Part shown: in pieces, positions 1-64,000 of the stretch | Layout of the letters: every line of letters starts with the position of its first letter | Numbering within the stretch: the first letter of the stretch is position 1 | DNA from: Streptomyces sp. NBC_01231 | GTDB lineage: Bacteria > Actinomycetota > Actinomycetes > Streptomycetales > Streptomycetaceae | Length of the DNA: 64,000 nt | NCBI GenBank assembly: GCA_035999765.1 | Contig: CP108521.1 | Span: 10,912,001-10,976,000 of the forward strand | Direction: 5' to 3' | Program-made: the position numbers and the translations under genes | Notes under the pieces: generated by a model | The model's input: only the letters and a program-made list of their open reading frames with translations | What the model was told of the DNA's origin: nothing | The model's database searches: none

Positions 1-246
1 TAGGGAGCTTATTCAACGGCCACTCTTCGGGGTGATCAATACTCTGCGGTTGACCGGCCCGTTGCCTGAGGCGGAACCCCGCATCCGCAGACGGGACCCG
101 TCACCCGATCGGTGGCCGATCTGAAGAAGCTCAGTCAGACGATCTCCACCGTGGACACCGGCCGCCGACCAGCCCGAGTATCCCGAAGCTCGCGCACACC
201 AGCCCCATGATCTGCAACTTCACAATGCAGACCACTCATTCATGGT

Positions 247-414
247 CCAGAGGCCGAACTGCGCGACTCCGCACGGGTGATCGCGGGGACGGTACGGCCG
301 CGGGGACGGCTCCCGGTGCCGGTGCCACGGGCGGACGACCCGGCCCGCGAGCTCTACCCGCTCGGCCACGGGCTGACGTACCTGGGCGGTCTCGTGCGTC
401 AACCCGTGGGTTGA
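247..414 (+). pseudogene. C-terminal remnant of a glycoside hydrolase family 3 enzyme
   Basis: An open frame of about 55 codons reads RGRLPVPVPRADDP followed by YPLGHGLTYL and then a TGA. The sequence LYPxGHGLTY after a LPVxVPR segment is the usual end of the GH3 beta-glucosidase/xylosidase alpha/beta sandwich domain. There is no start codon or catalytic domain upstream in the window, so only the tail of a gene remains, cut before base 247 or lying partly outside. Family assignment rests on this short motif. Confidence 0.5.
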
Positions 415-415
415 C
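398..415. terminator. hairpin over the stop codon of the GH3 remnant
   Basis: GTCAACCC and GGGTTGAC form 8-bp perfect arms around a 2-nt loop, spanning the stop codon of the GH3 fragment. A further copy of the left arm (GTCAACCCA) lies at 435-443. No T-run follows, so a terminator is an inference; it could equally be an operator. Confidence 0.3.
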
Positions 416-486
416 GCCAGGTATCAAACCAGGAGTCAACCCACGGGCCGAGGCCGTGCGGCGCCGCGGGCGGCAAGCTCTTCCCC

Positions 487-1002
487 ATGACGACGACTGA
501 CTACCTCATCTCCGCCGCCCTGATCCTTCTGGTGATTCCGCAGATGCGCGGCGGCCGTCTGACGCCCCGCACGCTCCTGCTGCCGCTGGTGTCCGTCAGC
601 GCCGCGGCCGCGCACTACCTTCATTCCTTCCCGACCCAGGGCCACGACGTCCAGCTGGACCTCTTCGGCGTCACGATCGGCATAGTGCTCGGACTGGCCA
701 GTGGACTGGCCACCCGCGTCAGCGTGACCGAGGACGGCGCCGCGTACTCCAAAGCCGGGTGGCTGGCCGCCCTTCTGTGGGTGCTGGGCATGGGCGCGCG
801 CTCGGCCTTCGTGTACTGGGCCGAGCACAGCGGCGCTCACAGCATTGCTCAGTTCAGCCGCGACAACCTGATCACCGGCACCGCCGCCTGGACCGCCGCG
901 CTGCTGCTGATGGCCGTCACTCAGGTGGTGTGCCGCCTGGTGGTGGTGCGCGTCCGGGCCTACCGGCTCACCTCCCCCCTTGCCGCCCCCGCCGTGGCCT
1001 GA
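487..1002 (+). CDS. DUF1453/CcdC-like integral membrane protein
   Basis: The 171-residue product is almost entirely hydrophobic. It has about five predicted membrane segments, near residues 5-19, 30-46, 58-76, 90-110 and 132-150, joined by short polar loops. The layout and the N-terminal YLISAALILLVIPQMRGG resemble Streptomyces DUF1453 (CcdC-like) proteins, whose function is unknown. The ATG at 487 is the first start that leaves the first helix whole; no strong ribosome site is visible. It sits 118 bp upstream of a sensor kinase/response regulator pair and could be a membrane partner of it, but that is inferred from position only. Confidence 0.7.
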   Translation: MTTTDYLISAALILLVIPQMRGGRLTPRTLLLPLVSVSAAAAHYLHSFPTQGHDVQLDLFGVTIGIVLGLASGLATRVSVTEDGAAYSKAGWLAALLWVLGMGARSAFVYWAEHSGAHSIAQFSRDNLITGTAAWTAALLLMAVTQVVCRLVVVRVRAYRLTSPLAAPAVA

Positions 1003-1120
1003 AGCGTGGCACCCAGCAGACCGCCGCTCGCAACACACTCCGCCCCTGGCCCGGTTCCGCGTTCGCGGGCCCGGGCCGGGCTTTGCGATCAGCGGCGCAG
1101 CGTGCATCTATTCTTCAGAA

Positions 1121-2344
1121 GTGACGGACACACTTCAGCCGACGGGCCCGGTCAGTCCACGGCTGGCCGTGGCTCTTGCCAGTGCCCGGGAGCGACGCGA
1201 AGGCAGGGGCCGGCGTATGCAGCCCGTGTTGTGGGGAGTCATGGCCGCTATCGCCGTCCAGTCCCTGCACGCTTCCCCCGCCCCCGGCGTCAGAGGCAGG
1301 CACCTGGCAGTCACCCTGGTGCTCGTCGGCTGTCTGCTGCCCATGGCCGCGGTCGCGTCGAACCTGTGGCCCCTCACTGGTCGCCCTGCCCGCTGCCTGG
1401 TGTTCTGCGTGCTGGTGGACGGCTTCGGGTTTGCTCTGGGCATCCTGCAGCCCGGCTCGATGTCCACCCTGCCACCGTCCGTCGTGGTCCTGATGGCCTT
1501 CCTCATCCTGGAGCGACGGGCGGCCACCGTGCTTGCGGTCGTCGTCATGGGCTGTCTGACCGGCGCGGCGGCCGCCGGGTTGGACGGCGGTACCGACAAC
1601 TTCCTGCATCAGGTCCTGTTCGGCGTCCTGCTGGCCGTCGTGGGCATCGTGGTGCGCCAGTCGATCATCAACGAGGTGGCCGTCACCGTGTTGCTGGCCC
1701 AGCTCGAGGACGCCCGGGAGGCGGAGACCGAGGCGGCGGCGCTGGCCGAACGCGCCCGTATCGCCCAGGATCTGCACGACGTGCTCGCCCATACCCTGTC
1801 CGGACTGGCCGTGCAGATACAGGCCGCCCGGCGGATGACCCGGCGCGACCAGGCGAGCGGGGATCTGCGGGGGCTGCTGGACCGGGCCGGTGAGCTGGTC
1901 AAGGAGGGTGTGGCCGATGCGCGCCGGGCTGTGCGGGCGCTGCGCGGCGAGCGCGTGCCCTCTCTCGAGCGGCTGCCCGAACTGGTCGAACGCTATCGGG
2001 TGGACCTGGAGCTCGACGTGAGACTGTCCGTGATCGGGCCGCACCGGGAGCTGCGGCCCGACGCGGGTGAAGCCCTGTACCGCGGTGTGCAGGAGGCGTT
2101 GACCAATACGGTGCGCTACGCACGCGACGCACAGGCCACGGTGACGCTCGTCTATGAGCCCAGGGCCACAATCCTGACCGTCGAAGACCGCCGCACCGGG
2201 CCGGGACCGGTCCGGGCGGCACTGGCCGAAGGCTCCGGCCTGGGGCTGACCGGCATGCGCGAACGCGTGACCGGGGTCGGCGGCACCCTGCACGCGGGGC
2301 CGACAGCGCATGGATGGGAAGTACGGATGGAGATACCCGCGTGA
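1121..2344 (+). CDS. NarL-family sensor histidine kinase
   Basis: Predicted 407-residue two-component kinase. Residues about 35-180 hold several membrane helices with no large extracellular sensor domain. A HisKA_3 dimerisation box follows (RARIAQDLHDVLAHTL, phospho-acceptor His219), then an HATPase domain with an N-box around 325-334 (EALTNTVRYA) and a G-box GSGLGLTGM at 371-379. The D-box is eroded (VEDRRTG instead of DDGxG), so ATP binding may be altered. I chose GTG 1121 because upstream codons in this frame are low-complexity and overlap the previous gene's tail; ATG 1217 is an alternative. The stop overlaps the regulator start (GTGA), so the two are translationally coupled. Confidence 0.85.
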   Translation: MTDTLQPTGPVSPRLAVALASARERREGRGRRMQPVLWGVMAAIAVQSLHASPAPGVRGRHLAVTLVLVGCLLPMAAVASNLWPLTGRPARCLVFCVLVDGFGFALGILQPGSMSTLPPSVVVLMAFLILERRAATVLAVVVMGCLTGAAAAGLDGGTDNFLHQVLFGVLLAVVGIVVRQSIINEVAVTVLLAQLEDAREAETEAAALAERARIAQDLHDVLAHTLSGLAVQIQAARRMTRRDQASGDLRGLLDRAGELVKEGVADARRAVRALRGERVPSLERLPELVERYRVDLELDVRLSVIGPHRELRPDAGEALYRGVQEALTNTVRYARDAQATVTLVYEPRATILTVEDRRTGPGPVRAALAEGSGLGLTGMRERVTGVGGTLHAGPTAHGWEVRMEIPA

Positions 2345-3063
2345 CGGAGCCCGGCGAGACGGCATCTGACAGCGAGAAGATCAAAGTACTGGTCGCGGAC
2401 GATCAGCAGATCGTACGCAAGGGCCTGGTCCTGCTGATCGACATGCTAGACGGCATCAAGGTGGTCGGCGCAGCCCGTGACGGTGCGGAAGCGGTGCTGC
2501 TCGCCGGACAACTGGCCCCGGACGTAGTACTGATGGACCTGAACATGCCGGTCCTCAACGGTGTCGCGGCCACTGCGACACTGCGTGAGCAGGTACCCGG
2601 CTGCAAGGTACTCGTGCTGACCACCTACGCCGACGACGACTCCGTCTTCCCGGCACTGCAGGCGGGAGCGCGGGGCTATCTCACCAAGGACGCCGACGAC
2701 GACGCGATCGAGGACGCCATCCGCAGCGTCCACGATGGCCGTATCTGGCTCGATCCTGAGGTACAGGCCCGCCTGGTCGCGGCCGTGCAGACCAGCGAGG
2801 TCGCACCGCCCGCCGCGCAGCGAAAACAGGCCCACACGCCGCAAACTCCCGCACCTTCCGACGTGCTGACCCCGCGCGAGACCCAGGTACTCACCCTCAT
2901 CGCCCGCGGCCTGTCCAACGCGGAGATCTGTGCCCGGCTCGTCGTCAGCCCGGCCACGGTGAAGACGCACATCAACCGTATCTTCACCAAGATAGGCGTA
3001 GCCGACCGTGCCCAGGCCGTCGGCTACGCCTATCGCAACAACTTGGTCGAGCCCTGGGACTAG
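2341..3063 (+). CDS. NarL/FixJ-family response regulator
   Basis: The 240-residue protein has a receiver domain (acidic pair D20-D21, phosphorylation site D66 in LMDLNMP, switch Thr in VLTTYADD, Lys in YLTKDADD). A linker rich in Pro, Gln and Ala leads to a C-terminal LuxR-type helix-turn-helix (LTPRETQVLTLIARGLSNAE, then SPATVKTHINRIFTKIG). GTG 2341 overlaps the kinase stop, which makes the kinase its evident partner. The target genes are not shown by the sequence. The IS4 element begins only 19 bp after its stop. Confidence 0.9.
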   Translation: MTEPGETASDSEKIKVLVADDQQIVRKGLVLLIDMLDGIKVVGAARDGAEAVLLAGQLAPDVVLMDLNMPVLNGVAATATLREQVPGCKVLVLTTYADDDSVFPALQAGARGYLTKDADDDAIEDAIRSVHDGRIWLDPEVQARLVAAVQTSEVAPPAAQRKQAHTPQTPAPSDVLTPRETQVLTLIARGLSNAEICARLVVSPATVKTHINRIFTKIGVADRAQAVGYAYRNNLVEPWD

Positions 3064-3081
3064 GGTTGGACTAGGGCCAAT

Positions 3082-4545
3082 ACCGGTAACTTAGGGGTAA
3101 TCCGGTCGTTGTTGTTGGTGTGGCAAGAGCGGGTCAGCTGAAGTCATCTGGTGAGCTGCTGTCGGACCGGGTCGCGGTCGGGGTGCTGACACAGGCGTTT
3201 CCTCAGTCGCTTGTGGACGAGGTGTTGGCGGAGACGGGTCGGGTGCAGCAGCGGAACCGGCTGCTGCCGGCCCGGCTGGTGGTCTACTTCGTGCTGGCAA
3301 TGTGCCTGTTTTCCGGGCAGAGCTATGAAGAGGTCGCCCGACTGCTGACCGCGGGTTTGCAGGGTGCGCGGCATTGGCGTACATCGTGGGTGGTGCCGAG
3401 TACAGCGGCGATCTGGAAGGCCAGGTCCCGGCTGGGGGTGGCGCCGCTGCGGCAGTTGTTCGCGCGGGTGTGCCGTCCGGTTGCCACACCGGACACTCAG
3501 GGCGCCTTCTACCGCGACTGGCGGCTGACCGCGATCGACGGCACCACATTCGACCTGCCCGACACGAAGGCGAAAGTGGAGGCGTTTGGCCGTCCGCCCC
3601 GCTCCGGGCGCGGCGAACAGAACGTCGGCTACCCGCAGTTGCGCATGGTCGGCCTGGTGGAGTGCGGCACCCACGCCATTTTCGATGCTGCGATCGGAGC
3701 TCTGCGCACCGGAGAGCAGGCTCTGGCCCGGGCGGTCCTGGTGTCCCTGCGGCCGGGGATGCTGCTGCTGGCCGACCGTGGCTTCTACGGCGTGGACCTG
3801 TGGCGCACAGCCGCGGCCACGAGGGCGGACCTGCTGTGGCGAGTCCGCAAAGACCTCGTACTGCCAGTGGTCGAGCAGTTGTCGGACGGCTCCTACCTCA
3901 CCGAAATCTTCGACCGGAGCGACATCCACCACACCCGTCGTGGGGTGCCAGTACGCGCGGTGGAATACACGATCGCTGGCCATGAGGGCGTCTACCGGCT
4001 CATCACCACGATTCTTGACCCGGACAAGGCCCCAGCCGCGGAACTGGCCGCCCTCTACGCCCAGCGATGGGAGTTCGAGTCCACCCTCGACGAAATCAAG
4101 ACTCACCTGGGCGGGTCGCACCTGGTACTGCGTTCGCAGCACCCTGACGGGGCCGAGCAGGAGCTTTACGGCTTTCTGCTCGTCCACCACGCCATCCGGC
4201 ACCTGATGCACCAGGCTGCACGACAAGCCGAACGCGACCCCGACCGGATCTCCTTCACCCGCTCACTGCGCGTCGTGCGCCGCCAGGTCACCGACCATGC
4301 GGCATTTTCCCCCCGGTCGACTCGCCCGCGCGGTCAAGGCCACCCACGCTGAACTCCTCGAACGCCTCCTGCCACGGCGACGCCGCCGGGCCAACCCCCG
4401 CGTCATCAAACGCAAAGTCGCCAACTGGCCCCTCAAACGCGCCGTCCACCAGGTTGCAGACCGCCCATGCGTTCCGGCCGTCACCATCGTTGGTGCCACC
4501 AAACCCAAACGGGTCAAACGAACATCAAAACCCTAAGTTACCGGT
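3082..4545 (+). mobile_element. IS4-type insertion sequence, frameshifted
   Basis: The element is bounded by 15-bp perfect inverted repeats, ACCGGTAACTTAGGG at 3082-3096 and its reverse complement at 4531-4545, giving about 1464 bp. It encodes one DDE transposase. Flanking bases (CCAAT on the left, CGTCG on the right) show no obvious target duplication, so one flank may have been rearranged. Its right end abuts an IS630 remnant, suggesting it inserted into or recombined with older IS debris. Confidence 0.8.
3120..4536 (+). pseudogene. IS4-family transposase, interrupted by a frameshift
   Basis: From GTG 3120 the frame reads an IS4 N-terminal domain (residues about 15-110) and a DDE catalytic core (AIDGTTFDLPD, LLADRGFYG, and the YAQRWEFESTLDEIK block with the conserved Tyr-Arg-Glu-Lys pattern). 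After RRQVTDHAAF near 4303 the frame is lost at a TTTTCCCCCC tract and continues in the +1 frame as PPGRLARAVKATHAELLERL through VKRTSKP to 4536. One extra base in the T/C run restores a single protein of about 470 residues. It is inactive as sequenced unless programmed frameshifting occurs; sequencing error in the homopolymer is possible. Confidence 0.8.
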
Positions 4546-4740
4546 CGTCGAGATCTGGTTCAATGTTGCCGAGCGTCAGACTACCCGCCGGGGCGTGTTC
4601 AAACCCGTGCGCGATGTCAACGCCAGGGTCCGCGCGTTCGTCGACGGCTGGACATCCGTTCGTGTGGACCGAGACCGCCGACCAAATCCTCGCGAAGGCC
4701 AACCGTCCAACTACTTCAAACACACGCCCCCAGCGCAGCG
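4546..4740 (+). pseudogene. IS630-family transposase C-terminal remnant
   Basis: Two overlapping frames spell the end of an IS630 transposase. The first reads VVEIWFNVAERQTTRRGVFK then VRDVNARVRAFVDGW; the second continues as HPFVWTETADQILAKANR and PTTSNTR. Both stretches match the conserved C-terminal region of that family, so at least one frameshift is present and the N-terminal two thirds are missing. It starts directly at the right end of the IS4 element. Confidence 0.65.
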
Positions 4741-4742
4741 GT

Positions 4743-5750
4743 TCATGGGACGAGCAGTCGCTCGGTGATGGTCCAGAGTCGGCGGGCGTCTTCCGAGTCG
4801 AGCATGGCCGCGTTCGCGTCGGAGGGGATGCTGTCGCGGGTGAGCAGGCGTTCGCTGTTGTCTAGGACGGCGATGTCGCTGTCTTTGAGGTAGACGCCGC
4901 CGGTGCCGTCGAGGAGCGGGCTGACTGCGCCGAAGACGAGAGTCGCAGCGCCCTGTTCGGCTGTCTTCTTGCCGGCTGCGGGATCGATGACCGTTGCGCC
5001 GTCGTCGTCGACGAGGCCCTGCGCGCGGTAGTTCGCAACTGCGCTGGGGGCGTGCGGTCCGGGGCCGATGACCACTCCCGGGTGCGCCGCGAACGCACGG
5101 ATGCCGTCATCGGCGTACCGACGGTCGAGCTCGACGGTGAACAGGGCGTTGGCCAACTTGGACTGGGCGTAGGCCGCGCCCGCGTCGTACCCGCTGCGGA
5201 AGGACAGGTCGTCCCATCGGATGGAGCCGAATCGGGCGGCGCCGGAGGTGGTGGTGAGCACTCGCGCGCTCCCGGCTAGCCGGAGGGCGGGTAGGAGTGC
5301 CCGGGTGAGTTGGAAGTGGCCAAGGTGGGTGGTCGCGAACGAGAGCTCGTTCCCGCGTGCGTCGAGACGCCGCTCGGGGGCGAAGAGCATCGCGGCATTG
5401 TTCACCAGCGCGTGGAGCGCCCGGTCGGCCTTCTGCCATCTCTGCGCGAAGGCCTCGATCGAGGCCGGGTCGGCGAGGTCAAGCCGCTTCACCTGGACGC
5501 CGCCCAGACCGTTGACGTCGTCGGCGTTGGTGATGTCGGTGAGGATCGCTGCGGCTCGTTGCGGGTCACGGGCGGCTACGGTCACCGAAGCCCCTGCGGT
5601 GACAAGCGAACGGGTGACCTCGCGACCGAGGCGACTGTGCCCGCCGGTGATGATCACCTCGCGGCCGCTGAGGTCGACCCCGGCCAGGACATCGGTCGCG
5701 GTGGAGGTGGCGGTGAAGCCGCTGCCGATGGGGTGTTGTCTGGTTGTCAC
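4743..5750 (-). CDS. short-chain dehydrogenase/reductase, retinol-dehydrogenase-like
   Basis: The 335-residue protein has an NAD(P)-binding Rossmann start (REVIITGGHSRLGREVTRSL; the usual TGxxxGxG is TGGHSRLG), the NNA motif (LVNNAAMLF) and the catalytic Tyr-Lys pair in AAYAQSKLANALF. It is longer than the 250-residue classical SDRs, as in the WW-oxidoreductase/retinol-type group. GTG 5750 has an AAGGAC ribosome site. It lies 51 bp downstream of an alpha/beta hydrolase on the same strand and is probably cotranscribed with it, under the divergent TetR gene. The substrate is unknown. Confidence 0.8.
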   Translation of the reverse strand: MTTRQHPIGSGFTATSTATDVLAGVDLSGREVIITGGHSRLGREVTRSLVTAGASVTVAARDPQRAAAILTDITNADDVNGLGGVQVKRLDLADPASIEAFAQRWQKADRALHALVNNAAMLFAPERRLDARGNELSFATTHLGHFQLTRALLPALRLAGSARVLTTTSGAARFGSIRWDDLSFRSGYDAGAAYAQSKLANALFTVELDRRYADDGIRAFAAHPGVVIGPGPHAPSAVANYRAQGLVDDDGATVIDPAAGKKTAEQGAATLVFGAVSPLLDGTGGVYLKDSDIAVLDNSERLLTRDSIPSDANAAMLDSEDARRLWTITERLLVP

Positions 5751-5801
5751 AGTGGCGTCCTTGCGTGGATCGAGATCTGTGTGGGGCGGGGGCGGTGGGG
5801 T

Positions 5802-6722
5802 CTACTTGGAGTCGATGTGACCGATGGGCTCGACGGAGGTAGCGGCCAGGTCGGACCAGGCGGTTTCGTTGATCCCGAGCGCTGTGTGCAGGAACGCCGT
5901 GGTGGTGCGTCGTACCAGGTCGACTCGCTCGGGGCTTTCGTCGGTGGTGTCGGTCGAGTTGTAGTTCTGGATGCCGCCGAGCGTGTGCTCGCCGCCATGG
6001 AGGGTGACGAGGTGTCGAGCGCCAGGGCTGTGGTGGTAGACGTCGGTGAACCAATCGGGACCGCGGGTGGAGAGCGGTGACTGGTCCTGGTCGCCGGCGA
6101 TGACGATCGAGGGCGTCGCGAGGCGGGTGAAGTCCGGGCTCATGAACGCGAAGTGCCCCTGCGCGAAGGGGGTGAGGTCCCCACGTGAGATTCCGGTCGT
6201 GGACAGGAGGACCCCGGCCTTCACGCGGGCGTCGGTGCGGTCCTCGCCGGGCTGGCCGTCCGCGCCGATGACGCGCGCCCCGAGCAGCATCCCGACTGAC
6301 TGCCCGCCCCAGGAATGTCCGGCAACCGCGAGGCGGTGAGTGTCGACACGACCGGTCAGCCCAGGGACCGCGGCGATGACGGTGTCCAGCTCGTCGATGA
6401 CCTGCACAAGGTCGTCGATCCGGGTCTGCCAGATCGTCGGGTAGCGCGGGTCGGCGGGCGTCAAACCGAGGGTCGTGGAGTCGAGGAAGGTCGGCTGCAC
6501 CACGACGAATCCGTTGGCCGCCCAATAGTCCACCAACGGGTCGCCCGCGGTCATCGACTGACCGAAGCCATGGGCGAAGACGATGACAGGCAGATCGGTG
6601 TCCGCGGCCGGCGCCGTGATGCGTACCTGCAGATCGTCGCCACGAGCCGGGGAGGGGAGAATCACCGGCCGCACGCTCAGGACCTGAGCGGCGGGACGGG
6701 GAGTTGCTTCAACGAGAGACAC
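5802..6722 (-). CDS. alpha/beta hydrolase of the chlorophyllase/dienelactone-hydrolase type
   Basis: The 306-residue hydrolase has an oxyanion strand PVIVFAHGFGQSM, a nucleophile elbow AVAGHSWGGQS (Gly-His-Ser-Trp-Gly) and a late His in LVTLHGGEHTLGG. I chose GTG 6722 because a GGAAGGA ribosome site lies 5 nt upstream; the longer frame to 6779 would run into the TetR operator. It has no signal peptide. It is the first gene of a two-gene unit with the SDR and is divergent from a TetR repressor, so it is likely induced by a small hydrophobic ester or lactone; the substrate is inferred only. Confidence 0.8.
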   Translation of the reverse strand: MSLVEATPRPAAQVLSVRPVILPSPARGDDLQVRITAPAADTDLPVIVFAHGFGQSMTAGDPLVDYWAANGFVVVQPTFLDSTTLGLTPADPRYPTIWQTRIDDLVQVIDELDTVIAAVPGLTGRVDTHRLAVAGHSWGGQSVGMLLGARVIGADGQPGEDRTDARVKAGVLLSTTGISRGDLTPFAQGHFAFMSPDFTRLATPSIVIAGDQDQSPLSTRGPDWFTDVYHHSPGARHLVTLHGGEHTLGGIQNYNSTDTTDESPERVDLVRRTTTAFLHTALGINETAWSDLAATSVEPIGHIDSK

Positions 6723-6770
6723 GAGAGTCCTTCCATGGTCACGGACAAGGACGACCAAAAACGGATCGCC

Positions 6771-6830
6771 GTTCCGCAACGATACGGAACATTGATCCGT
6801 TCTTTCAAGTCGAACCGGATCAATGTTCCG
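6771..6830. promoter_or_regulatory. inverted-repeat operator between the hydrolase and TetR genes
   Basis: CGGAACATTGATCCG (6785-6799) and CGGATCAATGTTCCG (6816-6830) are perfect 15-bp inverted arms 16 bp apart. A shorter GTTCCG/CGGAAC pair (6771-6776, 6785-6790) overlaps the left arm. The site fills the gap between two divergent starts, where a TetR protein usually binds to control both itself and its neighbour. Confidence 0.75.
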
Positions 6831-6860
6831 AATGCGCGAGGGGCGTGCGATGATGAGGCG

Positions 6861-7535
6861 GTGAGCTCCCCCAGGAATGCAACCCCCGCGGCCGACGCGC
6901 CTCGGCGGCGCCGGGATGTGGAGCGCAATCAGCGGGCACTACTCGAGTCCGCCGCTGTGGTGTTTGCCGCATCGGGGGTCGACGCGCCGGTCCGCGAGGT
7001 TGCTGCGGCCGCCGGAGTAGGCGTGGCCACGCTCTACCGGCACTTCCCGACCCGCTCGGATCTGGTGGTCGCGGTGTACCGCCATCAGATCGAGGAGTGC
7101 GCACAGGCCGGACCGCAGCTTCTGGCGTCCACGCCGAGTCCCTTCGAAGCGACCCTGCGCTGGGTGCACTTGTTCGTCGACTTCCTCGGAACGAAACATG
7201 GACTGGCGCGAGTCTGGGAGGGGGACGCCGACGAGTTCACCGCCCTGCACGTCCTGTTCCTCGACCGCCTCGTGCCGGTCCTGGCCGACCTGCTCGACGC
7301 GGCCCGCGCATCAGGTGAGGTGGTCGCACCCATCTCGGCCTACCGCCTCCTCCGCGCCGTCGGCGACCTCGTCGCCTGGAGCCCACACGACCCGGACTAC
7401 GACGTGCGAGAAGTCGTGACCCTGCTCATCAGCGGTCTGAGGCAGCCGCAGCCCCATCGGACCGAATCAGCAGGACCGCGCACAGAACCCCTGTCGGACT
7501 CAGCCAACTGCGGGACGAGGCCCTCGCCCGACTGA
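6861..7535 (+). CDS. TetR/AcrR-family transcriptional regulator
   Basis: The 224-residue regulator has an N-terminal helix-turn-helix (VFAASGVDAPVREVAAAAGV, then GVATLYRHFPTRSDLVVAVY at about residues 38-72). A C-terminal ligand domain is of the SbtR type, with a low-complexity tail. GTG 6861 lies 31 bp after the right arm of the inverted repeat; the longer open frame upstream would cross the operator and is rejected. It is a probable repressor of the divergent hydrolase-SDR unit and of itself. Confidence 0.85.
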   Translation: MSSPRNATPAADAPRRRRDVERNQRALLESAAVVFAASGVDAPVREVAAAAGVGVATLYRHFPTRSDLVVAVYRHQIEECAQAGPQLLASTPSPFEATLRWVHLFVDFLGTKHGLARVWEGDADEFTALHVLFLDRLVPVLADLLDAARASGEVVAPISAYRLLRAVGDLVAWSPHDPDYDVREVVTLLISGLRQPQPHRTESAGPRTEPLSDSANCGTRPSPD

Positions 7536-7779
7536 ACGATGTGCTGATCGCTGCAGAAGATCACCGCCGCCCAGTGCCGGAGCATCAGCCACAAGTCGAT
7601 CTATCAGCCCTCGCGGGAAGCAGTGCACGCTGGCCTTGACACGGTCGACGCGGCGGCCGGCTCGTGGGAGTAGCGCGATGAGTATCGATCTCTTCATGAG
7701 CTGACGGACGAGGCCGCTGCAGTTCTCCACCTACCGCGACGACGAGGACACCTCCGTGCCCGCAAGGAGCGAGTCTGAC
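7536..7779. other. no gene recognised
   Basis: This stretch holds only short frames. One reads SISHKSIYQPSREAVHAG and another LTDEAAAVLHLPRRRGHLR, faintly like decayed IS30 transposase, but the match is too weak to call. The downstream LysR gene ends at its right edge. Confidence 0.3.
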
Positions 7780-8664
7780 CTATTCCGTGCGCAGGAGATC
7801 GATGAGGGTGGGGACGATGGGATGCGTCTGGTGTGCCCGGTGCGCCACTTGTACGAGCGTTCGAGTGTCCGTTCCGCCGAGCGGCACCACCGCTACGCCG
7901 GCGGGAACGTGGTCAGCCGCGCTCTCGGGGGCGATGGTCGTGCCCGCGCCTGCGGCGACGAGTTGGAAGATGCTGCTCCACTGGGATGCATGGAAGGCAA
8001 TCACGGGTTCGACCTCCATCTCCCGAAACGGCTGAAGCGCCCGCGCGTAGGCGAGAGACCCTGCCGTCCTCGGAAAGAGCACAAGGGGTGAGCCTGCGAG
8101 GTCCGCGGCCGTGGCCTGGGCTTCTTCGACGAGTGCGTGACCGCGAGGAAGCACGGCGACGTAGCCCTCGACGCGCACCGTGGTGAGGGTGATGCCCGGC
8201 CGATTCTCGGCATCGCGGACGATCCCGAGGTCCGCGGTGCCGCGCTCGATGTGGTCCAGCACGCTCTCGGTCGTACCCTCGTGGAGGTCGAGAAGCACGC
8301 CCGGGCGTTCGCCGGCGATCCATCGTGTGATCGTCGCCACGACCGGCGCGGCGGAAGAGATGAATGCGAGGTCTATTCGGCCGGACTCTCCCCTGTCGAC
8401 ACGTCGCGCTTCCTCGATGTCTTCCTCGATTCGCTGCAGGTGATCGCGCACCCGCGCCGCGAAGGCACTCCCAGCCCGAGTCAGGGCGACCGATCTGGAC
8501 GTTCGTTCGAACAGAGTGACGCCGACCGCCCGTTCAAGCTGGCGGATCTGCTGAGATAGTGCCGGCTGCGCGATACGAAGCTGCTGCGCGGCACGGCCGA
8601 AGTGCAGTTCACCAGCCAGGACGCTGAAGGACCGCAGCAGACGCAGTTCGACCCGAGAATCCAT
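7780..8664 (-). CDS. LysR-family transcriptional regulator
   Basis: The 294-residue protein has the N-terminal winged HTH (LRLLRSFSVLAGELHFGRAA, then LRIAQPALSQQIRQLERAVG) and a periplasmic-binding-like effector domain from about residue 90 (GRIDLAFISSAAP, then ADLGIVRD). The length is standard. It is divergent from a GNAT acetyltransferase 70 bp away, the usual arrangement in which the LysR protein controls its neighbour. The inducer cannot be read from the sequence. Confidence 0.88.
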   Translation of the reverse strand: MDSRVELRLLRSFSVLAGELHFGRAAQQLRIAQPALSQQIRQLERAVGVTLFERTSRSVALTRAGSAFAARVRDHLQRIEEDIEEARRVDRGESGRIDLAFISSAAPVVATITRWIAGERPGVLLDLHEGTTESVLDHIERGTADLGIVRDAENRPGITLTTVRVEGYVAVLPRGHALVEEAQATAADLAGSPLVLFPRTAGSLAYARALQPFREMEVEPVIAFHASQWSSIFQLVAAGAGTTIAPESAADHVPAGVAVVPLGGTDTRTLVQVAHRAHQTHPIVPTLIDLLRTE

Positions 8665-8694
8665 TCTCCAATCTTATCGATCCCTTGGTTCATT

Positions 8695-8705
8695 TGTCTT
8701 AGACA
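8695..8705. promoter_or_regulatory. candidate LysR binding palindrome
   Basis: TGTCTTAGACA is a perfect palindrome (arms TGTC/GACA) in the 70-bp gap between the divergent LysR and GNAT genes, with TTCA and TGAA flanking it. It is short, so assignment rests mainly on position. Confidence 0.4.
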
Positions 8706-8734
8706 TCTGAATGCGTGACCGGCATGCTAGATGA

Positions 8735-9265
8735 ATGGCCGCCACCTCCGACACTGTCCACATCACACCGCTCACCGACGCCGAGGACGCTGAGGCGTTT
8801 CAGCGGATCAACGCTGCGTGGATCTCGGAGCTCTTCTCACTCACAGACGAAGACCGCCGCGTGCTCGACGATCCTGTGGGTCAGATCATCGCGCCGGGCG
8901 GGGCGGTGCTCATCGCGCGCGCAGACGATGACGCACGGGTCGGCTGCATCGCCTTGCTTTCCTACCCGGGTGATGTCTTCGAGCTGTCCAAGATGGGCGT
9001 CACCCCCGAGATGCAGGGACACGGAATAGGCAACGCTCTGATCCGCGCAGCCGTCGAACATGCCGCCGCACGTGGCGGGCGGCGGCTGTTCCTTGGTACG
9101 AACTCCCGCCTCCAACCCGCCATCCACCTCTACGAACGGGCAGGGTTCCGCCGCATCACCAAGGACGATCTCCCCGTCGACGACTACTACGCTCGCGCGG
9201 ACATCCTCATGGGCATGGACCTGACGACCGTCAACACTGACGCCCTCCCATCATCCGGCCGGTGA
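8735..9265 (+). CDS. GNAT-family N-acetyltransferase
   Basis: The 176-residue enzyme carries the acetyl-CoA pyrophosphate loop in VTPEMQGHGIGNALI (Q-x-x-G-x-G pattern) and the C-terminal IHLYERAGFRRI motif typical of GNATs. It transfers an acetyl group from acetyl-CoA to an amine; the substrate is unknown. ATG 8735 is favoured over an upstream frame because the fold begins directly after it. Divergence from a LysR gene suggests regulated expression. An IS701 element lies about 90 bp downstream. Confidence 0.85.
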   Translation: MAATSDTVHITPLTDAEDAEAFQRINAAWISELFSLTDEDRRVLDDPVGQIIAPGGAVLIARADDDARVGCIALLSYPGDVFELSKMGVTPEMQGHGIGNALIRAAVEHAAARGGRRLFLGTNSRLQPAIHLYERAGFRRITKDDLPVDDYYARADILMGMDLTTVNTDALPSSGR

Positions 9266-9354
9266 CAACGGGGCCCGACAAGCACGAGCCGAATCACTGC
9301 CCGCGAACGTCAGTTCTTCGACCACAGACGGTCGACACCGATCGCCGACGGCCC

Positions 9355-10803
9355 CTAGTAGGGCTTGGTCATCTCCACTCGTGGGTGGCGTGTCCGCTGG
9401 TCCATGAGCGTCGTTGGGGTGGTGTGACACCTGAGGAGATGGCCGGGGTCCGGGAGGACCTGGAGGCGTTCGCGGCGGAGTTGTTCGACGGGTTCTTCCG
9501 TGCGGACCAGCGGCGGTGGGGGCAGGCGTATGTGCGCGGGCTGCTGCTGGACGGCCGGCGTAAATCGGTGGAGCCGATGGCGGCCCGTCTCGGTAAGGAC
9601 GGTAACCGTCAGGCGCTGGCGCACTTCATCACTTCCAGTCCGTGGGATGCGGCGCATGTGCGGGCCCGGCTGGCCTGGAGGATGCACGAGGCGATCGGCC
9701 CGGAGGTGTTGATCGTCGATGACACCGGCTTTTTGAAGGACGGGGACGCGTCGGCGTGTGTGTCGCGGCAGTACACCGGCACCGCTGGCAAGGTCACCAA
9801 ATGCCAGGTCGGGGTGTCGCTGCATCTGGCCCGGGATCATGCCTCGGCCGCGGTGAACTGGCGGCTGTTCCTGCCCGCTTCCTGGGATCCGGCCTCTTCG
9901 GAGGCGGACCCGGACAAGGTCGCCCGCCGCACCCGCTGCGGCATCCCTGCCCAGGTGGGGCATGTGGAGAAGTGGCACTGGCCCTGGACATGATGGACGA
10001 GACCCGGTCGTGGGGCATCGACATTCCCCTGGTCGTCGCGGACGCAGGTTACGGTGATGCCGCCGCCTTCCGCCACGGTCTGGAAGAGCGCGATCTGCCC
10101 TATGCGGTCGGCATCTCCGGCCGTCACACCGCCCATCCGGCCGAGGTCCGGCTCGTCCAGCCTGCCTATGCGGGCACCGGCCGGCCACCGAAGATGCAGT
10201 ACTCCGAGCCTGCGCAGACCGTGAAAGAGCTGGTCATCGCGGCCGGGAGGACGGCCGCCAGGCCGGTGTCCTGGCGGGAGGGCTCCCGCCCTGGCAAAGG
10301 GATCAGCGGCTTCAGACGTATGTACTCGCGGTTCGTGGCTCTGCGCATCCGCCCGGCCGGACGCGGCGTCCGTCAGGCCACCGACGGTCCTGAACTGCCC
10401 GAACGCTGGCTGCTGGCCGAGTGGCCTGCCACCGAACCCGAACCCGTGCAGTTCTGGCTCTCCAACCTGCCCTCCGGCATGCCACTGGCCACCCTGGTCC
10501 GCCTCGCCAAACTGCGCTGGCGCATCGAACACGACTACCGCGAGATGAAACAAGCCCTGGGCCTGGCCCACTTCGAGGGCCGCACCTGGGGTGGCTGGCA
10601 CCACCACGTCACCCTCGTCTCCGCCGCCCACGCCTTCTGCACGCTGCAACGACTGGTACGAGACCCAAAAGACGCGGCGCAGGACTGAGCCTCTATCAAG
10701 TGGTCCGGGAACTGCAGACCATCCTCGCCACCTGGACCGGCGCCTGCCCCACCTGCCGCCGCAACATACCCACCCCGATACCAACCTGACCAAGCCCTAC
10801 TAG
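9355..10803 (+). mobile_element. IS701-type insertion sequence with CTAG target duplications
   Basis: Inverted ends TAGGGCTTGGTCA (9359-9371) and its complement (10787-10799) bound a 1441-bp element. It is flanked on both sides by CTAG (9355-9358 and 10800-10803), the four-base target duplication expected for IS701-family transposition. Intact ends and duplications point to a fairly recent insertion, although the transposase is frameshifted. Confidence 0.85.
9424..10789 (+). pseudogene. IS701-family transposase with two frameshifts
   Basis: Three frames spell one transposase. The first, from GTG 9424 (VTPEEMAGVREDLE), includes the first catalytic Asp in LIVDDTGFLKDG and is lost after VGHVEKWH near 9975. 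The second carries the second Asp (PLVVADAGYGDAAAF) and the Glu region (LAKLRWRIEHDYREMKQALG), ending near 10688. The third continues as LSLYQVVRELQTILATWTG to a stop at 10789. ATG 9439 is an alternative start. Two single-base changes would restore an ORF of about 450 residues; as read it is inactive. Confidence 0.8.
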
Positions 10804-10847
10804 GGCCTGTGTGATGTTGGGATCAGTAGGCTGCTTGCAGGAGATGG

Positions 10848-11150
10848 GTGTATGGCGAGGATGCGGTGGAGCGTCTGGCGTTCATCTCCTCGGCCAAGCG
10901 CGACGCCGTCTCCCTCGCCCCGCAGCTCATCCTCGCCGGACACACGCCCGCAGACGTCGCCCGTCTGCTCCGCGACCACCCCGCCACCGCCAGCAGCCCG
11001 GACACCACCACAGCGTTCCTCGCCGCACTCACCGGCCACTGGCACCGCAACGCCCGCAAGCCCGCACCCCCCGGCGCCCCCGGACTACGCGCCTACCAGC
11101 ACCGCGCTGCGGCCGCCGGCCTCGCGCTCCTCGGCTACCGGCTGAGCTGA
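10848..11150 (+). CDS. small hypothetical protein, possibly partial
   Basis: The 100-residue frame from GTG 10848 has an AGGAG site 4 nt upstream. It has strong GC3 bias and a plausible composition (VERLAFISSAKRDAVSLAPQ, then ILAGHTPADVARLLRDH). I recognise no family and see no signal peptide or membrane helix. The IS701 element ends 45 bp upstream, so the true 5' part may have been displaced, making this the tail of a larger gene. Confidence 0.4.
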   Translation: MYGEDAVERLAFISSAKRDAVSLAPQLILAGHTPADVARLLRDHPATASSPDTTTAFLAALTGHWHRNARKPAPPGAPGLRAYQHRAAAAGLALLGYRLS

Positions 11151-11277
11151 AACCGCAGCTGTCTCGCTCTCGTGTCAGTGGCTGGCCGACTCCGTGTCAG
11201 TGACGTGGGCATCTCCCCGTCGGCAGGGGACCAGGCGTCAGCCGCCCACCCGATGTCACCCCTTGGTGGAGGAGTGG

Positions 11278-11660
11278 TCATGACCCGGCTCCCTTGAGGG
11301 GAGAGATGGGCGGAGCCAGGGCGCGGTGCCGCAGGGTTTCAGCGAGCGCTGCGAGGGGGCCGGAGCGGAGGCGGTCTGCTCGGTGTTCGGGCCTGGCGTG
11401 TTGTTTGGCGCGTTTGTGGAGAAGGCGGGCCAGTCCGTCTTCGAGGGTGCGGTCCTCGGTGAGTACCTCCCTGAACGCAGCAGGGCGCCGAGCAGCGGGC
11501 CGATGAAGGCACCGGCCTGTCCGGCCGCGCTCAGCAGAGCCAGCACCCGAGTGCGTGAACCGTGGCCCTCCTCCTCCCTGATCACCGCCTGCCGGGCCAC
11601 TTCGGACTCCACTGCCGGTGAGAACAGTGCGGCGGCGAAGCCGATGTGGAGCACCGCGCT
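11278..11660 (-). pseudogene. MFS transporter fragment joined to an unknown C-terminal fragment
   Basis: From 11654 the minus strand reads part of an MFS permease (LHIGFAAALFSPAVESEVAR, then LLSAAGQAGAFIGPLLGALL) to about 11480. There the good coding signal shifts to another frame that reads FREVLTEDRTLEDGLARLLH and LAALAETLRHRALAP to a TGA at 11278. The second half is not transporter-like. Neither half has a complete gene around it, so this is a junction of two broken genes or one frameshifted and truncated gene. Confidence 0.45.
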
Positions 11661-12010
11661 GATTACCGTCCAGGGGTGGTGTCCGTCAGTTCCTGGGTGG
11701 TGTGAGTACGGGCGTACGCGGTCGCTCCGGCACCGTCTGCGGTGTCCCGCTGGGATGGTCCGTGGGCGCTCCGGGGTGGGCCGACGCCCGCTGCCTCAGC
11801 CGCGGGATCCGTACTCCACCGGCCGCCGTGACCGCGAGCGCCCCGAGCCGGGCCCAGGACGGCGGCCGGGGTGAGGACGGCCCAGGGGGCGCGTTCGGCA
11901 TACGGCTGGTTCTCGGCATCGTTGCGGGACCTCAAGGGATGATTCCCGCAACGACCGTCAGCCGGATGCCGCTACGGAGGCCATTGCGCCGAGGCGGCCG
12001 GAGTGGGCGG
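11661..12010. other. about 350 bp without a recognisable gene
   Basis: Several overlapping frames are open on both strands, as GC-rich DNA often shows, but none carries a known motif, ribosome site or consistent codon bias. It separates the MFS debris from the C-terminus of a flavin oxidase and includes the 3' flank of the latter. Confidence 0.5.
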
Positions 12011-13156
12011 TTACCTGGTCTTGAACCGGTCCGGACGCACGAAGTCCAGGCCGTCGATGGTCTGCTTGCCGAGCGCCTCGTGTGCGGCGATGTGGCCGTA
12101 GCCGGTCGCCATCTTGAAGCCCTTTCCGGAGAATCCGGTGGCGCAGTAGATGCTGCTGTTCTCGTCCAGCCAGCCGAGGAGGGGATGCCTGTCCTTGGTG
12201 AAAAGGTCGGGGAAGGCGTCGGCGCGCACGATGGTGGGGGTGAGGCCGGGGAAGAACTCGGTGACGGTCTCGGTGACCTTCTCGATTTCTTCCGGGGTGA
12301 GTTCCCTGGGCACGGAGTCCGGGTCGGGGGTCGCCCTCGCGCGCCCCTTCATCGGTGCGTCCACGGATGCCTTGACCGTCACACCGTCGACGGCGGGTGC
12401 GCCGTACATGGAGCGATCGTCGTACTGCCGGCTGAAGACGGGGAAGTTCTCCGGCGAGAACTGTGTGCCGTCCTGGGCGATGAACCAGGTCAGGACGATC
12501 CGATGGGTTTCCGTGACGGCCTTGAGGTGGTCGGGCATGAGCCTTCGGGACCAGCCGCCCGAGGCGACGATGACCTTCTCGAACGTCCAGGTTCTGTCGC
12601 CCGAGGTGACGACCACGCCATCTTGGGTTTCGGTGATGCTGTCCACCGGGGTGTTCTGCAGGACGGTGGCGCCGTTGGCCTGGGCCGCCGCGACGGCGGC
12701 GCTGACTGCGCGGTCGGTGCGCAGAAAGCCGGCGCGGGGGTCGTAGATGGCGCAGTCGTCAGGGCGGAGGTTGTGCTGGGGGTAGCGTTCCGCCAACTCC
12801 TCGCGGCTGAGGACGTCGTGCTCGGCTCCGGTGATGCGTGTCGTCTCGAGGAGGCTGTTGATGAAGCTGCTGTTCGCCGTCCCAATGGTCAGGCCCCCGG
12901 TAGGCGTGAAGATCTCCTGCCCGGTTTCCGCTTCGAGCTCGGCCCAAAGGCCGCGGGAGCGTTCCATGATGGGGTAGTAGTCGGGCTTCCCAAAGTAGAT
13001 CATGCGGAACAGGCGGGTGTCTCCGCCCACGGCACTGCGGCCGTGGGCGGGGGTGGCGGCCTCGAAGCCCACTACCGAGTCGGACAGCCGGGAGGCCTGC
13101 CACAGGGCCATGCTTCCGATGCTGCCCAGGCCGATGACTGCGAGTTGTGCGTCCAT
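12011..13156 (-). CDS. sarcosine oxidase/N-methyltryptophan oxidase-like FAD enzyme
   Basis: The 381-residue flavoprotein begins with an FAD-binding GxGxxG (QLAVIGLGSIGSMALWQASR). It carries the GGDTRLFRMIYF region and a C-terminal GFSGKGFKMATG like the MSOX GFSGHGFK loop. The cysteine that holds covalent FAD in monomeric sarcosine oxidases is not seen in the expected segment (FPDLFTKDRHPLLGWL), so the flavin is probably non-covalent. ATG 13156 lies 20 bp after the stop of a second flavin oxidase on the same strand; together they may oxidise N-methyl or other secondary amines. The reaction type is known for the family; the substrate is inferred. Confidence 0.8.
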   Translation of the reverse strand: MDAQLAVIGLGSIGSMALWQASRLSDSVVGFEAATPAHGRSAVGGDTRLFRMIYFGKPDYYPIMERSRGLWAELEAETGQEIFTPTGGLTIGTANSSFINSLLETTRITGAEHDVLSREELAERYPQHNLRPDDCAIYDPRAGFLRTDRAVSAAVAAAQANGATVLQNTPVDSITETQDGVVVTSGDRTWTFEKVIVASGGWSRRLMPDHLKAVTETHRIVLTWFIAQDGTQFSPENFPVFSRQYDDRSMYGAPAVDGVTVKASVDAPMKGRARATPDPDSVPRELTPEEIEKVTETVTEFFPGLTPTIVRADAFPDLFTKDRHPLLGWLDENSSIYCATGFSGKGFKMATGYGHIAAHEALGKQTIDGLDFVRPDRFKTR

Positions 13157-13176
13157 GAGAGCGGTTTCCTGTTCGT

Positions 13177-14580
13177 TTACTCGTGAAGTCCGGCGAGTCT
13201 GCTGCCGAACCTGGCCAGCAGTGATGTTTTGCTGGAACCCCTGCGCTCTTCCCACTGGTCGGCGATACCGAAGAGCCGGTACATGGCGTGAACGCCCAGC
13301 CAGCGGATGGGTTCCGGTTCCCACTTCCGTGCCCGGTAGCCGACCCAGGGAAGGGTGGTCCGTTCGGTTTCCTTCTCGAAGGCGAGCTCCACGAGCGTCC
13401 TGCCGCCGACGTAGGCTGCCGTGACGCCGTGTCCCGCGTAGCCGGTGGACGATCCGATCCCCGCCGCCGGGTCCCAGAGCACGCCGCCGTTCCAGTCCCG
13501 CGTGACACCCAGGACCCCCGACCAGGCGTGATCCACCTCGAAGGGGATGCCAGGGAAGAAGGAACCGAGCTTGTGCGAGATCAGGTCGACGGTGGACCGG
13601 GCGGTCGCACCGGCTCCTCCAGTGCCGGACCCGAAGCGGTAGGGGACACCACGGCCCCCCATGGCGATACGGCCGTCCGACGTCCGCTGGGCGTAGATGA
13701 ACGTGTGCGCGGAGTCGTTGAGGCACTGGGGCCCGTCCCAGCCGATCTGCTGCCATGCCTCCTTCGGCAGGGGCTTGGTCACGATCATCGAGGAGTTGAC
13801 CGGGATCAGGGTCCGGCGGCCGAGCAGCGGTCCCGAATAGCCCTCGGTGCAGAGGAACGTCTTTGCCGCGGTGACGCGTCCGTCGGCCAGGGTGAGGGTC
13901 TTGCCCCCGACGCTGTCCACGCGGCTGCCCTCGTAGATCCTGACCCCCATGGATGTCAGGGTGTCGGCGAGGCCGTAGACGAGTTTCGCGGGGTGGATCC
14001 GCGCGCAGTGCTTGTAGAGGAGCCCGCCGTGGACGGTGGAGATGTTGATCCTGGACTGGAACTCGTCCCGGTCGAGCAGGTGGACTTCGTCGTCGGTCAG
14101 CCCGTACTTCAGGTCGGCATCGCGCCTGGTGACCAGCCGGCCCAGCCCCGCCCGAGTGTGGGCGGCGATGAGCGCGCCGCCCTTGTGCTGATCGGCATCG
14201 ATGCCCTCGTCCTGGAGGATGTCCAGGACCGCGTCGACGCCGGCGACGAATTCCTGCTGCAGTGCCCGGCTCGCTTCCAGCCCGCCCCCGGCGCGGGCGA
14301 AGGTGGCACGGTTTCCCGGAGGCATGGCCGAGAGCCAGCCGCCGTTGCGTCCTGACGCGCCGTAGCCCACCTGCTCGGCCTCGAAGACAGCGACCGAGAG
14401 GGACGGTTCGAGCTTCTTGGCGAAGTACGCCGCCCACAGGCCGGTGTAGCCGCCGCCGACAATGGCCACGTCCACGGAATCCTGGCCGCTGAAGCGAGGG
14501 AACGACGGCCTCTTGTCGGCCAGCCCGGCCACCCAGAAGCCGAGCTCTCCGTTCCGGGGTGGTGCCGCAAAGGCGTTCAT
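13177..14580 (-). CDS. FAD-dependent amine/amino-acid oxidoreductase (DAO family)
   Basis: The 467-residue protein has an N-terminal WVAGLADKRPSF region followed by the dinucleotide fold VDVAIVGGGYTGLWAAYFAK and the YGASGRNGGW block. That order is typical of gamma-glutamylputrescine oxidase/PuuB-like enzymes. A C-terminal GYAGHGVTAAYVGGRTL segment closes the FAD site. It probably oxidises an amine or D-amino acid with release of an imine, which would fit the RidA proteins nearby. It is cotranscribed with the downstream flavin oxidase. ATG 14580 is well placed. Confidence 0.8.
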   Translation of the reverse strand: MNAFAAPPRNGELGFWVAGLADKRPSFPRFSGQDSVDVAIVGGGYTGLWAAYFAKKLEPSLSVAVFEAEQVGYGASGRNGGWLSAMPPGNRATFARAGGGLEASRALQQEFVAGVDAVLDILQDEGIDADQHKGGALIAAHTRAGLGRLVTRRDADLKYGLTDDEVHLLDRDEFQSRINISTVHGGLLYKHCARIHPAKLVYGLADTLTSMGVRIYEGSRVDSVGGKTLTLADGRVTAAKTFLCTEGYSGPLLGRRTLIPVNSSMIVTKPLPKEAWQQIGWDGPQCLNDSAHTFIYAQRTSDGRIAMGGRGVPYRFGSGTGGAGATARSTVDLISHKLGSFFPGIPFEVDHAWSGVLGVTRDWNGGVLWDPAAGIGSSTGYAGHGVTAAYVGGRTLVELAFEKETERTTLPWVGYRARKWEPEPIRWLGVHAMYRLFGIADQWEERRGSSKTSLLARFGSRLAGLHE

Positions 14581-14718
14581 GTGCGTCCTTCTTGTGTCTC
14601 TGGGAACTGCGTGGGGCCGGTACTAGAAGGCCGTCGCGTCGGCCAGCACGATCGGCGCGGGGGTGTCGCGTGCCTGTTGGAGCCGGTTCACAGAGGCGCT
14701 CCTCATGCTTGGTTCGCC

Positions 14719-15108
14719 GCTACACCACAGTGCAGATCATCTGGATCTCGACAGGCCTGATGTTGAGGGGGTGGCCCGGCGACACCGATCGCGGTGCGGG
14801 CGTGCCGTCCGTTCCCGCCGAACACCTCGATGAGCGGTTCACTGACCCTGCGACTGCAGACCGACGTCCGGCGTGTGGCCTCGAAGACCAGCATCTGCAC
14901 GATCCGGACGCGGTCCATATCGCCAACCGCCCGCACACCGGCGGCGCGGCAGTCGAGCGCGCATGGCGCGCGAGCTCCTTCGCGGTCTCCAGCTCCGCGC
15001 CCCGGCCGACAACGCCCTCACCCAGCAGCTCACCGTCCCTGAAAGGCAGTTGGGCCCGATATGGAGATGCCGGACTCCACCGCCCGTAGGTGGACGAAGT
15101 ACGCCCTC
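14719..15108 (-). pseudogene. degraded RidA-family gene
   Basis: Fragments in different minus-strand frames line up with the intact RidA at 17691-18176. YFVHLRAVESGISISG (near 15030-15105) matches YYVHHRSVDSSIYISG; DRVRIVQMLVFEATRRT matches DRVRIVQMLVFVASTQD; GNGRHARTAIGVAG matches ENGRHARTAIGVAG; PVEIQMICTVV ends the gene at 14719. At least three frame changes make it non-functional. It is a duplicate or relic homologue beside the HAD gene. Confidence 0.75.
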
Positions 15109-15124
15109 AGTCTGCGCTCAGGCG

Positions 15125-15805
15125 TCAGGGGCGCGGGAGGCCGAAGAGGACGGGGAGGTCGGCGATGTCGGTGATCCGCTCGTAGCCGAGCCAGTGCTCG
15201 TCGTGCTCGAAGCCGCGGTCCATGTACACCTTGTTCTTGATGCCCATGATGGCCGCGGAGCGCAGGTCGTACATCGGGCTCGCGGAGACGTGCACGAGCT
15301 CGTCGGGTGTCACGCCGAGCTTGTCGAGCGTGTACTCGAACGCGCCGAGTCGCGGCTTGTAGACGCCCATCTCCTCGGCGCTGATGACGACCTCGAACGG
15401 GGCCTTCAGGTTCTCCGCGAGGCGCACGGCGTGCGCGGTGTCGCTGTTGGTGACGATGACCAGCGGGACCACCTCGGCCAGGCGGTTCAGCGCCTCGGTG
15501 ACCCCTGGGTACGGGCCCCAGGTGGGGATGGTCTCGTACACCGCCCGCGCGTCTTCCTCGCGGTACTCGAGACCGACGCTGCGCGAGGCGCGTTCCATGG
15601 AGCGGGCGACGACCTGGTGGAACGGCTGGTACGCGCCCGTGCACTCGTCGATCCGGTGCGCCTTGCAGATCCGCAGGAAGTCGTCGGCGACCTCGGCCGG
15701 CAGCCGGTCGCCCAGGACCTCACGCATCGTGTCGTTGATGCTGAACTTGATCAGCGTTCCGTTCATGTCGAACGTCACGAACTTTGGCTTGACATCGAAT
15801 CCCAC
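15125..15805 (-). CDS. HAD-superfamily hydrolase, haloacid dehalogenase type II-like
   Basis: The 226-residue protein has HAD motif I FVTFDMNGTLIKF (nucleophile Asp; the +2 position is Asn where phosphatases have Asp, as in haloacid dehalogenases), motif II VIVTNSDTAH, motif III Lys in MGVYKPRLGAFEYTL, and motif IV region VHVSASPMYDLRSAA. GTG 15805 has AGGAGG 4 nt upstream; the longer frame to 15865 would run through the operator. It is divergent from a GntR gene and preceded by two copies of the GTCGA-TTG-TCGAC operator. The likely substrate is a 2-halo acid or small phosphate ester; the true one is unknown. Confidence 0.82.
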   Translation of the reverse strand: MGFDVKPKFVTFDMNGTLIKFSINDTMREVLGDRLPAEVADDFLRICKAHRIDECTGAYQPFHQVVARSMERASRSVGLEYREEDARAVYETIPTWGPYPGVTEALNRLAEVVPLVIVTNSDTAHAVRLAENLKAPFEVVISAEEMGVYKPRLGAFEYTLDKLGVTPDELVHVSASPMYDLRSAAIMGIKNKVYMDRGFEHDEHWLGYERITDIADLPVLFGLPRP

Positions 15806-15844
15806 TGGTCCTCCTGGTGCAGCAGCGGAGCAGAACGATACTTT

Positions 15845-15884
15845 GGTCGATTGTCGACCGTTCATCTGACAGTCGATTGTCGAC
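15845..15884. promoter_or_regulatory. two operator copies upstream of the HAD gene, with a possible promoter
   Basis: GGTCGATTGTCGACC (15845-15859) and GTCGATTGTCGAC (15872-15884) are two copies of one inverted repeat. On the minus strand a TTGACA hexamer at 15905-15900 lies 18 nt from GACAAT, overlapping the second copy. The same core occurs at 16043-16068 and 17524-17537, so one regulator, most likely the adjacent GntR, would act at all of them. Confidence 0.65.
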
Positions 15885-16042
15885 CAAGTGAGCCTCGGCT
15901 GTCAACGCCCCCATGACCGGTCGGCGCTCCCTCTCGGTCGCAGGCGACTCGGGTCGCGCCGTGAGCGGATCGGTGGGATCCCGCGTACCAACCCTGCCAG
16001 ATACCCGACTTGAGGTATGGCTGCAAAATCAGCGGAGGTACA

Positions 16043-16068
16043 GTCGACAAACGACCAAGTGGTCGACA
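16043..16068. promoter_or_regulatory. operator copies upstream of the GntR gene
   Basis: GTCGACAAACGACC (16043-16056) is followed at once by the palindrome CGACC-AAGT-GGTCG (16052-16065). It lies 23-48 bp before the GntR start and points to autoregulation. Confidence 0.6.
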
Positions 16069-16090
16069 AGCACCGAGGGAGGGCGACGAG

Positions 16091-16780
16091 GTGGACCACC
16101 ACAAGTTCGAGTGGCAGGAGCAGCGGACGACGACGCCGGAGGGCGTGTATCGCGTGCTGCGTGCCGCCATTCTCGACGGGACCGTACCTCCTGGTGGACA
16201 GCTGCGCGAGGCGCACATCGCCGCGGATCTCGGGATCAGCCGTTCCCCGCTGCGCGAGGCGCTGAGCAAGCTGGAGGAGGAAGGGCTCGTCGTAAAGATC
16301 CCCTACCGTGGGGCGTTCGTCGTAGAGGTGAGCCCGCGTGAGGTCGCCGAGATCGACTCGGTCCGGCTGCGTGTCGAGCCGTACGCCGCCGAGCTCTCGG
16401 CCGAAGCGCTGCGCGGTCCTGAGCGGCCTCAGTTGCTGCAGACCGTCGAGGATCTCCGCCGGGCCATGGAGAAGGACGACATCCCGGCCAGCATCGACGC
16501 GCACCTCCGCTTCCACAGGCTCTTCTACGACCTCTCGGGGCACGGCGTCCTGCAGAGTCTCTGGAACGGCTGGGAGACCAAGCTGCGCCTCCACCTCAGC
16601 GTCGATCACCGCACTTACAGCGACGACCCGCATCAATTGGTCGTCGAGCACGAGAGGTTGGCCACGGTCGCCCTGGAAGGCGACACCGACGCGTTCCGCC
16701 AGGAACTGGCCGCCCATTTCCCCATGGGGCTGCGAGCCCAGACGAGAGCCCCGGGGGAGCGCACGTCCCGGCATGTATGA
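16091..16780 (+). CDS. GntR-family regulator of the FadR/FCD subgroup
   Basis: The 229-residue protein has a GntR winged HTH at about residues 15-78 (TPEGVYRVLRAAILDGTVPP, then HIAADLGISRSPLREALSKL). An FCD effector domain includes the metal-ligand-type residues in DAHLRFHRLFYDLSGH and VEHERLATVALEGD. GTG 16091 follows a GGAGGG-rich stretch; the frame extends upstream across the operator but without a good start. It is a probable repressor of itself, of the divergent HAD gene and of the ridA operon 1.5 kb away, because the same operator stands before all three. The ligand is unknown. Confidence 0.85.
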   Translation: MDHHKFEWQEQRTTTPEGVYRVLRAAILDGTVPPGGQLREAHIAADLGISRSPLREALSKLEEEGLVVKIPYRGAFVVEVSPREVAEIDSVRLRVEPYAAELSAEALRGPERPQLLQTVEDLRRAMEKDDIPASIDAHLRFHRLFYDLSGHGVLQSLWNGWETKLRLHLSVDHRTYSDDPHQLVVEHERLATVALEGDTDAFRQELAAHFPMGLRAQTRAPGERTSRHV

Positions 16781-17496
16781 GGCCATGCCGCCTGCGTAAG
16801 GTGCCCGAGCCCGCTCGCCACCGTGATCTTGCAGGCCATGCCGGGAGTCGAGGCTCAAGCACGCACTGTCAAGGCGATCTTGTAGGCGGATCCTGAGTGA
16901 GGATTGCCGGTTGGGTTCGACGCCGCGTTCGGCCCTGCCCTCCCTTGGAAAACCCTCAGGAGCTGGGTGTCGTCCTCAGGCGTGGAGCTCCGGCTCCATG
17001 CCGCGCGCGCCGCGTGAGTGCAGGAACCGGCCCGCACAGCGCTTGCTGGTGACCACGTCGCGCCGGGACCCCTAGGTCGATTTTGATCTCCTACCTGCGC
17101 GCATACCAGACCGCCTTCTCCCGTGCGGGAAAGGCAACCTCAATCGGCGGGTGGACGCGCAACGCTACAACTCGGTGCGGCTGGTGCCGTCCAGGCAGGT
17201 CACCGTCATCACCGGCTCCACCACCGGCTCGGACATCACCTGCCGGCGGGTCATCACGTCGATACCTGGCGGCCCTTATCCGGGCGAGGTGGGGGCGTCT
17301 TCCAGGATCGAGCGCATCGGCAGCACTACGGCGCACTTGCCCTGCCACAGCAGACCGGCGCCCATCGCCGGGCTGTGAGTCACGATGGAACCAGGCGGAG
17401 ACGCATGAGCTGAGTTGCGGCGCCGATCGCTTCCAGCAGCGGCGGATCGAGCAGCACCTGGTGTTCCGAGGTCGCACTCGGCGCTGAAAGTTTTTG
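16781..17496. other. about 700 bp without a recognised gene
   Basis: Short frames on both strands give no known motif. One plus-strand frame near 17150-17380 (SVRLVPSRQVTVITGS, then TSIPGGPYPGEVGASS) and a minus-strand frame near 17280-17400 have gene-like composition. They lack a start and ribosome site, and look like decayed coding DNA. The ridA promoter begins at the right edge. Confidence 0.4.
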
Positions 17497-17537
17497 TTGA
17501 CAGTACTCAACGGGCGCCCATATGGTCGACAAACGAC
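17497..17537 (+). promoter_or_regulatory. sigma-70-type promoter with an overlapping operator for the ridA operon
   Basis: TTGACA (17497-17502) and TATGGT (17521-17526) are separated by 18 nt. The operator GGTCGACAAACGAC (17524-17537) overlaps the -10 hexamer, an ideal position for repression. The core is the same as at 15872-15884 and 16043-16056, which ties the ridA operon to the GntR regulator. Confidence 0.7.
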
Positions 17538-17604
17538 AACAAGGTGGTGGGTTTAAGCCACCATACGGCGCTTTGTCGCCACTGTTACTCGAGAGGAGAA
17601 CCGA

Positions 17605-17694
17605 GTGCAGATGATCAAGATTCATGCGAAGCGGGTTCTCGTGGCCAACTGCGAGGGTTTGTGCCCTGTTCCGTTTGCGGAGGTGGCGCGATGA
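17605..17694 (+). CDS. 29-codon leader or small protein overlapping ridA
   Basis: GTG 17605 is preceded by GAGGAGAA 5 nt away and reads VQMIKIHAKRVLVANC, then EGLCPVPFAEVAR, before a TGA that overlaps the ridA ATG (ATGA). The length is 29 residues with a Cys-x4-Cys pair. It starts some 70 nt after the promoter and has a better ribosome site than ridA itself, so ridA is probably translated by coupling to it. It may be a regulatory leader peptide or a real small protein; I know no family for it. Confidence 0.55.
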   Translation: MQMIKIHAKRVLVANCEGLCPVPFAEVAR

Positions 17695-18176
17695 GCCAGT
17701 CCGTGACGTCGGCAGCGCACACCGGCTCGGCTTCTGATCGGCTCCAGGCCCTGGGTCTGGCCCTTCCCGAGCTCCGTGACAACCCGTACTACGTGCACCA
17801 CCGGAGTGTGGACTCCAGCATCTACATTTCGGGCCAACTTCCTTACAAGGACGGTTGGTTGCTGGGCCAGGGCGTTGTCGGCCGGGACGTGGAGCTGGAG
17901 ATGGCGCGGGAGCTCGCGCGCCATGCCGTGCTCAATGCGCTCGCCGCTGCTGTGCAGGCGGTGGGTGGCCTGGACCGGGTCCGGATCGTGCAGATGCTGG
18001 TCTTCGTGGCCAGCACGCAGGACTTCGGTGAGCAGTCGAACGTCGCCAACGCGGCCAGTGAACTGCTCATCGAGGTGCTGGGTGAGAACGGACGGCACGC
18101 TCGCACCGCGATCGGTGTCGCGGGGCTGCCGGCCAACAGTCCGGTCGAGATCCAGATGGTCTGCACCGCGGTGTAG
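17691..18176 (+). CDS. RidA-family enamine/imine deaminase
   Basis: The 161-residue protein belongs to the longer RidA subgroup that begins with a RLQALGLALPE segment. The substrate-binding Arg (R138 in HARTAIGVAGLP) and the Glu of PVEIQ (E153) are kept, and the middle has SIYISGQLPY. Canonical RidA hydrolyses reactive 2-aminoacrylate-type imines formed by PLP or flavin enzymes; this subgroup is less studied. It is first in an operon with a PLP D-amino-acid enzyme, an SDR and a cupin, which would supply such an imine. ATG 17691 overlaps the upstream small ORF. Confidence 0.85.
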   Translation: MSQSVTSAAHTGSASDRLQALGLALPELRDNPYYVHHRSVDSSIYISGQLPYKDGWLLGQGVVGRDVELEMARELARHAVLNALAAAVQAVGGLDRVRIVQMLVFVASTQDFGEQSNVANAASELLIEVLGENGRHARTAIGVAGLPANSPVEIQMVCTAV

Positions 18177-18300
18177 GCCGGGCCAACGGCGGCGGTGTAC
18201 GCAAGCGCGCGATATCGCGGACCGCGCGCGTTCGGCATCCAGAGGGAGTCAGCACCCGCGCCCCTCGATCATTCCAGGCAGAACCACAAGGAGGGGCAGC

Positions 18301-19407
18301 GTGAACCGGCTGCAACGAGCACTCGACGCTCTGGTCGAGCGGATCGACACCCCCGCGCCGATCGTGCTGGTCGACGTCATGCAGGGCAACATCGACCGCG
18401 TACAGGGCTTCGCCGACCAGCGCGACCTCAAGGTGAGGCCGCACATCAAGACGCACAAGTGTGTGGAGATCGGGCGACGCCAGATCGAGGCCGGCGCGGT
18501 GGGGATCACCGCGGGAAATGTCGGTGAGGCCGAGGTCTTCGCCGCGGCCGGGTTCGACGACATCTTCCTCGCCTACCCGATCTGGGCCGCGGGAACGAAG
18601 AAGCCCCGGATTCGCCGGCTCGCCGAGTCGACCCGGCTGCGGGTCGGCGTCGACAACGTCGCGGCGATCGAGGCCCTCGCCGACGCGATGGGAGACGAAC
18701 CGGACCGGCTGCAGGTCGTGATCGAGGTCGACTGCGGCGCCCGTCGTTCCGGGGCGCCGCCCGAGGCCGCAGGCGACCTCGCGCTCGCGGCCCGCAAGCG
18801 CGGTCTGGTGCCGGTGGGTGTCTTCACCTATCCCGGTCACGGCGGCACGGGTCGGGACGCTCGCCGGCGCGCCGCGCAGGACCAGGAGGCCGCGCTCATC
18901 ACCGCGGTGCGCAGCCTCGAAGGTGTCGGGGTCACCGCGGAGGTGGTCAGCGCCGGCTCCACTCCCACCCTCGAGTTCTCCACGAGCGGCGTGATCACCG
19001 AGATCCGTCCTGGCGAGTACGTCTTCGGCGATCTGAACAACGTCCGGTTGGGCTCCTGCACGGAGGATCAGATCGCGTTGTTCGTCGCCGGCACCGTGGT
19101 CAGCGACTGGGTCCCCGGCCAGGTCATCGTCGATGTGGGCAACAAGGCCCTTAGCAAAGAAGGAAGCCCCGAGATCGGCTACGGCGGCATCGCCGGCACG
19201 AAGGCGGTCCTGTCCAAGGTCAACGAGTACCACGGGTTCCTTCCGCTGCCGGACGGCGAGTTCCGCCCCAGCGTCGGCACGGTCGTCCCCGTGGTGCCGA
19301 ACCACGTGTGCCCGGTCGTCCTCGGTTTCGAGGAATTGATCGTCACCGACAGCACGGGCACCTCGCTCGAGCGGTGGCCGGTCGACGCCCGCGGATTCCT
19401 CAACTGA
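18301..19407 (+). CDS. low-specificity D-threonine aldolase/D-serine dehydratase-type PLP enzyme
   Basis: The 368-residue fold-type III enzyme has its PLP lysine in VRPHIKTHK (K50) and the C-terminal metal site in PNHVCP (H335, C337), as in D-threonine aldolases and DSD1-type D-serine dehydratases. An AYPIWAAGTKK region and EVVSAGSTPTLEF complete the barrel. GTG 18301 has AAGGAGGGG upstream. It would cleave a D-beta-hydroxy amino acid to glycine and an aldehyde, or dehydrate it to an enamine that the upstream RidA could remove. Which of the two cannot be settled here. Confidence 0.85.
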   Translation: MNRLQRALDALVERIDTPAPIVLVDVMQGNIDRVQGFADQRDLKVRPHIKTHKCVEIGRRQIEAGAVGITAGNVGEAEVFAAAGFDDIFLAYPIWAAGTKKPRIRRLAESTRLRVGVDNVAAIEALADAMGDEPDRLQVVIEVDCGARRSGAPPEAAGDLALAARKRGLVPVGVFTYPGHGGTGRDARRRAAQDQEAALITAVRSLEGVGVTAEVVSAGSTPTLEFSTSGVITEIRPGEYVFGDLNNVRLGSCTEDQIALFVAGTVVSDWVPGQVIVDVGNKALSKEGSPEIGYGGIAGTKAVLSKVNEYHGFLPLPDGEFRPSVGTVVPVVPNHVCPVVLGFEELIVTDSTGTSLERWPVDARGFLN

Positions 19408-19432
19408 CCGGCGCCGGGGACGGGACCCTCAT

Positions 19433-19456
19433 ACCCGTACCCGTACCCGTACCCGA
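19433..19456. repeat. hexanucleotide tandem repeat (ACCCGT)x4
   Basis: Four head-to-tail copies of ACCCGT lie in the 90-bp gap between the aldolase-like gene and the SDR. No regulatory meaning is evident; it may vary in copy number. Confidence 0.7.
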
Positions 19457-19497
19457 GCCCGCGCCCCGACCGACCTCCCCGTAATGGAGTGCCTGAC

Positions 19498-20232
19498 ATG
19501 AGACTCAACAACGTCACGGCCCTGGTGACCGGCGCCAGCAGTGGCATCGGGGAAGCCGTGAGTTCCCACTTCCGCCGCGAGGGCGCGCGATTGCTGCTCA
19601 CCGGCCGCAGGGAGCAACTCGACAGCGCTGAGCCCGACGACCTGTACGTTCCCGGAGACCTCAACGACGAGGCGTTCGTCGAGCGCCTGGCCAAGCAGGC
19701 CGCGGAGTCCTTCGGGACCGTCGACGTCGTTGTCCTCAACCACGGTTTGCAGGCGGTCAGTCCGCTCACCGAGATGGCCTGCGACGACGCGAAGAGCGTG
19801 CTGGAGAGCAACCTGCTCAGCGCGTTCCTGGTGATGAAGCACTTCGCGCCGCTGATGCCCGAGACGGGGGGAGCGTTCGTCTGCGTCAGTTCACGGCTGG
19901 GCATGGTGGGCATGTCCGGGCAGGTCCTGTATTCCGCTGCCAAGGGAGGCCTCATCATGCTGGCCAAGGGCGCGGCGATCGAATGGGCCCCGCGCAACAT
20001 CCGGGTCAACGTCGTCGCTCCGGGTCTGACCGCCACCCCGATCATCGAAGCGTCGATCCAAAGCAGGCCCGACCCCGAGGCCTACCGTCGCGAGCGCGAG
20101 AGCCAGATCCCGCTCAACCGCCTCGCCACCCCCGAAGAGGTCGCTGACGCAGTGCTCTTCTTCGCATCGTCGGAGTCGTCGTATGTGACCGGATCGGTCC
20201 TGACCGTCGACGGCGGGTACACCGCTTTCTGA
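19498..20232 (+). CDS. SDR-family oxidoreductase
   Basis: The 244-residue classical SDR has TGASSGIGEAV for cofactor binding, LNHGLQAVS in place of NNAG (His replaces the second Asn-Ala step), the catalytic Ser in CVSSRLG, and the YSAAKGG Tyr-Lys pair. The C-terminus SYVTGSVLTVDGGYTAF is typical. ATG 19498 has TGGAG 8 nt upstream; an in-frame GTG at 19489 is possible. It is the third gene of the ridA operon and is expected to oxidise or reduce the hydroxy or keto product of the D-amino-acid enzyme. Confidence 0.85.
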   Translation: MRLNNVTALVTGASSGIGEAVSSHFRREGARLLLTGRREQLDSAEPDDLYVPGDLNDEAFVERLAKQAAESFGTVDVVVLNHGLQAVSPLTEMACDDAKSVLESNLLSAFLVMKHFAPLMPETGGAFVCVSSRLGMVGMSGQVLYSAAKGGLIMLAKGAAIEWAPRNIRVNVVAPGLTATPIIEASIQSRPDPEAYRRERESQIPLNRLATPEEVADAVLFFASSESSYVTGSVLTVDGGYTAF

Positions 20233-20562
20233 ACATCCCTGCTGGGCACCACCAGCAATGGGCTGAACGGCCTGATCTCAGTCTCGCCCTTCTGCCTCGG
20301 GCGACCCCCATCGCAGCATGACCGATCGACCACGAGTCGAGCGCATGCCCCGATCGCCGCACTCGAACTGCGCCACCCACAGTGCGCCCGTGCCGACAGC
20401 CGCATCCGCGCCACCCGGCCACCCCGGCACCAGCCGCGACGCGTCGCCAGCCTCCGCATACCGGGAACGGGCCAGGCCCACGAGTGCGTGCCAGACGCCG
20501 CTCGGCAACGGGTCATCGACCGTGGCCGCGGCTATCAACTTCTCAACCTCAAAAGGAAAGAC
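20233..20562. other. 330 bp without a confident gene
   Basis: A minus-strand frame (VWHALVGLARSRYAEAGDAS and GALWVAQFECGDRGM at about 20290-20500) has protein-like composition but no start signal or family match. It may be a relic. The end of the stretch carries the AAAAGGAAAG ribosome site of the cupin gene. Confidence 0.35.
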
Positions 20563-20916
20563 ATGTCGCTCCTGAAGGCCATCGACACAACTCCCTCCTT
20601 CGCGCCGCGCGAGTCCGGCCCGCTCCCGGAACGCCTGATTTCCGGCAACCCCGCCTACAAGACCTGGGCCCAGGACGTCGCCCGTGGGGAGACGATCCAT
20701 ACCGGAGTCTGGGAAGCGACGCCCGGCGAGACGCGCTCGATCAAGGGCGAGACCTTCGAGTTCTGCCACATCCTTTCCGGCATCGTCGAACTCACGCCGG
20801 AAGACGGCGAGCCGGTCGTCTACAAGGCAGGCGACACCTTTGTCATGAAGCCGGGCTACGTCGGTGTCTGGAAGACCATCGAAACCGTGCGCAAGATCTA
20901 CGTGACCGTGATGTGA
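20563..20916 (+). CDS. cupin-domain protein (EutQ/DUF861-like)
   Basis: The 117-residue single-domain cupin has a TFEFCHILSGIVELTPEDG first motif and a YKAGDTFVMKPGYVGVWKT second motif, the cupin_3 pattern often found next to flavin amine oxidases and aldehyde dehydrogenases. The usual metal His residues are partly replaced (FCH, PGY), so metal binding is uncertain. ATG 20563 has AAAAGGAAAG 5 nt upstream. It lies on the same strand as the ridA operon but 330 bp away. Confidence 0.8.
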   Translation: MSLLKAIDTTPSFAPRESGPLPERLISGNPAYKTWAQDVARGETIHTGVWEATPGETRSIKGETFEFCHILSGIVELTPEDGEPVVYKAGDTFVMKPGYVGVWKTIETVRKIYVTVM

Positions 20917-21372
20917 TACCGATGCCGCGCGACCCGATCGTCTTCGAGACCTCTCGCGAAGCTACCTGCTGAACGTCGCCGCCGACGGACGATCGGCACG
21001 GCCCTCAGCTGCCGGCCCGGCGGTGATCGCCCGCAGCGGCGGCGCCTACGGCCAGGTCCTCCAGAAGGTGAACCGCACGCCGCTCACCCAGGAGCCCGTC
21101 ATCAACGTCGAGGTGACCCGATATCGCGGGCACCGAAGATGCCAGTACGGATCAAGCAGGGTCACCCTCAGTTCGACCTCATCAACAACTCGATGAAGGA
21201 ACTCGTCACCTACGCGGGCCAGGACGGCCTGGACGAGCCGACCGCATCCTGCACCCCACGATGCCCGAACGCCCGGCCTGACGTGTTCCCACTCGCCCAG
21301 CCTTCAGAACAGCCACCCATCCGGAACATGAGCGGCTCCCAGCACGCTCTCTCCTCAGCAAGGAGCATACCC
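20917..21372. other. 456 bp of probable gene debris before the ABC transporter
   Basis: Frames such as ARSGGAYGQVLQKVNRTPLT (about 21030-21090) and MPVRIKQGHPQFDLINNSMK (from 21139) look like coding remains of an unknown gene, but in different frames. The second is in frame with the downstream binding protein; it is not taken as its start because a ribosome site and a lipoprotein signal occur later. Confidence 0.4.
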
Positions 21373-22329
21373 ATGCGAGTCAGCAGACACTTGAGCGTTC
21401 CGATCGTCACGACGGCCCTGGCCCTCGCGCTCGCCGCGTGCGGGTCGAGCGGCACTCCGCAGAACGCGGGGGCGAAGAGCACGGCGCAGGGCGGAGGATC
21501 CGGCTCGTCGGCCGAGCACACCGACGACATCTCGGTCGGGGTGAAGCCGGATGCGAAGGCGGTGAAGCTGCTGCCCGCAGCGGTGAAGGCCAAGGGCACG
21601 ATCTCGGTGGCCATGGACCTGTCCAGCCCGCCGACCTCGTTCATGGCTTCGGACAACAAGACCTCGATCGGGTTCAACCCGGACTTCTCCCGGCTGATCG
21701 CCGCCAAGCTCGGCCTGAAGCTGCAGATCAACAACATCAAGTTCGACACCATCATCACCGGCCTTCAGGCCGACCGGTACGACTTCACCGCCTCCACCAT
21801 GGGCGCCACCAGAGACCGGCTGAAGGTGCTCGACATGGTCGACTACTTCAAGGCCGGCACCGGAGTGTCCGTCCCTTACGGCAACCCGCAGGGCCTGACC
21901 ACCCACACGCTGTGCGGGCACCGTGTCGCTGTCCAGTCCGGCAGTACCGCGGAGCTGCAGTGGCTGCCCCTGCGGTCCAAGCAGGACTGTACGAGCAAGG
22001 GCAAGCCAGCCATCAAGGCGGTGAGCCTGGCCAGCGTGAACGACGCTCTGACCCAGCTGGTCTCCAAGCGGATCGATGCGGTGATGTACGACTTCACCGG
22101 GCTGCAGTGGGCGGCCACGCAGCAGCCGAAGACGTTCGAGGTCCTGCAGCCCATGGTGGCCACCAAGATCGTGACCGTCGCGCTGAAGAAGAACTCGCCG
22201 CTGACCCCCGCGGTGCAGGCTGCCATCCAGTCCATCATCGACGACCCGAAGTACGCCGAGGCGCTGGGCCGGTGGGATTTCGACAAGCTCGGGATCAAGA
22301 CCGCGGCCATGGCCGTCCCGCAGGACTGA
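21373..22329 (+). CDS. amino-acid ABC transporter substrate-binding lipoprotein
   Basis: The 318-residue family 3 solute-binding protein has a lipoprotein signal MRVSRHLSVPIVTTALALAL followed by AAC, giving a lipobox LAAC at about residues 20-23. A Ser/Gly linker precedes the two-lobe domain (GTISVAMDLSSPPTSFMASD; NPDFSRLIAAKLGL; YDFTASTMGATRDR). ATG 21373 has AAGGAGC 8 nt upstream. The operon order binding protein, permease, ATPase indicates a polar amino-acid importer, here probably serving the catabolic block upstream. The ligand is not known. Confidence 0.88.
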   Translation: MRVSRHLSVPIVTTALALALAACGSSGTPQNAGAKSTAQGGGSGSSAEHTDDISVGVKPDAKAVKLLPAAVKAKGTISVAMDLSSPPTSFMASDNKTSIGFNPDFSRLIAAKLGLKLQINNIKFDTIITGLQADRYDFTASTMGATRDRLKVLDMVDYFKAGTGVSVPYGNPQGLTTHTLCGHRVAVQSGSTAELQWLPLRSKQDCTSKGKPAIKAVSLASVNDALTQLVSKRIDAVMYDFTGLQWAATQQPKTFEVLQPMVATKIVTVALKKNSPLTPAVQAAIQSIIDDPKYAEALGRWDFDKLGIKTAAMAVPQD

Positions 22330-22336
22330 CGGGCCG

Positions 22337-23290
22337 ATGGACGTGATCGACACGACGATCGGGAGCCGTGCGGTGCCGGAACTGCTGCCCGAGGAAAAGA
22401 AGCGAATCACGCCGAAGCGTCCACGCGACTACGTCGCCTGGGCCGTCGCGATCGCGATCGTCGCCGGCCTGGTCTGGACCGCGGTGACGAACGAGAACTA
22501 TCGCTGGCCGGTGGTGTTCAGCTACTTCACCACCCAGACCATCCTCAACGGCCTGCTGATCACGCTGCTCCTCACCGTGGCCAGCATGGCCCTGGGCACC
22601 TTGCTCGGGCTGGTGCTGGCCGTGATGCGCATGTCGCCCCAACGGCCCGTTTGCGGGCTGTCCCAGCTGTACATCACCTTCTTCCGCGGCACTCCGGTTC
22701 TCGTGCAGTTGATCTTCTGGTTCAACATCGCGGCGCTGTACCCGCACCTGTCAATCGGCATCCCGTTCACCGACCTCTCCACACCGGTGAACGTGAACGC
22801 GATCATGACCCCGATGACCGCGGCCGTGGTGGGACTGACGCTGAACCAGGCCGCCTACATGTCCGAGATCATCCGCGGCGGGTTCGCCTCGGTCAGCCGC
22901 GGACAGCACGAGGCCGCCGAGTCACTGGGCATGTCGGGGTTCACCAAGCTCCGACACGTGATCATCCCGCAGACCATGCCGGCGATCATTCCGGCCACCG
23001 GCAACCAGGTGATCGGCATGCTCAAGGAGACCTCGCTGGTGAGCGTGCTCGGCGTCGCCGACCTGCTGCAGAGCGCACAGGCCATCTACGCCCGCACCTA
23101 CCAGACGATTCCGCTGCTGATCGTGGCCAGCCTCTGGTACCTGATCATGACGCTGGTGCTGAGTGTGCCGCAGTCCATGATCGAGCGCCGTTTCTCCCGC
23201 TCGACCAGGACGCGGCTGACCCCGGCCGCCACCTCGGCCGAGCCCGGGGCCGGCCAGCCAGTTCCCACCGCGAGGGAGTCCCTGCTGTGA
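22337..23290 (+). CDS. polar amino-acid ABC transporter permease
   Basis: The 317-residue membrane protein of the HisM/GlnP type has a first helix at about residues 33-53, a block of helices from about 70, and the cytoplasmic EAA loop [20 protein letters not shown] that contacts the ATPase. The C-terminal tail after about 280 is hydrophilic. It starts 7 bp after the binding-protein stop and ends overlapping the ATPase start (GTGA). Only one permease gene is present, so it would act as a homodimer. Confidence 0.9.
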
Positions 23291-24054
23291 ACGCCGACGG
23301 AACGATCGTCGCACGCAAGCTGTGCAAGAGCTTCGGACGTCATCAGGTCCTGCGTGACATCGACCTGACCGTCGCGGCCGGAGAGATCTCGTGCATCATC
23401 GGGCCGAGCGGATCGGGGAAATCGACGCTGCTGCGGTGTATCAACGGGCTGGAGGCCGTCGACCGCGGTGTCCTGCGGGTGAACGGTGAGGACTTCGGCT
23501 ACGTCGAGAAGGACGACGCCTACCACGCGGTCCGCCCGCAACGGCTGACCGAGCAGCGCGCCCGCATCGGCATGGTGTTCCAGCAGTTCAACCTGTTCCC
23601 CAACATGACCGCCGAAAGCAATGTCATGTCCGGACCGGTCCTGGTGAAGAAGAAGAACCGCGAGGCCAGCCGGGAACAGGCGCGAGAACTGCTGGCCAAG
23701 GTCGGCCTGGAAGGGTGCGGCCACAAGTACCCCGCCCAGCTCTCCGGCGGCCAGCAGCAACGCGTGGCCATCGCCCGCGCGCTGGCGATGCAGCCCACCA
23801 TCATGCTCTTCGACGAGCCCACCAGCGCACTGGACCCCGAACGCGTGGGCGAAGTACTCGCCGTCATGCGCGACCTCGCCGGCAACGGCATGACCATGCT
23901 TCTCGTCACCCACGAAATGGGCTTCGCCCGCGAAGTCGCCGACGAAGTACTCTTCATGGACGAAGGCATCGCCGTCGAACGCGGCGACGCCCGTGAACTG
24001 CTGGGCAACCCCCGTGAGAAACGAACCCAGGCGTTCCTCGAAAGGGTGCTGTAG
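23287..24054 (+). CDS. polar amino-acid ABC transporter ATPase
   Basis: The 255-residue ABC ATPase has all motifs: Walker [11 protein letters not shown]-loop [12 protein letters not shown], signature [15 protein letters not shown], Walker [14 protein letters not shown] and the switch His in [18 protein letters not shown] 23287 overlaps the permease stop, so the two are coupled. It energises import through the preceding permease and binding protein. Confidence 0.93.
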
Positions 24055-24057
24055 GCA

Positions 24058-24244
24058 GGTCCTGGTCTTCAACGCCCGCCAGTTCGACGTCGACCCGACC
24101 GGCACCGCCGTCCTCATCGCTTTGGTGATCCTCGCCCTCGGCCTCGTGGCCCTGGTGCACCGGCTCGGCTCCGGGCGGCAGGACTCCCTGCTGTCGGTGG
24201 AGAGCGCGACCGGGATCGCCACCCCCGGAGGGGAGTCCGCATGA
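24058..24244 (+). other. short open frame with one membrane helix, no clear start
   Basis: Directly after the ATPase stop a frame reads VLVFNARQFDVDPTGTAVLI, then ALVILALGLVALVHRLG and a hydrophilic tail to 24244. It has one hydrophobic helix. No ATG, GTG or ribosome site is suitably placed, so it may be the tail of a lost gene rather than a small membrane protein. Confidence 0.35.
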
Positions 24245-24698
24245 CCACCCAGCGCGCGTGCTCCCGCGACACACCATCCAGCGATGTTGGCGGAGTGCAG
24301 TTGTTTCGCGGCTGTCGTATTCCTCCATGGCCGTGCGCTGGGTCAGGTGGGACCAATGCCCAGACTCAGCGTGTGGTGTCCCTGAATGCGGCGGTGGCTT
24401 TATCAGGCAGGAGTGATGTCGCCTGTCGACGAGTTCGGGAGGCACCTCGCTCCACGGATGTGTGGTGTTGATGAGTCTGGGAGGCACTGGGGCTCTTGCC
24501 AGGGCAGTGTCAGGATGCTCTAGGTGAACGTACTGGTCATGCGGCAAACGGGCACTGCAGTCATCCACTGGTCGCACCACTTCGTCGGCCGTCAGACGGA
24601 GCCGAGTCGGCCCTCAGAGCGACGTTCGGAGCCCCCGTGACTGGGATCTTCAATACTGAACGGGCCGAACAGCCGCTCACCGAAACCGAGGACCGCCA
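24245..24698. other. 454 bp of non-coding, relatively AT-rich DNA
   Basis: Codon bias is absent and the GC content falls compared with both sides. Frames on the plus strand are short and interrupted. No IS end, repeat or RNA gene was recognised. Confidence 0.5.
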
Positions 24699-25300
24699 AT
24701 GAAGCAACTCCTGCACGCCAAAGAACCCACTACCGTCCGACCCGGACGATTACGCGTCGCATGGCGGGCGGCCCACGAGCCCGTTGCTGGCGTGTCAGGA
24801 CGGGTTCGACTCGTGGCCTACGCCGTGCCCTTGGCCGTCCTTCCTTCCACTATCTGGCGGCTCCCGGCCGCGTTCGACGACGGTCGCGGACTCGGCGAAC
24901 GGACGTACGTCGTCTTCCTGTCGGTTCTGTCCGAAGTCTTCGCGTTCGCTGCGATTGGTCTGATCGCCCGCTGGGGTGAGGCGTTCCCGCGCTGGATCCC
25001 GTTCCTTCGCGGCCGCCGGGTTCCGAGAAGGGCAGCCGTCCTCCCGGCCACCATCGGGGCCGCGAGCCTCACCCTCCTGTTCACCCTTTTGTTCATCGTC
25101 TCCGAGATCAGGGGTACGACGATCCGGGGTGGCGACCTGCCGGCCGACTCCCCTGGCCAAGCCGGCGGCTGGTGCCTGGTTCTATTTCTGCTACGCGCCG
25201 CTGACCCTGGGGGGGGGGAGGGGGGGCGCTGCTAGGCGTGCTGACCGTCGCGTACTGGAAACGCCGTTCCGCGGCAGAGAGGACACCTGCAGCAGCGTGA
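24699..25300 (+). pseudogene. membrane protein, frameshifted at a poly-G tract
   Basis: From ATG 24699 the frame encodes helices (VRLVAYAVPLAVLPSTIWRL; VVFLSVLSEVFAFAAIGLIA; TIGAASLTLLFTLLFIVSEI) and the conserved-looking FPRWIPFLRGRRVP. Near 25150 the signal moves to a second frame (LAKPAAGAWFYFCYAPLTL). After a run of G residues broken by one A (25210-25227) it moves to a third (GALLGVLTVAYWKRRSAAER) ending at 25300. Put together it is a four-helix Streptomyces membrane protein of unknown function, about 200 residues long. Two frame changes break it, one at a G run where sequencing error is plausible. Confidence 0.65.
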
Positions 25301-25565
25301 GATTGCCGTCGCCTTGATGTTCACTCCGTAGATCAGAGCGGTAGGCGAACAAAGCCGAGAACTCGCTTCGGCAAGCGTCTGCTGGCGGATTACTTGTTTC
25401 CCGGCCTCCAGGGCCAGCTGGGCAGGCGTCTGGGGCATTAAGAACTCCTAACGTAATGCGCTCGGAACTCGGTGCGCGGTATGTGTTCAGAACCTCGTGA
25501 GTGCCGACATCGATGAATTGACCGTGGCTGCGCTCGCGTTGGAGTGCCGGTCCGGGAGCTCGGGT

Positions 25566-26141
25566 TCAGCTCGCGGTCGAGTCCTTGGTCAGCGCGTCCA
25601 TGAAGAGGTCGACGAGGGGACGGGCTTGCTCTTTGGTGCCGTGCTGCACGGAATAGGCGATGCCACCCATGAGGAGTAGGACATTGTCCGGGGCGACGTC
25701 CGTTCGCAGGCTTCCGTCTCGGGCGCCGGCCGCGAGGAGGGTGGCGACAGCGTCGGTAAGGAGTGCGCGGCTGTCGGAGTATGGATCGATGCCGGAGGCG
25801 ATGACCGCGTTGAGGGCTTCGGGCATTCCGCTCTTTGCCGTGGCGTAGTGGATGAAGTGTTCCATCCACATCCGGGTGGCCTCGGCGGCCGGATGCTGGG
25901 CGAGAAGGTCGTTCACCTTCTCGCACACCTGGGTGAGTTGGCGCCGGTAGGCGGCGTCGATGAGGACTTCCCGAGTCGGGAAGTGCCGGTAGAGCGTGCC
26001 GACACCGACGCCCGCCTGCTTGGCGATGGCGGCAGGCGCGGTGTCCAGCCCCTGCTCGGCGAAGGCCTGCGCGGCGACCTCCAGCAGGCGCTCCCGGTTC
26101 TGCAGCGCGTCACTCCTGGTGCGGCGGGGCGTGGCGGGCAT
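25566..26141 (-). CDS. TetR-family transcriptional regulator
   Basis: The 191-residue regulator has a HTH at about residues 15-55 (VAAQAFAEQGLDTAPAAIAK, then GVGVGTLYRHFPTREVLIDA) and a SbtR-type C-terminal domain (HFIHYATAKSGMPEALNAVI). It is divergent from an SDR gene, with a perfect 15-bp inverted repeat between them. It resembles the TetR at 6861 in both sequence style and operator layout. Confidence 0.88.
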   Translation of the reverse strand: MPATPRRTRSDALQNRERLLEVAAQAFAEQGLDTAPAAIAKQAGVGVGTLYRHFPTREVLIDAAYRRQLTQVCEKVNDLLAQHPAAEATRMWMEHFIHYATAKSGMPEALNAVIASGIDPYSDSRALLTDAVATLLAAGARDGSLRTDVAPDNVLLLMGGIAYSVQHGTKEQARPLVDLFMDALTKDSTAS

Positions 26142-26175
26142 GCGGGTTCCTTCGGTGTCGGTCTCCAGTTGCTTT

Positions 26176-26217
26176 CCGGAATCTGTTCCGCTTAACTTTA
26201 AACGGAACAGATTCCGG
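26176..26217. promoter_or_regulatory. TetR operator between divergent TetR and SDR genes
   Basis: CCGGAATCTGTTCCG (26176-26190) and CGGAACAGATTCCGG (26203-26217) are perfect 15-bp inverted arms with a 12-bp spacer. The half-site CGGAACA is shared with the operator at 6785-6830. It lies 35 bp from the TetR start and 26 bp from the SDR start. Confidence 0.75.
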
Positions 26218-26242
26218 TATCACTCTACTTCAGGAGACCTCC

Positions 26243-27094
26243 ATGCCCGCTCCCTCCGACCAGGCCGCACGTCACTGGTTCGTCACTGGGGCCTCCGGTG
26301 GGCTGGGCCGCCATCTCACCGAGCACGCCCTCCAGAACGGCGACCGCGTTACGGCGACGGTCCGCCGCCCGGCAGCTCTGGACGACCTGCGCGAGACGTA
26401 CGGCGACCGGCTGACTGTCGAGATCCTCGATCTCACGCGGCCGGCCGATGTGGACAAGGTGGTCGGCAGGACTCTCCGGTCCGGGGCGGTGGACATTGTG
26501 GTCAACAATGCCGGATACGCGGTTGTGGGCGCCGCCGAGGAAATGACCGTCGACCAGATTCGCGACCAGATCGAGGTTCTCCTGCTCGCGCCGATGGTGA
26601 TCACCCGTGCCTTCCTGCAGCCGATGCGTGAGCAGGGCGGAGGTCGGATCATCCAGATCTCCAGCGTGGGCGGCCAGGTCGGCATCCCCACGCACAGCTC
26701 CTATCACGCGGGCAAGTGGGGGCTGGAGGGCTTCACCGAGAGCGTCAGCCGCGAGGTCTCCGACTTCAACATTCACCTCACTCTGGTCGAGCCCGGCGCC
26801 ACCCGCACAGGCTTCGCTTCGGCCTTGCAATACACCACCGAAACGACCGTCTACCGCGACAATGCCGTCGGCCAGACCCGGCACTACCTGGAAACAGCAG
26901 ACGAGAGCGTCTTCACCGGCGACCCGGCCAAGCTCGCTGCCGCCATTTACGACACCACCAACCACCCGAGCCCGCCACTGCGTCTGACTCTCGGCTCCGA
27001 CACCTATAGCGCAATCCACGCGGCACTCATCGAACGTCTCACCGCGCTCGAGACTCAGAAGGATCTCGCTGAATCTGTCGCCTTCACCCACTGA
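26243..27094 (+). CDS. SDR-family oxidoreductase
   Basis: The 283-residue SDR has the cofactor motif FVTGASGGLGRHL, DIVVNNAGYAVVG, the catalytic Ser region QISSVGGQVG and Tyr-Lys in SYHAGKWGLEG (Tyr-x3-Lys). It is of the 280-residue type often annotated as a ketoreductase or acting on steroid- or retinoid-like compounds. AGGAG lies 9 nt before ATG 26243. Control by the divergent TetR regulator through the palindrome is likely. The substrate is unknown. Confidence 0.86.
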   Translation: MPAPSDQAARHWFVTGASGGLGRHLTEHALQNGDRVTATVRRPAALDDLRETYGDRLTVEILDLTRPADVDKVVGRTLRSGAVDIVVNNAGYAVVGAAEEMTVDQIRDQIEVLLLAPMVITRAFLQPMREQGGGRIIQISSVGGQVGIPTHSSYHAGKWGLEGFTESVSREVSDFNIHLTLVEPGATRTGFASALQYTTETTVYRDNAVGQTRHYLETADESVFTGDPAKLAAAIYDTTNHPSPPLRLTLGSDTYSAIHAALIERLTALETQKDLAESVAFTH

Positions 27095-27356
27095 TCCGCC
27101 CCAACGGCACGACCCGTCAGGAAATCTCGCCGCCATTACGGCCTTACGCATCACCGCAACTTCGACGTCCGGAAGTCCGGCACGTCGTCTCACCCAGCAC
27201 TCCCACGCGATCGCATCAGGCATCGCCAGCAGAGCGACCTCGCTGGAACGCGTACGGAGCATCTGGGAGGACATCGCCCAGATGCCCGGCGTACGGGACA
27301 CTGTCACCGCGCTCACCCTCTCAGGGTCGTCAACCGATCACGAGGAGAGCGGAGTT
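27095..27356. other. non-coding stretch after the SDR
   Basis: Frames are short and lack motifs. A plus-strand segment at about 27230-27310 (SLERVRSIWEDIAQMPGVRD) has coding-like composition but no gene around it. Confidence 0.35.
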
Positions 27357-27590
27357 CTACGGCACCGGGGTGAGCAGCGCCATGCCCTGTTCCCTGTCCG
27401 GCAGCTCGCGCTCGACCACGAGGTCCACCACGTCCGCCCCGGTGGTCAGGGCCGCCTCTGTCGCGGTTCGAGCGGCCGCCGCATGGCCGACGTGGGGGGG
27501 CAGGGCGGTCACCGAGCCCACCGACCGGACGGCTTGGCGGGCCAGAGGGACGGTACGAGAGCCGCGCGGGAAGGGGCCTCGGTGTCCACG
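27357..27590 (-). pseudogene. possible DeoC-like aldolase remnant
   Basis: A minus-strand frame without a clear start reads VGSVTALPPHVGHAAAARTA, then TEAALTTGADVVDLVVER, and stops at 27357. The pattern (a V-x-ALPPHVG stretch, then a TGADVVDLV strand end) resembles the middle of deoxyribose-phosphate aldolase-type barrels (GADEIDMV). Only about 60 residues are convincing, so this is a weak call. Confidence 0.25.
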
Positions 27591-27769
27591 CCGCACCTGC
27601 CGACTGTCCGCACCATGCGGTACTGCCGGCGCAGGGAATCCGTATACCTGGCCCCGGCGTCCGGAATCTTCCGCCGCAGGTCGCGCTGACTGCGGCAGGG
27701 GCTCTCCCGCAGCAGATCCGGTACTTGCTGCGGCAGACGTCAAGCCAGGGAGGTCCGTAAGCCCAGCGG

Positions 27770-28672
27770 TCACACTGGTTCGGCATCGTCCTCGAGCTGG
27801 CTCGTCCTGGCCCGCAGCCATGCCGTCAGCTGGCGGACGCGTCCGTCTTGCTCGGGTGATTGACGGCTGAGGAGGTGGTAGCTGGTGCCGTCGGGGACGA
27901 AACCGAAGGGTGCGACGAGTTGCCCTTGCTCGAGGTCGTCGCGGACGACGGCATACGGGGCGATTGCGACCCCGACGCCGGCCGCGGCGGCCTGGAGGGT
28001 CAGGTAGAAGTGCTCCAGGGTCTGCTGGGAGGCGGGCTCTGCTGTCATGCCGGTGATACGTCGCCAGTCGTCCCACGCCTGCGGTCGTGTGTCGGTGTGC
28101 AGAAGGGCGGCTTGCGATACGCCGGCGGCGCCGGTCAGGCGGGTCGCGAGATCGGGCCGGCAGACGGGTCCGATCCGCTCTGCGAACAAGCGGGTCCTGC
28201 TCGCCTCGTCAGGGAACGGGAAGTCGTCTCGGCGGATCGCGAGGTCGATGTTGTCCCGCTCGAAGTAGACAGGGCCGCCGCCTGCGGACAGGTGGACGGC
28301 GACGTCCGGCACGTTCAGGGCCAGATCGGGGAGCTGGGGAATGAGCCATCGCATCAGGAGTGTGGGCTCACACGAGAGGGCGAGCGGTCCTGAGGGTGTG
28401 CGGTGTGCGAGTTGCCCGGCTGCCGCATCGATCTGATCGAGCGCGTCCCGGACGACGGCCGCCAGCTGGCGTGCCTGCGGGGTCGGGCGCAGGGCGCGTG
28501 TCTGTCGCTCGAACAGTGATATTCCAAGGGACCGTTCCAGGTTCTGGATCTGTCGGCTCACCGCGCCGTGCGTGACATGCAGTTCCCGGGCCGCCGCGGT
28601 CATGCTCGCGTGCCGGACTGTCGCCTCGAAGGGCAGCAGCGTATTCAGAGGAGGAAGGGCCGACCATCGCAT
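27770..28672 (-). CDS. LysR-family regulator (GcvA type)
   Basis: The 300-residue protein has an N-terminal HTH (LPFEATVRHASMTAAAREL, then VTHGAVSRQIQNLERSLG) and an effector domain with the GcvA-type LMRWLIPQLPDLALNVPDV and NIDLAIRRDDFPF segments. It is divergent from the kinase/PdxA/TIM-barrel operon, 110 bp away, over a 17-bp palindrome, so it is the likely activator or repressor of that operon. Confidence 0.88.
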   Translation of the reverse strand: MRWSALPPLNTLLPFEATVRHASMTAAARELHVTHGAVSRQIQNLERSLGISLFERQTRALRPTPQARQLAAVVRDALDQIDAAAGQLAHRTPSGPLALSCEPTLLMRWLIPQLPDLALNVPDVAVHLSAGGGPVYFERDNIDLAIRRDDFPFPDEASRTRLFAERIGPVCRPDLATRLTGAAGVSQAALLHTDTRPQAWDDWRRITGMTAEPASQQTLEHFYLTLQAAAAGVGVAIAPYAVVRDDLEQGQLVAPFGFVPDGTSYHLLSRQSPEQDGRVRQLTAWLRARTSQLEDDAEPV

Positions 28673-28684
28673 GCGTGAACTTTA

Positions 28685-28701
28685 CTCACAGGTCCTGTGA
28701 G
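28685..28701. promoter_or_regulatory. 17-bp palindrome in the divergent LysR/kinase promoter region
   Basis: CTCACAGG-T-CCTGTGAG is a perfect palindrome with 8-bp arms. It sits 12 bp before the LysR start and about 80 bp before the kinase start. Confidence 0.6.
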
Positions 28702-28782
28702 AATGAATCGTTTGTCCTGCTACTTCACCTCAACGACTATTGACCTCGTCACAGAGAAGAGCGGCTGACGGAGAGGTGGAGC

Positions 28783-29976
28783 ATGACATTCCGCGACGAC
28801 CTGCCGCAGAGTATCGCCATCCTGGCGGATGACCTCACCAGTGCCGGGGACGGTGCCGCGCCGTTCCGCCAGGCAGGTCACGACGCCCGGATCCTGCTCA
28901 CCACCCCCGCGGGCCCGCCGCGGCACGCCGTGGGTGTGACCGCGGTTGACCTCGGAAGCCGGGTGCTGGAGGAGGAGGCCGCCGCTGCGCGTACTCGGCG
29001 GGCGGCCCACCTGTTCGCCGGCTTCGAGCTGCTCTTGAAAACGGTGGATTCCACCCTGCGCGGTCATGTCGCGGCAGAGGTCCGGGCCGCATGGGCGGGA
29101 TCGCAGAAGCGGGCCGTCGTCATCGCTCCGGCCTTCCCCGCGGAGGGCAGAGTGACGATGGAGGGGGTCCAGTACGTGCGGGGCGTACCGGTCCACGAGA
29201 GCGACTACGCCCGCGACCCGGTACACCCCGTGCGCTGCTCGGACCTCGCCACGCTGTTCCCGGAGGCCGTTCTCGCGCAGCCGGATCGGCCAGCCGAACT
29301 GCCCGATCCGATCGAAAACGGTGGCCTGATCGTCTGCTCCGCCACCGAAGACGGCGACCTCGACCGTCTGGTGGCAGCGGTGCCGCGGCTTGACGAAGTG
29401 TTGTGGGTCGGCTCCCCGGGTCTGGCGGCCGCCCTGGCCCGAAGGTGTGCACGCGCTACCGGCAGCGCCGCATCACTGCCGGCCCCGGCCCGACGTCCAC
29501 TGATCGTGGTCGGCAGCACCAACCCGGCGACCCGACGGCAGTTGGCCACGCTGCACACCGGGGAGGACGTCCAGGGTGTCACCGTCAGCGCCGATCCGGC
29601 CCCGGCCGTGGAGGCGCTGCGAGGCCTGACGGCCTCCATCCTCACCCTGCAGACACCCGATGAACGCCACACGCCCCAGACCGCACAAGTACTGGCCCGC
29701 TCCCAGGCAGCGGTCGCCAAGGCGCTGACCGAAGACCACACGGTCGACGCACTCGTCATCACCGGGGGAGAAACGGCCACTACCGTGCTCCAGCCCCTTG
29801 GCGCCACCGGCATCGACCTGCTTGACGAACCCGAACCCGGCGTCGTCCGTGGATCCCTGACCGGCCCCCTCCCCCTTCCCGTGCTGATCAAGGCAGGCGG
29901 CTTCGGCGACGACGCCCTGCTCCTGCGCCTGTGCCACCTCATCCGACAACGCCCCGACCCAGGAGAGCACACATGA
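28783..29976 (+). CDS. four-carbon acid-sugar kinase (OtnK/DtnK family, DUF1537)
   Basis: The 397-residue protein has the N-terminal substrate domain (IAILADDLTSAGDGAAPFRQ, LLKTVDSTLRGHVAAE, VVIAPAFPAEGR) and the C-terminal nucleotide domain (LVITGGETATTVLQPLG, then PLPVLIKAGGFGDDALL). The family phosphorylates threonate, erythronate or 2-keto-tetronate at the 4-hydroxyl. The next gene is PdxA-like, the pairing found in D-threonate catabolism, where 4-phosphothreonate is oxidised and decarboxylated to dihydroxyacetone phosphate. The stop overlaps the next start (ATGA). Exact stereochemistry of the substrate is inferred. Confidence 0.87.
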   Translation: MTFRDDLPQSIAILADDLTSAGDGAAPFRQAGHDARILLTTPAGPPRHAVGVTAVDLGSRVLEEEAAAARTRRAAHLFAGFELLLKTVDSTLRGHVAAEVRAAWAGSQKRAVVIAPAFPAEGRVTMEGVQYVRGVPVHESDYARDPVHPVRCSDLATLFPEAVLAQPDRPAELPDPIENGGLIVCSATEDGDLDRLVAAVPRLDEVLWVGSPGLAAALARRCARATGSAASLPAPARRPLIVVGSTNPATRRQLATLHTGEDVQGVTVSADPAPAVEALRGLTASILTLQTPDERHTPQTAQVLARSQAAVAKALTEDHTVDALVITGGETATTVLQPLGATGIDLLDEPEPGVVRGSLTGPLPLPVLIKAGGFGDDALLLRLCHLIRQRPDPGEHT

Positions 29977-30962
29977 CCCCGATCGCCATCACCATGGGCG
30001 ACCCTTGTGGCATCGGCCCCGAGATCACCCTCAAAGCGTGCGCCGATCCCCGGCGTACTGTGCCCGTCGTCGTCATCGGTGACATGGACGTCCTCGACCG
30101 CGCCAACAAGGTCGCCGACACTCAGCTCACACTGCACCCCATCTCATCGGTCGATGAGGCGGAGTTCGCACCCGGCACGGTGGACGTCCTCGCAGAGAAC
30201 GGCCTTCCGGCCGACCTGCCCTGGGGCGCACTCGACGCCCGGGCCGGAGCGGCGTCCTTCCAGTACGTCCGCCGCGGTATCCAACTCGCGATGGCCCAGG
30301 AGATACGGGCTCTGGTGACCGCACCGATCAACAAGGAAGCACTGCGCATGTCCGGCGTCCCCTACCCCGGGCACACCGAGATCCTCGCAGACCTGTCCGG
30401 CACCACTGACTACGCGATGATGATGGCCACCGACGAGCTGAGGATCGTCCTGGTCACCGTGCACCAGTCACTGCGCACCGCACTCGACGCGATCACCACA
30501 GGCCGCGTGCTCGACATCATCCGTCTCACCCACCGGACACTCGAGCGCAGCGGCCTGCCCGCCCCCCGCATCGCCGTCGCCGGCCTCAACCCCCACGCAG
30601 GGGAGAACGGCCTCTTCGGCCGCGAGGACCTGGACATCATCACCCCCGCCATCCAGACCGCGCAGAGCGAAGGCATCCAGGCCAGCGGACCCTGGCCCGC
30701 CGACACCGTTTTCATGCGAGCCCGCGCCGGAGCCTTCGACGCCGTGGTCGCCCAGTACCACGACCAGGGCCTCATCCCCGTCAAGTACCTCGGGATCGAA
30801 CACGGCGTCAATATCACCATCGGCCTGCCCTTCGTCCGCACCAGCGTCGACCACGGCACCGCCTTCGACATCGCCGGTCTCGGCACCGCCGACCACACGA
30901 GCCTGCTCGCCGCCCTGACCCATGCCGACCGCCTGTCCTCAGGGGCACCGGACCGCCCCTGA
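29973..30962 (+). CDS. PdxA-family 4-phosphate dehydrogenase (PdxA2-like)
   Basis: The 329-residue dehydrogenase carries the PdxA landmarks: MGDPCGIGPEITLKA at the N-terminus, the three metal-ligand His regions (YPGHTEILADL, VTVHQSLRTAL, VAQYHDQGLIPVKYL) and NITIGLPFVRTSVDHGTAF near the end. With the sugar-acid kinase upstream and no other pyridoxal genes around, it is more likely a decarboxylating 4-phosphothreonate/erythronate dehydrogenase than the vitamin B6 enzyme. ATG 29973 lies inside the kinase stop region, with GGAGAG just before it. Confidence 0.87.
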   Translation: MTPIAITMGDPCGIGPEITLKACADPRRTVPVVVIGDMDVLDRANKVADTQLTLHPISSVDEAEFAPGTVDVLAENGLPADLPWGALDARAGAASFQYVRRGIQLAMAQEIRALVTAPINKEALRMSGVPYPGHTEILADLSGTTDYAMMMATDELRIVLVTVHQSLRTALDAITTGRVLDIIRLTHRTLERSGLPAPRIAVAGLNPHAGENGLFGREDLDIITPAIQTAQSEGIQASGPWPADTVFMRARAGAFDAVVAQYHDQGLIPVKYLGIEHGVNITIGLPFVRTSVDHGTAFDIAGLGTADHTSLLAALTHADRLSSGAPDRP

Positions 30963-31007
30963 CCCACCGACCTCCGTCAGCCCCGGAACAGAAAGCCGAA
31001 GGACACC

Positions 31008-31667
31008 ATGGACTTCATCTTCATGCTCACCCGTGACGACCGCACCGTCACCGACTGCCTCGAGGTCCTCGACACCATCGAGGACCTCGGCATCACCCAC
31101 ATCGGATTCAAAGACATCGGTGTGGACCCCGAGACCCTCGCCAAGCTCCACACCCGCATCAAGAACATGGGCGCCACCACCTACCTCGAAGTCGTCAGCA
31201 CCCACCGGGAGCAGGCTCTTGCCTCAGTACGGACGGCCACCGAACTCGGCGTCGACTGGCTGATGGGTGGCACCTGGGTCGAGGAGACCCTCAGCGTCCT
31301 GCAGGGCACGTCCATCGGCTACCTGCCCTTCGCGGGAGAACCCCTGGGGCACCCCACTCGCCTCGCCGGCGACCCGGACCGCATCGCCGATGACTGCCGA
31401 CGAGCGGAGGCCGCCGGCTGCGCCGGCGTCGACCTCCTCGCCTACCGCGCCACCGATGCCGACCCTCTCGACCTGGTCCGCGCCGCCCGCGCCGCCACCA
31501 CCGGCCGCCTGGTCATCGCCGGCTCCATCACCAGCATCGACCAGATACAGGCGCTCGCATCAGCCGGAGCCGACGCCTTCACCATCGGATCCGCCGCTTT
31601 CGACGGCTCCCTGCAACCCCACGCCGGCACCCTCAGATCCCAACTGACTCCGGTAATGGGTCTGTAG
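31008..31667 (+). CDS. TIM-barrel protein of the threonate-type operon
   Basis: The 219-residue single-domain beta/alpha barrel reads ITHIGFKDIGVDPETLAKLH, TTYLEVVSTHREQALASV, DWLMGGTWVEETL, AGCAGVDLLAYR, and GRLVIAGSITSIDQIQALAS with a final ADAFTIGSAAFDG. The last two are a phosphate-binding Gly-Ser/Gly-Ser pair like HisA, KGPDC or phosphoribosyl-type barrels. It follows pdxA by 45 bp and probably acts on the phosphorylated intermediate as an isomerase, epimerase or aldolase. I do not know a characterised enzyme of this exact type. Confidence 0.75.
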   Translation: MDFIFMLTRDDRTVTDCLEVLDTIEDLGITHIGFKDIGVDPETLAKLHTRIKNMGATTYLEVVSTHREQALASVRTATELGVDWLMGGTWVEETLSVLQGTSIGYLPFAGEPLGHPTRLAGDPDRIADDCRRAEAAGCAGVDLLAYRATDADPLDLVRAARAATTGRLVIAGSITSIDQIQALASAGADAFTIGSAAFDGSLQPHAGTLRSQLTPVMGL

Positions 31668-31960
31668 CAAGAGTCGCCCTCGGGAACGCAGCAGAAGGAC
31701 GGCGCGAAGCGCCCCGTGCGTGCGAAAGCGGTCACCGCTTCGCCGTCCGGGATGAAGCGGCATCCGCCGGCGCATGAGGACCGGGCACGGTCACGTGCAG
31801 GATGGGATCGGCTCACACGGCCATCCGCTGGACCACTTGACTTCCCCCGAGCCGCCACCTTCCTCTGCGCCCCAACTCATCGACTTCATCTCGACCGCCG
31901 ACCCACCGCCGCATGAGTCGTCCCCCACCACCATCCGGCACATCCAACAAGGAGAACCAC
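31668..31960. other. intergenic region, no gene recognised
   Basis: The stretch contains the 5' region of the truncated oxidase and ends in an AACAAGGAGAACCAC ribosome site. A minus-strand frame near 31660-31770 (RFIPDGEAVTAFARTGRFAP) is open but isolated and not called. Confidence 0.4.
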
Positions 31961-32041
31961 GTGGCCGGTAGGAGACGTGTCCCCGTCGTCGATACCGGCA
32001 CGATGGGCAGCCAGGCCGCCTGGCGACTGGCGGCACGGCAG
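31961..32041 (+). pseudogene. N-terminal stub of a sarcosine-oxidase-type flavoenzyme
   Basis: GTG 31961 follows a strong AAGGAG site and reads VAGRRRVPVVDTGTMGSQ, then AAWRLAARQ. This is the FAD-binding start of the MSOX family (VVGTGTMGSQAAWRLA in relatives) with Asp replacing the first Gly. After about 27 codons the sequence changes to integrase remnant on the other strand. The rest of the gene has been lost by insertion or deletion. Confidence 0.6.
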
Positions 32042-32044
32042 GTC

Positions 32045-32745
32045 CACAGGCTCAGCGGCTCACCGTAGTTGCGGCCGGACTCCGACAGGAACAGCGGCCC
32101 ACGTGCCCGGCTGATGGTGGCTCGGCCGCCGGGTCTTGGTCGTCTCCGCCCGGACCCGCAGTGTGCGGTGCGCCGGGGCGAGGTCATCGGTCGGCAGCGA
32201 GCACAACTCCTCGCGCCGCAGGGCCGCATCGTGAGCGAGGGCGAGCATCACGCGGTTGCGTGCGGGTTCGTCGCGCACGACGTCCAGCAGATCAAGCCAC
32301 TGCCGTTCGCTGGAGATCCAGGGCAGCTTCACCATGCGCGGCACCAGACCGCGCTGGTTCCCGCCGAAGCGGCGGCTGGGAGTGTAGCGGCGCCACCCGA
32401 CCGGGTTGGACTCCCGCAGCCCCTCCTTGTTGCGGTAGTCGCAGAACAGCCACACCGGCACCAGCCGCTGCTGCAGCGTTGCGTTCGCCAGCCCGGCCCC
32501 CGAGTCGAGCACGACGACTTTGCCTCCTCGGCGGCTCGGCCGCGCGGTCAGCTCCTTCACGAATGCGGCGACGCGCAGCCGATTCGCGGTGACCGGGTCC
32601 ATCCCCTCTCGCTCGCAGACCAGCAGGTATTCAGCAAGTCCCCGCGCCTACGCGTCAATCGTCCGTGGAACCCACCCCCAGATCCGTCCACATCCGCAGC
32701 CACTCGGCCGCCCGCTCGTGTCCGCCCAGGACCGACCACGGTCCG
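32045..32745 (-). pseudogene. tyrosine recombinase/integrase remnant
   Basis: A minus-strand frame from about 32602 reads DPVTANRLRVAAFVKELTAR, a NATLQQRLVPVWLFCDYRNK core-binding part, and ALAHDAALRREELCSLPTDD with the first catalytic Arg, then RVRAETTKTRR. After this the frame is lost and GPLFLSESGRNYGEPLSLWT continues in another frame near 32100. Upstream, ARGLAEYLLVCEREG and EWLRMWTDLGVGSTDD lie in different frames. The second half of the active site (His-x-x-Arg, Tyr) is absent. It is a decayed phage- or ICE-type integrase. Confidence 0.65.
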
Positions 32746-33024
32746 CAGCCGCACTGCGGTGGTGGGTGAGGCTGTGCAGGCAGGCGATGCCGACCATGGC
32801 GCGCGACGCACACGGACCACCCGGGAAGGGACGGGCGAAGCTCAGCCGATTACGGCAGGAGACCGCCACCGTGCGTCGCACCCTGACGGTGCACGAAGAG
32901 GCTGTACGACAGCTCGCCCTCAGCAACAACGCGCGGTGCACGGAGTCAGTCGTGTTCTCCTGGCCGCCCGCATCGGGCAGTCTCCGCCGTCACAAGGGTT
33001 GCCGCTCCCACGCGAGAGGGATAA

Positions 33025-33045
33025 GTTTCAGACTGGAACTGAAAC
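33025..33045. promoter_or_regulatory. inverted repeat upstream of the aminotransferase/kinase operon
   Basis: GTTTCAG (33025-33031) and CTGAAAC (33039-33045) are perfect arms with a 7-bp spacer, 64 bp before the aminotransferase start. It is a good operator candidate, perhaps for the ROK-type regulator three genes downstream; no copy was found next to that regulator itself. Confidence 0.5.
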
Positions 33046-33108
33046 AAACTACATCTGCGACTGAAGCGGCCGGGACGAGATGCAAGCCACGAAGGAGGGG
33101 GTCCACTG

Positions 33109-34458
33109 ATGACTTCCACGCCGAGTCGAGCGCTGGCCAACTACCCCAACAAGTTCGACCCCGCAGCGCTCGGTGGCCTGCCGGAGCGATTGCGGTCGAC
33201 GGTCAAGCGGCGAAACAATGTGCTGGGTCCTGGTTATGCGCTGAACTACCGGGAGCCGGTCGAGTTCGTCTCCGGTCGAGGCGCTCACCTGTTCGACGGG
33301 GGTGGCAACGACTACCTTGACGCCTACAACAATGTGCCGTGCGTCGGTCACGCACACCCGCACGTTGTCGAGGCCGTGTCCCGCCAGATGGCGGCGGTCA
33401 ACACCAACACGCGCTATGTGCAGGAATCACTCGTCGACTACGCCGAGCGCCTTCTCGCGACCATGCCCGAAGCGCTCTCGAGGGTCAGCTTCGCGTGCAG
33501 CGGGTCGGAGGCGAACGACCTGGCCGTGCGCGTGGCTCGCTTCCACACGGGCGGCGAGGGAATCGTAGTGACTCGCTGGGCTTACCATGGTCTCACTCGA
33601 GAGGTTGCGAGCTTCTCGCCGACGCTCGGCGCGGGGTCACCGCTCGGGCCGAACGTGCGGCTCATCGATGCTCCTGATCCGCGACTCGTCCCGCCGGGTT
33701 CATCGCTTCCCGACTACATGCAAAGCCAGGTGCGCGGCGCGATCAACGACCTGGAGCGCCACGGCTATCGGCTTGCGGCGCTGATCACCGACTGCGCACA
33801 CTCCAGCGACGGCATCTTCACCGATCCCGTTGGTTACCTGCGTGACATGGTCGAGGAGGTGCACGCCGCGGGCGGCGTGTACATCGCCGACGAGGTCCAG
33901 TCGGGTTTCGCCCGGCTCGGAGAGTCGATGTGGGGGTTCAGCCGCCATGGGGTGCTTCCGGACATCGTCACGATGGGCAAGCCCATGGGCAACGGCATGC
34001 CCATCTCCGGCGTGGTGTTCAGGCCCGAGGTGTGCGACGAGTTCGGACAGAATGTCCGTTACTTCAACACCTTTGCCGGCAGTTCGATCGCGGTTGCCGC
34101 TGGTGCCGCGGTTCTGGACGTCTTCGAAGCGGAGAACGTGCGGCAGCGAGTTCTCGACAACGGCGGGGCGCTTCGAGCCGGCCTTGAGGAGATCACTCGC
34201 GAATCTCCCCGCGTCGCGGAGGTCCGCGGCAGTGGTCTGTACGTGGGCGTCGAACTCGTGAAGGACCGGGAGTCGCTGGAGCCCGATCGTGTCCGCGCTG
34301 ACCAGGTCATCAACGACATGCGCGAGCGTCGCGTCCTCATCAGCGGCACCGGGGAAGCAGTCAACGTGCTCAAGATCCGACCGCCGCTGGCCTTCGACTC
34401 GGCCGACGTGACGCGATTCCTCGAGACCTTCGCTCAGATCGCGAAGATACGCCTGTAG
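33109..34458 (+). CDS. class-III aminotransferase-fold enzyme, probably a phospho-lyase
   Basis: The 449-residue PLP fold-type I protein has SGSEANDLAVRVARFHTG, HYxx-type RWAYHGLTREVASFSP, the PLP Asp in GVYIADEVQSGFARLG, and the Schiff-base Lys in TMGKPMGNGMP (K291). The stretch IADEVQSGFARLG...WGFSRHGVLPDIVTMGKPMGNG resembles the AGXT2L1/AGXT2L2 group, which removes phosphate and ammonia from phosphoethanolamine or 5-phosphohydroxylysine rather than transaminating. A small-molecule kinase follows 27 bp downstream, matching that kinase/phospho-lyase pairing. ATG 33109 has AAGGAGGGGG upstream. Phospho-lyase activity is inferred from similarity and context. Confidence 0.8.
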   Translation: MTSTPSRALANYPNKFDPAALGGLPERLRSTVKRRNNVLGPGYALNYREPVEFVSGRGAHLFDGGGNDYLDAYNNVPCVGHAHPHVVEAVSRQMAAVNTNTRYVQESLVDYAERLLATMPEALSRVSFACSGSEANDLAVRVARFHTGGEGIVVTRWAYHGLTREVASFSPTLGAGSPLGPNVRLIDAPDPRLVPPGSSLPDYMQSQVRGAINDLERHGYRLAALITDCAHSSDGIFTDPVGYLRDMVEEVHAAGGVYIADEVQSGFARLGESMWGFSRHGVLPDIVTMGKPMGNGMPISGVVFRPEVCDEFGQNVRYFNTFAGSSIAVAAGAAVLDVFEAENVRQRVLDNGGALRAGLEEITRESPRVAEVRGSGLYVGVELVKDRESLEPDRVRADQVINDMRERRVLISGTGEAVNVLKIRPPLAFDSADVTRFLETFAQIAKIRL

Positions 34459-34485
34459 CAGGCCGAAAGCCGAAGGGACCGAACG

Positions 34486-35565
34486 GTGAACACCTCGCCC
34501 CCCGCGCGTATCACCCAGCAGTTGTTCGAGGAGAGCGGCCTTGCGTCGTCCCACGAGCACATCGAGACGAATGTGGTGGACGCCCTCCTCGCCCGGCACT
34601 ACCGGCTGAGCGGACATCTCGAGCGGCTCGCAACCGAGAAGGACGACACGTTCCGGCTGCGGACCGGCACGGCAGACCATCTCGTCAAGGTTTCCCCGCC
34701 CGACGAGGCGGTGGCTGTCGTAGCTTTGCAGACGGCTGTGATGCGTCACCTCGAAGCCGAGGCTCCTCATCTCCCCGTCCAGCGGGTCACGAAGACCACC
34801 GAAGGCGGCGACAACGTACCGATCGAGGTGAAGGACGGCGGGGTTCGAGTCCTGCGCGTCTTCGACTTCGTCGAAGGTGCCGTCCTGGCGCGGACGAACC
34901 CCGATCCCCGCCAGCTTGTCCAGGTCGGGCAGATGCTCGGGCGAGTGGATCTGGCTCTGCGGTCATTCAGGCATCCAGCGGACGATCGGCGCCTTGTGTG
35001 GGACCTGCGGTACTTCGACCTGCTGAAGGAGCTCATCGAGTACACGCCCAGCGCCGCGTACCGTCGGCTGGCACAAGAAGTGTTCCGCCTTTTCCATGAG
35101 GCCATCGTTCCGAGGCTGGGTGATCTCGAGACCCAAGTGATCCATGGTGACTACAGCCCCTACAACGTCCTGGTGAATCCGCGGACGGACAGCTTCGTCA
35201 TCGGAGTAATCGACTTCGGTGACAGCATGCGCAGTGCTTTGATCTTCGACCCTGCTGTGTCTCTCGCGAACCTTCTCGGCCGGACACCGCGGGATCCCTG
35301 GCGTGAGGCATGCAGCTTCGTCGCGGGATACGAGCGGGCCCGGCCGATCAAGGACAGCGAACTCCCGCTCCTGCCTGTCGCCGCGTTGGCACGCCTCACA
35401 CTTCGCGCGCTGGTCACCCATTGGCGCGCGGAACGAGTGCCAGAGCGTCGCGACTACCTGCTCGAGCACGCCAGAGACGACTGGGTCAACGTGGAGCGGG
35501 CCATGGCCGTCGCCCTGGCGGAGGTCGTGACCCGCTTGCTCGGCACCCGCCATGACACGCCTTGA
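34486..35565 (+). CDS. APH-family small-molecule kinase (hydroxylysine-kinase-like)
   Basis: The 359-residue protein has an aminoglycoside-phosphotransferase/choline-kinase fold: a nucleotide Lys region DHLVKVSPPDEAVAVVALQT, the catalytic loop QVIHGDYSPYNVLV (Asp222) and the metal-binding IDFGDSM (Asp243). An AGPHD1-like N-terminus (LFEESGLASSHEHI) is present. GTG 34486 has GAAGGG upstream, 27 bp after the preceding stop. With the preceding phospho-lyase-type enzyme it would phosphorylate an amino alcohol which is then split to an aldehyde, phosphate and ammonia. The substrate (hydroxylysine, ethanolamine or other) is open. Confidence 0.8.
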   Translation: MNTSPPARITQQLFEESGLASSHEHIETNVVDALLARHYRLSGHLERLATEKDDTFRLRTGTADHLVKVSPPDEAVAVVALQTAVMRHLEAEAPHLPVQRVTKTTEGGDNVPIEVKDGGVRVLRVFDFVEGAVLARTNPDPRQLVQVGQMLGRVDLALRSFRHPADDRRLVWDLRYFDLLKELIEYTPSAAYRRLAQEVFRLFHEAIVPRLGDLETQVIHGDYSPYNVLVNPRTDSFVIGVIDFGDSMRSALIFDPAVSLANLLGRTPRDPWREACSFVAGYERARPIKDSELPLLPVAALARLTLRALVTHWRAERVPERRDYLLEHARDDWVNVERAMAVALAEVVTRLLGTRHDTP

Positions 35566-35703
35566 GCGGCGCCACTGAGGCGACACTCGTCGGCTTCCGA
35601 CGTGGCCGTGCTCGACGCGATCGTCGCCTCCGGCGAACGGGTCGTCTGAAACCCCCACCCTCCGGGGAAGATCCGTAAACCCGCGATATCGAGGCTGGCC
35701 CCC
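35566..35703. other. debris between the kinase and the HAD fragment
   Basis: A short plus-strand frame reads ASDVAVLDAIVASGERVV and stops at about 35649. It has no start and no partner and looks like the end of an unknown gene. Confidence 0.35.
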
Positions 35704-35931
35704 ATGCGAGAGATCGTCACCTTCGACGCCTACGGCACCCTGATCGACTTCCAGTACGGCCGCAAGGGCAGCGCCGACTGTCAGCCCTACGACGAGCTGC
35801 CCGACCTGTCGGGCTGCCGAAGCTCCTCGGCTGCTGACCGACGGCACACCGGCGACACAGGACAGAGAAACACAGAGCCGAGCGCTGCGAACCCGCCTTC
35901 AGCAATAGACGGCCGCGAGGTTCTCCCCTGA
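35704..35931 (+). pseudogene. truncated HAD hydrolase start
   Basis: ATG 35704 begins MREIVTFDAYGTLIDFQYG, which is HAD motif I of a haloacid-dehalogenase-type protein (nucleophile Asp in FDAYGT). After about 18 codons the frame becomes low-complexity and ends at 35931 with no further HAD motif. The rest of the gene is missing. It is a second HAD start in the window besides 15125-15805. Confidence 0.6.
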
Positions 35932-36061
35932 GAGGAGCAGGCGGATTTCAACAGCAGCGCAGGCGAGCAAAAGATCAGCGTCTTCGCCGACGCCATGGGG
36001 GTCGGCAAGTCCGGTAGAGACCGCAGGACCGAGCTGCGTATGGTCTCGCTAGGGTCATGAG

Positions 36062-37234
36062 GTGAGCAGCATCAACCCCACACCACGCGACTACAACAAG
36101 GCACATGTCCTTGACGTGGTTCTCTCCCATGCGCCGTTGACCCGGAACAAGCTCACCGAGCTCACGGGGTTGAGCAAGGCGACGGTGTCGCGGGCCGTCG
36201 AGGAACTGCGCTCTGACGGGTTCGTCGTGGACGGGGGCGTCGACGCCATCGTCGGGCGTGGCCGTCCGTCGACGTACCTCGATGTGCCCGAGACGGCCGG
36301 ACACGTCGTGGGGGTCGGCTTCGGCGCCGTGACCACCGGCGTGCTGGTGAGCGACCTACGCGGCCGTGAGATCGGACATGTGATCGTTCCGACGATCGAG
36401 CACCACGACGTCCCCGCCGCCGGCCGGTGGCTGGTCGACCTGATCGCACAGACCAGCGCCTCCGCACGAGGGCCACTGCGCCAGGTCGTCGCGGCACTGC
36501 CCGCCCATGTCCGCGACGGCGCCGAGGTCTTTCGGCCCGCCGATCCGATGAAAATGTTCTCCGGCAGAGACCTCCACCGAACCGTCGAACAGCTCGTCGG
36601 TGCTCCAGTGACCTTCGACAGTGACGCGAACGCGTCCTTGCTCCAGGTGCTCACGGACGACGCGAGCATCCATGACGCTGCCCTGCTCAGCGTCAGCAGC
36701 ACCTTGAATTTCGCCAGCTGCAGGGACCGAAAACTGGCTCGGGGGCGTACTCCTGCGTTCGGCGACATCGGTTCCCTCTCCTCGGGCATCAACGACCGCA
36801 CCCTCAACGAGCTGCTGAGCACTGCAGGGCTTGTGAAGCTCGCTCGTGAACACGGACTGGACATCGAACGCGTCGAGGACCTGTGGCTGACGTCTCAGGA
36901 CCATCGAGCCCGTGCGGAGATACTCAAGGCGTTCACGACGGCGGTCACGACGGCCGTGAGCATCGTCGCCGTGACACTCGATCCCGAATCCGTCTACTTC
37001 GTCGGCCGGTTGTACCCCTTGGTGGACGAGGTGCTCCCCGAGGTACGCAAGCGACTCGAACAGACCTTGCCGGCCCTCCCACGGATCACGACCGTCTCCC
37101 AGGTTCTGGGACTCTCGGTAGCACGCGGCGCGACGCACGCCTGCCTGGCCATGACCCACAACCGCCTACGGGACGCGATGCTCAAGGCACGCAGTCAGGG
37201 ACCGCGGCAGGAGCAAGCTGCGCCGGCATTCTGA
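36062..37234 (+). CDS. ROK-family transcriptional regulator
   Basis: The 390-residue protein has an N-terminal winged HTH (VLDVVLSHAPLTRNKLTELT, then GLSKATVSRAVEELRSDGFV) and a ROK/actin-fold domain (GHVVGVGFGAVTTGVLVSDL; TFDSDANASLLQVL). The zinc-binding CxCGxxGCxE signature of most ROK repressors is missing (FASCRDRKLARGRT instead), so sugar kinase-like ligand binding has diverged. GTG 36062 is used. It is downstream of the aminotransferase/kinase pair and HAD fragment and is the probable local regulator. Confidence 0.82.
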   Translation: MSSINPTPRDYNKAHVLDVVLSHAPLTRNKLTELTGLSKATVSRAVEELRSDGFVVDGGVDAIVGRGRPSTYLDVPETAGHVVGVGFGAVTTGVLVSDLRGREIGHVIVPTIEHHDVPAAGRWLVDLIAQTSASARGPLRQVVAALPAHVRDGAEVFRPADPMKMFSGRDLHRTVEQLVGAPVTFDSDANASLLQVLTDDASIHDAALLSVSSTLNFASCRDRKLARGRTPAFGDIGSLSSGINDRTLNELLSTAGLVKLAREHGLDIERVEDLWLTSQDHRARAEILKAFTTAVTTAVSIVAVTLDPESVYFVGRLYPLVDEVLPEVRKRLEQTLPALPRITTVSQVLGLSVARGATHACLAMTHNRLRDAMLKARSQGPRQEQAAPAF

Positions 37235-37448
37235 TCCGCACCGCGAGCATGAGGAACGAGAGCGCCGTCGCGACAAGTGGAACGGGTCGCCTCATCACCT
37301 ACGGCCCCCAAGCCCAACCGGCGCATTTCCTGACGCATCGCCTGTCCGACTTCGGCGTGCTCGGGATCGGTCAGGGACTGGTGGCGGCCCCCGCATCGGG
37401 CGTGCTGGGCGACGATCTCGCCGCCGGAGGCGGGACTGTAAGACGTTC
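37235..37448. other. no gene recognised
   Basis: An open plus-strand frame (GVLGIGQGLVAAPASGVLGD) is short and unassigned. It ends at the right-hand terminal sequence of the ISL3 remnant. Confidence 0.35.
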
Positions 37449-38665
37449 GGCTCTGTCACGTAATCAATGGTTGCACTACGTGGCGATCATCGAAGGAGGA
37501 TGCGGTGGCGGAGGAGGGTGAACCCGGCTCGGCCGTGCATCTGCCGCATGATTCTCTTGGACCGTGTATTGACGCCTTCGGTGCGGCCGTTGTGGTGCGG
37601 GGTGGTGAGGCCAGCGTCGACGGCGGCGCGGTCGAGTTCGAGGCCGTTGGTGAAGGCGTGCAGGTAGGGCAGGTCGGCGGCACGCACGTCGGTGATCCAC
37701 TTCGTGAGCACCGTCTCGTTGCCTGAGGCCGGGGACAGGAGTGCGGCGAACTCCCGGACCAGCTTGGCGAGGGCGGTCATCTCGGGGCAGGCGGCAGTGA
37801 GCTCGCGAAGGAGTGCGGCGTCCTTGTCCCGCAGGTTACCGGGGCGGGTGAGCAGAAGACGGGTCAGGCGCTGTGGGGTGGTGACGGGCCGGTGGCCCTC
37901 GGCACGGCCCTGGGTGATGTAACGGTAGAGGAGATTGAGGCTGCCCGTGTAACCCAGCTCCTTGAATTCGCGGAACAGTTGCTGGACGGGCACGGCCGGG
38001 TCTTCCGAACGGCGTCGGCGAAGTTGTTCCCGGTAGGGGTCGACCGGGGTGGGCCGGTGCGCGGGGCTCGGCGCAGGTTTTCGGGTTCTCGGGTCCGCGC
38101 GTAGCGCTTGACCGTGTTGAGGGCCAGGTTGAGGCGGCGGGCGCATTCGAGCAGGCCGCCACCCTTGCGGAGCAGGTCGTGGATCTGGTGCCGGCGCTCG
38201 CGGGTGGTCTGCTCGTGCACGCCCGCGGGACGCGGCGTGTTGGCGGTGGCCCAGCACGAGCTGTGGGATCGGACGGTAGCCAGGGCCTTGTCGCAGAGGT
38301 TCTTCCAGATGTGCCAGCGGTCGCTGACCTGCACCGCGCCGGGCAGAGCCCGGCGGATCGCCTCGCCGTGGGCCCCGAGCGTCGCGGCAGAAAATTTCGA
38401 CGCCGGAATGCTCGCGCGGCCATCGCTCGAGTGTGTGAGCGCTGCGGTCGGGCAGTACGTCGATCCGTTAGCCGGTCTCGACGTCGATGAGGATGGTGGT
38501 GTAGCGATGGCGCCGCTTGGGAGCGAAGTCGTCGACGCCGAGCGCTCTTGGCACACGCAGCGGCGGCAGGGGCAGCCGCGTCAGCATCCGCAGTGCGGAC
38601 GAACGGGAGATCGCGACAGCAAGGCATCGCGACAGGAGGGCGCCCGCCCGGCCCGCTAACTCCTT
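37449..38665 (-). mobile_element. ISL3-family insertion sequence remnant
   Basis: The transposase tail on the minus strand reads NGRTEGVNTRSKRIMRQMHG, then RAGFTLLRHRILLR to 37487, followed by a terminal sequence GGCTCTGTCACG (37449-37460). The middle (QVSDRWHIWKNLCDKALATV, VHEQTTRERRHQIHDLL) and the ALGVDDFAPKRRHRYTTILI catalytic segment lie in other frames, so there are at least three frameshifts. The N-terminal zinc-finger part and the other IS end are missing; the remnant runs straight into the MFS gene at about 38660. Confidence 0.75.
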
Positions 38666-39916
38666 GATTATGAAGCCGAGCAGAGCCGCGACGACGGCCG
38701 CGGCCAGGCCGAGCAGGCCGACGGCGGCGGCCAGAGTGCCGAGGGCGGACTCGGCCGCGATCAGCACCAGCGGGCAGATGAACTGGCCGATGAAGAACGA
38801 CGCGGTCCACAGACCGGTGCCACGACCGCGGTCGGCGAAGTCCAGCCTGGACATGGCGATCGTGAGCAGGGAAGGCAGCAGGAGACCGGTGCCGAGGCAG
38901 TTGAGTACGGCGCCGGCGATCAGCAGCGGCGCGCTGTTGGCGAGCCACATCACCGCGAACCCGGCCGAGCACAGGGCGAAGACGAGTGGCAGCCGGGGCC
39001 CCGGGGCCCCGCGCAGCTTGGCGAAGGTGATCGCGCCGGCCACGGTGGCGGCGCTGGCGATCGCTGTGGCCAGCCCGATCACGCTGGTCGCCGTCACGCC
39101 GAGGTCGTCCAGCAGGTAGGACATCTCCACCGGGACGGTGTAGAAGACGAGGGCCCCGAACACGGTGAGTCCGCAGATCCCGGCCAGCTGCCGGAAGGGG
39201 GAGGAGCGCTTCGGCGTGACCGTGGTGTCCGTGCTCTCCCCGTCCCCGTCCCCGTCCTCGGCGGCGGCACCGGTGACCGCGGTCGGCTTCGGCAGCCCGA
39301 TGGCCATGAGCGGGGCGATGAGCAGGCTGACGGCGTAGATCCAGAACGGGGTCCGCCATCCGGCCGACCCCGCGGCACCGCCGATGACGAAGAACGCGGT
39401 CGCGGAGGCGGAGGCGCACATGGTCTGGAGGGCGAGGTAGCGGTCCCGTATCCGACCGCTGTAGTAGTCGCCGATCAGGGTGGTGCAGCAGGTCATAATG
39501 GCGGCCTCGGCGACACCTGTGAGGGCGCGGCTGGCCACGATGGCACCCAGCGACTCCAGCCACAGTGGGGCGGTGCCGAAGATCGCGTACAGCACGGTCG
39601 CGGCGATCAGCAGGCGCTTGCGGCCGAGCCGGTCGACGATGACGCCCGCGAAGGGTGCCAGCAGACCCAGTGCCAGGGCCGGGACGGTGAGGGCCATCGG
39701 GACCAGGGCGCCCGCACCGGGCACGCCGGCGAAGTGGTCCTGCATCTTGGGCAGCACGGGAGCGATCAGGACGGCCCCGAGGATCGGCAGGCAGCTGCCG
39801 GCCATGAGGAGAGCGACGCGCAGCCGGTGCGCGGCACCGGACGTCGGAAGGATCGCACCGGACGGCGGCACTGGTTCCGCGTAAGCGGGCGGGGGAGGAG
39901 GCACGGAAGCAGGCAT
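38468..39916 (-). CDS. MFS transporter, C-terminus replaced by transposase sequence
   Basis: The 482-residue reading frame is a twelve-helix-type major facilitator up to about residue 420: APVLPKMQDHFAGVPGAGAL, the loop 2-3 motif FAGVIVDRLGRKRLL, and further helices to AVVAALLGFIIKE. It then continues as LAGRAGALLSRCLAVAISR and RALGVDDFAPKRRHRYTTI, which is ISL3 transposase in the same frame. ATG 39916 has GTGGAG upstream. The transporter probably served the ring-cleavage operon beyond the LysR gene. The lost tail is short, so it might still work. Confidence 0.75.
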   Translation of the reverse strand: MPASVPPPPPAYAEPVPPSGAILPTSGAAHRLRVALLMAGSCLPILGAVLIAPVLPKMQDHFAGVPGAGALVPMALTVPALALGLLAPFAGVIVDRLGRKRLLIAATVLYAIFGTAPLWLESLGAIVASRALTGVAEAAIMTCCTTLIGDYYSGRIRDRYLALQTMCASASATAFFVIGGAAGSAGWRTPFWIYAVSLLIAPLMAIGLPKPTAVTGAAAEDGDGDGESTDTTVTPKRSSPFRQLAGICGLTVFGALVFYTVPVEMSYLLDDLGVTATSVIGLATAIASAATVAGAITFAKLRGAPGPRLPLVFALCSAGFAVMWLANSAPLLIAGAVLNCLGTGLLLPSLLTIAMSRLDFADRGRGTGLWTASFFIGQFICPLVLIAAESALGTLAAAVGLLGLAAAVVAALLGFIIKELAGRAGALLSRCLAVAISRSSALRMLTRLPLPPLRVPRALGVDDFAPKRRHRYTTILIDVETG

Positions 39917-40031
39917 GCGGGAACTCCACGTGGCGAGGTGAGGGACGGCACGCCATCGGGACACAGAGACCCCGAGGAGAGGAGCGTGCGGAGGGTCTGG
40001 CGTTGACTATGAGTGAGCGGCCCAGCCCTGC

Positions 40032-40976
40032 CTAGCCTCTGTCCGATCGATCTCCCGGATCGCGGTCATCCTTGCCGTGGATGGTCTCGGCGACCCGGGC
40101 CGCTGTCTCCCGCAGCCAGATGTGAGCCGCGTCGTGCGTGTGCACCGGGTGCCACCACAGGGCTTCCCGGAGCGGCACGGCGTCGTAGGGCGGTTCCATG
40201 ACCCGTACGGGGACGAGTCCGTCGAGCCGGTCGGCGAGATGCCCCTGGATCAGGGCGACCCGGCGGGTGCCCGCGACCAGGAGGGGCATCAACTGGAAGC
40301 TGTCGACGGAGACTTCGACGCGCGGCTCGATACCGAGCATGCCGATCTGACGGGCGGCGGGTGCGTCGTACGTGCGCTGGTACGTCACCCACGGCAGCCG
40401 GGCCAGGTCGTCGAGGGTGAGCTGCTCGCCCACCTCGGGGTTGTCGTCGGCGACGAGGTAGACCCAGCGGTCCCGGTAGAGCTCCACGGCGGGAAAGTCG
40501 CCGATGATGCCGTGCGGCAGGAGCAGCCCGTCGGCGGTGCTCAGCAGCGCCCCGGTGTTCTCGGTGATGTCCGTCGGGGGCTGCTTGAAGCGCAGCCTGA
40601 TCCCCGGCGCCTCGGTGTGGACGGTGCGGGCGAGTTCGGCACCGAAGACGGCCACCGCGTAGTCGGAGGCGATCAGGGTGAACCCGTGCTCCTCATGGGC
40701 GGGGTCGAACACCGCCTGGCTGGTGAAGACGCGTTCGAGCAGGTCGCAGGCAGTGGCCGTGCGGTCGAGGAGGGCCAGGCCAAGGGCGGTCAGTTCGTAG
40801 TGGCCGCCGACCCTGGAGAGCAGGTCGTCGTCGAAGTGGCGGCGCAGCCGGGCGAGGGCGGCGCTCATGGCGGGCTGGCTGAGCCCGATGCGCCGGCCCG
40901 CGTTCGTGACGTTGCGCTCCTCCAGGAGGGCCCGTAGGGCGACGACGAGGTTGAGGTCCAGGCTGGCCAGGTTCAC
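40032..40976 (-). CDS. LysR-family regulator (NodD/NahR-like)
   Basis: The 314-residue protein begins VNLASLDLNLVVALRALLEE with the HTH GRRIGLSQPAMSAALARLRR, the NahR/NodD/LinR subgroup that usually controls aromatic degradation. The effector domain contains DYAVAVFGAELARTVHTEAP. GTG 40976 has AAGGAA 6 nt upstream and is preferred to the longer frame. It is divergent from the catabolic operon starting at 41110, with several inverted repeats between them, and is the expected inducer-dependent activator. Confidence 0.87.
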   Translation of the reverse strand: MNLASLDLNLVVALRALLEERNVTNAGRRIGLSQPAMSAALARLRRHFDDDLLSRVGGHYELTALGLALLDRTATACDLLERVFTSQAVFDPAHEEHGFTLIASDYAVAVFGAELARTVHTEAPGIRLRFKQPPTDITENTGALLSTADGLLLPHGIIGDFPAVELYRDRWVYLVADDNPEVGEQLTLDDLARLPWVTYQRTYDAPAARQIGMLGIEPRVEVSVDSFQLMPLLVAGTRRVALIQGHLADRLDGLVPVRVMEPPYDAVPLREALWWHPVHTHDAAHIWLRETAARVAETIHGKDDRDPGDRSDRG

Positions 40977-41025
40977 GCGAAATTCCTTACGGAGCGGGAG
41001 ACGGTGGCGTGAGTATTCGCCGCCT

Positions 41026-41067
41026 GGATGCTTGACATCCAAGGAATCTATTTCCCTGATTGCAATC
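41026..41067. promoter_or_regulatory. inverted repeats in the LysR/operon divergent region
   Basis: GGATG-CTTGA-CATCC (41026-41040), the overlapping CTTG-ACATC-CAAG (41031-41043) and GATTGCAATC (41058-41067) lie between the LysR start and the first operon gene. Such clustered short palindromes fit a LysR activation and recognition site. Confidence 0.5.
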
Positions 41068-41109
41068 TACGGGTCAGATTAGTGGCCTCGCAATCGGGAG
41101 GACATCTCC

Positions 41110-42108
41110 GTGAAACCCGCAGCCACGTCGGCGCCACTCTTCTCCGGCCCCTGGGCCATCGGTACTCTCTCTGCTCCGAGCGGGGCCGCGTTCCCCGGCC
41201 TCGTGGTGCCGGACGGCCGCGTGCTCGACCTGCGTACGGCACTGGACGAACCCGCGCTGACCGTCCTCGCCCTCCTGGAGCGCTGGGACGAGGCACTGCC
41301 TCGCCTGCACGGCCTCGCGGGCGAGCCGGCCGGTGACTGGCTGCCGCTGGACGACCTGTCCGTGCACGCGCCTGTCGAGCCCCGGCAGATCTTCCAGTCC
41401 GGCGCCAACTACCGGCAGCACGTGATCGACCTGGAGGTCGCGCACCGCTCCCCGGATGACCCGCGCACCGTCGAGGAGGCCCGCACCGAGATCGCGGCGA
41501 TCATGGACAAGCGGGCCGCCGATGATCTCCCGTACGTCTTCATCGGCCTGCCGACCACGATCACCGGCCCCTACGACGACGTCGTACTGCCCGCCTGGGC
41601 CAAGAAGCCCGACTGGGAGCTGGAGCTGGCCGCGGTGATCTCCCGCCCCGCCCACCGGGTCGCGGTGGAAGAGGCCCTGGAGTACGTCGCGGGCTACACC
41701 ATCGCCAACGACCTCACCGACCGGGCCACCGTCTTCCGCCGGGACATGCCCGCCATCGGCACCGACTGGCTGCGCTGCAAGAACGCTCCCGGCTTCACCC
41801 CGCTGGGCCCCTGGATCGTCCCGGCCGGGTCCGTCGCCGACCCGTCCGACCTGCGGATCACCCTGGAGCTCAATGGCGAGAAGATGCAGGACGAGTCCAC
41901 CAAGGACATGATCTTCGGCGTGGCGCGGATGGTCTCGTACATATCCCAGACCGCCCAACTCCTGCCCGGCGACCTGGTGTTGACGGGCAGCCCGGCCGGG
42001 AACGGCCTCCACTGGGGTCGGCTGCTGCGCGACGGCGACGTGATGGACGGATCCGTCACGGGGCTCGGTGCCCAGCGCACCCGCTGCGTCGCAGAGGAGG
42101 CGTCGTGA
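41110..42108 (+). CDS. fumarylacetoacetate hydrolase-family protein
   Basis: The 332-residue protein has the FAH fold: IFQSGANYRQHVIDL, the metal-binding acidic residues in DWELELAAVISRPAHRV and TIANDLTDRATVFRRD, GTDWLRCKNAPGFTPLGPW, and the end loop GDLVLTGSPAGNGLHWGRLL. These enzymes hydrolyse C-C bonds of beta-diketo acids or hydrate or decarboxylate ring-fission products. It is first in the operon and its stop overlaps the next start (GTGA). It is one of two FAH-family proteins in the same operon, which implies two different steps. Confidence 0.87.
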   Translation: MKPAATSAPLFSGPWAIGTLSAPSGAAFPGLVVPDGRVLDLRTALDEPALTVLALLERWDEALPRLHGLAGEPAGDWLPLDDLSVHAPVEPRQIFQSGANYRQHVIDLEVAHRSPDDPRTVEEARTEIAAIMDKRAADDLPYVFIGLPTTITGPYDDVVLPAWAKKPDWELELAAVISRPAHRVAVEEALEYVAGYTIANDLTDRATVFRRDMPAIGTDWLRCKNAPGFTPLGPWIVPAGSVADPSDLRITLELNGEKMQDESTKDMIFGVARMVSYISQTAQLLPGDLVLTGSPAGNGLHWGRLLRDGDVMDGSVTGLGAQRTRCVAEEAS

Positions 42109-43082
42109 TCGACCGAACCACTGTGCCTGATGCGACAGACGCCGAGGGCGCGATCGCCGAGGCCGCCAAGGCGTACTCGAACTGGGGCCGTTGGGGTGAG
42201 GACGACGTCCTCGGCACGCTCAACTTCCTGGACGCCCGAAAGCGCCGCGAGGGCGCGGCCCTCGTCCGTGACGGGGTCAGCTTCTCGCTCTCCCAGCGTT
42301 TCGACATGAACGGCCCGCAGAAGGGCTGGCGGCGACGTACGAATCCGGTGCACACCATGCTCGACACCGGCACCGACGCCGCCCTGGGCAACCAGGGCTT
42401 CCCGCACGGCATCGGCGGCGCCGACGACGTGATCGCGATGCCGCTGCAGTGCTCCACCCAGTGGGACGGCCTCGGCCACATCTTCGACCATGGCAAGGCG
42501 TGGAACGGGCGGGCCGCCGAGAAGGTCGTCACCTCCCAGGGCGACCTCGTCACGGGCATCGAGCACATGGCGCCGTACGTGGCCGGGCGGGGCGTACTCC
42601 TCGATGTGGGTCTGGTCGTCGGCGAGAACGGCGAACTGCCCGACGGCTTCGCCATCACCGAGGAGCACCTGACCGCCAGCGCCGAGGCGCACGGCGTCAC
42701 CGTCGGCCGCGGCGACCTCGTCCTCGTCCGCACCGGACGGCTGACCCGCGCCAGGCGTGACGGCTGGGCCGAGTACGCGGGCGGTCCCTCGCCCGGGCTG
42801 AGTTTCACCACCGCCGGCTGGCTGCACGGCAGCGAGATCGCCGGGATCGCCACCGACACCTGGGGTTTCGAGGTCCGGCCCAACGAGTTCGACCACGCCT
42901 TCCAGCCGCTGCACCAGGTCGCCATCCCCAACATCGGCCTGCTCATCGGCGAGATGTGGGACCTCGACGCGCTGGCCGAGCACTGTGCGGCCGACGGGCG
43001 GTACGAGTTCTGGCTCACCGCCGCTCCGCTGCCCATCACCGGAGCCGTCGGTTCCCCCGTGAGCCCGATCGCCGTCAAGTAA
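42105..43082 (+). CDS. cyclase-family (kynurenine-formamidase-like) metal hydrolase
   Basis: The 325-residue protein of the Cyclase/KynB fold has the metal motif STQWDGLGHIFDHGKAWNG (a His/Asp-bearing variant of HxGTHxDxPxH). It also has GRGVLLDVGLVVG, GDLVLVRTGRLTRAR and the C-terminal HQVAIPNIGLLIGEMWDLDA. Bacterial relatives hydrolyse amides or lactones during catabolism of aromatics. GTG 42105 overlaps the upstream stop. The role in this pathway is probably ring-opening hydrolysis after oxidation. Confidence 0.83.
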   Translation: MIDRTTVPDATDAEGAIAEAAKAYSNWGRWGEDDVLGTLNFLDARKRREGAALVRDGVSFSLSQRFDMNGPQKGWRRRTNPVHTMLDTGTDAALGNQGFPHGIGGADDVIAMPLQCSTQWDGLGHIFDHGKAWNGRAAEKVVTSQGDLVTGIEHMAPYVAGRGVLLDVGLVVGENGELPDGFAITEEHLTASAEAHGVTVGRGDLVLVRTGRLTRARRDGWAEYAGGPSPGLSFTTAGWLHGSEIAGIATDTWGFEVRPNEFDHAFQPLHQVAIPNIGLLIGEMWDLDALAEHCAADGRYEFWLTAAPLPITGAVGSPVSPIAVK

Positions 43083-43186
43083 CGCCTCGGACCGACGGAG
43101 TGGGCCGCCCCGACAGCCACACCCGTCCGGCTCGCACCACCACCCCTGCCGCTCGAAGTCGCGCGGCCGCACCGCAGGGAGATCCC

Positions 43187-44335
43187 ATGACCGACCCCCG
43201 CCCCCGCACCGTCCTCGTCATCGGCGGCGGCGCCTCCGGCAACGCCGTGACCGTGCTGTTGCGGCGAGCGGGCATCACCGTGGACCTGATCGAGGCCAGG
43301 CCCGACTGGAACGTCCTCGGCTCCGGCATCACCCTCCAGGGCAACGCGCTGCGCGTACTGCGCGAACTGGGCGTGTGGGACAAGGTCCAAGCAAGCGGCT
43401 ACACCTTCGACTCCGTGGGCCTGGCCACGCCCGACGGCCATGTGTTCCACGTCCAGCAGGACATCCGTACCGGCGGCGACGACCTGCCGGCGACCATCGG
43501 CATGCGGCGGCCCCGGCTCCAGGAGATCCTGTGCGAGGCGGTCCGGGCGAGCGGTGCGACGGTCCGCCTCGGCACCATCGCCGACGAGCTGGTCCAGGAC
43601 GGGGCCGGTGTCACCGTCCGCTTCAGTGACGGCACCGACGGCCGCTACGATCTCGTCATCGCCGCCGACGGTCTCAATTCCGCGACCCGCGCGATGATCG
43701 GCATCAGTGAGAAGCCCGAGCCGACCGGCATGGCCATCTGGCGCGTCGCCGCACCCCGCCCGGCGGGCGTGGAGCGCACCGACCTGGCCTACGGCGGGCC
43801 CTGCTACATCGCGGGCTACTGCCCCACCAGCGAGAACACCATCTACGCCTATCTCGTCGAGGCCAACCGCGACCGCGCCTCCATCGACCCGGCCTCGTAC
43901 GCGGACGAGATGCGACGCCTCGCGGCTCCGTACGGCGGCGCCTGGCCCGAGATCGCCGCGAGCATCACCGACCCTGCGAAGGTCAACTACACCTGGTTCG
44001 ACCGGCTGCTCGTCGAGGGTTCCTGGCACCGCGGCCGGGTCGTGCTGGTCGGCGACGCCGCCCATGCCTGCCCGCCCACCCTCGCACAGGGCGCGGCCAT
44101 GTCGCTGGAGGATGCCTCCGTACTGGCCGAGCTGCTGAGCGCGGAGGAGTCGTGGGATTCCCTCGACACCCTCGACGACCTGCTGACCCGCTACCACGAG
44201 CGCCGCATCGACCGTGTACGCACGGTCGTCGAGGCCTCGATGCTGCTCGGCCAGTGGCAGCTGGACGGCGTCCGTGACGCCGACGTGCCCGGCCTGATCG
44301 GCCGCACGATGTCCGTCCTGAAGGAGACCCCGTGA
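43187..44335 (+). CDS. FAD-dependent aromatic monooxygenase
   Basis: The 382-residue class A flavin hydroxylase has an FAD fold TVLVIGGGASGNAVTVLLRR, the DG motif DLVIAADGLNSATRAMIG, and the GD motif VVLVGDAAHACPPTLAQGAA. It adds an OH group to an aromatic ring using NAD(P)H and O2. It is cotranscribed with an extradiol dioxygenase-type protein, so it probably makes the diol substrate. ATG 43187 lies about 100 bp after the previous stop, with AGGGAG upstream; its own stop overlaps the next start. Confidence 0.86.
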   Translation: MTDPRPRTVLVIGGGASGNAVTVLLRRAGITVDLIEARPDWNVLGSGITLQGNALRVLRELGVWDKVQASGYTFDSVGLATPDGHVFHVQQDIRTGGDDLPATIGMRRPRLQEILCEAVRASGATVRLGTIADELVQDGAGVTVRFSDGTDGRYDLVIAADGLNSATRAMIGISEKPEPTGMAIWRVAAPRPAGVERTDLAYGGPCYIAGYCPTSENTIYAYLVEANRDRASIDPASYADEMRRLAAPYGGAWPEIAASITDPAKVNYTWFDRLLVEGSWHRGRVVLVGDAAHACPPTLAQGAAMSLEDASVLAELLSAEESWDSLDTLDDLLTRYHERRIDRVRTVVEASMLLGQWQLDGVRDADVPGLIGRTMSVLKETP

Positions 44336-45348
44336 CAACCCCGGACACCCCGGTGACCCCCACCATCGACGTCCACGCGCACGTCCTGCTTCCACAGGTC
44401 GAGAAGGCCGTCGCCGGACACCCCGGGCTGGCCGCCGCCCGCAGCCTCGACGCCCGCCGCAACGGCCCCGAGGCGCTCGCCGTCAGCGGCCCGATGGTCC
44501 GCGACCGCATCCCTCGACTGACCGACGTCAAGGCCCGGCTCACCGCGATGGACGCCGCCGGCGTCGACGTCCAACTGGTCTCGCCGTCCCCGTCGCACTA
44601 CCACTACTGGGCCGACGAGGGCCTGGCCCGCACGGTGTGGGAGCTGGCCAACTGCGGCACCGCCGCGCACGTCGCGGGGGCCCCCGAACGGCTCCTCGGC
44701 CTCGGTCTGGTGCCGCTCCAGCATCCGGCGCTGGCCGTGGAGGCGTTGGACCACGCTCTCGCGCAGGGGCTGTTGGGCGTGGAGATCTCCTCGCACGCGC
44801 CCGGCCTGGAGCTGTCGGACCCGGCGTACGCGCCCTTCTGGACGCGCGCCGAGGAGACCGGCGCCGTGCTCTTCCTGCACCCCTTCGGCTGCACGCTCGA
44901 CGAGCGCCTGGGACGCTGGTACCTGTCCAACACGGTCGGGCAGCCCACCGAGAACGCCGTCGCGCTCTCCCACCTCATCTTCTCCGGCGTGCTGGACCGC
45001 CACCCCGGCCTGAAGGTGATCGCCGCGCACGGTGGCGGCTACCTGCCCACCCACATCGGCCGCTCCGACCACGCCTGGCGGACCAGACCGGACACGCGGG
45101 GCTGCGCGTTCGAGCCGAGCAGCTACCTCAAGCGGCTGTACTTCGACTCGCTCGTCCACGACCCGCACGTCCTGCGCGAGCTGATCCGGGTGGCTGGCCC
45201 CGACCGGGTCCTGCTCGGCTCGGACTTCCCCTTCGACATGGGCACCGAGGACCCGGTCGGCGCGCTGCGCGCCGCCACCGACCTGCCCGACCCCCACTTC
45301 CACGCCGTACGCGGCGGCAACGCGGCAGCGCTGCTGCGCCTCTCCTGA
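44332..45348 (+). CDS. amidohydrolase-2 family decarboxylase or hydrolase (ACMSD-like)
   Basis: The 338-residue metal-dependent barrel has the HxH motif IDVHAHVLLP (H15, H17), LFLHPFGCTLDER, the His in VIAAHGGGYLPTHIGR and the Asp in VLLGSDFPFDMG. That set is characteristic of ACMSD, gamma-resorcylate decarboxylase and related enzymes. It would decarboxylate an aromatic acid or a ring-cleavage semialdehyde in the operon pathway. GTG 44332 overlaps the monooxygenase stop. Confidence 0.85.
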   Translation: MTTPDTPVTPTIDVHAHVLLPQVEKAVAGHPGLAAARSLDARRNGPEALAVSGPMVRDRIPRLTDVKARLTAMDAAGVDVQLVSPSPSHYHYWADEGLARTVWELANCGTAAHVAGAPERLLGLGLVPLQHPALAVEALDHALAQGLLGVEISSHAPGLELSDPAYAPFWTRAEETGAVLFLHPFGCTLDERLGRWYLSNTVGQPTENAVALSHLIFSGVLDRHPGLKVIAAHGGGYLPTHIGRSDHAWRTRPDTRGCAFEPSSYLKRLYFDSLVHDPHVLRELIRVAGPDRVLLGSDFPFDMGTEDPVGALRAATDLPDPHFHAVRGGNAAALLRLS

Positions 45349-45358
45349 GGAGCCCGAC

Positions 45359-46309
45359 ATGACCGACGATTCGCCCAACCGCCTGCTCACCCACCTGCGG
45401 CACGTCGACCTCGCCGTGCCCGACTACGACAAGCAGCTCGACTTCTACGCCGGAGTCTGGGGCCTGACCAAGGTCGCCGAGGACTCGGGCATCTCCTTCC
45501 TGGCCGCCGAGGGCAGCCCCGAGCAGTACGTCGTACGGCTCCGCAAGGCCGAGGAGAAGCGGCTCGACCTCGTCTCCTACGGCGCCGCGTCGGCCACCGA
45601 CGTGGACACGCTCGCCGAGCAACTCCTCGCGGACGGCGTGCGGTTGATCTCGCAGCCGGGCAAGGCCGACACCCCCGGCGGGGGCTACGGCTTCCGCTTC
45701 TTCGACGGCGACGGCCGCACCATCGAGGTCTTGGCGGAGGTCGAGGCCCGGCAGCACCGGCGTATCGAGGAGAAGGAGGCCATCCCCGTCCGCCTCTCAC
45801 ACGTCGTCCTCAACTCCCCAGACCTGGACGCCACCCGCGCCTGGTACGAGCGCCACCTCGGCTTCCGGCTGTCCGACACGCTCAGCTCCCCGCACATGGG
45901 CGAGGTCATGCACTTCATGCGAATCAGCAATCAGCACCACTCGATGGCCCTCGCCAAGGGGCCGCACACCTCCCTGCACCACGTCTCGTTCGAGATGCGC
46001 GGCCTGGACGAGTACATGCGCGGCTCGGGACGCGTGATGCGCTCCGGTGCCCGCAAGATCTGGGGCCCGGGCCGGCACATGGCCGGCGACAACACCTTCA
46101 CGTACTTCCTCGACCCGCACGGCAACACCGTCGAGTACACAACGGAGTTGGAGGAACTCGACGAGGACACCTGGCATCCGCACGTCTACGACTTCTCCCG
46201 GCCCGAAGTCACCGACCAGTGGGGCACCGCCAACCCCATGAACGAACTGGTGGCCAAGGAGTCCTTCAACGACGTCGACCGCGGTGTCTTCGTCGCCCCG
46301 CCGGTCTGA
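45359..46309 (+). CDS. extradiol ring-cleavage dioxygenase of the VOC superfamily
   Basis: The 316-residue protein has two VOC modules: residues about 10-135 (LRHVDLAVPDYDKQLDFYAG) and about 145-270 (RLSHVVLNSPDLDATRAWYE). The iron ligands His, His and Glu appear in LSHVVLNS, SLHHVSFEM and NTVEYTTELEEL of the second module, as in catechol 2,3-dioxygenases. It starts 10 bp after the amidohydrolase stop. It is the probable ring-cleaving enzyme of the operon. Confidence 0.87.
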   Translation: MTDDSPNRLLTHLRHVDLAVPDYDKQLDFYAGVWGLTKVAEDSGISFLAAEGSPEQYVVRLRKAEEKRLDLVSYGAASATDVDTLAEQLLADGVRLISQPGKADTPGGGYGFRFFDGDGRTIEVLAEVEARQHRRIEEKEAIPVRLSHVVLNSPDLDATRAWYERHLGFRLSDTLSSPHMGEVMHFMRISNQHHSMALAKGPHTSLHHVSFEMRGLDEYMRGSGRVMRSGARKIWGPGRHMAGDNTFTYFLDPHGNTVEYTTELEELDEDTWHPHVYDFSRPEVTDQWGTANPMNELVAKESFNDVDRGVFVAPPV

Positions 46310-46405
46310 TCCCCCTCGGCTCCGGGGGCGCGGACGGTCCATGCCCTGACTCCCCCCACGCCCCCGGTCCACTCCCACCCCAGGCCCCCGGACCTCAGGA
46401 ATGCC

Positions 46406-47371
46406 ATGCGCTTCGCCACGTACGAACACCACGGCCGCCACAGCGTCGCCACCGTCGGGGACGACGGCACCCTCCACCCCTTCCCCGGCCGTGCCTCGCT
46501 GCTCGACCTGCTCGGGGCGGGCCCCGCGGCGCTGCGCGAGGCGGGCAACGCCACACCGGCCGCGCCGGGCGGCCCGCATGTCTCGCAGGTGCGGCTGCTG
46601 CCGCCCTTCCAGCCGCCGTCCGTACGGGACTTCGTCACCTTCGAGGAACACGTCGAGGGCGTACGACGCAGCATCGACAACACGGCCGGGGTCCCCGATG
46701 CCTGGTACGACGCGCCGACCTTCTACTTCACCAATCCGTACGCCGTCATCGGCGCGCACGACGACGTGCCCGTGCCGCCCGGCTCCTCGGTCCTGGACTT
46801 CGAACTCGAAGTCGCCGCCGTCATCGGCCACGAGGGCCGCGACCTGACGCCCGAGCGGGCCCGCGACCACATCATCGGATACACGATCTTCAACGACTGG
46901 TCCGCCCGTGACCTTCAGTCCGCCGAGATGAAGGTGGGGTTGGGCCCCTGCAAGGGCAAGGACACCGCCGCCACCCTCGGCCCCTACCTGGTCACCGCCG
47001 ACGAGCTGGAGCCGTACCGGGACACGGACGGTTTCCTGCGCCTGGCGCTGACCGCCTCGGTGAACGGCGAGGTGGTCGGCAAGGACCTGCTGTCCAACAT
47101 GAGCTGGACTTTCGAGGAGATGGTCGCCTACGCCTCGCGCGGCACATACGTCCGTACCGGCGATGTGCTCGGCTCCGGCACCTGCGGCAACGGCGGCTGT
47201 CTGGCCGAGCTGTGGGGCGTACGCGGCCGCCAGGATCCGCCACCGCTGAAGCCCGGCGACACCGTCACCCTCACCGTCGAGGGCATCGGCACCGTCTCCA
47301 ACACCGTCGTGCCCGGCGCTGGACCGGTACTGGTCCCCCGGGCCCGCAAGCGCCCGCGGCGGCGCTCGTGA
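46406..47371 (+). CDS. second fumarylacetoacetate hydrolase-family protein
   Basis: The 321-residue FAH protein (VRDFVTFEEHVEGVRRSIDN; VLDFELEVAAVIGHEGRDL; IFNDWSARDLQSAEMKVGLG; VLGSGTCGNGGCLAELWGVR) has the metal-binding Glu/Asp set. The C-terminus looks like 4-fumarylacetoacetase or acylpyruvate hydrolases. It would split the dioxygenase product or a later diketo acid. ATG 46406 follows a 96-bp gap; the stop overlaps the SDR start (GTGA). Confidence 0.86.
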   Translation: MRFATYEHHGRHSVATVGDDGTLHPFPGRASLLDLLGAGPAALREAGNATPAAPGGPHVSQVRLLPPFQPPSVRDFVTFEEHVEGVRRSIDNTAGVPDAWYDAPTFYFTNPYAVIGAHDDVPVPPGSSVLDFELEVAAVIGHEGRDLTPERARDHIIGYTIFNDWSARDLQSAEMKVGLGPCKGKDTAATLGPYLVTADELEPYRDTDGFLRLALTASVNGEVVGKDLLSNMSWTFEEMVAYASRGTYVRTGDVLGSGTCGNGGCLAELWGVRGRQDPPPLKPGDTVTLTVEGIGTVSNTVVPGAGPVLVPRARKRPRRRS

Positions 47372-48120
47372 ACGGCGGGGCTGTGAACAGGCTGGACGGC
47401 AAGGTCGTGATCGTCACCGGAGCCGCGCGCGGGCAGGGCGCGGCCGAGGCCGAGGCGCTGACCCGCGCGGGGGCGGTGGTCGTCGCCACCGATGTGACCG
47501 AGGCTCCGGGCTGTCTGCGCCTGGACGTCACCGACGCGAAGGAGTGGGCTGCGCTCGCCGAAGAACTGCGCTGCCAATACGGAAAGGTCCACGGCCTGGT
47601 CAACAATGCCGGCATCACCTGGCGCGCGAGACTCCATGAGGTCACGCCCGAGGACTTCGCCCGCGTCCACGCCGTCAACGTCACCGGCCCGCTCCTTGCC
47701 ATCCAGCACCTGGCGCCGTTGATGCCGCCGGGCTCGTCGATCGTCAACGTCGGCTCCTCCGCCGGGCTCACCGGGCACTACCCGGTCGCGTACACGGCCA
47801 GCAAGTGGGCGCTGCGCGGCCTGTCGAAGGCGGCCTGTGTCGAGCTGGGCCCCCGGGGCATCCGCGTGAACACCGTCCATCCCGGCTTCATCGAGACCGA
47901 GATGACCGCCTCCGCCGCGCCCGCCTTCCGCGAGGCGAACATCCGCGAGACGCCGCTGGCCCGCACCGGCACCGTCGACGAGATCATCCCGCTGGTGGTC
48001 TTTCTCCTCTCCGACGACGCCTCCTTCATCACCGGCGCGGAGATCCCCGTCGACGGCGGCTTCACCGCACACGGCGGCGCCAAGTCCATTTCCGACGCCC
48101 TGCGGCCTGCCTCCGACTGA
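47368..48120 (+). CDS. SDR-family oxidoreductase
   Basis: The 250-residue classical SDR reads VVIVTGAARGQGAAEAEALT for cofactor binding, VHGLVNNAGITWRA, the catalytic Ser region NVGSSAGLTG, YTASKWALRG (Tyr-x3-Lys), and SFITGAEIPVDGGFTAHGG at the end. It is nearest in style to 3-alpha-hydroxysteroid/cyclohexanol-type dehydrogenases. In the operon it would oxidise a dihydrodiol or alcohol. The start overlaps the FAH gene. Confidence 0.86.
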   Translation: MNGGAVNRLDGKVVIVTGAARGQGAAEAEALTRAGAVVVATDVTEAPGCLRLDVTDAKEWAALAEELRCQYGKVHGLVNNAGITWRARLHEVTPEDFARVHAVNVTGPLLAIQHLAPLMPPGSSIVNVGSSAGLTGHYPVAYTASKWALRGLSKAACVELGPRGIRVNTVHPGFIETEMTASAAPAFREANIRETPLARTGTVDEIIPLVVFLLSDDASFITGAEIPVDGGFTAHGGAKSISDALRPASD

Positions 48121-48155
48121 CCGCCAACTGACCTCCGACCGAAAGGACCCCCTAC

Positions 48156-48934
<779 letters not shown>

Positions 48935-48938
<4 letters not shown>

Positions 48939-49621
48939 GCTGGACTCGCGGCCAGATGGCCGCACGTGCCGCCGCCGAGCTGACCGACGGCAGTTACGTC
49001 AACCTCGGCATCGGCCTGCCCACCCTCGTCCCGGGCCACCTTCCGCCGGGAGTGCACGTCGTCCTGCACTCCGAGAACGGCATCCTCGGCACCGGTCCGT
49101 ACCCCCGCGAGCACGAGGTCGACCCCGACCTCATCAACGCGGGCAAGGAGACCGTCACCGTCCTCCCTGGCGCTTCCTTCTTCGACTCCGCGCTCTCCTT
49201 CGGCATGATCCGCGGCGGCCACATCGACACCGCCGTCCTCGGCGCCATGCAGGTCTCCGCCACCGGCGACCTCGCCAACTGGATGATCCCCGGCAAGATG
49301 GTCAAGGGCATGGGCGGTGCGATGGACCTCGTCCACGGCGCCCGGCGCGTCATCGTCCTCATGGACCACACCGCCAAGGACGGCAGCCCCAAGATCCTCG
49401 ACGAGTGCACCCTGCCTCTCACCGGCAAGGCCTGCGTCCACCGCGTCATCACCGATCTCGGCGTCATCGACGTCACCGACAACGGCCTGCTCCTCGTCGA
49501 GACCGCCCCCGGCGTCACGGCCGAGGCCATCACGGCGGTCACTGCCGCGAAGCTGCACACCGCCGCATCACCGTCTTGTCGACGTACCGGAACGGCGCCC
49601 GCTTGGAGGGCGACTGGATGA
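48935..49621 (+). CDS. 3-oxoacid CoA-transferase subunit B
   Basis: The 228-residue beta subunit contains the catalytic Glu in [11 protein letters not shown] (E47), [20 protein letters not shown] and [23 protein letters not shown] 48935 overlaps subunit A. The last 20 or so residues ([18 protein letters not shown]) are unlike family ends, so there may be a frameshift after AKLHTA near 49560; the core domain is whole. Confidence 0.88.
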
Positions 49622-49855
49622 CCCGGATCGGCCCGGCGCCAGCTGCCGTCACCGCGGACCTTGAGGCAACCCGGGAACAGGCTTGCGGCATGGGCGACGG
49701 ACCGAGCCCCGCCGTGCCCCAGCAGCCGGGCCTCGGTGTTCGGCGTGCGCCGGGATCCGCCTGTGCCGCCGGTGGTCGGGTTCACGTACGCCCGCCGCGT
49801 GTGAGCGGCCTCGCTCGATGTCTCCACTGTCGCCGTGTGCGCGGGGGTGCGGGTG
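49622..49855. other. end of the catabolic operon, no gene recognised
   Basis: The frame opposite the CoA-transferase end ([20 protein letters not shown]) is open for about 40 codons but has no start or family. No strong terminator hairpin was seen. Confidence 0.35.
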
Positions 49856-50533
49856 TCAATCGTCGCTGTGGGCGGCCAGGATGCGCTGCACTCTTTCGGC
49901 GTTCGTCTCGATGTGATGGCTCGCCTCGCGCTGTGCGCGCCGGGCGTCGCCTGCCCGGATCGCTTCCATGAGCGGCTCGTGCTCGCTGACCACCTTGCGA
50001 GGGTTCTCGTACTCCCGCTCGTGGGCCGACAGGGCCATGAGGTAGAAGCGCAGTTCCCGGGTCAGTCCCGCATGGAACGCGTCGATGCGGCTACTGCCGA
50101 GGGCTGCCACGATCGCCGCGTGAAAGGCCAGGTCCGCGGCCACGATGTCAGCACGCTCGTGTGAGGCGGTAACCGTCTCGAGGCGGGAGTAGGCCTCCTC
50201 CACGACCGCGAGTTGCGCAGCGGAGAGAGGCTCCGCCAGTGCGGCCGTCTCCAAGTGCCGACGGGCGGTGTAGAGCTCTGCGACCGTCTCGCGTGTCGGA
50301 GAGATGATCACGGCCCCGCGGTTCACCTCGAACCGGACCAGGCCGCCGTGCTCGAGCAGGCGGACCGCCTCGCGGACCGTGTTGCGTGCGATGCCGAGTT
50401 CCGCGGCGATCGCACTCTCGCGTAGGCGCTCACCAGGGCGGAACGCCCCCGCGAGAATCCGCTGCGAAAGACCGTCAGCGATCTGCTGTGCGGTCGTCGT
50501 CCTGCGGGCCACCAACCCGTCGAGTGCCGTCAT
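49856..50533 (-). CDS. GntR-family regulator of the FCD subgroup
   Basis: The 225-residue protein has an HTH (TTTAQQIADGLSQRILAGAF, then ESAIAAELGIARNTVREAVR) and an FCD domain with metal-ligand-type residues (AADLAFHAAIVAALGSS; VSEHEPLMEAIRAGDARRAQ). It is divergent from an amino-acid permease/aminotransferase/dehydrogenase operon and is the likely repressor of it through the palindrome at 50573-50587. Confidence 0.88.
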   Translation of the reverse strand: MTALDGLVARRTTTAQQIADGLSQRILAGAFRPGERLRESAIAAELGIARNTVREAVRLLEHGGLVRFEVNRGAVIISPTRETVAELYTARRHLETAALAEPLSAAQLAVVEEAYSRLETVTASHERADIVAADLAFHAAIVAALGSSRIDAFHAGLTRELRFYLMALSAHEREYENPRKVVSEHEPLMEAIRAGDARRAQREASHHIETNAERVQRILAAHSDD

Positions 50534-50572
50534 GGCGTCATCGTACCGACTCGGGAGCCCTAGCGCTCAACA

Positions 50573-50587
50573 GTAGAACTGTTCTAC
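50573..50587. promoter_or_regulatory. GntR operator candidate
   Basis: GTAGAA-CTG-TTCTAC is a perfect inverted repeat with 6-bp arms, 40 bp upstream of the GntR start and in the leader of the permease gene. Confidence 0.65.
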
Positions 50588-50796
50588 AGTTCCACAGAGC
50601 GATCGTGCAGCTCGACTTTCCCCTGGGGCAGCGTCTCCGCTCCGTCGTCCGACGCCGCAGGTCCTGCCCCTCCCGCCCAGCCACCGCGATGCCAGGCGCT
50701 CCACGTCCCCTTCCGACCCGGGACCGCCTGACGCGCACACGGCCCCGTTGTCGCATGCGCGACCCCGGCAACGACGCCGCAGAAAGGCTCAGAACA

Positions 50797-52185
50797 GTGC
50801 AGACAACCCCCGAAGTCACCACAGAGCGCCTCCAGGCCGATGCGCCAGGACCGCTCAGACAACGGCACGTCCGAATGATCGCCCTCGGCGGCATCGTCGG
50901 CGCGAGCCTCTTCGTCGGCAGTGGAGCGGTCATCCACACCGCGGGTCCGGCGAGCATCCTCTCCTACGCCCTCGGCGGCCTCCTGGTCATCCTCGTCATG
51001 CGGATGCTGGGGGAGATGGCCACTGCCTCTCCCACCCTCGGGTCGTTCATGGAATACGCACGCGCCTCGCTCGGCGGCTGGGCCGGCTACACCATCGGCT
51101 GGCTGTACTGGTACTTCTGGGTGGGCGTCGTGGCGTTCGAGGCGGTGGCCGGCGCGAAACTGCTCATGCTGTGGATCCCAGGCGTACCCCAGTGGGTCTT
51201 CTCCCTGGTCCTGATGACCCTGCTCACCGCCTCGAACCTCGTGTCCACCCGCTCGTTCGGCGAGACCGAGTTCTGGCTGGCTTCGGTCAAGATCGTCACG
51301 ATCGTCGTCTTCCTCCTCGCCGGCACCCTCTTCGCCCTGGGAGTCTGGCCGGGGTCGACGCTGTCGGTCGGCAACGTCACCCACGGCGGCTTCGCCCCCC
51401 ACGGCCTGTCGGCGATCCTGCACGGCATCGTGATGGTGATCTTCGCCTATGTCGGCACGGAGATCGTGACCATCGCCGCGGCGGAGTCCGCCGACCCGGT
51501 GAAGTCGGTGGTCAAGGCGACCTCCTCGACGGTCTGGCGGGTGATCATCTTCTACGTCGGTTCGGTGACCCTGCTGGTGATGATCACCCCGTGGGAGCAG
51601 ATCCCGACCCAGACCAGTCCGTATGCGGCCGCCTTCGGCAAGATGGGCATTCCCGCAGCGAGCACCATCATCAGCGTCGTCGTCCTCACCTCCGTGTTGT
51701 CGGTCCTCAACTCCGGCCTGTATACCGCCTCGAGGATGTTGTTCGCACTCCAGCGCCACAACTGGGCGCCGCGATGGGTCGCCGACCGCAACCGGAAGGG
51801 AACGCCTTGGAAGGCGATTCTGGGCTGCACGTCCGCCGGTTATGTCACCGTCGTCATGAGCTACGTCGCCCCGGACACCGTCTTCGATTTCATCATCAAC
51901 TCCGCTGGGGCGGTGGGGCTGTTCGTCTACGCGATCATCGCCGGATCACAGCTGCGTATGCGGCGCCGGCTGGAGCGCGAGGCCCCCGAGCGGCTCCAGC
52001 TCCGCATGTGGGGCTATCCGTACCTGAGTTGGATTACCCTGGTGGGCATCCTGGTCGTGGTGGGCTCCATGTTGCTGGTTCCGGAGGCCCGCTCGCAGCT
52101 CTACCTCAGCGTCCTCAGCCTGGCCGTCATCCTCGCCACGTACCTGGTTGTGCGGTACGTGCAGAAGGCCGCCGCACGCCGATGA
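50797..52185 (+). CDS. APC-family amino-acid permease (GABA permease-like)
   Basis: The 462-residue transporter has about twelve helices. The first carries the APC signature RMIALGGIVGASLFVGSGAV. The MLGEMATASPTLGSFMEYAR helix 2-3 motif and FAYVGTEIVTIAAAESADPV of GabP/AnsP-type carriers follow. GTG 50797 has AGAAAGG 9 nt upstream; ATG 50755 in frame is possible. The last residues overlap the next gene (ATGA). The context with an aminotransferase and semialdehyde dehydrogenase suggests uptake of GABA, beta-alanine or a similar omega-amino acid. Confidence 0.87.
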   Translation: MQTTPEVTTERLQADAPGPLRQRHVRMIALGGIVGASLFVGSGAVIHTAGPASILSYALGGLLVILVMRMLGEMATASPTLGSFMEYARASLGGWAGYTIGWLYWYFWVGVVAFEAVAGAKLLMLWIPGVPQWVFSLVLMTLLTASNLVSTRSFGETEFWLASVKIVTIVVFLLAGTLFALGVWPGSTLSVGNVTHGGFAPHGLSAILHGIVMVIFAYVGTEIVTIAAAESADPVKSVVKATSSTVWRVIIFYVGSVTLLVMITPWEQIPTQTSPYAAAFGKMGIPAASTIISVVVLTSVLSVLNSGLYTASRMLFALQRHNWAPRWVADRNRKGTPWKAILGCTSAGYVTVVMSYVAPDTVFDFIINSAGAVGLFVYAIIAGSQLRMRRRLEREAPERLQLRMWGYPYLSWITLVGILVVVGSMLLVPEARSQLYLSVLSLAVILATYLVVRYVQKAAARR

Positions 52186-52943
52186 CGAGCCAGGTACCGA
52201 CGCCGTCCCGGGTGGCTCTCGTCATGGGCGCCACCTCCGGCATAGGCGCCGAAGCCGCCCGGCGAGTCACCATGACGGACACGCCGTGCTCCTCAGCGGT
52301 CGTTGCGGCGAACGAGGTGAGGCCCTGGCGCGTGAATTCGGCCGGGACAACGCCTGCTTCGTCCCGGCCGATCTCACCCGGGACGGCGAACCCGACCGCC
52401 TCCTGGAACACGCCGTCGACCGGTTCGGCAGGTGGACGTGGTGGTGAACAACGCGGCAGCCGACCACACGGGAGAACTGCTGTACGTCCCGGCCGCCGAG
52501 ATTCGCGACACCTTCGAGATCAACACCTTCGCCGCGATCGCCGTCCTCCAGGCGGCAGGGCGCGCCATGCGGCAGTCGGGCGGCAGCATCATCAATGTCA
52601 CCTCCCGGCTGGCCACGGTCGGCGTCCCCACAATGGGCGTCTACAGCGCCAGCAAAGGCGCGATGAAGGCCCTGACGGCAGCGGCCGCGGTGGAACTCGC
52701 GCCGTACAACATCCGCGTCAACGCCGTAGCACCGGCATGACCCGCATCCCGCTCTACGAGGCCTGGCTCAGCTCCCGCAAGAACCCGGAAGCCGCCGCCC
52801 GCCAAGTGGCGGACAGGATTCCGCTCGGTCGGCCGGCCACCCCCCAGGACGTCGCACACGCCATCGCGTTCCTGGCCTCACCCGACGCCGACTACATCAC
52901 CGGCATCACCCTTCCCGTCGACGGCGGCTACACCACCCAATAA
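52182..52943 (+). pseudogene. SDR-family gene with three compensating frameshifts
   Basis: The start (MTSQVPTPSRVALVMGATSG, then IGAEAARR) and the end (TRIPLYEAWLSSRKNPEAAA to DYITGITLPVDGGYTTQ) are in one frame. The middle is coded in two others: HAVLLSGRCGERGEALAREF and DRLLEHAVDRFGR, then DVVVNNAAADHTGELLYVPA and YSASKGAMKALTAAA. The shifts lie near 52268, 52430 and 52733. The last is consistent with loss of one G (VAPGMTRI becomes VAPA-stop). Because they sum to zero, the first frame stays open for 253 codons, but its middle third is nonsense. Confidence 0.75.
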
Positions 52944-52966
52944 CCCGCACACCCCAGGGGAAAGTC

Positions 52967-54241
52967 ATGTCCCACGAGAACCCGCCCGTCCTGACCGGTC
53001 CTGCTCTCTGGAGCGCCCAGGCCCACCTCCCGTCCGTCCTGGGACGCCAGTTGACCGTCGACCGCGCCGAAGGAAGCTACGTGTTCACCACGGACGGCCG
53101 CCGTCTGTTCGACGGAACCGCCGGTCTGTGGCACGCGAACGTCGGCCACGCCCGCCCCGAACTCGCCCAGGCCGCCTACGAGCAGATGCGGCGCCTGGAG
53201 ACGTACCACATCTTCGGCCGCTACCTGAACGACCGAGCCGTCGAACTCGCTGAGCGCCTGGCCCGGCTCTCGCCCATCGACGACCCCAAGGTCATCCTCA
53301 ACAGCGGCGGCTCCGATGCCATCGACGTCGCCTGCAAGCTCGCCCGCCGCCACTGGCAGCGCGAGGGACGCACCGGCAAGTCGGTGATACTCAGCCGCGA
53401 GTTCGCCTACCACGGCCTGCATGCCTACGGAACAAGCATCGCCGGCCTCGACTTCAACCGCGTCGGCTACGGCACCGAGTCCCTGGTGCCCGAGACCGCG
53501 CGCGTCTCGCCCCACGACATCGAGGCGGTCGAGCGCACGGTGCGTGACATCGGCCCGGAGAACATCGCGGCGATCGTGACCGAGCCCATCCAGGGCACCG
53601 GCGGCGTCAACCCGCCCGCCCCCGGCTATCTGGAGGGGGTGCAGCGCATCTGCCGGGAGAACGACATTCTCCTGATCGTCGACGAGGTCATCACCGGGTT
53701 CGGACGTACCGGCCACATGTTCGCCACCGAGCGGTACGGCCTGCGGCCCGACCTGATCACCTTCGCCAAGGGCGTCACGTCCGGATACGCCCCACTGGGC
53801 GGCGTACTCGTCGCGCCCCACATCTGGCAGCCGTTCTACCGCGACTCCTCCGACACCCCCGTCTTCCGCCACGGCGCCACCTATGCCGGGCACGCGACCG
53901 CCTCCGCTGTCGCCCTGCGCAACCTCGACCTCCTCGAAGAGGACAAGCTGCTGCCCCGAGTGACCGAACTGGAGCAACTGCTCACCCGCGAACTGCACGG
54001 CCTCACGGCCAGGGCAGCCGTGGTGGAGACACGTGTGGCAGGTTTCCTGGGCGGCATCACGCTCACAGACGACATCAGCGCCGAAGCGGTCACCGACGAA
54101 CTGGTCGAGCACGGTTTCATCACCCGACCGCTGCGCGGCAACACCGTGCAGATCAGCCCGCCGTTCATCACCACCGACGACGAGATCCGGCAGCTTGTGG
54201 CCGCCATCGACACCGTCCTCTCCGCCCAGGAAGCCAAGTGA
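52967..54241 (+). CDS. class-III omega-amino-acid aminotransferase
   Basis: The 424-residue PLP enzyme has the substrate region LFDGTAGLWHANVGHARPEL, NSGGSDAIDVACKLARRHWQ, FAYHGLHAYGTSIAG, the PLP Asp in LLIVDEVITGFGRTG and the Schiff-base Lys in TFAKGVTSGYAPLG (K268). It is of the GABA/beta-alanine:pyruvate type. It starts 23 bp after the broken SDR and overlaps the dehydrogenase start. It would convert an omega-amino acid to the semialdehyde used by the next gene. Confidence 0.87.
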   Translation: MSHENPPVLTGPALWSAQAHLPSVLGRQLTVDRAEGSYVFTTDGRRLFDGTAGLWHANVGHARPELAQAAYEQMRRLETYHIFGRYLNDRAVELAERLARLSPIDDPKVILNSGGSDAIDVACKLARRHWQREGRTGKSVILSREFAYHGLHAYGTSIAGLDFNRVGYGTESLVPETARVSPHDIEAVERTVRDIGPENIAAIVTEPIQGTGGVNPPAPGYLEGVQRICRENDILLIVDEVITGFGRTGHMFATERYGLRPDLITFAKGVTSGYAPLGGVLVAPHIWQPFYRDSSDTPVFRHGATYAGHATASAVALRNLDLLEEDKLLPRVTELEQLLTRELHGLTARAAVVETRVAGFLGGITLTDDISAEAVTDELVEHGFITRPLRGNTVQISPPFITTDDEIRQLVAAIDTVLSAQEAK

Positions 54242-55725
54242 CCACCATGCGCACCCTGCCCGACGCCGACCCGACCGCCCTGGCCGACTCCGACAAGGTC
54301 CTGGCCAACCTCCACCTCGCCGTACCGGGCGTGAACCGCACCTTCGACGTCCACGATCCGGCCACCGGCCACACGATCGCCCAGGCCCCCGACTTCGACG
54401 TCCAGCAGGCCCTCGACGCCGTCGCCCGCGCCGACGAGGCCGGCCGCTCCTGGGCCGCCACCACCACCCGGCACCGCGCCGACATCCTGCGCACCTGGTA
54501 CGACCTGATTCTCAGCAACGCCGAGATGATCGCCCTGCTCATCACCCGCGAGATGGGCAAGCCGCTCGCCGAGGCCCGCGGCGAAGTCACCTACGGCGCG
54601 GACTTCGTGCGCTGGTATGCCGAGGAAGCGGTACGTCCGGCCGGAAACCTCCGCGATGCTCCCACCGGCGGGGCCCGTCTGTTCACCCGGCGCGCACCGG
54701 TGGGGCTGTCGGTCCTCATCACCCCGTGGAACTTCCCCCTCGCCATGGCCACCCGCAAGATCGCCCCGGCGCTCGCCGCCGGCTGCCCCGTCGTCATCAA
54801 ACCCGCGCCCAACACCCCCCTGACCACGATCTTCGCGGTCCAACTCGCCATCGCAGCCGGCGTCCCCGAAGACCTGGTGCAGGTAGTCACCACCACGGAC
54901 GCCCCTGCTTTCAGTGCCGCGGTGCTGGCCGATGCACGGGTGCGCAAGGTGTCCTTCACCGGTTCCACCGGGGTCGGCAAGGTGCTCCTGCGCGTCGCGG
55001 CCGACAACGTACTGAAGAGCTCGATGGAACTGGGCGGCAACGCCCCACTGCTGGTCTTCGACGACGCCGACCTGGAACGGGCAGTCGACGGGGCGTTCGC
55101 CGCCAAGATGCGCAACGGCGGCCAGTCGTGCATCGCCGCCAACCGCATCTTCGTCCAGGACGGCATCGCCGACGCCTTCGTCGACGCCCTGACCGAGCGA
55201 CTGGCCGCCGTCGAGATCGGCAACGGGCTCGCCGCAGGCGTCGGCCTCGGCCCCGTCATCGACCACAGAGCCGTGGTCAGACTCACCGGCCTGGTCGAGG
55301 ACGCGACCCGCCGCGGCGCGCGCCTGCTCACCGGCGGCTCCGCTCCCAGCCACCCCGGCACGTTCTTCGAGCCGACACTCCTGGACCACGTACCGGCTGA
55401 CGCCGACCTCGCTCGCACTGAGATCTTCGGGCCCGTCGCAGCCATCCGGCGTTTCTCCCATCAGGACGAGGCCATCGCCCGCGCCAATGACACCGAACAC
55501 GGCCTGGCGGGCTACGTCTTCACCGAGAACCTCGACCGCGCCTTCAACGTGGCCGACCAACTGGCCACCGGCCTGGTCGGCATCAACCAGGGCGTCCCCT
55601 CGAACGCGGCCGCACCGTTCGGCGGGGTCAAGCAGTCCGGCCTCGGACGCGAGGGCAGCAGCGAGGGACTCGAGGAGTACGAGGAGATTCGCTATTACAA
55701 CCTCTCGTTGCGTCCGACCAGTTGA
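54238..55725 (+). CDS. gabD: succinate-semialdehyde dehydrogenase (NAD(P)+)
   Basis: The 495-residue aldehyde dehydrogenase has LITPWNFPLAMATRKIAPAL, the general base Glu in SSMELGGNAPLLVFDD (E264), the nucleophile Cys in NGGQSCIAANRIFVQ (C298) and the GVKQSGLGREGSSEGLEEY end. This set is closest to GabD-type enzymes. GTG 54238 overlaps the aminotransferase stop. With the permease and aminotransferase it makes a complete uptake, transamination and oxidation route for GABA or a near analogue. Confidence 0.85.
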   Translation: MTTMRTLPDADPTALADSDKVLANLHLAVPGVNRTFDVHDPATGHTIAQAPDFDVQQALDAVARADEAGRSWAATTTRHRADILRTWYDLILSNAEMIALLITREMGKPLAEARGEVTYGADFVRWYAEEAVRPAGNLRDAPTGGARLFTRRAPVGLSVLITPWNFPLAMATRKIAPALAAGCPVVIKPAPNTPLTTIFAVQLAIAAGVPEDLVQVVTTTDAPAFSAAVLADARVRKVSFTGSTGVGKVLLRVAADNVLKSSMELGGNAPLLVFDDADLERAVDGAFAAKMRNGGQSCIAANRIFVQDGIADAFVDALTERLAAVEIGNGLAAGVGLGPVIDHRAVVRLTGLVEDATRRGARLLTGGSAPSHPGTFFEPTLLDHVPADADLARTEIFGPVAAIRRFSHQDEAIARANDTEHGLAGYVFTENLDRAFNVADQLATGLVGINQGVPSNAAAPFGGVKQSGLGREGSSEGLEEYEEIRYYNLSLRPTS

Positions 55726-55936
55726 CAGGCCATCGTCGGCACGCCGCAACGCCCTGACGAGGCCGCCCGACAACCCATGCCGACCGACCGGCCCGCCGGG
55801 TAACCACTCCCGCCGACCCTTGTGCGAGCGCGGTTCACCGATGGGCGGGTTTCGTCCAGGGCGTGATGTGGGTGCTGCCGGACCGGAGAGCGATGACATT
55901 CGCGTCCGGCCCGGGGCCGCGTTCCGCCCGGCGGGC
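55726..55936. other. gap before the relaxase, no gene recognised
   Basis: Codon bias ends with the dehydrogenase. Open frames here are shadows with no motifs. The junction between the catabolic block and the plasmid-like block falls in this stretch. Confidence 0.4.
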
Positions 55937-56007
55937 ACCTGACAAGAAAGTTCGGCCGCTGCTCCCGCCTGGCGGGACGTGCCGCGGATCGGCCTTTTCT
56001 TGCAGGT
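55937..56007. promoter_or_regulatory. inverted repeat just upstream of the relaxase, possible oriT
   Basis: ACCTGACAAGAAA (55937-55949) pairs with TTTCTTGCAGGT (55996-56007) with a single bulge, and a smaller CCCGCC/GGCGGG pair lies inside. Relaxase genes of the TrwC family are often next to the origin they nick, so an oriT is possible; a promoter or terminator structure is the alternative. Confidence 0.4.
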
Positions 56008-56030
56008 CAGAGCAGTGTGGCGTGGTCTGC

Positions 56031-57997
56031 ATGACAGTGGATACTAAGGTCATCCGAGCCGGTCAGATGTACCGGTATACCTGCGCGAGACCGTTGTCGG
56101 TGACGGTCGGCGCCCGGCCCGCACGCCGCTGCGGGAGGCCCAGGAGCAAGCCGGTGTCCCGGCCGGGCGATGGATGGGGCGCGGCATGGCCGTGCTCGGA
56201 CTGGCGCCTGGCGAGGAAGTCACCGAGGCGCAGCTGCGCAACCTGTTCGGCGAACGCGGCCGGCACCCGTACGCGGACCGGATCGAGGCTGACCTGCTCG
56301 CCAAGGGCGCGTCGGCGAAGAAGGCGTTCAAGGCCGGCGCTCTCGGGCGGCGGGTGACGGTCACGGGCGTCGACTTCGTTTTCCGGTCGCAGCCGACGAT
56401 CTACCTGTTGTGGGCGTTGGGGGATGAGGAGACGCGGCGGGTGATCGAGGCCGCGCACGAGCGCGCGATCGAGCGGGTGCTGGAGTGGATCGAGGACGAG
56501 GTGGCGGTGATCCGGTACGGCAAGGACGGCATCTACCGGGTGCGGCCGCCCGGCGGTCTGGTCGCCGCGCGCTTCCGCCACTACGAGGCACGCTCGGGCA
56601 TGCCCTTGCTCCATGACCATCTGATTCTGTCCGTGAAGGGGCAGCGCCTGGACGGGAAGTGGGGTTCGATCCACACCTTGGCCTTGCACGAGAACACCGT
56701 GGCCGCCTCAGCGCTCTACAACGAGCTCGTGGCCGCTGAGGTCTGCGAGGCGCTGGGGCTGGCGACCGAGCCGCGCATCGTCACCGCCGAGCGTCGGCCC
56801 GTGATGGAGATTGCCGGGGTGCCGCACGAGCTGATCCGCTGGACCGCCCGGCGCAGCGACCAGATCGCCGCCTGCCTCGAGGACTTGGAGCACGAGTACG
56901 TCACCGCCGTCGACGACGACGGTGAGCTGAAGTTCCTGCCGGTGGTCTCGGAGCGGGCCCGCGCCAAGCTGAACGGGATGGCCGCCCGCAAGACCCGCCC
57001 GCCCAAGCGGAAGACCCGGCCGCTTGCGCAGCTGCGCAAGGAGTGGAAGGAGAGCGCCATTGCCACCTCCAAGGTGGCCGTCGGCATCATCAACTCCCTC
57101 CTCGAGTACGCCCGTGCCGCGGCTGCCGTGATCAGGGCCCGGGTCGCCGCCGTGGTCGACGTCGCCCTGGCGGCTGTCGATGTCGCTGCGACCGTGTTCG
57201 TGATGAACGAAGGCGGCCGCTTCCACCGCCGGCACCTGCTCGCTGAAGCCCGTCGCCACATCGCTCTCGTCCTGCGTGGCCGCCGCCGCGACCCCGGCCT
57301 GGACGACACAATCGTGGCCGCCGCCATCTCCACCCACTGCCTGGACATCAGCGAGCCGAAGACCGTGCGCGGCCTGGAGGCCGACTACCGCCTCTACACC
57401 GCCCGGTGGGCGCTGTCCGGCCTCCCCGCCCGGCGCCGCCCACCCACCCCCGCACCCGGCCCGGACTGGCAGCCCCCGGCCGATCCCGGCGAGCCGGCTG
57501 CGCCCCGGCCCCCGGGCGAGGACGCGGGGGAGTGGGAAGTACCCCGCATCCCGCCGCAGTACGAGCGAGCTGTCCTGGCCGGTGCGGTGGTGCGGGAGCA
57601 GCTGCGCACCACCACCGCCACCGCTACCGCTGTGCGGGGCCGGGCGTATGACGTCGTCGCGCACCAGCAGGCGGCGATGCCCGAGCAGCTGCTCGCGCCC
57701 GCGGCCGCCGAACCCGAGCGCGATGGCCAGGAGCCGGAGGCCGGACGCCGGGAGGCGATCGACCTGACGGCGCTGCGGGCATTGAGGGAGTCGCGCACGG
57801 ACGTGGAAGCCCTCGATCTCACGGACGAGTGGCTGCGCCACCTGCAGGACGCGTTCTCCAAGGCGGCCCGCACCCGCGCGGACCGCTATGCCGAACAGGA
57901 CGATGCCGAGGGAGCGCAGCCGGTGCGCCAGGACGACCAGCGGGCGCACCGCCCGCAGGAGCCCGGACCGCACCGCGGCCGGGAGGCCGGCCACTGA
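56031..57997 (+). pseudogene. MobF/TrwC-family relaxase, frameshifted near the start
   Basis: From ATG 56031 the frame reads MTVDTKVIRAGQMYRY, then shifts at about 56076. The next frame continues YLRETVVGDGRRPARTPLRE and AQLRNLFGERGRHPYADRIE to 57997. One extra T in CGGTATACC restores the protein (about 655 residues). The relaxase domain shows the ADRIE... VTVTGVDFVFRSQPTIYLLW block and the HxH metal pair in MPLLHDHLILSVKG. The C-terminal helicase domain of classical TrwC is absent; instead there is a helical middle and a Pro/Ala/Glu-rich tail. It would nick and carry DNA in conjugation. The second frame from ATG 56174 could make a protein without the N-terminus and its catalytic Tyr region. 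Confidence 0.75.
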
Positions 57998-58237
57998 GTG
58001 GACCCGATGCCGCGCACCCGATGCCGTGGTGCGCACCGACGACACTGGTCGGCTGTTCCCCGAGGCCAGAGATCAGTGTCGGACCCCGTTCGGGTGTACG
58101 CCCACAGGCTTCCCCCTGGGGGAACGCAATGGGCCATCTGGGGAGACGCGCTGGCCGGGCCATGCCGAACGGAGTCTGGCGTCGTTGTGGAACGACGCCA
58201 GAGAGCTGAATACGCCGAGACCGTTCGGGAGTAATGG

Positions 58238-59875
58238 GTGCGCACGCACAAGATCAGGATGGCCACGCTGTTGGTTTTGGCCGTCGGCGGTCTGACGTCC
58301 GCCAACTGCGGGATCGCTGTTGGCGATGACCCCGGCGCCGCCGCCACGGGCGGCTCCAGCACCGCCGGCGCCAACGTGTTCCAGCAGGACACCGCCCAAG
58401 AGAGCAAGCAGAACAACAACTGCTCAAATGAGAATTTTGACGTGACCCAGCAGCTGACGGACAGCAGAAGAGACGTGCGCTGTGTGACCGACGACGCGTC
58501 ATTCAATAAGCACGACCTGGTCGAGGATGGCGGGGCGCGCGCCGAGGGCGGCTCCAGCACCGGCGGCGGCGTGATCCAGCAGAACACCGCCCAGTCGGGG
58601 CGGCAGAACAACAACTGTGCCAACCCCAACTTCTCCTCCGTCTCCGCGAGTGGTGGTGGGCGGCAGGAGAGCGGGTGTGTGGACAAGGACGCCTCCCATG
58701 CCAAGCACAGCGTGGTCAAGGGCGGCGATGCGCGCGCCGAGGGCGGCTCCACCCCCGTCAACACCGTGGGTCAGCAGAACACCGCCCAGTCGGGGCGGCA
58801 GAACAACAACTGCGCCAACCCCAACAGCTCCAACGTCCCCGCGAGTGGTGGTGGGCGGCAGGAGAGCGGGTGTGTGAACAAGGACGCCTCCCATGCCAAG
58901 CACAGCGTGGTCAAGGGCGGCGATGCGCGCGCCGAGGGCGGCTCCAGCACCGTCACCCACGTGTTCCAGCAGAACACCGCCCAGTCGGGGCGGCAGAACA
59001 ACAACTGCGCCAACCCCAACAACTCCACCGTCTCCGCGAGTGGTGGTGGGCGGCAGGAGAGCGGGTGTGTGAACAAGGACGCCTCCCATGCCAAGCACAG
59101 CGTGGTCAAGGGCGGCGATGCGCGCGCCGAGGGCGGCTCCGCCGCCGGCAGCACCGTGTACCAGCAGAACACCGCCCAGTCGGGGCGGCAGAACAACAAC
59201 TGCGCCAACCCCAACCGCTCCGCCGCGGAAAGTGGTGGGCGGCAGGAGAGCGGGTGTGTGAACAAGGACGCCTCCCATGCCAAGCACAGCGTGGTCAAGG
59301 GCGGCGATGCGCGCGCCGAGGGCGGCTCCGCCGCCGGCACCGTGATCCAGCAGAACACCGCCCAGACGGGGCGGCAGAACAACAACTGCGCCAACCCCAA
59401 CACCTCCTCCGTCTTTGCGAATGGTGGTGGGCGGCAGAAGAGCGAGTGTGTGAACAAGGACGCCTCCCATGCCAAGCACAGCGTGATCAAGGGCGGCGAT
59501 GCGCGCGCCGAGGGCGGCTCCAGCACCGGCGGCAACGTGTTCCAGCAGAACACCGCCCAGACGGGGCGGCAGAACAACAACTGCGCCAACCCCAACGAAT
59601 CGACCATCGGGGTGACGGACTCGGACGCGGAGATCAGGTGCCTGACGGTCGATGAGTCCACGAACAAGGGCACCGTGGAGATCGGCGACGGTGCGGAAGC
59701 CGAGAGTGGCCGCAGTGCGCTGGATCTGTCCCAACAGAACACCGCGCAGTCGGGTCGGCAGAACAACAACTGCGGCAACCCCAACCATGTGACCCTCACG
59801 CCTACCGGCAGCCGCCATCAGGTACAGTGCACGGCCGTCGACCGGTCCACCAACATCGGCTCCGTCCACCGCTAA
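58238..59875 (+). CDS. secreted protein with eight cysteine-paired tandem repeats
   Basis: The 545-residue product has an N-terminal export signal (MRTHKIRMATLLVLAVGGLT, then SAN; cleavage near residue 22). The rest is eight repeats beginning at about residues 49, 114, 179, 244, 309, 371, 436 and 499, a period of 62-65. Each has QQNTAQxGRQNNNC, a variable strand, a second Cys 18-20 residues later, a D-x-S-x-x-K/N-H segment and a Gly-rich linker GGDARAEGGS. Cys pairs such as C127/C147 and C192/C212 suggest one disulfide per unit. Gln/Asn-rich QxGxQN cores recall curli-type beta-solenoids, but this is analogy only. GTG 58238 has GGGAG 6 nt upstream. A paralogous repeat protein follows. Confidence 0.85.
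   Translation: MRTHKIRMATLLVLAVGGLTSANCGIAVGDDPGAAATGGSSTAGANVFQQDTAQESKQNNNCSNENFDVTQQLTDSRRDVRCVTDDASFNKHDLVEDGGARAEGGSSTGGGVIQQNTAQSGRQNNNCANPNFSSVSASGGGRQESGCVDKDASHAKHSVVKGGDARAEGGSTPVNTVGQQNTAQSGRQNNNCANPNSSNVPASGGGRQESGCVNKDASHAKHSVVKGGDARAEGGSSTVTHVFQQNTAQSGRQNNNCANPNNSTVSASGGGRQESGCVNKDASHAKHSVVKGGDARAEGGSAAGSTVYQQNTAQSGRQNNNCANPNRSAAESGGRQESGCVNKDASHAKHSVVKGGDARAEGGSAAGTVIQQNTAQTGRQNNNCANPNTSSVFANGGGRQKSECVNKDASHAKHSVIKGGDARAEGGSSTGGNVFQQNTAQTGRQNNNCANPNESTIGVTDSDAEIRCLTVDESTNKGTVEIGDGAEAESGRSALDLSQQNTAQSGRQNNNCGNPNHVTLTPTGSRHQVQCTAVDRSTNIGSVHR
58382..59740 (+). repeat. 195-bp in-frame tandem repeats in the secreted protein gene
   Basis: Units start at about 58382, 58577, 58772, 58967, 59162, 59348, 59543 and 59732. 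Units 2-6 are nearly identical at DNA level, including silent sites (for example AAGGACGCCTCCCATGCC recurs unchanged), while units 1, 7 and 8 have diverged. This is a mark of recent internal duplication or gene conversion. All length changes are multiples of three. Confidence 0.85.
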
Positions 59876-60081
59876 ACGCCGCTCACCGCACCCCCAGCCG
59901 CAGCCGGCAACGGGCCCCACCCGACCACTTTCCCCGGGCGGGGCCGACTGCCTCTCTTCGCGAACCGTGACTTTTCACCCAGTGGGGCGTTGTTGATCGC
60001 GGCAAGGGCCGTCGCCGCGCGGGGAGCCACCCGGGACGGCGTTGCGGGACCCGACGGTGAGTGGTCAGGAGATCCGGACGT

Positions 60082-60930
60082 ATGAGACAGCGGGGACGGC
60101 ACGCGGCGCCGAATGCCAGGGCGCGGAAGATCCGCCGGGCGGCGGCCGTGGTGTTCGCTACCGGTGCGCTGGTCGGCGCCGGCAGCAGCAGCGCCTTCGC
60201 GGACATCCTGGAAGATGTCCCCTTGAACGGGGAGGAGAACACCGACCAGGCCGGGGCGCAGAACCTGTCCTGCGGCAACTCCGCCCGTCTGGTGCGGCTC
60301 AACGTCGCAGAGACGATGCACCGGGAACGGGTGTGCGTCGATGACGACGGCAGCACCCGCCACGACAGTGGCCATGCGGGCGGCGCCCAGGCCGTCGGGG
60401 GCACCACCCTCGGCCCTCAGATCAACACCGCCCAGACCGGCAAGCAGAACCTGACCTGCGGCAACTCCGCCGACCTGGTCACCGTCAACGTACTGGGCAC
60501 GATGAACTGGGACACCACCTGCATGGCCACCGACCACGGCAACCTCCCCCGCAGTGGCGGCCACGGCGAGTATGCGGGCGGCGCCCGCACCCTGGGCGGT
60601 ACCTCGGTCGGCCCGCAGGCCAACACCGCCCAGACCGGCAGGCAGAACCTCTACTGCGGCAACTCCTCCGACACCCTCACCGTCAACGTCGCAGGCACCA
60701 TCCGCAAGTACACCACCTGCGCCGCCATGGACCACTCCTCCCCGCACTCCGGCGACACCCACCGCGGCCGCGCTGCCGCCGACGCCGGCCAAGCCGTCGG
60801 ATTCGAGACCAACACCGCCCAGAACGGCCGCCAGAACCAGACCTGCGGCAGCCCCGGCACCGGCATCGAGATCCCCCTCGGCCAGACCGAACACAAAACC
60901 CGCTGCACCGTCCTCAACGACAACTCCTGA
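60082..60930 (+). CDS. secreted protein with four cysteine-paired repeats, paralogous to the upstream gene
   Basis: The 282-residue product has a clear signal peptide (basic start, hydrophobic AAAVVFATGALVGAGSSSA, cleavage after AFA at residue 40). Four repeats follow at about residues 53, 115, 181 and 244. The unit is NTAQTGKQNLTCGNSADLVT with a second Cys 20-21 residues later (C64/C85, C126/C147, C192/C213, C255/C275) and a Gly/Ala-rich linker GGAQAVGGTTLGPQ. It shares the NTAQxGxQNxxC[GA]N core with the protein at 58238 but is otherwise divergent. ATG 60082 has AGGAGA about 9 nt upstream. Function is unknown; surface, fibre or biofilm roles are guesses. Confidence 0.85.
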   Translation: MRQRGRHAAPNARARKIRRAAAVVFATGALVGAGSSSAFADILEDVPLNGEENTDQAGAQNLSCGNSARLVRLNVAETMHRERVCVDDDGSTRHDSGHAGGAQAVGGTTLGPQINTAQTGKQNLTCGNSADLVTVNVLGTMNWDTTCMATDHGNLPRSGGHGEYAGGARTLGGTSVGPQANTAQTGRQNLYCGNSSDTLTVNVAGTIRKYTTCAAMDHSSPHSGDTHRGRAAADAGQAVGFETNTAQNGRQNQTCGSPGTGIEIPLGQTEHKTRCTVLNDNS

Positions 60931-61023
60931 GCACCCGGTGACACCGGGCCGCCCGCCCTGTCCGGCACCCCTGGAGCCGCCCCCCGGCCTGACCTCGCTG
61001 AGGACCAAAAACACTCACACGGG

Positions 61024-61323
61024 ATGAATCGGGCCGCCAGGCCCAAACCTGGCCCCCTTCACATCTGGGGACCGTGGAAGTTCAGCGCGGACGGCCGCGA
61101 CGACACCGGCCGCACGGTCGCCGCGCAGCAATTGGCGGTTGGCGAGTGGACTCGCTACGGCCTGACCCCTACCTCTCCACCGCTGTGGTCGGCGACCACC
61201 ACGGACGCCTGGCAGGCCGACTGCGCGAACGAGCCGGTACGTCTGAGCATCACCGCCAGGTCCCAGGGCGGCGAGTGGATCGTGCCGCTGGAAGTCCCCG
61301 TCACGATCGAGGGCACCTCCTGA
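61024..61323 (+). CDS. small hypothetical protein
   Basis: The 99-residue frame from ATG 61024 reads RPKPGPLHIWGPWKFSADGR and ITARSQGGEWIVPLEVPVTI, with good codon bias to a TGA at 61323. I see no signal peptide, membrane helix or known motif. It follows the second repeat protein by 93 bp on the same strand and may belong to the same unit. Confidence 0.5.
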   Translation: MNRAARPKPGPLHIWGPWKFSADGRDDTGRTVAAQQLAVGEWTRYGLTPTSPPLWSATTTDAWQADCANEPVRLSITARSQGGEWIVPLEVPVTIEGTS

Positions 61324-61397
61324 CGAACGGCAGACATGCCGCCGGGTCCCAACCTCCCACCGGAGGTCCGGGCCCGGACGTATGACCGGCGGGCGGT

Positions 61398-61570
61398 CAG
61401 AGGTTGCGGGTGATGAACTGGTCCCACTTGTGCAGCCAGTGCCCGTGCTCGGGGCTGCCAGGGGTGGGAACGGTCTGCAGGTCCTCGGGCAGGGTGATCT
61501 CTTCCGGGGCCCACGTGCCGTCGTTGAAGTAGCAGGCCCGCCAAGCCCGCGCCCAGGCGTGCCGGTGCGG
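61398..61570 (-). pseudogene. C-terminal fragment of an unknown gene
   Basis: The minus strand reads HAWARAWRACYFNDGTWAPE, then EITLPEDLQTVPTPGSPEHG and HWLHKWDQFITRNL before a stop. Composition and bias are clearly coding, but the frame has no start; an in-frame TAG occurs near 61625. It is the tail of a gene of unknown family. Confidence 0.45.
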
Positions 61571-62127
61571 CGGAAACGTTGAGTGACGGCTGCGGGCGGT
61601 GTCAGACGCGGTGGGCCCGGAGCCCTAGCGATGCTCCTGGACGCGAAGACCGAGACCAACGACACCTTCTTTGACCTGCTTCGCTGCCTGAGCATCAAGG
61701 GCCTGGAGCGGGACCCAGCCCGACTGGGTGAACTGGCCCGATCCTTCGCCGAGCCGGCCAGCATGGGGGTCGATTGACCCAGTCGTCGACGGCCCCGTTC
61801 TCCTGCCAATGTGGTGGGGGAGCGGGGCCCGGGTGCGCCGCAGGCAGCTCGCCCGCGTCCTGCGCCGTGATGCAGCGGGTCGACGGACCCGGCTGCGGTG
61901 CGCGGGTTGGGGTAGGCAGCCGGAGGCGTACTGCCACTGCGTGATGTTGGCTGACTTCACACCCTGGGACCGGACACGGCGTTCTCGAGGAAGAGCACTT
62001 TGGCGTAAGTAAACGCCGTGGATTCGAGCTCGCGAGCGACGACGGCCTGGCCGAGAAGTAGACGAGCGATCCCCTGCCGGGCACGTCGCGGCGAGGGCCT
62101 CGGTCGTGCACAGCTTAGGGTCCCTAC
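61571..62127. other. about 550 bp without a confident gene
   Basis: A plus-strand frame at about 61631-61777 (MLLDAKTETNDTFFDLLRCL, then ERDPARLGELARSFAEPASM) could be a small gene, but the opposite frame is equally open. Nothing else has motifs. Confidence 0.35.
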
Positions 62128-62364
62128 GTGGCACACACCTTCGAAGAACTCGTGGAGAAGCAACGCGCCGCCGACCAGGCGCACGCGACCGTCCAGGCCC
62201 TACGCGACCAAGGCGACCCGCCCGCATACGAGACCGCGTGGCAGGCATGGCGCGACCTTGCCCAAGACGTGCAGGCCGCAGTCACCGAGCATGCGAAAGA
62301 GCAGGGCGCGATGCGGGCCGGCGTGGAGCTTGAGGTGAAGCAGACGGTCCGGCATAGCGAGTAG
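62128..62364 (+). CDS. small conserved-type hypothetical protein
   Basis: The 78-residue, strongly helical protein starts at GTG 62128 (MAHTFEELVEKQRAADQAHA; AWQAWRDLAQDVQAAVTEHA). It is charged, without Cys or signal, and probably cytoplasmic. Similar small proteins are frequent on Streptomyces chromosomes and plasmids, but I know no function. Confidence 0.6.
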   Translation: MAHTFEELVEKQRAADQAHATVQALRDQGDPPAYETAWQAWRDLAQDVQAAVTEHAKEQGAMRAGVELEVKQTVRHSE

Positions 62365-62373
62365 CGAGTTCAC

Positions 62374-63048
62374 TCAGGTGGCGGCGGCGAGAGCGGCGGT
62401 CGGGGCGAGGAAGGAGCGGTCGGTCAGGCGGCGGGCGAGGTCGGCGATGGTCTGTCGCTTGTGGGGCAGCGGCGGTACGGCGGGTACGGCGAGTGCGGCC
62501 CACAAGGCGACGGCGGCCGCGCACATGGACATCACGGTGAACAGCAGGCGCAGGCTGCCCGCCCAGACCAGAACGCCGCCGAGGAGGGGGCCGAGGGTGT
62601 AGCCGATGGACTTGTAGAAGCCGTAACTGCCGAACGCGCGGCCCCGCTTGGCCGCCGGGTTGAGGCGGGCGACCATGGCGGAGGCTGAGGGCGAGAAGGC
62701 GGAGGCAGCGGCGCCCTGGCCCAGGCGGGCCGCCCACAGCCAGCCGGGACTGTCCGCGACCGCGTACAGCGTGGAGGCGGCGGCGAAGGCGATCAGACCG
62801 CCGAGGAGAACCGGCTTGCCGCCGATCCGGTCAGCGAGCGAGCCGAAGACCGGCTTGAGCACTATCTCGGCGCCGTCGTAGAGGGCGAGCAGACCGCCCA
62901 GGACCAGCAGTGAGGTGACCGCGTCCTCGGAGAACCCGCCGAGGTTGGCGGCGTGTGCGCCGAAGGCGGTGGTGAACCCGGCTGCGTACAGCGGCCACAT
63001 GGCCTGCTTCGCGGCGGCGGCCGGACCTATGGGCTGATGGCTCATCAC
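62374..63048 (-). pseudogene. N-terminal half of an MFS transporter
   Basis: The 224-residue frame encodes about six helices of a major facilitator: LYAAGFTTAFGAHAANLGGF, the loop 2-3 motif VFGSLADRIGGKPVLL, RLGQGAAASAFSPSASAMVA and KSIGYTLGPLLGGVLVW. It ends at LAPTAALAAAT, just where the second half should begin. Full-length relatives have about 400 residues, so the gene has been cut at 62374, possibly at the border of the plasmid-like segment. ATG 63045 and GTG 63048 are both possible starts. Confidence 0.7.
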
Positions 63049-63135
63049 GCGTCCTCGTCGATCACAACATCAAGGTGCGCGACGTCGGCCAGAAGGTTCG
63101 CGCTGACCGTACTGATCCGGTCTGAGGAAGGAAGT

Positions 63136-63217
63136 GCCCCGGGGCGGGCAGGCGACGGGGGGTGCACCTTCCCGCCCCGGGGCGCAATGACCCGCACGGG
63201 GGAAGCGGGTATTGCGC
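63136..63217. promoter_or_regulatory. two abutting hairpins upstream of the half MFS gene
   Basis: GCCCCGGGGCGGG (63136-63148) pairs perfectly with CCCGCCCCGGGGC (63171-63183). GCGCAATGACCCGC (63182-63195) pairs with GCGGGTATTGCGC (63205-63217) with one bulge. The arms share two bases. Such a compact double structure may be a terminator pair, a recombination site or an RNA element. Confidence 0.45.
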
Positions 63218-63503
63218 AGCCGTCATGACGGCTTACCGGCTACAGCGTACCGGGCACCGCACGTGTCACCCCGGCAGTCGCCGGCCGTCGGCCCGGGTCA
63301 GGCAGCCTCCGCCACGAGCAGCAGCGGTCCTGGCCCGGCACGTCAAGGGGCCGCCCCACGGAGACCCACCCGGACCTGTGCGACGACTGCAAGCAGCGAG
63401 CCATCACCACCGAACGCTAAGCCGAGCTCATCGAGCACGGGCACCAGGAGCAGGACTCGCGCTTCCGTTCCTGATCGGGCGTGCCCCCGTCCTGGAGCGC
63501 CTG

Positions 63504-63548
63504 ATGCCCGTGGCCCTCTCGAACAACTCCGAGGGGGCCACGGGGCAT
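63504..63548. terminator. long hairpin, probable terminator
   Basis: ATGCCCGTGGCCCTCTCG (63504-63521) pairs with CGAGGGGGCCACGGGGCAT (63530-63548) almost perfectly around a small AACAACTC loop. It lies between debris and the Ku gene. There is no T-run, as is usual in high-GC actinomycetes. Confidence 0.5.
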
Positions 63549-63769
63549 CAAGCTGACGCTGCTGTGGGCAGTGTCAGGCCGAGTTGTCAGCCACGAGCAG
63601 CGTCCGTAGCCGGTACCGGCCGTGACGCAGGTGGGCTCGCACGGTTGCCTCGGACAGCTACAACTCCTTGGCGATCTCCCGTGGAGGCCTCGGACGGCTG
63701 CTGCAGGAGGCCGGGGGAGTGGGCGGGTCTTAGGCTGGAGATGCTCGGGGCTGGCTGCGGAGGTTTCCC

Positions 63770-64000
63770 ATGCCCCGAACCATCTGGTCCGGTGCCATCT
63801 CGTTTGGCCTGGTCACCGTGCCTATCCACGTGCAGTCCGCGACCGAGGACCATTCGATCCGCTTCCACCAGTACCACCTGGAAGACATGGGCCGGGTGCG
63901 TACGCGCAAGGTGTGCGAGGTGGAGGACCGGGAGGTTGCCCAGTCGGAGATCGGCAAGGGCTACGAGCTGACCAAGACGCAGGTCATCCCGATCTCGGAC
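63770..64000 (+). CDS. ku: Ku protein, N-terminal part (runs off the window)
   Basis: ATG 63770 has GGAGG 6 nt upstream and begins MPRTIWSGAISFGLVTVPIH, then VQSATEDHSIRFHQYHLEDM. This is the highly conserved start of bacterial Ku, which binds DNA ends and recruits LigD for non-homologous end joining. The first 77 residues are in the window and there is no stop before base 64000. Streptomyces genomes carry several Ku copies, often on the arms of the linear chromosome. Confidence 0.92.
   Translation, partial: MPRTIWSGAISFGLVTVPIHVQSATEDHSIRFHQYHLEDMGRVRTRKVCEVEDREVAQSEIGKGYELTKTQVIPISD

Follow-up and report, generated by a model that had tools for sequence, protein, structure and literature searches.

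Two adjacent secreted Cys-pair repeat proteins of Streptomyces: a candidate two-part beta-solenoid fibre system

The locus raises the question of what two neighbouring genes, encoding secreted proteins built from one and the same cysteine-bearing repeat, do for a Streptomyces cell. The genes lie in a 64,000-nucleotide stretch of Streptomyces sp. NBC_01231 DNA (hereafter the window; bases 10,912,001-10,976,000 of the contig), about 0.37 Mb from one end of an 11,338,389-bp single-contig genome. Both frames are present and adjacent on the plus strand (Table 1). Gene 2 most likely starts at the ATG at 60082; its frame is already open from a GTG at 60061. GC content at third codon positions is high in both genes (0.88 in gene 1, 0.90 in gene 2), and dN/dS (NG86) ranges from 0.35 to 0.74 over 15 pairs among six gene-2 orthologues, which suggests that the sequence is constrained as protein. 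A scan of a 3.2-kb region for sigma-70 promoters and terminators found none. Export signals, claimed for both products by an earlier note made from the sequence, were confirmed by eye: each protein begins with a basic stretch, a hydrophobic stretch and an AxA/AxG site resembling those of Sec substrates. Cleavage is placed by eye near AVG/DD in protein 1, whose homologues have AFA/D, and the one extra Cys of protein 1, residue 24, lies inside the signal. Both proteins are hydrophilic (GRAVY -0.62 and -0.98, respectively) with high Gly, Asn and Gln content, and no sortase motif, membrane anchor or capping domain was seen by eye at either end.

Table 1. Features of the repeat-protein gene pair, in window coordinates
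Feature	Position	Strand	Details
Gene 1, long repeat protein	58238..59875	+	545 aa, GTG start, eight units; ORF, profile and homologues
Export signal, protein 1	58238..58324	+	residues 1-29, assigned by eye; probable cleavage near AVG/DD
Protein 1 unit 1	58373..58564	+	residues 46-109; profile
Protein 1 unit 2	58568..58759	+	residues 111-174; profile
Protein 1 unit 3	58763..58954	+	residues 176-239; profile
Protein 1 unit 4	58958..59146	+	residues 241-303; profile
Protein 1 unit 5	59153..59335	+	residues 306-366; profile
Protein 1 unit 6	59339..59530	+	residues 368-431; profile
Protein 1 unit 7	59534..59722	+	residues 433-495; profile
Protein 1 unit 8	59723..59872	+	residues 496-545; profile; C-terminal, no domain after it
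Recent DNA tandem array	58535..59596	+	195-bp period; 5.5 copies at 90% matches
Gene 2, short repeat protein	60082..60930	+	282 aa, ATG start, four units; ORF, profile and homologues
Export signal, protein 2	60082..60201	+	residues 1-40, by eye and alignment; AFA/D
Protein 2 unit 1	60226..60411	+	residues 49-110; profile
Protein 2 unit 2	60409..60612	+	residues 110-177; profile
Protein 2 unit 3	60607..60798	+	residues 176-239; profile
Protein 2 unit 4	60796..60927	+	residues 239-282; profile

The eight and four repeats counted in the earlier note were recovered by a unit-profile search at E values of 3.7e-17 to 3.6e-25 in protein 1 and 2.2e-11 to 2.5e-24 in protein 2. A regular expression gave unit periods of 65, 65, 65, 65, 62, 65 and 63 residues in protein 1 and, seeing three of the four units, 66 and 63 in protein 2. 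Spacing between the two Cys of a unit is 18-20 in protein 1; in protein 2 it is 20-21, and both agree with the range first given. The QxGxQN core occurs seven times in protein 1 and four times in protein 2, versus means of 0.04 and 0.01 and a maximum of 1 over 500 shuffles. A DNA-level tandem array was found in gene 1 and none in gene 2 with the same tool; units 2-6 of protein 1 are 81-90% identical as protein and its other unit pairs 46-54%, while protein 2 units share 34-56% identity among themselves and 27-44% with those of protein 1. Across the family, a profile built from 26 diverse units recognised 1067 units in 157 proteins, both window proteins counted. The unit consensus reads V-x-Q-Q-N-T-A-Q-E-G-R-Q-N-N-N-C-x-N-x-N, followed by about 8 variable residues in which hydrophobic and polar positions alternate, and then G-G-R-x-x-x-R-C-x-N-x-D-x-S-x-N-K-H-T-x-x-K-G-G-G-A-x-A-x-G-G-S-S. 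Both Cys are conserved in 1055 of the 1057 units having letters at both columns; Q9, Q13, N14 and D41 are near-invariant (0.98-0.99), as are A8, G11 and S43 (0.91-0.94). Covariation between invariant columns (e.g. 17-37) was regarded as an artefact of invariance and left out.

The proposal that the genes are an old paralogous pair kept side by side was borne out, with the unit profiles of the two protein families matching at a probability of 97.7% (E 2e-12) and the genes being direct neighbours in 8 of 10 loci. These loci come from nine named genomes in an 84,980-species collection, and their number is a lower bound because the search patterns were derived from gene 2 only. Genes 1 and 2 share a strand, with gene 1 leading, in L036-L039; in L040, L041, L043 and L044 they diverge. 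L042, from the same strain as L044, is cut by a contig end, and L035 carries gene 2 alone, with gene-1 type frames elsewhere in that genome. Pairing in further strains is visible from consecutive locus tags, e.g. AB0H86_37870/37875 and ABZ016_20750/20755. Counted by profile, 41 of the 47 gene-2 proteins have four units and the other six have three, and gene-1 proteins (n=110, fragments included) have 3 to 13. Besides the gene pair, no neighbour is common to more than three of the ten loci when neighbours are compared with one another. Multi-domain IPT/TIG proteins lie beside divergent-type pairs in L040 (4453-6852, minus strand), L041 (10859-11533, minus) and L044 (612-1682, minus), with TIG confirmed by Pfam for the first and the other two assigned by similarity; they are possible cell-surface partners. 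In L043, a short single-unit frame about 4 kb from the pair (4727-4942, plus) is perhaps a remnant of another gene-1 copy.

The earlier note knew no named family for the proteins, and in line with this, searches of Pfam, NCBIfam and PDB sequences gave no credible match. The sole above-cut-off Pfam match was GlyL_C (viral glycoprotein L C-terminus) on protein 1, which scores 28.7 bits where the cut-off is 21, and we take it as spurious because it is a 20-residue match summed over the repeats. The same label, probably spurious there too, is precomputed in databases on window protein 1 and on two further members of its homologue list, P0058 and P0072. A Pfam scan of protein 2 to E 1 gave only a sub-threshold LRRCT_2, an NCBIfam scan to E 1 matched neither protein, and the unit profile run against PDB sequences picked up no more than two flavodoxins, by chance (E 3.5-3.6). 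Neither protein has a dedicated model in the copies of Pfam and NCBIfam that were searched, and a viral Pfam model mislabels one of them. Among the papers listed by searches of the open, non-subscription literature bearing on Streptomyces, none was on these proteins, judged by title and abstract beginning.

AlphaFold2 models of both proteins are all-beta, with a pLDDT of 83.3 and pTM of 0.86 for protein 1 and 72.6 and 0.68 for protein 2; in the repeat region of the latter, most ten-residue blocks reach pLDDT 76-91. Each unit is predicted to consist of beta strands with the QxGxQN segment forming a tight arc, and the units to stack into a rod whose ends would be bare, since the last unit has no capping domain after it. 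One unit may form a single wide Greek-key layer, as in the FapC alignment, or two narrow rungs, as a 29-residue offset would have it. The best structural matches of the protein 2 model are FapC and CsgA fibrils, while for the protein 1 model ordinary beta-helices are matches at least as good as amyloids; a search of viral structures (BFVD) with the protein 2 model gave no match at E <= 0.001. The idea of curli-like stacking is supported at the level of prediction, by the all-beta models and the resemblance of protein 2 to fibrils, but sequence profiles, in a comparison of little power, link the proteins to neither curli nor FapC.

We tentatively propose, at slightly less than even chances, that the two genes encode a fibre system of Streptomyces made of two exported beta-solenoid parts, which works like curli or Fap, with membership shown in neither. 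Both proteins would leave the cell by Sec export, and the Cys pair would be oxidised outside the cell, clamping each unit. Bare rod ends would then join, so that the long protein 1, the presumed major subunit, would form polymers at the surface of the cell or spore, and the short protein 2, the presumed nucleator or anchor, would start or anchor the fibre. The same solenoid might instead remain a monomeric disulfide-clamped rod, a non-polymerising surface or matrix adhesin or spacer with its length tuned by unit number, which we consider unlikely. The ordinary beta-helices that fit the protein 1 model, the range in unit number, the hydrophilic composition and the adjoining TIG-domain proteins would all suit such a rod, but no cap, sortase motif or anchor was seen, a partner of fixed unit number is left unexplained, and the best matches of protein 2 are amyloid fibrils. 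Less probable still is a flexible, low-complexity Gln/Asn/Gly-rich secreted matrix protein, cross-linked via Cys or transglutaminase, with the solenoid an artefact of AlphaFold2. Passages of PMC11795689 describe a bias of AlphaFold2 toward near-perfect repeats, and the amino acid composition is of the kind such a protein would have; yet protein 2 is modelled with good local confidence from units of low mutual identity, the covariation pattern counts against this explanation, and, unlike in flexible linkers, Q9, G11, Q13, N14, C17, C37 and D41 are near-invariant over all units.

The pair differs from curli and Fap in several respects. Curli repeats are about 23 residues long with QX10Q and N-x5-Q-x-G patterns, according to passages of PMC10192328, whereas the Streptomyces unit is about 63 residues. 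Neither QX10Q nor N5QxG occurs in protein 1 or protein 2, Curlin_rpt matched neither in a Pfam scan to E 1, and the degenerate curli pattern in the passages of PMC10192328 occurs 0 times in protein 1 and three times in protein 2 (shuffled mean 0.51, maximum 4). By hhalign, the unit showed no significant match to curlin and a probability of 0.1-0.2% to FapC, for which the profile holds only three repeats; curlin and FapC, compared as a control, were not joined either (0.7%), which leaves the test with little power and silent on a shared fold. These low-power profile tests gave no support for placing the proteins in curli or Fap by sequence. E. coli CsgA has no cysteines, nor do the FapC repeats examined, in contrast to the Cys pair of each Streptomyces unit, and an outer membrane, in which a CsgG-type channel would sit, is absent from Streptomyces. 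Fibres of these proteins, if they form, would be solenoid amyloids of the curli type from an actinomycete, made without the curli secretion channel and with disulfides absent from E. coli CsgA and the FapC repeats; they could serve as a biomaterial scaffold. The FapBC repeat profile by which Fap membership is judged spans 38-39 residues, Fap proteins nearly always have three units in contrast to the 3-13 seen here, and no fapABCDEF-like operon was seen at the ten loci beyond the pair itself. Burkholderiaceae curli share with the Streptomyces family a fixed minor and a variable major protein; passages of PMC12822426 give mostly five repeats for their CsgB and 3-14 for CsgA, with repeat number fixed in both proteins of enterobacterial curli (4 and 5) and Fap (3 and 3). 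The same passages report curli or Fap operons even in Bacillota, and a claim that this is the first such system in a Gram-positive organism was dropped.

Chaplins are present in all ten genomes carrying the family, and neither window protein matched their profile (ChpA-C, PF03777) in a Pfam scan to E 1. Chaplins are secreted Streptomyces amyloids, hydrophobic and short, many of them with two Cys about 20 apart.

Among 5.8 billion proteins searched, the hit list for protein 2 holds 47 members and that for protein 1 holds 110, the window's own included in each; a third search with 14 divergent members as queries listed 70, of which 15 were new, and it and the protein 1 search each scored only about 8,000 candidates. 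Every member with an organism name is from Streptomyces, some members from metagenomes carrying no name, and the most divergent members used as queries retrieved no relative named outside the genus. Of 295 Streptomyces genomes sampled, the family was found in 2, among them that of the window, and of 394 genomes of the class (137 genera) in 1, again the window's own; few first-look candidates were scored per genome (8 and 21 for Streptomyces, 15 for the class), so weak members may have escaped. The family is rare and patchy in occurrence. In the window genome, the unit profile finds 12 units, all within genes 1 and 2. Gene 1 is strongly expanded in a lineage-specific manner in Streptomyces sp. 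NPDC051776 and two other strains: by hand count, which includes some partial or short-contig sequences, 39 of the 110 gene-1 clusters are named for NPDC051776, 13 for NPDC048639 and 9 for NPDC047108. The gene-2 list contains no cluster named NPDC051776 or NPDC048639. One member, P0157 (Streptomyces sp. NPDC051636), is annotated as a transposase with its second half made of these units, and reflects either insertion into a copy of gene 1 or a join made in assembly.

The rodlins RdlA and RdlB resemble the family in being secreted Streptomyces proteins with paired genes and GxxNxxC at the first Cys, and the rodlins we extracted have ENST after the second. Passages of PMC5314377 place the rodlin amyloid determinant just before the first Cys. 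Rodlins differ from the multi-unit family in having a single short domain with one Cys pair and, by eye, more hydrophobic segments; the rodlin profile NF041022 matched neither protein at E up to 1, and hhalign of rodlins with the units of the two families gave probabilities of 1.7% and 0.9%. On these values, homology to rodlins, suggested by eye from GxxNxxC and CxxxS, was dropped as a claim of membership, and it is very improbable that the family is a diverged rodlin branch, even though the two are nearly mutually exclusive in the genomes checked. At E <= 1e-10, the rodlin profile matched 210 of 295 Streptomyces genomes (43 of 61 in the first sample) and left 85 without a match. Rodlins were found in one of ten distinct genomes carrying the family and not in the other nine (eleven handles, two being identical by hit coordinates, with completeness given for two), as compared with 210 of 293 after removal of the two family carriers (Fisher's exact p 1.2e-4). 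In an rpoB tree of 30 genomes, the ten family genomes and 20 others of our choosing, eight of those rodlin-less, the family is scattered and requires 7 changes. Five independent pairs gave averages of 2.1 opposite, 0.2 same and 2.8 without difference in rodlin presence; the direction of the opposition holds, but the pairs are too few and the chosen rodlin-less controls weaken the test. Rodlins are described in passages of PMC4255298 as readily lost, and in those of PMC8397704 as helping spores hitch-hike on motile bacteria.

A family that nearly excludes rodlins and has a curli-like predicted structure is a testable candidate for the spore coat of rodlin-less Streptomyces. Returning to the fibre reading, the proteins could conceivably form a fibrous spore or aerial-hypha sheath in such strains, jointly with chaplins. 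A broader version would place the family next to curli and Fap as a third kind of beta-solenoid fibre system, this one from a Gram-positive actinomycete, with Sec-only export, one disulfide per 63-residue unit, a variable-length subunit and fixed four-unit nucleator, a role in place of rodlins on spores in scattered Streptomyces and, in some strains, dozens of subunit genes giving many kinds of fibre; this we think unlikely to hold as a whole.

Upstream of the pair, the window carries a MobF/TrwC relaxase gene (56174-57997, plus strand), whose profile matches begin at position 30 of 286 in Pfam and 45 of 299 in NCBIfam; the profile start is missing, which suggests that the N-terminus is truncated or broken. 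Plasmid or conjugative-element cargo, as the relaxase might suggest, was rejected: neither protein matched among 72,556 plasmid records, and the related loci hold no frame similar to the relaxase. At 62374-63048 on the minus strand lies a 224-aa MFS transporter frame covering MFS_1 positions 15-187 of 347, probably a truncated gene.
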